A stretch of DNA of 22,922 bases, taken from positions 1 through 22,922 of IMG/VR virus record IMGVR_UViG_3300032240_000714, one strand, 5' to 3'. The notes under the pieces were generated by a model. The model did no database searches and was not told the origin of the DNA. It was given only the letters and a program-made list of their open reading frames with translations. Shown here piece by piece: positions 1 through 22,922 of this stretch. Origin of the DNA: a virus. The position numbers were made by a program, and so were the translations under genes. The number at the start of each line of letters is the position of its first letter. Position 1 is the first letter of the stretch.

Positions 1-7
1 ATATGTT

Positions 8-556
8 ATGAATCACACAGAAATTCTCACAAAATTAAGGCAGACGTTCAATGAACTGATGCAACAATCTCCTAAAAAGGATATGGTTAAAATGCTTGAT
101 GCTACTTTAGCTGATGGTACTGCCATTCAAATTACTGATTTGGCGGTTGGTGGAATTGTTACAATTAATGGTGTTCCTGCACCAATGGGTGAGCATGAGT
201 TGCAAGATGGAACTATGATTGTTGTTGGTGATAATGGTGCTATTATGGAAATTAAATCAGACCCAATTCAACCTGAAGAACCAGCAATGACTGAAGATAT
301 GGGTGCAAAATTCAGCGCATTTGAATCTGCAACTAACGAAAAGTTCACTGCTTACGAAACTAAACTTTCAGCATACGAGCAAAAGTTTGCAGAGTTTGAT
401 GAAAGATTGAGCAAAGCAAATATTGTTATTGAAGGTTTGTTGAATCTTACTCAGACAATAGCTACAACTCCAACTGGAGTTGCTGATGAATCAGTAAAAG
501 CAAACAACAATTTTAAAGAGGAAAAACAAACATCTTACGATATCCTATTCAGTTAA
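8..556 (+). CDS. Scaffold-like protein upstream of the major capsid gene
   Basis: 182 aa directly before the capsid gene. The N-terminal half (about residues 28-80) is a compact beta-rich segment with repeated ADGT/DGT turns and an APMGEH motif. The second half (about 95-140) is charged and helical, with FxAxExxxxEKF-type spacing suggesting a coiled coil. A short beta domain followed by a coiled coil just before the capsid gene is typical of the scaffold, or the scaffold part of a protease-scaffold, in Bacteroidota phages; the role is inferred from position and architecture. The reading frame is open to the left edge, so the ATG at 8 may not be the true start. The two codons before it are sense codons, and another frame stops at 9-11, overlapping this ATG in the ATGA manner seen elsewhere in the window. 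Confidence 0.6.
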   Translation: MNHTEILTKLRQTFNELMQQSPKKDMVKMLDATLADGTAIQITDLAVGGIVTINGVPAPMGEHELQDGTMIVVGDNGAIMEIKSDPIQPEEPAMTEDMGAKFSAFESATNEKFTAYETKLSAYEQKFAEFDERLSKANIVIEGLLNLTQTIATTPTGVADESVKANNNFKEEKQTSYDILFS

Positions 557-575
557 TAATTAAAATTAAATAAAA

Positions 576-1535
576 ATGGCACTTAGTTTAGGTTCACTAT
601 CAACGTATACAAAACAACTCACCAAACCACTTTTGACAAGTGCAGTATTTGGTGCTAAGACACAACAAATGATCAAGGATGGTGGTATTGTTATTCCACA
701 AGCTAAATCAGTTGTTGCTATTCCTTTGATGGATACTGATGCAGTTTTTCAAACTGATTCATGTTCATTTGACCCTTCAGGTACAACGAGTTTTACTCAG
801 CGTTCAATCACTGTTGGTAAAATCAAAGTTGAAGAAAAAATCTGTCCAAAAGATTTGGAGGCATATTTCACACAAGAAGCATTGAAAGCAGGTTCAACTT
901 ATGAAGATTTTGGTAACGCTGATTTTCAGGCTGCTTTTCTGAATAAGAAAAACATTCGTATTGCTGCACAACTTGAAACTGCGTTGTGGCAAGGTGATAC
1001 AACTTCAGGTTCTGCAAACGTTAATAAATTTGATGGTCTGCAAAAGTTGATTGCTGCAGGTTCACCAGTAGATGCAAACGTATCAGGTTACACTGGAGTT
1101 GCTACAATCACAACTATCACTCAATCAAACGTTGTTGCTGCAACTGAAGGTATCTATAAAGCAATTCCTGCTGCAGTTCTTGCAAAGGGTGACGTTAAGA
1201 TTTTCGTTGGAAATGATTGGTTCAGATTGCTTATCATGGCTTACAGAGCATTGAATCTGTTCTCTTATAATCCACAAGATTCTAATGCTACAAGTTTTAT
1301 ATTACCAGCTACTAACGTAGAGATTGTTAGCGTGAATGGTTTGAATACAACTGGAGATGCTTATGCAATCAGTTTGAGCAATATGGCAATTGCAGTTGAT
1401 TTGGTTGACGAAGAAGGTGCATATGACATGTGGTGGTCTCGTGATAATAACGATGTGCGTTTCCGCGTAGCTTTCAAGATGGGTGTAAACGTAGCGTTCA
1501 CTAATGAGTGTGTGAAATTCATTTCTGCTATCTAA
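576..1535 (+). CDS. Major capsid protein
   Basis: 319 aa. The sequence matches the type of major capsid protein common in Bacteroidota tailed phages: an N-terminal arm, a KIKVEEKICPKDLEAYF segment around residues 83-99 in the position of the HK97-fold E-loop/P-domain region, and an alternating hydrophobic beta-rich C-terminal half ending in FRVAFKMGVNVAFTNE. It would form the icosahedral shell. It follows the scaffold-like gene after 19 bases and is closed by a strong intrinsic terminator 20 bases after its stop, which fits a very highly expressed gene. There is no Shine-Dalgarno; the leader is A/T-rich (AAATAAAAATGG). Assignment rests on sequence resemblance and gene order. Confidence 0.85.
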   Translation: MALSLGSLSTYTKQLTKPLLTSAVFGAKTQQMIKDGGIVIPQAKSVVAIPLMDTDAVFQTDSCSFDPSGTTSFTQRSITVGKIKVEEKICPKDLEAYFTQEALKAGSTYEDFGNADFQAAFLNKKNIRIAAQLETALWQGDTTSGSANVNKFDGLQKLIAAGSPVDANVSGYTGVATITTITQSNVVAATEGIYKAIPAAVLAKGDVKIFVGNDWFRLLIMAYRALNLFSYNPQDSNATSFILPATNVEIVSVNGLNTTGDAYAISLSNMAIAVDLVDEEGAYDMWWSRDNNDVRFRVAFKMGVNVAFTNECVKFISAI

Positions 1536-1554
1536 TATCGGTTCGGTAAATAAT

Positions 1555-1585
1555 AAAAGGGTGGTGAGAAATACACCACCTTTTT
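1555..1585 (+). terminator. Intrinsic terminator after the capsid gene
   Basis: GGTGGTG (1560-1566) pairs with CACCACC (1574-1580) around a 7-base loop. A G-T pair and four A-T pairs extend the stem outward, and TTTTT (1581-1585) follows. It sits 20 bases after the capsid stop and 23 before the next ATG. Confidence 0.9.
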
Positions 1586-1608
1586 CATAAACTTAAAAAA
1601 ATAAAAAA

Positions 1609-2151
1609 ATGGCTTGCGCAATTACATCAGGATACACAATAGAATGCCGCGATTCAGTCGGTGGCGTTCAGACAATATGGTTAATTGAAAATTCCAACCT
1701 TTATGACGCTTCAGGCAATTCAACTGTGACAAGTGCATCAGGCACTGTGACTGCGTTGAATAAGATAACTGGTAAGAAATTCTGGAAATTTGAAGTTCCA
1801 CGTGCAACTGCAATGACTATGAATGGCATAACTGCATCACAAGAAAATGGAACTATTTTTTACACACATCAGGTAGAATTTCCTATCAATCAACGTAATG
1901 CAACAATGAGAAATATCGTTGCAACTCTTGCAAAAAATCGTTTGACATTCGTCACTCTTGAAGGTGATGGTGTTTATAGAATGTTCGGTAAATCATTTGG
2001 TCTGTTTATGGATTCATCAGAAGGTGGTTCAGGTACTGCACTGGGAGATAGAAATGGATATGTTCTGAAGTTTTCAAGCAATGAAACTGAAGATTTTTTA
2101 GTTGTTCCTGCAAACATTGCATCAACTTTGGAAAACACTGGAACGGCTTAA
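1609..2151 (+). CDS. Virion structural protein, tail-tube or decoration candidate
   Basis: 180 aa, starting MACAITSGYTIECRD. The protein is mostly predicted beta strand with many T, S, G and N residues, as in tail-tube or head-decoration proteins. Proteins with this N-terminus recur next to the capsid gene in Bacteroidota phages; the exact role is not established here. It is isolated between two strong intrinsic terminators (1555-1585 and 2174-2205), as expected for a stoichiometrically abundant virion component with its own expression level. A tail-tube function would imply a non-contractile tail, but no tape-measure gene is present to confirm that. Confidence is high that this is a virion protein, low for which one. 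Confidence 0.65.
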   Translation: MACAITSGYTIECRDSVGGVQTIWLIENSNLYDASGNSTVTSASGTVTALNKITGKKFWKFEVPRATAMTMNGITASQENGTIFYTHQVEFPINQRNATMRNIVATLAKNRLTFVTLEGDGVYRMFGKSFGLFMDSSEGGSGTALGDRNGYVLKFSSNETEDFLVVPANIASTLENTGTA

Positions 2152-2173
2152 TTTGCTAACCAATGAAAAGTAG

Positions 2174-2205
2174 CCACCGACCCGACAAGAGTCGGTGGTT
2201 TTTTT
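2174..2205 (+). terminator. Intrinsic terminator after the structural gene
   Basis: CCACCGAC (2174-2181) pairs perfectly with GTCGGTGG (2191-2198) around a 9-base loop and is followed by seven T (2199-2205). It ends only four bases before the next start codon (2210), so the downstream genes must rely on read-through or an unseen promoter. Confidence 0.92.
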
Positions 2206-2209
2206 GTTT

Positions 2210-2572
2210 ATGATACATCTTACAAAAGGAAATAGCGATACAATTTTTACAACGTCAGATACAACTTTGAATCTGACTGATAGATATTATTTTAAGTTCA
2301 CGCATAGAATAACGCAAGATATTGTTCAAATGTGGATTTCAAATGAAGATAACATCGCAAGATTTCAAAAATTCACAATAATAACAAACGATTATTTTGC
2401 TAACTTTATTGAAGGATTTTGGTCATATACAATTCAAATTGCAGTAACAAATAATGTTGTTCCAACAACACCGATTCTTGAAAGTGGTTATATGTACCTT
2501 CATCCTGAAACTGATTTTGTTCCGATAAAATACAATGAACAATCAAATAATTTCAAAGCATACAATGGATAA
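2210..2572 (+). CDS. Conserved phage hypothetical protein in the head block
   Basis: 120 aa from the ATG at 2210 (MIHLTKGNSD). An upstream in-frame GTG at 2195 lies inside the terminator stem and is unlikely to be used. The protein has several short beta segments, an aromatic middle (FIEGFWSYTIQIAV) and ends ESGYMYLHPETDFV followed by a polar tail. Small beta-rich proteins with a GYMYL-like ending are common next to the portal gene in Bacteroidota phages; no function is known to me. The start is only four bases downstream of the terminator T-run, leaving almost no leader. Its stop overlaps the portal start by eight bases, indicating co-translation with the portal. Confidence 0.6.
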   Translation: MIHLTKGNSDTIFTTSDTTLNLTDRYYFKFTHRITQDIVQMWISNEDNIARFQKFTIITNDYFANFIEGFWSYTIQIAVTNNVVPTTPILESGYMYLHPETDFVPIKYNEQSNNFKAYNG

Positions 2573-4679
2573 CTATAATTATATCACGCTTCAATTTGAC
2601 CAAGCACAACAACCTAAATTTGAGGAAAAGAAAGGTAAAGGATATGTTGAGTATGGCAAGGACAATGACTATCCAACTTACTTGCTTGGTCTTTACAATG
2701 AATCACCTAAGCATGGTAGTATTGTAAAATCAAAGACTGGTTATATTTATGGAAAGGGTTTTGAAGATAATAGGTCATGTAATTCAGTTGGTGAAACATG
2801 GAATGAAGTATTAAAGAAATGTATTGCTGATGATGAGTTATTTCGTGGGTATTATATGCAAGTGATATGGAATCGTGCAAAGCAAATTCAGGAGGTTTAT
2901 CACATTGAATTTTCAAAGGTTAGAGTCAGTAAGGATTTGACAAAATTTTACCTTAAAAACGATTGGAGTGACTTCAGAGAGAAGATGAGATGCTACGATG
3001 CATTTAATATTAATAATCCTTACGGCAGTCAAATATTCTACAAAAAAGAATACAATCCAACAAGCGAGGTTTATCCGTTGCCATCATATTTTCAGGGTTT
3101 GAATTACATTGAATCAGACATTGAAGTTTCAAGGCATTTGCTTGGAATGGCTAAGCAATCTTTTGTTGGTAGTACATTGATTAATTTGAACAATGGTGAC
3201 CCAATAAATGAGGAAAAACGAGGTGAAGTTGAAAGAGGTTTGCTGAAAAAATTCACTGGTGATTCAGGTAAGCGTGTAGTTATCATGTTCAATAAGAGCA
3301 GGGAAAACGCTGCTGAGATTATTCCACTCGGAACAAGCACACTTACAAAAGAAGATTTCACGAATGTAAATAATTTGATTCAGCAAGAGATTTTTGTTGC
3401 TCATCAGATTATCAGTCCAGTATTGCATGGTATCAGTACAAGCGGTTCACTTGGTCAGCGTAACGAGATTCGTGATGCTTACGAGATTTGGAACAATACA
3501 TATGTTACAGAAAGGCAACAAGAGTTTGAATATGTATTTACTAAAATCAGAAACCTATCAGGAGAGCAAGGTGAGTTTGTGATTAAACCAGTAGAACCTT
3601 TGAAATTTGAATTTACTGAATCAATCGTAAGTCAGAATCTGACAAAGGATGAAATTCGTGAGTTGATGGGCAGAGAACCATTGGATTCATCAGTTAAAAC
3701 ACAAGCACAAATTATCAGCGATAATATTAACGCACTAAGTCCATTGGTTGCAAATAAGGTTTTGGAATCTATGACACCTGATGAAATTAGAAGTTTGGCT
3801 GGATTAATTCCTGCACCACCTTCAGCACCTACACCAAATGCATCAGCACCAACGCAATCAGAAGTTCCAATGCAGTCAAATGATGCATTGAGAAATTTAA
3901 CTGGCAGACAATATCAGAACGTTATGCGTATTGTTCGTCAGTTTGGGAACGGAAAACTAAAAAAAGAACAAGCGTCATTGATGCTGAAAAATGGTTTTGG
4001 TTTTACTGATGCTGATATCAATACATTCTTAGGAATTGACGATTCACCAATGACAGATGATGAAGTGCAACAATTCTCAATGGATAAAGATTTGTTTTTG
4101 CTTCAGGAACTTGAAAAGATAGGAAGCAAAAGAAATGATTTTAAGATACATAAATCAAGAGGTGTTAATGAATCATTCGCTATTGAACTTGACCAATTAG
4201 AAGCAAATGTATTGTCTATATTGACAAAGGAAAAAGGAAAGGTGTCACCTGAAATTATTGCACAATCTTTGAATGTAGATGTTGCAGAAGTGAATAAGAT
4301 AATCAAGAATTTTATTGATGATAAAATAATTGAAGCAGTACAATCTAAAATAAATGTTGAACCATCGTATAAAGTTATCAAACCAGTTTCTGAATTAGGT
4401 GGTGATAATTCAACGATTGAGTTTAAGATTATGTATTCTTACGAGTGGCGTTTAGGTTTTACTGATTCTAATTTGTCAACATCACGACCATTCTGCAAAA
4501 AGATGGTTGAGATGAGTAAGTCAGGATATTTTTGGAGTAGAGCAGATATTGAATCGTTGAGTGCAAGATTAGGTTATTCTGTTTGGGATAGAGTTGGTGG
4601 ATGGTGGACAATGCCGAATGGCGTTCATTCTGAGCAATGCAGACATCAATGGGTTTCTCACCTTGTAACAAAAAAATAA
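2565..4679 (+). CDS. Portal protein with C-terminal winged-helix-like and MuF-like extensions
   Basis: About 704 aa from the ATG at 2565 (MDNYNYITLQF). An in-frame ATG at 2535 is possible but would overlap the previous gene by 38 bases. Residues 20-60 (DNDYPTYLLGLYNESPKHG, SKTGYIYGKGF) are the portal N-terminal signature of Bacteroidota phages; the ring would thread DNA at the capsid vertex. After a P/A/S-rich linker near residues 420-440 come a winged-helix-like segment (about 544-590) and a C-terminal domain (about 623-704) with spaced residues SRPFC, GYFWSRADI, VWDRVGGWW and CRHQW. That last pattern resembles the end of MuF-type head morphogenesis proteins. The protein is longer than a plain portal of about 450-550 aa, consistent with fusion of portal and minor-head functions. 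Function of the two extensions is inference. Confidence 0.82.
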   Translation: MDNYNYITLQFDQAQQPKFEEKKGKGYVEYGKDNDYPTYLLGLYNESPKHGSIVKSKTGYIYGKGFEDNRSCNSVGETWNEVLKKCIADDELFRGYYMQVIWNRAKQIQEVYHIEFSKVRVSKDLTKFYLKNDWSDFREKMRCYDAFNINNPYGSQIFYKKEYNPTSEVYPLPSYFQGLNYIESDIEVSRHLLGMAKQSFVGSTLINLNNGDPINEEKRGEVERGLLKKFTGDSGKRVVIMFNKSRENAAEIIPLGTSTLTKEDFTNVNNLIQQEIFVAHQIISPVLHGISTSGSLGQRNEIRDAYEIWNNTYVTERQQEFEYVFTKIRNLSGEQGEFVIKPVEPLKFEFTESIVSQNLTKDEIRELMGREPLDSSVKTQAQIISDNINALSPLVANKVLESMTPDEIRSLAGLIPAPPSAPTPNASAPTQSEVPMQSNDALRNLTGRQYQNVMRIVRQFGNGKLKKEQASLMLKNGFGFTDADINTFLGIDDSPMTDDEVQQFSMDKDLFLLQELEKIGSKRNDFKIHKSRGVNESFAIELDQLEANVLSILTKEKGKVSPEIIAQSLNVDVAEVNKIIKNFIDDKIIEAVQSKINVEPSYKVIKPVSELGGDNSTIEFKIMYSYEWRLGFTDSNLSTSRPFCKKMVEMSKSGYFWSRADIESLSARLGYSVWDRVGGWWTMPNGVHSEQCRHQWVSHLVTKK

Positions 4680-4680
4680 A

Positions 4681-5472
4681 ATGAGCAAAAATATTCTTTT
4701 CATTACTGAGCAATTATTCAAAGAACGTACTGGTGCATCTAATGCAATAGATGGAAAGCAGTTGTTTCCTATGATAAAAGTTGCTGGTGATATTTATATA
4801 CAACCTGCACTCGGAAGTAAATTATATAAGCGTTTAGAGGATGGAATCGCAGCAGATAATTTAACTGCAAATGAAAAGACACTGATTGATGATTATATTA
4901 CTGATGCATTGGTATGGTACACAATGAGTTTATTACCTATTACAATGGGCTATCAATTATTCTCAAAAGGATTTTTACAAAAGACGAGTGAAGAAAGTAA
5001 TACACCATCTCGTGGAGATTTAGAATTATTAGAACAGAAATATCAATCAATGGCTGAATTTTATAAGACAAGATTGATAAAATATTTGCAGCAAAATTAT
5101 GTTCTATACTTTGAATATTACAATACTGGTTGGGGTTGGGATACAATATTTCCTGAAGAAAAGGCATATAATTGTCCTATTTATTTAGGTCAAGATTATG
5201 AGATTTCAAATCCGCGATATGTAAATAGTTCAAGTGGATATACAAGTCCTTCAATTGTGTACTATACTGCAACTGGTAATGAACATACTTTTAATGTTGC
5301 AGCACTTGCAGGAAGAACTATATTAGTTGCATCTCGTGGTGGTTTAGCAAAAGGTATAACAACAACTGCAACGTCTGACACTGGTTATCTGCAAATAAAT
5401 GGTCAAGTAGTTACATTACCAACTGGTGATATTGCAATGGCAGGAGAATTATTTACATTCCTTTATAGATAA
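4681..5472 (+). CDS. Head-tail adaptor (connector) protein with extra C-terminal beta domain
   Basis: 263 aa, starting one base after the portal stop. Residues 1-130 are mostly helical; FITEQLFKERTG, a LFPMIKVAGDIYIQPALGS stretch and an amphipathic helix (YITDALVWYTMSLLPITM) give the pattern of gp6-like head-tail adaptors common after the portal in Bacteroidota phages. Such adaptors form the ring under the portal. Residues about 200-263 form a separate beta-rich, T/G/A-rich segment beginning YTATGNEHTFNV; that part is not needed for an adaptor and may be a decoration or tail-facing domain. Adaptor role: family resemblance plus position. C-terminal domain: unknown. Confidence 0.68.
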   Translation: MSKNILFITEQLFKERTGASNAIDGKQLFPMIKVAGDIYIQPALGSKLYKRLEDGIAADNLTANEKTLIDDYITDALVWYTMSLLPITMGYQLFSKGFLQKTSEESNTPSRGDLELLEQKYQSMAEFYKTRLIKYLQQNYVLYFEYYNTGWGWDTIFPEEKAYNCPIYLGQDYEISNPRYVNSSSGYTSPSIVYYTATGNEHTFNVAALAGRTILVASRGGLAKGITTTATSDTGYLQINGQVVTLPTGDIAMAGELFTFLYR

Positions 5473-5474
5473 TT

Positions 5475-5642
5475 ATGAGCAAAGGATATAAGAAAGAATA
5501 CATTGATAAAGTAAAAGAAAAATTCAATGACGCGAAACGAAGTCATAACGGAAATCAAATCAATACTGGAAGCAAATGGAATGATTCAGTCAGTAGTTCC
5601 AAATCCACCAGTAAATTGGTTAATGTGGACAGAACAACCTAA
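5475..5642 (+). CDS. Small lysine-rich ORF overlapping the next gene in another frame
   Basis: 55 aa, ATG two bases after the adaptor stop, in the right place for re-initiation (MSKGYKKEYIDKVKEKF). The first 17 codons lie in otherwise unused sequence and look like ordinary coding sequence of this genome. The remainder overlaps the start of the 5527 gene and turns into a low-complexity S/T/N/K tail, as expected when a frame runs over another gene. It may be a translational coupler, a real mini-protein or a remnant of a decayed gene. Confidence 0.35.
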   Translation: MSKGYKKEYIDKVKEKFNDAKRSHNGNQINTGSKWNDSVSSSKSTSKLVNVDRTT

Positions 5643-5958
5643 ATTTCCGAATGCAAGTTTTGATATCTCAAATGGTCAATACAATGCAGGTCGCGAATTG
5701 GTTTACACGATAGAAATGTGGTTGCTTGATAAGAGTGGAGTTGATAATGAATTTGAGCAAGATGTTAGCAATGCTATGCACTTAGTAGGTGCAGATATTA
5801 TGAATGTATTAAGACAAGGATTCAAACAATATTCAATCAGTACAAGTGTATCATGGACAAAGGTTGAGGAAAAGTTTGAGGATTATTTGACTGGAGTGAC
5901 TTTCAGTTTTGATTTATCAGTAGTTAACAATTTCACTGCATGTGATGTACCAAATTAA
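5527..5958 (+). CDS. Head/tail completion-type protein
   Basis: 143 aa. It starts with a helix (TRNEVITEIKSILEANG), then beta strands around WLMWTEQPKFPNASFDI and ending LTGVTFSFDLSVVN. The size, alpha-beta pattern and position after the adaptor match neck or tail-completion proteins. The start is fixed by an in-frame stop just upstream (TAA at 5512-5514), making ATG 5527 the first possible one. No catalytic motif is visible. Conserved-looking but functionally unassigned; completion role is inferred from gene order. Confidence 0.55.
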   Translation: MTRNEVITEIKSILEANGMIQSVVPNPPVNWLMWTEQPKFPNASFDISNGQYNAGRELVYTIEMWLLDKSGVDNEFEQDVSNAMHLVGADIMNVLRQGFKQYSISTSVSWTKVEEKFEDYLTGVTFSFDLSVVNNFTACDVPN

Positions 5959-5961
5959 TTT

Positions 5962-7950
5962 ATGAAAAAATTACTTTTTATTCTGTTTGTTTGTTTTGTT
6001 TATTCTGCAAAATCGCAGGTGTATCAGTTGATGCCACAATATGGTTATCAAGTATTGAGAATGAGTTTTGATTCTACATTACAGATTCCAACAACTTGTG
6101 GTGCGCCTACATTGAAAAGTGTGTATAACACAAAGCGTGGTGCGATTGCGTTTGATTCATGCAACAATAGATTCTACACTTACAATCCAAAAACTTTCAC
6201 ATGGTCTTTTTTAGGTTCAGGTGGAACAACTGATACTACAAGTTTGAGCAATAGAATTAACCAAAGGATTGATTCATTAAAGCGTTCAGGTGATAGTATA
6301 TTTGCTCGTAAAAATGGTGTATTTGTTTTTCAATATAAAGATTCAATTGGTGGTGGTGGAGGTTCACAAAATTTGCAAACTGTAACTAATATAGGTGCAA
6401 CAACTACAAAAAATATTTATTTACCTCGTATATATTACTATGATTCAACTAATTTATGGTATTCAATAAATTCAAATGTTCAAGATGAAAATTTTTATTT
6501 GCATAGTAATTTTTTAAATTACGATTTTTTCACTGCATTTGATGCTGGTATATCTATTGGTAATAGTACAAATAATACAAGGACAAATATATTCAATACA
6601 AATGTCACATCACAAAGGACAAATCAATTACCTGATAGTTCAGGAACTTTTGCATTGTCAGAATACACAATTAATTCAGTAAGTCAACCAAACGATTCAA
6701 CACTAACATTTCAAAAAGGTGCAACGCAAACGAGTTATACAATTCGTGCATCAGTAGCAGGTTCAGCAACAAGATTGGTTACATCAGTTTACAACAACTC
6801 AGGTGCAACGATAACAAAAGGTTCGGTTGTTTATATCAATGGTGCGCATTCAAGTAACTTGCCTACAATAGCATTAGCGAAAGCAAATGCAGAAGAAACA
6901 TCTGCTTACACTTATGGTCTTGTTGAAACTGATATTGCAAACAATTCAAGTGGTATTGTAATACAATCAGGAACAATTACAAATCTTAATTTACCTACTT
7001 CTACTTATACTGATGGTCAAACTTTGTATCTATCACCAACAACGGCAGGAGGTTATACATTGACAAAACCATTAGCACCATATCACTATGTTGCAATTGG
7101 TACAATTACTCGCGCACATCCTAACTTTGGCACTATACAAATTGCCATACGAAATGGGTTTCAACTTGATGAGATGAGTGATGTCCAGATACCATTAGTT
7201 CCAAATGATTCTACTTTATTGCAATTTAGTAGAGTAGATTCTCTTTGGCATTCAGTAAGCGTTAATAATGCAATCGGAACTAAGTACATCAAACCTTCAG
7301 ATACTGCAACGATGCTTTCTAAATATCAAAGAGTCATTACTTCAATGAAATATTCTGATACTGCAACTATGCTCACACCATATCAGCGTTCAATTACTGC
7401 TGTAAAATATTCAGATACTGCATCAATGTTGACTAACTATGCAAAGACATCAGCAGTCAATTTGAAAGTTAATATAAGCGATACTGCAACAATGCTTTCA
7501 CCATACGTTAGAAACACACCAACGATTGCTTATTTATCAAGTGATTTCAATACATCAAATACAACTGCAACAAATACAAATCTAACAATAGCAGTTGAAG
7601 CGAATACTGCTTATAGAATAATGATAAATGGTTCAGCATCAAAAGCAACATCATCAACTGGAATGAAGATATCAATAGGTGCACCAACTGGAACAACAAT
7701 AAAAGCGAATGCATCGCTTGGTCAAAATGCTATTTCTACAATTGTTAATTCATTTATCACATCAGTAAACTCACTTGGCTCAACTTTTGCAAATGGTGTA
7801 GCAGTTGAAGTACCATTTAGAGTTGAAGGAATAATAGTAACAGGTTCAACTGCAGGAAGCATCACACTTCAAGCAGCTACAGTTACTTCAAATGCTGCAA
7901 CTATTTACGCAAATACATTAATGACATTAACAAAATCATACGCACAATGA
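5962..7950 (+). CDS. Signal-peptide-bearing large virion/tail-fiber-like protein
   Basis: 662 aa. Residues 1-19 (MKKLLFILFVCFVYSAKSQ) are a textbook Sec signal peptide: KK, hydrophobic core, small residues, then SQ as in many Bacteroidota exported proteins. Then come a short N-terminal domain with QLMPQYGYQVLRM, a glycine run near 132-136, a coiled segment (SLSNRINQRIDSLKR, about 94-108), a beta domain at about 265-415 (NNSGATITKGSVVYINGA to FQLDEMSDV) like those in phage fiber/cement proteins, four SDTATML repeats (446-512) and a beta-rich C-terminus. The architecture suggests an adhesive fiber or surface protein. A signal peptide on a phage structural protein is odd, since assembly is cytoplasmic; either it is exported, or the signal-like segment has another use. 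It lies between neck genes and the lysis cassette. Confidence 0.7.
   Translation: MKKLLFILFVCFVYSAKSQVYQLMPQYGYQVLRMSFDSTLQIPTTCGAPTLKSVYNTKRGAIAFDSCNNRFYTYNPKTFTWSFLGSGGTTDTTSLSNRINQRIDSLKRSGDSIFARKNGVFVFQYKDSIGGGGGSQNLQTVTNIGATTTKNIYLPRIYYYDSTNLWYSINSNVQDENFYLHSNFLNYDFFTAFDAGISIGNSTNNTRTNIFNTNVTSQRTNQLPDSSGTFALSEYTINSVSQPNDSTLTFQKGATQTSYTIRASVAGSATRLVTSVYNNSGATITKGSVVYINGAHSSNLPTIALAKANAEETSAYTYGLVETDIANNSSGIVIQSGTITNLNLPTSTYTDGQTLYLSPTTAGGYTLTKPLAPYHYVAIGTITRAHPNFGTIQIAIRNGFQLDEMSDVQIPLVPNDSTLLQFSRVDSLWHSVSVNNAIGTKYIKPSDTATMLSKYQRVITSMKYSDTATMLTPYQRSITAVKYSDTASMLTNYAKTSAVNLKVNISDTATMLSPYVRNTPTIAYLSSDFNTSNTTATNTNLTIAVEANTAYRIMINGSASKATSSTGMKISIGAPTGTTIKANASLGQNAISTIVNSFITSVNSLGSTFANGVAVEVPFRVEGIIVTGSTAGSITLQAATVTSNAATIYANTLMTLTKSYAQ
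7297..7497 (+). repeat. Four SDTATML coding repeats in the fiber-like protein
   Basis: Copies begin at 7297, 7354, 7411 and 7477, giving periods of 57, 57 and 66 bases (19, 19, 22 residues). Each encodes a version of S-D-T-A-[TS]-M-L followed by x-x-Y. The DNA differs between copies mainly at third positions, so the repeat is kept at protein level. It may form a beta-helical or coiled shaft in a trimeric fiber. Confidence 0.8.
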
Positions 7951-8156
7951 GCAACGCAGATTTGACAAACCTTTTAATTGGTATCGTTATTAGTTTGATT
8001 ATCTATGTGAGCAAAATCTTCATCTCAAAACTTGAAAATTTTGAAAAGATTGTGCAATCAATTTTGTTGTCAGATGTGGCAATGAAAAAAGACATTGAAA
8101 AAATCAATGAAGATTTGAAAGACCACGAAACAAGAATACAAAAACTTGAAGCGTAA
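7947..8156 (+). CDS. Small membrane protein with a cytoplasmic coiled coil (lysis cassette)
   Basis: 69 aa with a four-base ATGA overlap with the fiber-like gene. One transmembrane helix (about residues 8-25, LLIGIVISLIIYVSKIFI) is followed by a charged heptad-like tail (KKDIEKINEDLKDHETRIQKLEA). TM plus coiled coil is the layout of XhlA-type hemolysin/holin-associated proteins and some antiholins, and the lysis-cassette position supports a role with the holin. It lacks enzyme motifs. Assignment by architecture and context only. Confidence 0.55.
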   Translation: MSNADLTNLLIGIVISLIIYVSKIFISKLENFEKIVQSILLSDVAMKKDIEKINEDLKDHETRIQKLEA

Positions 8157-8286
8157 CGATGTCATATTATTTGCAATCATTGTGATGTTGAGCATCTATT
8201 TTGTAGATAATGTATTGGTAAGAGCAATAACATATTTTAGCACAATTATTTTTTTATATTTTTTAATTCAAAACAATAAATTATGA
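8146..8286 (+). CDS. Hidden 46-aa hydrophobic ORF filling the gap between two lysis genes
   Basis: There is no annotated-style ATG ORF between 8157 and 8282, but frame +1 is open from a TTG at 8146 to TGA at 8284-8286. It reads MKRNDVILFAIIVMLSIYFV then a second hydrophobic stretch (AITYFSTIIFLYFLIQ). Basic N-terminus, two membrane segments and a four-base ATGA overlap with the next start at 8283 are the marks of a real small gene; the 5' end overlaps the previous gene by 11 bases. Alternative starts are GTG 8182 and ATG 8185. No Shine-Dalgarno is present to choose. Could be an antiholin or pinholin-like peptide. AT-rich DNA makes hydrophobic ORFs more likely by chance, which limits confidence. 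Confidence 0.45.
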   Translation: MKRNDVILFAIIVMLSIYFVDNVLVRAITYFSTIIFLYFLIQNNKL

Positions 8287-8501
8287 AATCAGGTTTCGGT
8301 AAATTAAATGTTCAAGACTTTTTTAGAGGTTTAATTATTGCAGTAATTACTGCACTGGTGACTTTTTTATATAACACAATGGATTCAGGAGAGTTAATTT
8401 TTAACTGGAAACAAATTGCAACTACATCATTGACTGCTGCATTTGCATATATCATTAAGAATTATTTGTCAAATAGTGAAGGTACGTTCTTGAAGAAATA
8501 A
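8283..8501 (+). CDS. Holin-like membrane protein
   Basis: 72 aa with two predicted membrane helices, about residues 14-31 (FRGLIIAVITALVTFLYN) and 44-62 (QIATTSLTAAFAYIIKNYL), joined by a short acidic loop, with a basic C-terminus (FLKK). Size, two-TM hairpin topology and position ahead of spanin and lysozyme genes fit a class II holin, which would permeabilise the inner membrane at lysis. There is no sequence signature beyond hydrophobicity, so the call relies on topology and context. A perfect hairpin begins five bases after its stop. Confidence 0.6.
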   Translation: MKSGFGKLNVQDFFRGLIIAVITALVTFLYNTMDSGELIFNWKQIATTSLTAAFAYIIKNYLSNSEGTFLKK

Positions 8502-8505
8502 AAAA

Positions 8506-8527
8506 ACCTGATGTGGAAACATCAGGT
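8506..8527 (-). terminator. Perfect hairpin with the T-run on the minus strand
   Basis: ACCTGATGT (8506-8514) pairs perfectly with ACATCAGGT (8519-8527) around GGAA. On the plus strand no T-run follows, but seven A (8500-8506) precede it, so read on the minus strand it is stem plus U-run. It could stop antisense transcription entering the cassette, or act on the plus strand as an RNA stability or processing hairpin. The arms match those of the terminator at 10819-10848. Confidence 0.6.
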
Positions 8528-8572
8528 ACAAACACAATTATTACTTAAAAAACGATACTCAAAATTAATACT

Positions 8573-9127
8573 ATGAGATTAATTATAGTGTCGTGTGCAT
8601 TACTTTTTATTGGTTGTTATTCTGAGAAACAAGCGCAAAGAGAATTGATTGAGGCACAACTTAAGCATCCTGAAGTGGTGAGTAAGTTTGTAGCAAAAAA
8701 TTATCCTTGCGATTCTGTCGTTATGCGTATTGATACAATTGAAAAAGTAAAATGGAAAATCATTGTTGATTCTTTGAATAGAAAAATAATAATCAAAAAA
8801 GATACCATCAATAAGATTCTGAAAGACACAATTTTTCTGCGTGATAATGATTGCCTAAATAAGATTTCAAAATTGAAAAATGAATTGCAAGATTCATATC
8901 AATTCATTGAAGGTTTGCAGGAGAATTTAAATAGGCAAGTTCCAGTTGTATATCAGACATATAAAATAAAAGATACTGCGCTGATACAATCAAAGGATTA
9001 TGAGATAAGTGGTTTGAAAAAAGATTATGATTCTGTCAACGAAAAACGCATCAATTTATTGTGGTGGGTGATAACTTTATTAATATTATTAGGCATTTCA
9101 ATCATCTTACATTTTGTTAGAAAATGA
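8573..9127 (+). CDS. Unimolecular spanin (u-spanin) candidate
   Basis: 184 aa. The N-terminus MRLIIVSCALLFIGC ends in a lipobox-like FIGC with Cys15 as the acylation site (F at -3 is slightly off consensus). The middle (about 70-158) is charged and helical with heptad-like spacing. The C-terminus (about 160-181, LLWWVITLLILLGISIILHF) is one transmembrane helix ending in RK. Outer-membrane lipoprotein end plus inner-membrane C-terminal anchor on one chain is the architecture of u-spanins such as T1 gp11, which fuse the two membranes in the last lysis step. It overlaps the lysozyme start by four bases. A plain lipoprotein with a membrane tail cannot be excluded, but gene order supports the spanin call. 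It also implies a Gram-negative host. Confidence 0.72.
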   Translation: MRLIIVSCALLFIGCYSEKQAQRELIEAQLKHPEVVSKFVAKNYPCDSVVMRIDTIEKVKWKIIVDSLNRKIIIKKDTINKILKDTIFLRDNDCLNKISKLKNELQDSYQFIEGLQENLNRQVPVVYQTYKIKDTALIQSKDYEISGLKKDYDSVNEKRINLLWWVITLLILLGISIILHFVRK

Positions 9128-9576
9128 CAACATCACAAAAAGCAGTTGATTTAATTAAGAAATATGAAGGATTCTTCACTGACGCATATTTATGCCCAGC
9201 AGGAGTACCTACAATTGGTTATGGCAGTACGATGTGGTCAGATGGAAAAAAGGTCGTAATAGGTCAGAAAATCAATTTAGAGAATGCTGAAAAGTTATTG
9301 TTATGGGAATTGAGAAATAAAGAACATTGTTTGAATAGATTGAGATTGAATCAAAATCAGTTTGATGCATTGATGAGTTTTGTGTACAATGTAGGTTGCG
9401 GAAATTTACTGAAATCAACATTGTATAAGAAGGCGTTGTTGAATCCAAATGATATTACCATTAAAGATGAATTCATGAAATGGAATAAAGCGAGAGTGAA
9501 AGGTGTGCTGACTGAATTAAAAGGATTAACAAAAAGACGTACTGAAGAATCAAAACTCTACTATGAACAAATCTGA
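9124..9576 (+). CDS. Endolysin, GH24 lysozyme
   Basis: 150 aa. The active-site region reads KKYEGFFTDAYLCPAGVPTIGYGST with Glu15, Cys24 and Thr30 in the E-(8)C-(5)T arrangement of P22/P1-type GH24 lysozymes, then FDALMSFVYNVGCGNL around residues 80-95 and a TKRRTEE motif near the end, both typical. It cleaves the N-acetylmuramic acid to N-acetylglucosamine bond in peptidoglycan. There is no signal peptide or SAR helix, so release through the holin is expected. It starts inside the spanin stop and its 3' end overlaps the next gene by 14 bases, so spanin, lysozyme and phosphoesterase are translationally coupled. Confidence 0.93.
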   Translation: MTTSQKAVDLIKKYEGFFTDAYLCPAGVPTIGYGSTMWSDGKKVVIGQKINLENAEKLLLWELRNKEHCLNRLRLNQNQFDALMSFVYNVGCGNLLKSTLYKKALLNPNDITIKDEFMKWNKARVKGVLTELKGLTKRRTEESKLYYEQI

Positions 9577-10552
9577 AATTGCAAGAAGCTACCGAGATAA
9601 GTTTCCTGATATGCCAACACTAAAGTTGGCAAGGATTATTTATAAGGAACACAATCTACAATTTAAAGACGTTGAGGATGTTAGATATGCATTAAGACGC
9701 ATAGAAGGAAAGACTGAAAAAAGATTCAAAAATGTTGCTGCTAATCAGAAATATTTAAAAAAAGAAGCACGACCATATAATCCATACAAACTACCTGAAT
9801 CAGAGGAAACTATATACAAACCTTTTATATTTCCTAAACATAATAAGGTAGGAATATTATCTGATGTTCATTTACCATATCATTCACTGGATGCATTAAC
9901 TGAAGCATTGACCGAATTAAAAAAAGAAAAGGTTGATGCTTTGTTGCTTAATGGTGACACGATTGATTGCCATCAATTGAGCAGATTTACAAAAGACCCA
10001 AAGAAACGCGATTTCAAATATGAATTAGATTGTTTAAAATCATTCTTTGATAAACTAAAACAGATTCTTGATTGTAAGATTTATTTCAAGTTAGGTAATC
10101 ATGAGGTAAGATATCAGCATTTTCTTTTTCAGAAAGCGCATGAGATAGCAGGAATAGAAGATTTTGAATTTGCAAATATCATTAAAGCGAGAGAATATGA
10201 TATAACTATGATAGAGGCGAATCAGTACATGAAGTTGAATGATTTAAATGGAATACATGGTCACGAATATATTGGAGGAATTTCAGCACCAGTTAACGTT
10301 GCAAGAGGTTTATATCTGCGTGGTAAAGTATCAGCATTTCAAGGACATAATCACGCAACCAGTGAACATACTGAATCTGATATGAATGGTAAGATAACAA
10401 CAACATGGTCAATCGGTTGTTTGTCGGAGTTGAATCCTGCATATATGCCATTAAATAAATGGAATCATGGATTCGCATGGGTTGAACTGGATGAAAACGG
10501 AAGTGATTACAAATTTCATAATAAAAGAATCTTTAAAGGCAAAACATTATGA
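9563..10552 (+). CDS. Calcineurin-like metallophosphoesterase
   Basis: 329 aa. All metal-site motifs of the calcineurin-like superfamily are visible: D101-V-H103, G131-D132 (GDTIDC), G178-N179-H180-E, H232-G-H234 and G261-H-N-H264. The first 70 residues are basic and helical (IARSYRDKFPDMPTLKLARIIY), resembling a helix-turn-helix and possibly nucleic-acid binding. Substrate cannot be told from sequence; phage members include nucleases and 2'-5' or cyclic-nucleotide phosphodiesterases. It overlaps the lysozyme by 14 bases and the next gene by four, an odd location for a nucleic-acid enzyme and suggestive of late expression. Confidence 0.88.
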   Translation: MNKSEIARSYRDKFPDMPTLKLARIIYKEHNLQFKDVEDVRYALRRIEGKTEKRFKNVAANQKYLKKEARPYNPYKLPESEETIYKPFIFPKHNKVGILSDVHLPYHSLDALTEALTELKKEKVDALLLNGDTIDCHQLSRFTKDPKKRDFKYELDCLKSFFDKLKQILDCKIYFKLGNHEVRYQHFLFQKAHEIAGIEDFEFANIIKAREYDITMIEANQYMKLNDLNGIHGHEYIGGISAPVNVARGLYLRGKVSAFQGHNHATSEHTESDMNGKITTTWSIGCLSELNPAYMPLNKWNHGFAWVELDENGSDYKFHNKRIFKGKTL

Positions 10553-10791
10553 CAGAAGAAATAAAAAAAGAAGATGAAGAACTTGAAATGATAATGGAGT
10601 ATACTGGATTCATGGAATACATTCAAGGCGCATATTTTGCTTTATCATCAGTTGATGATTTGGATGTTGCCATCATGAATAAAGAAGATGAAAAAAGAGT
10701 AAAAAGAATTAGAAGAAAATCAATAAAGATAATTGATGAATGCCTGAATCAAATGTACGATGAGTTATTTGAGGCAGATGAAGAAGATTAA
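10549..10791 (+). CDS. Small acidic hypothetical protein
   Basis: 80 aa, strongly acidic at both ends (EEIKKEDEELEMI and ELFEADEED) with a basic middle (KRVKRIRRKSIK). Mostly helical. Overlaps the phosphoesterase stop by four bases and is the last gene before the strong terminator at 10819. No family recognised; the charge pattern could suit a small binding partner or DNA-mimic type protein, but that is speculation. Confidence 0.6.
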   Translation: MTEEIKKEDEELEMIMEYTGFMEYIQGAYFALSSVDDLDVAIMNKEDEKRVKRIRRKSIKIIDECLNQMYDELFEADEED

Positions 10792-10818
10792 TTGTTCTCG
10801 TGTTTTGTTTTTAATGGT

Positions 10819-10848
10819 AAACCTGATGTATCTACATCGGGTTTTTTT
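10819..10848 (+). terminator. Strong intrinsic terminator ending the late block
   Basis: AAACCTGATGT (10819-10829) pairs with ACATCGGGTTT (10834-10844) over 11 positions, with one G-T pair, around the loop ATCT. The T-run covers 10842-10848. The inner arms are nearly identical to the hairpin at 8506-8527. Confidence 0.93.
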
Positions 10849-11000
10849 GTCACTAAAATTCAAATATTTGTGACCTTTATCGGTTTTTTTCCGATAATTA
10901 ATAAATATTTTTACAATTAATATTTGCCATAAAACTCAATACCACACTGCAATTGCTTATATTATGAAAAATTATTTTTGTTTTCTTTGAAAAATATTTG
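10849..11000. promoter_or_regulatory. Regulatory gap with repeated AATATTTG elements
   Basis: The 288-base gap between the late and early blocks contains no ORF I believe. It holds AATATTTG at 10863, 10919 and 10993, AATATTTT at 10904 and the related TATATTTG at 11033. The first copy sits in a perfect palindrome, CAAATATTTG (10861-10870). GTCAC occurs at 10849 and 11025, each upstream of an ATATTTGTG. A repressor or activator binding array is possible, but the high A+T makes such words likely by chance. Confidence 0.4.
10877..10897. repeat. Inverted repeat TTATCGG - T7 - CCGATAA
   Basis: TTATCGG (10877-10883) and CCGATAA (10891-10897) are perfect inverse complements separated by seven T. It could be an operator or a small hairpin; GC-containing arms stand out in an AT-rich gap. 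Confidence 0.55.
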
Positions 11001-11009
11001 AAAAAAAAG

Positions 11010-11047
11010 ATTGCAAAATCAAAATGTCACCATATATTTGTGTAACA
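11010..11047 (+). promoter_or_regulatory. Bacteroidota-type promoter for the early operon
   Basis: TATATTTG (11033-11040) matches the TAnnTTTG -7 element exactly. A TTG (11011-11013) lies 19 bases upstream, matching the -33 element spacing. Transcription would start near 11047, giving an A/C-rich leader of about 33 bases before the ATG at 11080. It is the best promoter I see in the window and reads into the early genes. Confidence 0.8.
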
Positions 11048-11079
11048 AAACAAAACAATAACACTTAAAACAAAACACA

Positions 11080-11241
11080 ATGAAAAGAGTAATTATCAAA
11101 ACAAAATCAAACTTCAGAAATTTAAACAACACAATTCAAAATGTTTTTGAAATTGTTGGAACAAGAGTTACTTGTATAATAGAAATAGATGGAATTAAAA
11201 GACAAGTTGATTTTCACATTAATGAATGCACATTTATTTAA
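11080..11241 (+). CDS. First early gene, 53-aa hypothetical protein
   Basis: Starts MKRVIIKTKSNFRNLN, basic at the N-terminus; the second half has an alternating beta pattern (TRVTCIIEIDGIKRQVDF). It is the first gene after the early promoter and is preceded by the 18-base leader that recurs at 12234, which supports the start. No homologue recognised. First genes of early operons often encode host-takeover or regulatory proteins, but nothing here shows that. Confidence 0.65.
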   Translation: MKRVIIKTKSNFRNLNNTIQNVFEIVGTRVTCIIEIDGIKRQVDFHINECTFI

Positions 11242-11252
11242 AACAATCATGG

Positions 11253-11275
11253 GTGCGACTGAAACGCACAATTTT
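11253..11275 (+). terminator. Weak hairpin plus T-run between early genes (attenuator candidate)
   Basis: GTGCG (11253-11257) pairs with CGCAC (11265-11269) around ACTGAAA, then AATTTTT ends at 11275 after one more A. Only five base pairs, but GC-rich against the local background and placed 11 bases after a stop codon. Could attenuate transcription after the first early gene. Confidence 0.4.
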
Positions 11276-11294
11276 TAACCATAAAAATCAAACA

Positions 11295-11513
11295 ATGAAT
11301 TATAAAAAAGAATGTTTGATGTTAGCAAAAAAACAATTCATTATAGACATACAAAAAGATATTGATTTCATTGAATTTAAAAAAAATTGCTATAAAGGTA
11401 ATTCCATTAATTACGGATGTATTGTGGTAAGTGATTCAAGTTGGTTACTTAATTGTGGAATTTCAAGTCAAACAATTATTTCTAAATATTATAAAGAAAT
11501 ATTACACACATGA
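11295..11513 (+). CDS. Hypothetical early protein
   Basis: 72 aa from ATG 11295 (MNYKKECLMLAKKQF). The frame is open further upstream to an ATG at 11226, but that start would lie inside the previous gene and run through the 11253 hairpin, whereas 11295 has a CAAACAATG context like its neighbours. N-terminal amphipathic basic helix, then a beta segment (YGCIVVSDSSWLLNCG) with two Cys. Overlaps the next start by four bases. No family recognised. Confidence 0.6.
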   Translation: MNYKKECLMLAKKQFIIDIQKDIDFIEFKKNCYKGNSINYGCIVVSDSSWLLNCGISSQTIISKYYKEILHT

Positions 11514-11725
11514 AAAAGTTAATCAACAAAATCTTTAAAATGAAAAAACAATTTCCGAAGCGTTACGCGGTTTATAATGGTAACTATTTTGTTGGATATT
11601 CTGAACCATTAAAATCAGAAGAACACGCTGAAGAATACCTAATAAAATATTTTAAGTACTGCCAGTTCAATCATGAAAATGCAACTTGCAGAATTGTAAA
11701 TCCTTTCAGAAAAAAAATGATTTAA
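11510..11725 (+). CDS. Small basic hypothetical early protein
   Basis: 71 aa, ATGA overlap with the previous gene. Very basic start (MKKLINKIFKMKKQFPKRY) followed by YAVYNGNYFVGYSEP, aromatic and beta-like, and a helix containing EEHAEEYLIKYFKYC. The sequence has the look of a small nucleic-acid or ribosome-associated protein, but no motif proves it. Confidence 0.6.
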   Translation: MKKLINKIFKMKKQFPKRYAVYNGNYFVGYSEPLKSEEHAEEYLIKYFKYCQFNHENATCRIVNPFRKKMI

Positions 11726-11753
11726 TCAAATAAGTTTCTTATCTTTATTCACT
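11721..11753 (+). promoter_or_regulatory. Possible weak promoter before the GARxNAGRK gene
   Basis: TATCTTTA (11740-11747) is one base off TAnnTTTG. No good TTG lies at the right distance (nearest TTTA at 11721). The following TCACTAAAATTTAAA (11749-11763) is a one-mismatch copy of 10850-10864, which hints at a shared element. Confidence 0.3.
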
Positions 11754-11764
11754 AAAATTTAAAC

Positions 11765-11986
11765 ATGGAACAAAAAACAAGAGGTGGTGCGAGAACCAAT
11801 GCAGGTCGCAAACCATCAGCAAATCCAAAAACTGCATTCACTCTGTACATTGAAAAATCAATTATTTCAAATTATGGAGGTCAAAAAGAGTTACGCGATT
11901 TCATTTACAAAACCATTAAAACAACACAACATGATTCTATCACACCAAATTCAGTTCAGGAACAACAAGTTGAACATTGTAGTTGA
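11765..11986 (+). CDS. Small GARxNAGRK-motif protein, likely DNA-binding
   Basis: 73 aa. Residues 7-17 read GGARTNAGRKP, a basic glycine-rich motif found at the N-terminus of many small Bacteroidota phage and plasmid proteins, followed by a beta strand (KTAFTLYIEKS) and helices (GQKELRDFIYKTI). The strand-helix-helix order after the basic motif resembles ribbon-helix-helix regulators. It may be an early transcriptional regulator; target unknown. Its 3' end overlaps the next gene by 56 bases. Confidence 0.62.
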   Translation: MEQKTRGGARTNAGRKPSANPKTAFTLYIEKSIISNYGGQKELRDFIYKTIKTTQHDSITPNSVQEQQVEHCS

Positions 11987-12161
11987 TTACAATCCTGATA
12001 CACATGACGTTGAGTTTTTCAATTACGCAACTATTGAAGATGAAAAATGTGAAGTGGATATATCTGATATGTTCACTTCATATCTCAACGGAGAAGAAAT
12101 AATAAACAACATTAATTGGGAAAACATTTATAAAGAAACACAATATGAAAAAGGTATTTGA
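11931..12161 (+). CDS. Acidic hypothetical early protein
   Basis: 76 aa from ATG 11931. The frame is open to 11784, but upstream translation merely shadows the previous gene. The convincing protein part is KLNIVVDYNPDTHDVEFFN onward, a beta hairpin, then an acidic helix region (EDEKCEVDISDMF). The first ten residues overlap the previous gene and a later non-ATG start, or re-initiation close to 11986, is possible. Function unknown. Confidence 0.5.
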   Translation: MILSHQIQFRNNKLNIVVDYNPDTHDVEFFNYATIEDEKCEVDISDMFTSYLNGEEIINNINWENIYKETQYEKGI

Positions 12162-12237
12162 CACAATTATCATCATTGCTGCGGTCTTATTAGGATTGTT
12201 CGGTGATGCCATTTATGAATCAATTTTTAACTTTTAA
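12145..12237 (+). CDS. 30-aa single-span membrane peptide
   Basis: ATG 12145 to TAA 12235-12237, overlapping the previous gene by 17 bases. It reads MKKVFDTIIIIAAVLLGLFG, then a short acidic tail: basic start, one hydrophobic span of about 15 residues, and a D/E-containing exit. It fills a gap that no other ORF explains and ends 11 bases before the next ATG. Possible host-membrane-targeting peptide; no family recognised. Confidence 0.5.
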   Translation: MKKVFDTIIIIAAVLLGLFGDAIYESIFNF

Positions 12238-12251
12238 AACAAAACACAATG
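12234..12251 (+). repeat. 18-base leader identical to the one at 11065-11082
   Basis: TTAAAACAAAACACAATG, start codon included, is identical at 11065-11082 and 12234-12251. The last 16 bases also occur at 12477-12492 and a shorter version (TAACACAATG) at 13515-13524. All four precede genuine-looking early genes, suggesting a Shine-Dalgarno-independent translation leader. Confidence 0.8.
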
Positions 12252-12470
12252 AAAACAAGATTAATCAAAGAAACGGATGCATTCGGAAACGTAACGTATT
12301 ACACTGAATTAGAAGAACAATTTGTTGAAGGCAGTGTTGTATACATATCACTTGATTTAACACTGGAACAAAAGAAAGCAAAGGTCACTGAGGCATTTGA
12401 TAAGTACACACAAATTCAACAAAGCAAAGGAATGACAACCAAAGAAGTAATTGTTGAAAGCGAATTCTAA
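12249..12470 (+). CDS. Hypothetical early protein
   Basis: 73 aa, MKTRLIKETDAFGNVTYY. A beta hairpin (FGNVTYYTELEEQFVEGSVVYIS) is followed by an amphipathic helix (TLEQKKAKVTEAFDKYTQ) and a short strand. It is preceded by the shared 18-base leader and followed by another copy 6 bases after its stop, just ahead of the ERF gene, so expression with the recombination protein is likely. Function unknown. Confidence 0.6.
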   Translation: MKTRLIKETDAFGNVTYYTELEEQFVEGSVVYISLDLTLEQKKAKVTEAFDKYTQIQQSKGMTTKEVIVESEF

Positions 12471-12489
12471 ACCATAAAAACAAAACACA

Positions 12490-13041
12490 ATGCAAAAATC
12501 AGAATCAATTCAAAATCTAACAAAGGCGTTAATAACGTTTCATGTGAAAGTTGACACAATCAAAAAGGATGCAAAGAATCCTTTCTTCAAATCATCTTAC
12601 GCATCACTTACCAATATTCTTGACGGCATCAATGATGCACTAATTGAAAGTGGTTTGACAATTTCACAATTTCCTGAAGGTGATTATGGATTGGAGACAA
12701 TCCTCATGCATGAATCAGGTGAATGGATTCAAGCAAACTACACAATGAAACCAGTTAAGGATGACCCTCAAAGTAGAGGTTCAGCAATTACTTACGCAAG
12801 ACGTTATGCACTTGCATCTATCTTATCATTAAATATTGATGAAGATGATGATGGTAATGTTGCAACGCATGGAACTACAATACCTTATGAAAATAGTGAA
12901 AAGTCATGGTTGAATACAAACACACCTGAGTTTGAAAAGGCAATGACATATATGAAAGGTGGTGGTTCAATCAATGCTATCAAGACAAAGTACAAAATCC
13001 GTAAGGAAGTTGAACAATTATTAACCAGTCAAATTAACTAA
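12490..13041 (+). CDS. erf: ERF-family single-strand annealing recombinase
   Basis: 183 aa. The N-terminal half carries the ERF core, including KNPFFKSSYASLTNIL (29-44), a beta sheet around YGLETILMHESGEW (66-79) and the diagnostic G97-S-A-I-T-Y-A-R-R-Y106. ERF proteins form rings that anneal complementary single strands during phage recombination and genome circularisation. A DEDDDG stretch (118-122) follows the core. Gene neighbours (a coiled-coil protein and small early proteins) match the usual recombination block. Start supported by the A/C leader. No partner exonuclease is evident in the window. Confidence 0.88.
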   Translation: MQKSESIQNLTKALITFHVKVDTIKKDAKNPFFKSSYASLTNILDGINDALIESGLTISQFPEGDYGLETILMHESGEWIQANYTMKPVKDDPQSRGSAITYARRYALASILSLNIDEDDDGNVATHGTTIPYENSEKSWLNTNTPEFEKAMTYMKGGGSINAIKTKYKIRKEVEQLLTSQIN

Positions 13042-13043
13042 CT

Positions 13044-13517
13044 ATGAATTACCTACCATCAATTACCACTGAACTAACAAAATCACAAATCCAGATAGTC
13101 GCTGAAGGCTATCTGGATGAAGTGAGCAAGAATGGAAAAATCATTGAACTAACCGATTTGATTGCTAAAATGGAATTTTTGATTAAGCAAATCAGAGAAA
13201 ATAAAAATTATGTTGATGAAGTCAGAACTGAATTAATGAAGTTCGGCAGAGAATATGTAACACCATCAGGAACAAAGATTGAACTTGCAGAGGTCGGAAC
13301 AAAGTATGATTTTACGCATTGTGGAAGTACTGAACTTCAGGAACTTGAAGAACTACAAGATAAAACCGAAGCAAGAATAAAATCGGTTAAAGATTTCTTG
13401 AAGACATTACCTGAAGAAGGCATGATGGTTCTGAACCAATCAACTGGTGAATTAGAAATGGTTTTTCCGCCTGCAAAAACAAGCACATCATCATTTAAAA
13501 CAACACTTAAAAAATAA
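13044..13517 (+). CDS. Coiled-coil protein coupled to ERF
   Basis: 157 aa, two bases after the ERF stop. Two helical stretches (about 35-70 and 95-125; QELEELQDKTEARIKSVKDFL) with a TPSGTKIELAEVGTKYDF beta hairpin between them, and a P/S/T-rich tail. Proteins of this shape commonly neighbour annealing proteins in Bacteroidota phages and could be an accessory or single-strand-binding partner. No enzymatic motif. A perfect 10-base inverted repeat lies in its first codons (13089-13118). Confidence 0.6.
   Translation: MNYLPSITTELTKSQIQIVAEGYLDEVSKNGKIIELTDLIAKMEFLIKQIRENKNYVDEVRTELMKFGREYVTPSGTKIELAEVGTKYDFTHCGSTELQELEELQDKTEARIKSVKDFLKTLPEEGMMVLNQSTGELEMVFPPAKTSTSSFKTTLKK
13089..13118. repeat. 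Perfect 10-bp inverted repeat inside the coiled-coil gene
   Basis: ATCCAGATAG (13089-13098) and CTATCTGGAT (13109-13118) are exact inverse complements with a 10-base spacer, inside the first 25 codons. Could be a hairpin in the mRNA or a binding site, or chance. Confidence 0.5.
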
Positions 13518-13521
13518 CACA

Positions 13522-13863
13522 ATGAAAATTAACAAACTACAAAATGGAGACATGGTAATCGTATTTACCAAAAATGAAATTGAGCAAATCAATGCTGAAA
13601 TAAAAATTGACCATACTGAACGTTTTAAATGTTTACATGAAAAATCAAGAAAATTTGTTGAGTCATTATACAATTATTATGGTACAAAAGAATTCAAATT
13701 GAATGACAAAAAGGCATTAGAATTTAGACAGAAGTTTTTTATAACAGATGCAAGTCAATTAATGAGACAATTAAAAGAAAGAAATATTGTTGATTTGCAA
13801 TATAAAAATGGAGAGAATGTACATAGAAAAAGAATTTCATCAATCAATTTCAAATCATTATAA
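13522..13863 (+). CDS. Hypothetical early protein
   Basis: 113 aa. Leading beta segment (KINKLQNGDMVIVFTKNEIEQI), then basic helices (CLHEKSRKFVESLYNYY; RQKFFITDASQLMRQLKER) and a small C-terminal hairpin with VHRKRISS. The second half looks like a compact helix-turn-helix with a wing, so a DNA-binding role is possible. Preceded by the short TAACACAATG leader. Its TAA overlaps the next ATG by one base (TAATG). Confidence 0.55.
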   Translation: MKINKLQNGDMVIVFTKNEIEQINAEIKIDHTERFKCLHEKSRKFVESLYNYYGTKEFKLNDKKALEFRQKFFITDASQLMRQLKERNIVDLQYKNGENVHRKRISSINFKSL

Positions 13864-14282
13864 TGAACTGCGAACCATGTATAAATGAATTTATACCACA
13901 AACAAAACGACTGACAAAAGATGAAATACTGGAAGCAATCTGCATGAAATATGGAATAGAAATCAGGCAAATGAAAGGAAAACGCAGAGATTATAATATA
14001 GTTGAAGCAAGACATTTACTTTGCTATGTTCTAAATTCAGACAATTATTTAAGAATGTACCTGCGCGAAATAGGAGAATTAATCAACCGACATCATTCAA
14101 CAATTATTCATTCTATTGAGTATGTAAAAAGAACACTGGAGGTTGATGCAGCATATCGCAGAAAGGTTGCAGATTTATACATGCATCTTTATGATACAAC
14201 AGAATATCTTCCGAGTTTCGTTTTTAATTTTGTGGAAAAACAAAACAAAATAAAATCAATCTCTATTCAATTTATTGATTAA
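13863..14282 (+). CDS. Stand-alone DnaA domain-IV-like DNA-binding protein
   Basis: 139 aa. Residues 19-92 match the C-terminal (domain IV) DNA-binding part of DnaA: KDEILEAICMKYGIEI, KGKRRDYNIVEARHLLCYVL, LREIGELINR and the signature HHSTIIHSIEYV (77-88), equivalent to the DHSTVIHAI of bacterial DnaA. The AAA+ ATPase and domain I/II are absent and no Walker motif is present. Such proteins bind DnaA-box-like DNA and may mark the phage origin or compete with host DnaA; both are inference. The C-terminal 45 residues are extra. Its stop lies three bases before the structured RNA at 14285-14378. Confidence 0.78.
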   Translation: MNCEPCINEFIPQTKRLTKDEILEAICMKYGIEIRQMKGKRRDYNIVEARHLLCYVLNSDNYLRMYLREIGELINRHHSTIIHSIEYVKRTLEVDAAYRRKVADLYMHLYDTTEYLPSFVFNFVEKQNKIKSISIQFID

Positions 14283-14284
14283 AT

Positions 14285-14329
14285 TTGAATAGCGAACTCT
14301 GAATATATTGCAGCTATTCAGAGATTCAA
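14285..14329 (+). ncRNA. Structured intergenic RNA hairpin with kissing-loop partner
   Basis: Inner stem CTCTGAATA (14297-14305) with TATTCAGAG (14315-14323), nine perfect pairs; outer stem TTGAAT (14285-14290) with ATTCAA (14324-14329) across a six-base bulge. Loop bases 14307-14313 (ATTGCAG) are the exact complement of the loop of the next hairpin (CTGCAAT, 14356-14362). A competing hairpin TGAATAGC (14286-14293) with GCTATTCA (14313-14320) uses part of the same right arm. This suggests a switchable leader or attenuator rather than a simple stem. Confidence 0.6.
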
Positions 14330-14341
14330 TCCTCAACCTTT

Positions 14342-14378
14342 AAAAGGTCATAATGCTGCAATCATTGTGACCTTTTTT
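14342..14378 (+). terminator. Intrinsic terminator whose loop matches the upstream hairpin loop
   Basis: AAAAGGTCA (14342-14350) pairs with TGACCTTTT (14368-14376); five further pairs (14351-14355 with 14363-14367, one G-T) close a 7-base loop. The T-run ends at 14378, eight bases before the next ATG. Loop-loop pairing with 14307-14313 could alter its folding and therefore termination. Confidence 0.85.
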
Positions 14379-14385
14379 ATTTTAC

Positions 14386-15132
14386 ATGAAAAAAGATACA
14401 TTCTATTTCTCACACGATTTTAATGCTCATAATGACGTTAAAATTCTTTTTCTTAGGCAGCAATTAGGAATGGAAGGATATGGCATCTATTGGTTTCTAA
14501 TTGAATCTCTTGCTGATGCAGGTGGTATCATGCCAATGAAAATCATTCCAGTTCTTGCAATGCAAATGCATACAAGTGAAGTTAAGGTTCAGGCAGTTAT
14601 TAATAATTTTGAACTTTTCATCATTGAAGATGAATTCTTTTTCTCAAATAGATTGAATGAACATTTAAATAAACGAAAAGAATTAAGTGTAAAGAATTCA
14701 GAGAAAGGTAGATTGAGTGCAGAAAAAAGAAATTCAACAGCAGTTCAACCGCAGTTGAACATTAGTTCAACAAAGGAAAGTAAAAGAAAGGAAAGTAAAG
14801 GAAAGGAAATTAAATTAAATGAAAGTATTGAATTGCCATTCAATAACATTGATTTTATTAATAAGTGGAATGAATGGAAAGAATATAAAAAAACACAACA
14901 CAAATTCACTTTTAAGTCAAATGCAACTGAAAAAATATCTTTAAATCAATTAGAAAATCTATCAAATAAAAATTCAGAAATTGCGATAAAAATAATTAAT
15001 CAAAGTATTGCAAATGGATGGAAAGGATTTTTTGAAATAAAAAATGTAACAAATGATAAACCTGCAAACGAAAAAAGATTTGATGCCTACATTGAATTCG
15101 CTAACAGATATAAGAAACCATCTGCTGACTAA
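14386..15132 (+). CDS. DUF4373-type replication initiator-like protein
   Basis: 248 aa. Residues 1-95 (FYFSHDFNAHNDVKILFLR, GYGIYWFLIESLADAGG) form the winged-helix domain known as DUF4373, or Lin1244/Lin1753-type N-terminal domain, found in phage primosomal proteins. A lysine-rich linker (about 125-150) comes from purine-only DNA with two GGAAAGTAAA copies at 14775 and 14790. The C-terminal part (about 160-235) has KWNEWKEYKKTQHKFTFKS and IANGWKGFF, a DnaD-like helical tail usual for the family. It likely binds the origin or helps recruit the host helicase. Transcription must pass the terminator eight bases upstream. Confidence 0.75.
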   Translation: MKKDTFYFSHDFNAHNDVKILFLRQQLGMEGYGIYWFLIESLADAGGIMPMKIIPVLAMQMHTSEVKVQAVINNFELFIIEDEFFFSNRLNEHLNKRKELSVKNSEKGRLSAEKRNSTAVQPQLNISSTKESKRKESKGKEIKLNESIELPFNNIDFINKWNEWKEYKKTQHKFTFKSNATEKISLNQLENLSNKNSEIAIKIINQSIANGWKGFFEIKNVTNDKPANEKRFDAYIEFANRYKKPSAD

Positions 15133-15808
15133 AAAATTGATTGATTGCGATGCTAATGAAATCAATCAGCAACTTGCAAAGATTTATCTTATCATTGGAT
15201 TACGCCCACAACATTTTCCAACTGATTATGAGAACCAGTTCTTGATTGATTATATCAAAACAAATCATGGTCAAACTGGTATAGGTGAACTTTACTTTGC
15301 ATTTCAGTTGGCAGTGCAAGATAAATTAGAAGTTGAATCAGTGAATCCTTATGACCAGTTCAGCGTTATTTATTTTGAAAGAATCATGATTGCTTATAGG
15401 AGTTGGAAAAATAAAAAATACATTGAAGAATCACAAATTAGAATTGAACCAAAACAAATTGAATACAAAATGACAGATGCAGAAAAATGGGAAGAAATAA
15501 ACGACTGGCAGCAAAGGAATGAAATTGATATTCGTATTATACCGATATACCTTTATGAATGGTTAGAGGAGTTCGGTGAAATAATGCTTGACAAAAATGA
15601 AAAGATAAAAATTTATGAGCAAGCAGCACAAATGTATTTATCTATCATGCGCAAACAAGCAGAGCAACAGAATACATGGCAGGAGTTCAACCGATATATA
15701 AATCAACATACTTTAGGATTCAAACAAATCAAAGGCGAGTATGTGCCTATCATTAGAAACTTATCAATGAGAATCGCAGTTTATAACTATTTAAAAAACA
15801 CAAAATGA
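15083..15808 (+). CDS. Putative replication accessory (loader-like) protein
   Basis: 241 aa from ATG 15083 (MPTLNSLTDIRNHL); ATG 15053 in the same frame would give 251 aa. Both overlap the previous gene, by 50 or 80 bases. Mostly helical, with GLRPQHFPTDYENQFLIDYI, ELYFAFQLAVQDKL and a motif SVIYFERIMIAYRSW that recurs in proteins following DUF4373 genes in Bacteroidota phages. Position next to the initiator suggests a role in helicase loading or primosome assembly. No ATPase motif is seen, so it is not a DnaC-type loader. Confidence 0.6.
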   Translation: MPTLNSLTDIRNHLLTKKLIDCDANEINQQLAKIYLIIGLRPQHFPTDYENQFLIDYIKTNHGQTGIGELYFAFQLAVQDKLEVESVNPYDQFSVIYFERIMIAYRSWKNKKYIEESQIRIEPKQIEYKMTDAEKWEEINDWQQRNEIDIRIIPIYLYEWLEEFGEIMLDKNEKIKIYEQAAQMYLSIMRKQAEQQNTWQEFNRYINQHTLGFKQIKGEYVPIIRNLSMRIAVYNYLKNTK

Positions 15809-16038
15809 AACAGACATCAATAGAATGGTTATTTGAAAATTTATGGCATGAGCCAAAAGATAAACTCACATGGCATAGCATATTTGAAAAAGCTAAAGAA
15901 ATGCACAAGCAAGAAATAATAGATGCTTTTAAGAGTGGATTGAAATCACCATATCATCAAGATTATACCTTTGTAATACAAGACAATCAAGAAGGAACAA
16001 AATCTGGTCAATACTATCAAGAAACATTTAAAAAATAA
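15805..16038 (+). CDS. Small hypothetical protein
   Basis: 77 aa, ATGA overlap with the previous gene. MKQTSIEWLFENLWHEP, then an amphipathic helix (FEKAKEMHKQEIIDAFKSG) and a Q/Y-rich end (GQYYQETFKK). Small proteins starting M-K-Q-T-x-x-E-W-L and ending EQYYxETF are frequent in Bacteroidota phages and prophages; role unknown. Confidence 0.62.
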   Translation: MKQTSIEWLFENLWHEPKDKLTWHSIFEKAKEMHKQEIIDAFKSGLKSPYHQDYTFVIQDNQEGTKSGQYYQETFKK

Positions 16039-16041
16039 AAA

Positions 16042-16173
16042 ATGATTTTACAAATAATTTATTGGATGGTTTTAATAACATTGGTATTTATAGGAATGCT
16101 ATCATTTGCAATGATTTGGTTTTTTGCATTTGATTTCATTTATCATTTAATAAAAGAAAAATTCATAAAATGA
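16042..16173 (+). CDS. 43-aa membrane protein
   Basis: ATG 16042, three bases after the previous stop, to TGA 16171-16173. It reads MILQIIYWMVLITLVFIGML followed by FAMIWFFAFDFIYHLIKEKF: a long hydrophobic region able to span the membrane once or twice, and a basic C-terminus. Exact packing between neighbours (4-base ATGA overlap with the next start) argues that it is a real gene despite its size. Function unknown. Confidence 0.58.
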   Translation: MILQIIYWMVLITLVFIGMLSFAMIWFFAFDFIYHLIKEKFIK

Positions 16174-16303
16174 ACCAACTGAAATATCAGATGAAGAAAT
16201 AGAAAAAGAAGCAAAAAATCATCATAACTATTATGAATGGTCAGCAGGTGCTAAATGGTATAGAGAACAATTAAAACAAAAAAACAATGATAACAAACTT
16301 TGA
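16170..16303 (+). pseudogene. Small GAKWYREQLK gene with a frameshift near its start
   Basis: ATG 16170 overlaps the previous stop by four bases but its frame ends at TAG 16200-16202 after ten codons. The -1 frame is open from 16169 to TGA 16301-16303 without any usual start codon and reads PTEISDEEIEKEAKNHH, then EWSAGAKWYREQLKQ. A final (A/G)AKWYREQLK-type motif is common in tiny Bacteroidota phage proteins. The span is 134 bases, one short of 45 codons: a single-base loss in the first few codons explains everything. It may be a true mutation or an assembly/sequencing error. Confidence 0.5.
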
Positions 16304-16646
16304 AGATATCACACATGATTTAACTACTGAAGAAAAGAAATTGATTCCTATATTAATTAAAGGTTTTAAAACACACACAATTCTAAATCCAATAAAAGCA
16401 CCTGAAATTGTTAGTGCATTAAATTCAAAAGACTTAGGACTGGAGAAAAAATTTACTGAAGTAAGATTGCGTAAACTTTGCAACTTCATCAGGACGAATT
16501 CAATTATTCCTTTATGCGCAACATCAAAAGGTTATTTTGTTTCCTATGAGAAATTAGAAATAGAAAATCAAATTTTATCTTTGCGTGAAAGAGCAGATGC
16601 AATAATTGCTTGTGCAGATGGACTACAAAATTTTATCAATGATTAG
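16287..16646 (+). CDS. Winged-helix-like hypothetical protein
   Basis: 119 aa. LIPILIKGFKTHTILNPIKAPEIVSALNS and EVRLRKLCNFIRTNSIIPL, then SKGYFVSY, form the helix-helix-wing pattern of a small winged-helix domain (about 15-90), followed by an amphipathic helix (IENQILSLRERADAIIACADGLQ). Similar small proteins recur in Bacteroidota phage replication regions; likely DNA-binding. Overlaps the frameshifted gene by 17 bases at its start and the nuclease gene by eight at its end. Confidence 0.62.
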   Translation: MITNFEDITHDLTTEEKKLIPILIKGFKTHTILNPIKAPEIVSALNSKDLGLEKKFTEVRLRKLCNFIRTNSIIPLCATSKGYFVSYEKLEIENQILSLRERADAIIACADGLQNFIND

Positions 16647-16920
16647 AAAAACAGACGCTAACCAAAAGGATATAATGGACAAACTGAGATTGATTCCACA
16701 TCTATCAGTTTTCTCAACGCATACAATAGGTAAAGGATTCCCAGATATTATAATCGGATACAAAGGAAAAAACTACATGATTGAAATCAAAGATGGTAAA
16801 AAATGGAAATCACAACAGAAACTAACTGCTGATGAACTGGTGTTTCACATGAAATGGAAAGGACAAATATGCACTTGTAATTCATTTGAGCAGGTGATTG
16901 AATTACTCAATGAATCCTAA
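16639..16920 (+). CDS. VRR-NUC-like PD-(D/E)XK nuclease
   Basis: 93 aa from ATG 16639 (MIRKTDANQKDIMDKL); an upstream in-frame ATG at 16606 lies inside the previous gene. Catalytic pattern: GKGFPD36 (the PD of the motif), YMIE49-I-K51 (E-x-K) and a following KWKSQQK around Q59-Q60. The size and order match the compact VRR-NUC fold used in phage Holliday-junction or structure-specific nucleases. It probably resolves branched DNA before packaging. It is the last plus-strand gene before the minus-strand gene and their 3' ends overlap by 18 bases with no terminator between. Confidence 0.78.
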   Translation: MIRKTDANQKDIMDKLRLIPHLSVFSTHTIGKGFPDIIIGYKGKNYMIEIKDGKKWKSQQKLTADELVFHMKWKGQICTCNSFEQVIELLNES

Positions 16921-17772
16921 GAAATAACCTCCGAATTTTTTATTTAATAGATTTTTTAACTTTTGTTCATCTTTAAGAATATCACGAGCATATTTTGGAA
17001 CTGCATATCTATTCCATTCTGATTCATTTAATTTTCTGAAGTACCTATCATACATAAATCCAATGACTGCACCTGAACCAAATTCATTGTAGCAATAGAT
17101 TACAATTGCGTCTGTGTATGGTTTCTTTTGAATAATAGTATCACGCTTTACAAAATAACGTTTTGCTGAATCAAATTTTTGAATGTTTGGTACTATGTGT
17201 AGAATCTTATTTCGTAAAATCAATTCATCTTCAGTTAGCAATGTATAAGGTTTTACAACAACTGGAACATATAAAGGAATCTGAACAAGGTCACCAAAAT
17301 AAATGCTTGATGAATCTTTATTCTCGTAAACATTTAAGATAACTGGTGCAATGCGATTGTCATAAATTGGAAATGGTGCATCTGAATTTACAATCTGATT
17401 TTCAAGTTCACGCTGATAGAATCTGTTTTCATCAACATTGTTATAATAATTTTTGTAAGTGATATCTTTATACTTTGGATTCTCAGACATAACTTTCAAA
17501 GTTCTACGAAGTACAAAAAACATTCTTCTTGCATCTTCAAGTTTATAAAATATATCTTTCCTTTCATCAGTTGTCACCAGATCAGTTGAACTAACTAATA
17601 TATAAGATGAATTCTTATTATAGAATTCAACAACTACAATAGCATTATTATAAATAACCAATGAATCTTGTTCAGTTGGACAATCACATTTTGCACCATA
17701 AATATCTTTGCATTGACTAAATACAAATTGATTAGTCAATAATAGAATCAATGTTAATATCTGTCTCATCAT
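16903..17772 (-). CDS. Exported protein of unknown function, only minus-strand gene
   Basis: 289 aa. The first 20 residues (MMRQILTLILLLTNQFVFSQ) form a Sec signal peptide with the SQ ending common in Bacteroidota. The mature part begins CKDIYGAKCDCPTEQDS, with three cysteines (21, 29, 31); Cys21 follows Gln, not a lipobox. Further on are YYNNVDENRFYQRELENQI, IPLYVPVVVKPYTLLTEDELILRNKIL and a C-terminal KLKNLLNKKFGGYF. I recall similar exported proteins in other Bacteroidota phages but know no function. It is transcribed against the whole window from a short divergent gap, which suggests independent control such as a moron (superinfection exclusion, envelope change) or a separately timed lysis or virion factor. 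Confidence 0.75.
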   Translation of the reverse strand: MMRQILTLILLLTNQFVFSQCKDIYGAKCDCPTEQDSLVIYNNAIVVVEFYNKNSSYILVSSTDLVTTDERKDIFYKLEDARRMFFVLRRTLKVMSENPKYKDITYKNYYNNVDENRFYQRELENQIVNSDAPFPIYDNRIAPVILNVYENKDSSSIYFGDLVQIPLYVPVVVKPYTLLTEDELILRNKILHIVPNIQKFDSAKRYFVKRDTIIQKKPYTDAIVIYCYNEFGSGAVIGFMYDRYFRKLNESEWNRYAVPKYARDILKDEQKLKNLLNKKFGGYFLGFIE

Positions 17773-17821
17773 TTTTATATTGTGTTTTCAAAATCTTTGT
17801 ATCTTTCAACATCTTTATGTA
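17773..17821. promoter_or_regulatory. Compact divergent intergenic region
   Basis: Only 49 bases separate the minus gene (start 17772) from the plus gene (start 17822). On the plus strand TATCTTTC (17800-17807) is one base off TAnnTTTG, with TTG at 17780-17782, 17 bases upstream. The minus-strand leader reads AAAACACAATATAAAAATG, echoing the AAAACACAATG leader of the early genes. Two overlapping promoters in so small a gap would be mutually exclusive. Confidence 0.4.
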
Positions 17822-18343
17822 ATGCACAATTGCAAAAAATATATTGAGGAAATCTACAATCATCATGCATTTGTTTCTCTATTATCAAAAATCAAACCTA
17901 AAGAACTTCAGGATGATTTAAAGCAGGAAGTTGCACTGGTATTGCTTACAAAAGATTGTGAACAAATAAAAAGGTTACATGATGCAAATGAATTATTGCA
18001 ATATTCTTTGAAGATTGTGTGGAATTTAGGAACATCTAAACAAACGCGATTTTATAGGATGTTCAAAAAAAATGATTATGCAAATTTGTCTGAATATCTT
18101 GAAACGCTGAAAGGGACTGAACTTGTGACAGATTCGCAGATTAGAAACATCAACAAGATACTGGATAGCAAACTTGATAAGAATGCAAACGAAGCACACG
18201 AATCAATTATCTTCAGAAAATATGTTGAACTAAATAGCGGTGAAAAGGTTGCAGAGTTTTTCGGTATTCCATCTATTCATTGCTACGAGGTTATTAGGAA
18301 AACAAAAAAGGAACTAATAAAAGCAATTAGAAATGATAGTTAA
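17822..18343 (+). CDS. Sigma-like phage transcription factor
   Basis: 173 aa from ATG 17822 (MHNCKKYIEEIYNHHAF); an in-frame ATG at 17780 would leave seven bases to the divergent gene. Residues 25-45 (KPKELQDDLKQEVALVLL) look like the start of a sigma-70 region 2, WNLGTSKQTRFYRMFKK follows, and residues about 138-165 (SGEKVAEFFGIPSIHCYEVIRKTKKEL) form a region-4-like helix-turn-helix. Proteins of this form in Bacteroidota phages are annotated as sigma-like. It could direct middle or late transcription. Region 2 is too degenerate to be sure it opens promoters. Confidence 0.62.
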   Translation: MHNCKKYIEEIYNHHAFVSLLSKIKPKELQDDLKQEVALVLLTKDCEQIKRLHDANELLQYSLKIVWNLGTSKQTRFYRMFKKNDYANLSEYLETLKGTELVTDSQIRNINKILDSKLDKNANEAHESIIFRKYVELNSGEKVAEFFGIPSIHCYEVIRKTKKELIKAIRNDS

Positions 18344-18572
18344 TTTGTTAGCAGGATTTTTCTTTTCTTATTATTTCGTGAATGTTGCAGGATTTCCTAA
18401 TGCGATAAAATCAGGATTCAAAATGCATAGAGGTGCAAGATTGAAACCTTTTGATTGTGTCACTTGTCTTTCAGTATGGACATCGGCAGCATTATTCTTT
18501 TTACCACATATTTATTCAGAATTTCTTTGCATCATATTTGGTGCAGGATTCATCGGTCAAAAAATCAAATGA
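18333..18572 (+). CDS. Membrane protein with a PFDCxxCLSxW motif
   Basis: 79 aa, overlapping the sigma-like gene by 11 bases. Membrane segments at about 4-21 and 49-74 flank a basic cytoplasmic-type stretch (KSGFKMHRGARLKPF) and the motif D41-C42-V-T-C45-LSVW. The CxxC at a membrane boundary could bind metal or be redox active. I recall KPFDCxxCLxxW membrane proteins beside glycosyltransferases in Bacteroidota phages, but no function. ATGA overlap with the glycosyltransferase indicates one translational unit. Confidence 0.62.
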   Translation: MIVNLLAGFFFSYYFVNVAGFPNAIKSGFKMHRGARLKPFDCVTCLSVWTSAALFFLPHIYSEFLCIIFGAGFIGQKIK

Positions 18573-19579
18573 AAGTATTAGGCATTGCACATCCAAATTC
18601 AGGTTGCGGTTATCATCGTATAGTTTTACCACTTATGTTTATGCAAGACATAAGTGGAATTTGCACAAACAAACCGACAGATGAAATACTTTCTGAACAA
18701 TGGGATGTGCTATTTTACAATCGTGTTTCAATGTTTGATAATAATCTTGAAGAAACAAAGAAACAACTCGGATGTAAGATTATAGTTGATATGGATGATT
18801 CATGGTTATTGCCAACGAACCATCTTAATTATTATGACTATCAGGAAATGAATCCTCGCATAGAAAATAACCTGCGTGTTGCTGATCTTATCACTTGTAC
18901 CAACGAAAAATTGGCAAACATTATCACTAATCTTAACGAAAACATTGTTATAGTTCCAAATGCTTTACCTTATGGATATCATCAGTTCACAGATGAAAAA
19001 AGTGAAGATGAAAAAATAAGAATATTTTGGTGCGGTGGCATCACTCATGAAGGCGATTTAGAATTATTAAAAAATCCTTTCAGGAAGTTAATGATGCATA
19101 AACACAAAATAAAGATGGTTTTGGGTGGATATACTGCAACTGATGATTTTTCAAAGTTCTTGTGGGATAAGATGCTTTCATATTTCAGCAACTCAATGAA
19201 ATTAGATTATGAAATCATAAACGGAACAACACCTGATAAGTACATGAGTATGTACACCAATGCAGATATTATGGTTGTACCTTTGCTTGAATCTGATTGG
19301 TCAGGTTGCAAATCAAATCTGAAGTTATTGGAGGCAGCAACAAAAGGTATTCCAGTAATATGCAGTCATGTTGATCCTTACAAATTAGATAAAGATGCAC
19401 CAGTGTTGTGGGTTAAATCACAGACTGATTGGTTTAAACATTTGAATTTCTTAATAAATAATAAAAACGCGAGAGAAGATTATGGCGAGAAAATCAAAGA
19501 ATGGGCAGTTAGAAAATACGATTTCTTCAGAATCAACAATGAAAGAAGAAACGCATTTGCTGAAACTTGCAGAGCATAA
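18569..19579 (+). CDS. GT-B glycosyltransferase (GT4-like)
   Basis: 336 aa from ATG 18569, four bases overlapping the previous stop. The N-terminal domain starts KVLGIAHPNSGCGYHRIVLPL, with the IVDMDDSWL segment (71-80) often seen in phage enzymes of this group. The C-terminal nucleotide-sugar domain has IFWCGG (152-157), YTNADIMVVPLLESDWSGCKSNLKLLE255AATKGIPVI in order; E255 is the E of the EX7E-like region. It transfers sugar from an activated donor; acceptor unknown (virion protein, DNA or host envelope). Pairing with a second glycosyltransferase and a membrane protein suggests a dedicated glycan step. Confidence 0.82.
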   Translation: MKVLGIAHPNSGCGYHRIVLPLMFMQDISGICTNKPTDEILSEQWDVLFYNRVSMFDNNLEETKKQLGCKIIVDMDDSWLLPTNHLNYYDYQEMNPRIENNLRVADLITCTNEKLANIITNLNENIVIVPNALPYGYHQFTDEKSEDEKIRIFWCGGITHEGDLELLKNPFRKLMMHKHKIKMVLGGYTATDDFSKFLWDKMLSYFSNSMKLDYEIINGTTPDKYMSMYTNADIMVVPLLESDWSGCKSNLKLLEAATKGIPVICSHVDPYKLDKDAPVLWVKSQTDWFKHLNFLINNKNAREDYGEKIKEWAVRKYDFFRINNERRNAFAETCRA

Positions 19580-19763
19580 ACATATTTACGATTTCTTTAT
19601 CAAAACTGGAGAGGTTGTAAATCTGCATCCACATATAAAGAATGAGATTGCAGATGCTTATCGTGTGGAGTTTCCGCATTATCATTATAATATGGCTTGT
19701 TCTGCTTGCACAACTGAAATGCTTGTTCATGTATATCGTTGGTACGAAAATAAAATAAAATGA
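19482..19763 (+). CDS. Small Cys-containing hypothetical protein between the glycosyltransferases
   Basis: 93 aa from ATG 19482, overlapping the glycosyltransferase by 98 bases; ATG 19539 (MKEETHLLKLAEHKHIYDFF, 74 aa) leaves only 41 bases overlap and is about as likely. The core KNEIADAYRVEFPHYHYNMACSACTTEMLVHVYRWYE has a CSAC motif before a helix, a pattern I recognise from small phage proteins next to glycosyltransferases. It could bind metal. Its stop overlaps the next ATG by four bases. Confidence 0.6.
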   Translation: MARKSKNGQLENTISSESTMKEETHLLKLAEHKHIYDFFIKTGEVVNLHPHIKNEIADAYRVEFPHYHYNMACSACTTEMLVHVYRWYENKIK

Positions 19764-20440
19764 ATTATTTTTGCCATTCAGGCGCAACTGGTGATATGGT
19801 TTTTTCTTTACCTACTATTCGCGAGATGGGAGGTGGCAAACTATACATCACTAACTTTGATAGGCAACGTGCAGAATCAATAAAGAAATTAATTGAGGTA
19901 CAACCATATATCACTGAAGTTGAAATTTGTGATTATAAACCTGATGGAGTTATTGATTTAGATAAGTTCAGACAACATGCAGGACATCATGTTAATCTTG
20001 TAGAAGCACATCTAACTGCGCAAAGATTATTTATTGATAAAGAAAAATGGAAACATGGTTGGTTAACATTACCTGAAAGCAATGATAAAAAAGGAAACTA
20101 TGCAGTAATCAATAGGACAACTAATTATGAAGATTGGGGTTTTGATTGGAATAAAGAAGTTGACTATTTAAAATCAGTATGTGACAAAGTTTATTTCATA
20201 GGATATCAATCAGAGTTTGATTTATTTGTAGAAACTTTCAAACTGACTGACATTGAATTTTATGAATGCGATTTCTTAGAAGGTGCATATTTTATTCAAA
20301 ATGCAAAAGTGTTTACTGGATGTTATTCATGTTGGTCAACTATTGCAATGGGTTTAGGTTTAGAATACAGATTGCTACAAGCACCAAATCACACTTGTTC
20401 ATCATTATTTGAATCACGCGAAACAATAATTAATCAATGA
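19760..20440 (+). CDS. GT9 (heptosyltransferase)-like glycosyltransferase
   Basis: 226 aa. Residues 6-18 (HSGATGDMVFSLP) match the N-terminal loop of the ADP-heptose:LPS heptosyltransferase family (G-x-x-GDxxxxLP). Further on come AVINRTTNYEDWGFDW, a strand VYFIGYQSEFDLF, and FIQNAKVFTGCYSCWSTIAMGLGLEYRLL, equivalent to the family segment that holds the donor. It is shorter than the bacterial enzymes (about 320-350 aa), as usual for phage versions. Donor and acceptor are unknown. Overlaps both neighbours by four bases, so it is tightly coupled to the operon. Confidence 0.72.
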   Translation: MNYFCHSGATGDMVFSLPTIREMGGGKLYITNFDRQRAESIKKLIEVQPYITEVEICDYKPDGVIDLDKFRQHAGHHVNLVEAHLTAQRLFIDKEKWKHGWLTLPESNDKKGNYAVINRTTNYEDWGFDWNKEVDYLKSVCDKVYFIGYQSEFDLFVETFKLTDIEFYECDFLEGAYFIQNAKVFTGCYSCWSTIAMGLGLEYRLLQAPNHTCSSLFESRETIINQ

Positions 20441-20787
20441 TACTATTAGGAGGTCAAATAGAAGGAATAAATTCACGCAAGGACAAAACTATTAAACTGA
20501 CAATAGGAACGCAGGAAATGACACCAGCTCAATGTGGTCAGATTTTTGAACTGCATCAGTCATTCTGCTATATCGGACTGAAGAAAGAACCATTCACAAA
20601 AGATGAATCTGATGTATTGGAATCATTGAAAACAGATTTTGCCAATGCAAAAACACCATCACAAAGATTGCGTGGTATTCTCTATTTAAACTTTCAAAAC
20701 AATCCTGAAGGATATATTGATTTCAATAGTTACTATTTAGCAAAAATGGAATTGATATGTGAACACTACAAATCAAAACTTGATTGA
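20437..20787 (+). CDS. Conserved phage hypothetical protein
   Basis: 116 aa. N-terminal beta part (MILLGGQIEGINSRKDKTIKLTIGTQEMTPAQCGQIFEL), then YIGLKKEPF and a helical C-terminus with the motif KTPSQRLRGILYLNF and YYLAKMELICEHYKSKL. The pattern SQRLR followed by a terminal MExxxxxxKxKL helix recurs in Bacteroidota phages, often beside HNH and terminase genes. No function known to me. Its stop overlaps the TTG start of the HNH gene by three bases. Confidence 0.62.
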   Translation: MILLGGQIEGINSRKDKTIKLTIGTQEMTPAQCGQIFELHQSFCYIGLKKEPFTKDESDVLESLKTDFANAKTPSQRLRGILYLNFQNNPEGYIDFNSYYLAKMELICEHYKSKLD

Positions 20788-21044
20788 AAAACCATACTAA
20801 AATCTATTTCAAACATTTCGGTTATGACTTATCAGATTTTATACCATGTGAAGTATGTGACCGAGTCGCAGTTGATATACACCATATCAAATGCAGAGGT
20901 ATGGGCGGAAGCAAAGAGCATAATAACATCAACAACCTTATGGCACTATGCAGACAATGTCACATCAATTTTGGAGATAAGAAACAATTCATAGATTTTC
21001 TAACATTAAAACATAAAACAAAACTACATGGAACTGACAATTAA
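20784..21044 (+). CDS. HNH endonuclease
   Basis: 86 aa with a TTG start (20784) overlapping the previous TGA. Zinc-finger type HNH: C22-x-x-C25, catalytic D31-I-H33-H34-I, GMGGSKEHNNINN with N51, and C56-x-x-C59-H60. HNH proteins next to terminase commonly nick or cut DNA during packaging and can be required for it. The unusual start is supported by the lack of any in-frame ATG before the finger and by the coupling overlap. The C-terminal tail overlaps the next gene by 17 bases. Confidence 0.85.
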   Translation: MKNHTKIYFKHFGYDLSDFIPCEVCDRVAVDIHHIKCRGMGGSKEHNNINNLMALCRQCHINFGDKKQFIDFLTLKHKTKLHGTDN

Positions 21045-21216
21045 AATGCACGACACAACTTTTTGCATCATCAGAAAAAATGATGACATCACATTGACTG
21101 AACTTTATGAGCATTTCAATGCAATGCTTATCGGTTGTACTTTCACCAAACAACAGATTGAAAACTACATAACTGAAAAAGCAGTTGAAATAGCTAATAA
21201 TGAATCATTACTTTGA
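21028..21216 (+). CDS. Small hypothetical protein before the small terminase
   Basis: 62 aa, overlapping the HNH gene by 17 bases. Starts with beta-type MELTIKMHDTTFCIIRKNDDI, then helix LTELYEHFNAMLIG and QQIENYITEKAVEIAN. Looks like a compact alpha-beta protein; no family recognised. Positioned between HNH and terminase genes, so it may belong to packaging. Confidence 0.55.
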   Translation: MELTIKMHDTTFCIIRKNDDITLTELYEHFNAMLIGCTFTKQQIENYITEKAVEIANNESLL

Positions 21217-21223
21217 ATTTTAA

Positions 21224-21243
21224 ACATCGTAATTACATCGTAA
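21224..21243. repeat. Tandem 11-base direct repeat before the small terminase
   Basis: ACATCGTAA occurs at 21224-21232 and 21235-21243, an exact 11-base period (one helical turn), and the second copy runs straight into the small terminase ATG. It is a possible terminase or regulator binding site. Confidence 0.5.
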
Positions 21244-21624
21244 ATGGCAAGGCAAGTACCAGCAAATAACGGAGGCACATTAACAAGACCTGACAAAGGA
21301 GAAACAATGAATCCTAATGGCAGACCGCGTAAGTATGTTTCCATCCTAAAGGATGCAGGTTATAAACTTGCAGAGATTAACGATACCATTCAAAACATGA
21401 TGGCAATGGATTTGGATGAATTGAAAAAGGTATACGATAATCCAAAGGCAACGATACTGGAAAAGACAATCGCAAACGCGATGGTTAAGAGTTTGCAAAA
21501 GGGTTCGTTGTATTCATTGGAGACATTACTGACGAGAGTATATGGAAAGCCAAAAGAAACGTCAAGCGTTGAGAATAGTGGTAAGATAGAGTTTGTTATT
21601 ACAAAAGGCAAAACAATCCTTTAA
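21244..21624 (+). CDS. terS: Terminase small subunit
   Basis: 126 aa directly before the large subunit. After a flexible start the basic MNPNGRPRKYVSILKDAGYKLAEI (21-44) looks like the DNA-binding part; helices INDTIQNMMAMDLDELKKVYDNPKATILEKTIANAMVKSL follow, and the end GSLYSLETLLTRVYGKPKE is the signature of small terminases in Bacteroidota phages. Residues after about 105 form a flexible tail. The protein would recognise the packaging site and stimulate TerL. A tandem direct repeat lies right upstream of its ATG. Twenty bases separate it from terL. Confidence 0.8.
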   Translation: MARQVPANNGGTLTRPDKGETMNPNGRPRKYVSILKDAGYKLAEINDTIQNMMAMDLDELKKVYDNPKATILEKTIANAMVKSLQKGSLYSLETLLTRVYGKPKETSSVENSGKIEFVITKGKTIL

Positions 21625-21644
21625 ATCGTCTTAAAATGTGTTAA

Positions 21645-22805
21645 GTGACTATTGAGATACCTGAACTACATCCGAACCAACAAAGCATCCTTGACAATCA
21701 GTCAAGGTTTCGCGTTGTAATGTGTGGTAGACGTTTCGGTAAATCTGAACTCGCACAGATTGAAATGATATATGAAGGAATCAAAGGTAACTCAATCGCA
21801 TACATCACACCAACATATCAACTTGCAAAAACATTCTTTGCTAAACTTTCTAAAATACTACCATTTGAAAATAACAAATCGGATTTGATTATTAACTTTC
21901 CGAATGGTGCATCTATCATGTTCTTTACTGGTGAACGGCTTGACAATCTCAGAGGTAGGAAATTTCACTTTGTAGTAGTTGATGAGGCATCTTTCATTCC
22001 TGATTTAGAAAGCGGATGGTTGAATTCAATTAGACCAACACTGACAGATTATAAAGGTCGCGCATTGTTCCTATCAACTCCAAAAGGCAAGAACTATTTC
22101 TATTCGCTTTACCTGAAAGGATTGAGCGGTGAGAACGATTGGAACTCTTTTAAGTTCACAACATATGATAATCCATATATTGACCGACATGAAATTGACG
22201 ATGCTAAGATTCAATTACCGAATGCAGTATTTGAGCAAGAATACCTTGCTAACGCTATGGAGAACGCGAGTAATCCATTTGGTAATGAACACATAAAGAA
22301 CTGCATAAAAGAACTATCAACGAAACCTGCAAAGTATTATGGTATTGATTTGGCAAAGTCAGTTGACTGGACTGCAATAGTAGGTTTGGATGAAGATGGT
22401 TGCGTATGTTATTTTGACCGATTTCAAAAGGATTGGAAACAAACAAAAGAAACAATATTAACGCTTGATAGAAGTATCCCAGTAATGATTGATTCAACTG
22501 GTGTCGGTGATGCCATCACAGAAGATTTGCAGAATAACTTTTCAAATATGCAGGGTTTCAAATATACATCAACGAGCAAACAACAACTGATGGAATTGCT
22601 TGCATCATCAATTCATAAACAAGAGGTTTGTTTTCCTGATGGTATAATCAAAGAAGAATTAGAGGTATTTGAATATCAGTTTACCGCAACTGGTGTCAGA
22701 TACAATGCACCACAAGGATTTCATGATGATTGTGTGAATGCTTTGGCATTGGCAGTTAGATGTAAGAATCAGTTTAAATTTTCAGGTGAATACTATTTTA
22801 TATAA
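21645..22805 (+). CDS. terL: Terminase large subunit
   Basis: 386 aa with a GTG start. Walker A variant G28-R-R-F-G-K-S34, Walker B VVVD113E114 and the coupling LFLSTP (141-146) form the packaging ATPase. The nuclease part has Y-G-I-D235-L-A, V-M-I-D283-S-T and H360-D361-D362, the RNase H-like metal site that cuts concatemers. It is at the short end for TerL, but all motifs are present. There is no in-frame ATG before residue 26, supporting GTG. The enzyme packages the genome through the portal. The sequence type matches Bacteroidota phages. Confidence 0.93.
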   Translation: MTIEIPELHPNQQSILDNQSRFRVVMCGRRFGKSELAQIEMIYEGIKGNSIAYITPTYQLAKTFFAKLSKILPFENNKSDLIINFPNGASIMFFTGERLDNLRGRKFHFVVVDEASFIPDLESGWLNSIRPTLTDYKGRALFLSTPKGKNYFYSLYLKGLSGENDWNSFKFTTYDNPYIDRHEIDDAKIQLPNAVFEQEYLANAMENASNPFGNEHIKNCIKELSTKPAKYYGIDLAKSVDWTAIVGLDEDGCVCYFDRFQKDWKQTKETILTLDRSIPVMIDSTGVGDAITEDLQNNFSNMQGFKYTSTSKQQLMELLASSIHKQEVCFPDGIIKEELEVFEYQFTATGVRYNAPQGFHDDCVNALALAVRCKNQFKFSGEYYFI

Positions 22806-22832
22806 TTTTTCACAAAAAAGATATAATATATT

Positions 22833-22922
22833 ATGAAGGTCAGCATTAAGAAGTTTCAGGAACTATACTCAATTGCTCAATCAGATTTGGATGAACTGAC
22901 AAAATCAAGTTTGCTCATTCAA
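22833..22922 (+). CDS. Partial gene after terL, hypothetical
   Basis: Open from ATG 22833 to the right edge (30 codons, incomplete). Reads MKVSIKKFQELYSIAQSDLD then a helix. Small helical proteins with KxFQELYxI starts are seen after terminase genes in Bacteroidota phages; function unknown. The 27-base gap before it is AT-rich with no strong promoter. Confidence 0.6.
   Translation, partial: MKVSIKKFQELYSIAQSDLDELTKSSLLIQ

Follow-up and report, generated by a model that had tools for sequence, protein, structure and literature searches.

The window analysed here (the whole stretch of 22,922 nucleotides, positions 1 to 22,922 of the IMG/VR virus record IMGVR_UViG_3300032240_000714) carries, between a gene for a protein with the DnaA C-terminal DNA-binding domain (DnaA_C) and a gene for a Lin1244-type replication initiator, a short region in which a Bacteroidota-type promoter box is followed by two hairpins with complementary loops (Table 1). 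An earlier note on this DNA had described the hairpins and their setting between these two genes, and both are confirmed: the hairpins lie where they had been placed, and the exact 7-nt loop match can be extended to 8 nt (14307-14314 with 14355-14362) if the closing G-C pair of hairpin 2 opens. Judged from the -7 box, transcription would begin at hairpin 1 or shortly before it. The same note had proposed a third, competing stem (14286-14293 with 14313-14320), which is indeed perfect in the window but is not conserved: it contains a mismatch in L022, a near-identical relative, and the other relatives lack it. In addition, its 5′ strand overlaps the -7 box, and the 6-bp outer stem proposed for hairpin 1 likewise begins inside this box.

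Table 1. Features of the leader region and its flanking genes, in window coordinates
Feature	Position	Strand	Remarks
Upstream gene, DnaA_C protein	13863..14282	+	
Bacteroidota-type -7 box, TAAATTTG	14280..14287	+	overlaps the upstream gene's stop codon
Hairpin 1	14297..14323	+	9 bp; loop 14306-14314
Hairpin 1 arms, CTCTGAATA / TATTCAGAG	14297-14305 / 14315-14323		
Loop 1 kissing segment, ATTGCAG	14307..14313	+	extendable to 14314; exact complement of 14356-14362
Linker between hairpins 1 and 2	14324..14341	+	unpaired; without conserved competing helix
Hairpin 2, terminator-type stem	14342..14376	+	7-nt loop
Hairpin 2 arms	14342-14355 / 14363-14376		14 positions, one G-U pair
Loop 2 kissing segment, CTGCAAT	14356..14362	+	
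Intrinsic terminator T-run	14373..14378	+	separated from the start codon by 7 nt
Downstream gene, Lin1244_N replication initiator (phrog_2562)	14386..15132	+	

Judged on the window alone, the two-hairpin element is suggestive. Its fold has a z-score of -4.2, and none of 200 shuffled sequences was equally stable; however, one of 100 shuffled windows also gave the full combination of stems, T-run and matched loops, so that relatives were needed, and it is conservation among these, as seen in their sequences, that settles the reality of the element.

Other features of the window are recorded for completeness. Inside the initiator gene, positions 14772-14826 hold three 15-bp A-rich direct repeats coding for KESKRKESKGKEIK, and related initiators repeat a KGKEI motif; these repeats may serve as iterons of an origin inside the gene, an arrangement known from lambda O. 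A gap of ~435 nt between ORFs of at least 60 amino acids (10791-11226) contains an ordinary terminator (near 10820-10848) and a -7 box (11033-11040); a short ORF may begin at 11080. One long minus-strand ORF of 289 amino acids, with no Pfam match, stands amid plus-strand genes at 16903-17772.

Among homologues of the Lin1244-type initiator in IMG/VR, the same layout occurs with other loop sequences, which are always matched (GTAGTAGC/GCTACTAC, ATAGCAGC/GCTGCTAT, GTACCAG/CTGGTAC and GTAGAAGC/GCTTCTAC). A profile search added 80 loci to these homologues, and loop-blind searches found the layout to recur in dozens of IMG/VR phages. Many phages carry the element; they probably infect Bacteroidota. 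An exact DNA pattern derived from the window alone retrieved one true relative, L022, and three other hits without the element. No named phage was found to carry the element: the DNA of the window region and that of a leader of the second type described below went unmatched among them, and Pan5 and one faecal contig encode related proteins but lack it. The R2 search of host genomes covered ~300 from Chitinophagaceae, 300 from the order and 395 from the phylum, and its only matches were two phage contigs in one Chitinophagaceae MAG; R1 hits in host genomes (31-41 bits) were without convincing matched loops. Against Rfam 15, the window stayed below the gathering score for every family and 12 relatives gave nothing at the gathering score except tRNAs, the hits below threshold being due to chance. 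The open-access literature yielded no description of the element, which, limited to such papers, is weak evidence of novelty. On these comparisons the element is a real, conserved and apparently undescribed phage leader RNA.

The leaders fall into two architectures. Type A, to which the window belongs, has long stems and a short linker. In type B, hairpin 1 has 5-6 bp and an exact 7-nt loop, the linker is longer than in type A and contains AACTTATT, and the second part consists of an outer stem (GCCC/GGGC and variants) with an inner hairpin that also bears a 7-nt loop. Conserved unpaired stretches are AACTTATT and a CTGA-like one in type B, and are few in type A. In both architectures the loop-to-loop distance is ~46 nt, with 45-51 nt in nearly all members, and in the aligned sets of both types each loop has U at position 2 and A at position 6 (NUNNNAN). 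L007 (4750-5000) and L078 (upstream of 3001) may show a third architecture in front of the same initiator family: there a long hairpin precedes the gene, and its loop side is complementary to a 5′ segment of ~9-11 nt.

The pairing of the two loops is real and under selection. Over two alignments (14 type A and 17 type B sequences), all 213 loop–loop cells are Watson–Crick, many of them through double changes. In type A the stems are 91.5% and 94% paired and the loop–loop helix 100%, with double changes in four of its seven pairs; in type B the helix is again 100% paired and five of seven pairs show double changes. Shuffles gave 9.5 double-change pairs in type A as against the 19 observed, and in type B the double-change cells number 29 versus 8.3. 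Compensatory changes also occur in 7 of 11 pairs of hairpin 1 (14 relatives) and in 8 of 12 modelled pairs of hairpin 2; RNAalifold recovers both hairpins unprompted, and shifting the partner by one to three columns abolishes the covariation signal. The earlier note had held that independently varying loops in related phages would speak against the pairing, and the aligned relatives show no such variation. Across the cells, G-U occurs 44 times and A-C 3 times, the loop helix itself containing no G-U, and this bias indicates selection on the sense RNA.

Because the alignment members had partly been selected for matched loops, three loop-blind checks were added, namely covariance models without loop pairs, a DNA pattern of linker and T-run only, and a protein-based count of upstream regions. 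The covariance models found L081, L083, L086, L127 and L069, with matched loops in all. Matched loops were present in 25 of 26 distinct right-geometry hits of the DNA pattern, two hits of which have 6-nt loops. Matched hairpin loops 45-51 nt apart occur in 27 of 64 distinct initiator upstream regions (one of these, L075, being less clear), where ~0.2 would be expected from the rate of the same detector on shuffled regions (43/15800). A chance terminator is thereby contradicted as an account of the element.

Promoter, hairpin 1, hairpin 2, T-run and ATG always follow one another in this order; the start codon lies directly behind hairpin 2 in all members, and in type B next to nothing separates the T-run from the ATG. 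All 35 members checked, some of which had been chosen with a -7 box filter, have a -7 box immediately upstream (consensus TAnnTTTG in Bacteroidota; PMC7366714). Most members have an uninterrupted T6 right after the G+C-rich stem base, the T-run being weak or interrupted in some (L081, L086, L073, L075). The genes downstream encode Lin1244, DUF1376-like, HTH_36/DnaD-like or other replication initiators, or HNH/NUMOD4 endonucleases, and some leaders precede a small ORF that itself precedes the initiator. The leader therefore tracks the gene start and not the gene family, occurring before at least five initiator types as well as HNH/NUMOD4 genes, and the upstream gene is not constant either (L001 and L002 carry different ones). 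In L010 and L016, which have related initiators but not the RNA, a short leader comes immediately after the same -7 box; the RNA therefore occupies the 5′ leader.

Two contigs carry two leaders each. In L108, loop GTTGCAG precedes the initiator and GTGAGAT an HNH gene; in G346, GTAGGAT precedes the initiator and GTGAGAT an HNH gene situated between the terminase and portal genes (both identified by eye from translations). The pair GTGAGAT/ATCTCAC is also shared by the HNH/NUMOD4 leaders of two phages (L108:4598-4712 and L211:7430-7534), as if leader and endonuclease were moving together. L022:1745-1849 and window positions 14280-14384 show 97% homology, which stops precisely where the leader RNA ends on its 3′ side; L022 continues with a 76-aa ORF and a different initiator. 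Initiator modules seem to have been swapped at the leader. Proteins of ~62-76 aa stand between leader and initiator in L022 (1849-2079), L027 (8542 on), L031 and L063 (2809 on), that of L022 having no PHROG match.

The structure of the leader is well supported by these comparisons, and its function is inferred. The reading we favour, with a probability of about 0.5, is that of a cis-acting leader (attenuator) RNA in which hairpin 1 clamps a terminator before the gene. Transcription would start just before hairpin 1, whose loop would capture that of hairpin 2 as the latter emerges from the moving polymerase; the loop–loop helix would then clamp hairpin 2, an intrinsic terminator that stops a few bases short of the start codon. 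The majority of transcripts would end as an RNA of ~85-95 nt, and the gene would be expressed only from the read-through fraction, which would hold the replication initiator or endonuclease, potentially costly products, at a low level or delay them. The sequence features of an attenuator leader are present: a promoter upstream of the terminator, a stable stem followed by a T-run and a gene start downstream. A cis leader is suggested by the constant order and the close start codon, attenuation by the conserved T-run, and pairing within one molecule by the tight loop-to-loop distance across two differently built architectures. Promoter box, hairpins, loop–loop helix, T-run, start-codon spacing and selection on the sense RNA can be read from the sequences; termination itself, and its strengthening by the loop–loop helix, are what we infer from them, clamping of the terminator by hairpin 1 being the simplest role for this helix. 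Relief of termination might come from a phage antiterminator, from modification of the polymerase or from nothing at all. Termination may not be universal, in view of the interrupted T-run in L081, L086 and L073. A switch between terminated and read-through states, as the earlier note had imagined, finds no basis in the third stem, and no conserved alternative fold was found, the competing helix between the linker and the 5′ arm being no better than in shuffles (82/500); nothing therefore shows how the leader could switch.

The constant adjacency of hairpin 2 and start codon would also suit an element of translation or mRNA stability, in which the knotted leader guards the 5′ end or fixes a shape upstream of the start codon and the T-rich stretch is a ribosome-binding leader and not a terminator; the four members without a strong T-run point the same way. 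This is unlikely, if worth serious attention, since most members keep the uninterrupted T6 after the G+C-rich stem base and the related initiators without the RNA have no comparable T-rich leader. A minor share of the probability, of similar size, goes to a self-recognising RNA acting in trans: terminated leaders would accumulate with genome copies and pair with nascent leaders of the same phage, so that initiator expression drops as copy number rises and the loop sequence serves as a self code. Since the two complementary loops are present on every molecule, one copy can pair with another; the loops differ among relatives and even within one contig (L108, G346), although such distinct loops may be drift, and their tendency to NUNNNAN, often with U-N-R, recalls the YUNR of fast-pairing antisense loops (PMC4485353). 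By a rough estimate, a straight kissing rod measures ~81-84 Å in type A members with 12-13-nt linkers, whose linker reach is ~78-84 Å; some linkers thus look short for a straight intramolecular kiss, so that the RNA would have to bend somewhat or form a dimer. However, the tight loop-to-loop spacing favours pairing in cis, the same loop pair is often common to several distinct phages, and the window holds no second site for the 8-nt loops. In its boldest form, with a similarly minor probability, this reading would make the two loops of each leader in the family a private key by which terminated leaders know further copies of their own kind, giving sense-strand feedback on the expression of initiator or homing endonuclease for each phage or gene copy.

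The location upstream of a replication initiator and the kissing-type loops recall the sense-strand targets of antisense copy-control RNAs in theta plasmids, and the earlier note had likewise thought of plasmid-type kissing control. Such control requires an antisense transcript and is unsupported, since antisense -7 boxes are at background in the sequences (3 found versus 4.2 expected); the G-U bias moreover places selection on the sense RNA, and self-matching loops are unnecessary for antisense control, which makes this account very improbable. Scarcely any weight is given to a DNA-level element (origin hairpins or a recombination junction) or to an ordinary terminator with a chance loop match. 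The end of the L022 homology at the RNA 3′ end, with replacement of the downstream genes, would fit such an account, but the loop covariation already contradicts it, as do the G-U bias of the covariation, the matched loops in relatives found without use of the loops and the copies before HNH genes. Action at the origin, also suggested in the earlier note, is not indicated, the same leader being found before endonuclease genes.

An apparently undescribed and widespread structured RNA is thus added to probable Bacteroidota phages, a group poorly studied for RNA control. It keeps its place when an unrelated initiator replaces the one behind it, and also travels before HNH endonucleases. The natural series of at least 15 matched loop pairs makes the effect of the loop–loop helix on the terminator, or RNA self-recognition, directly measurable.

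Among known systems, attenuator leaders with intrinsic terminators (riboswitch-type leaders and plasmid rep leaders such as those of pT181 and pIP501) share the succession of promoter, structured leader, terminator and gene and, in the plasmid cases, the control of an initiator. The phage leader differs from them in having neither a conserved antiterminator helix nor an antisense promoter, and in its loop–loop helix, which links hairpin 1 to the loop of the terminator. Riboswitches with loop–loop contacts, such as the purine riboswitch, are likewise cis leaders, but in the phage leader, whose type B has the conserved unpaired stretches given above, no conserved ligand-binding core was evident and the contact consists of seven Watson–Crick pairs of free sequence. 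The put RNA of phage HK022, a leader of ~70 nt with two stem-loops near the early promoter, suppresses termination far downstream by binding the polymerase (PMC9378689). The two stem-loops near a promoter recur here, whereas the present leader has its own T-run, adjoins a start codon and bears complementary loops that covary. Kissing-loop antisense systems (ColE1 RNA I/II, R1 CopA/CopT, pMV158; partly PMC4485353) have in common with it the short loops, the U-turn-like U at position 2 and loop-set specificity. In those systems, however, opposite strands supply the two RNA partners, whereas in the phage leader both loops lie on one sense RNA. In the packaging RNA of phi29, also from a phage, two loops complement each other and vary in concert, but their pairing is intermolecular and serves packaging, whereas the leader described here precedes replication and endonuclease genes.
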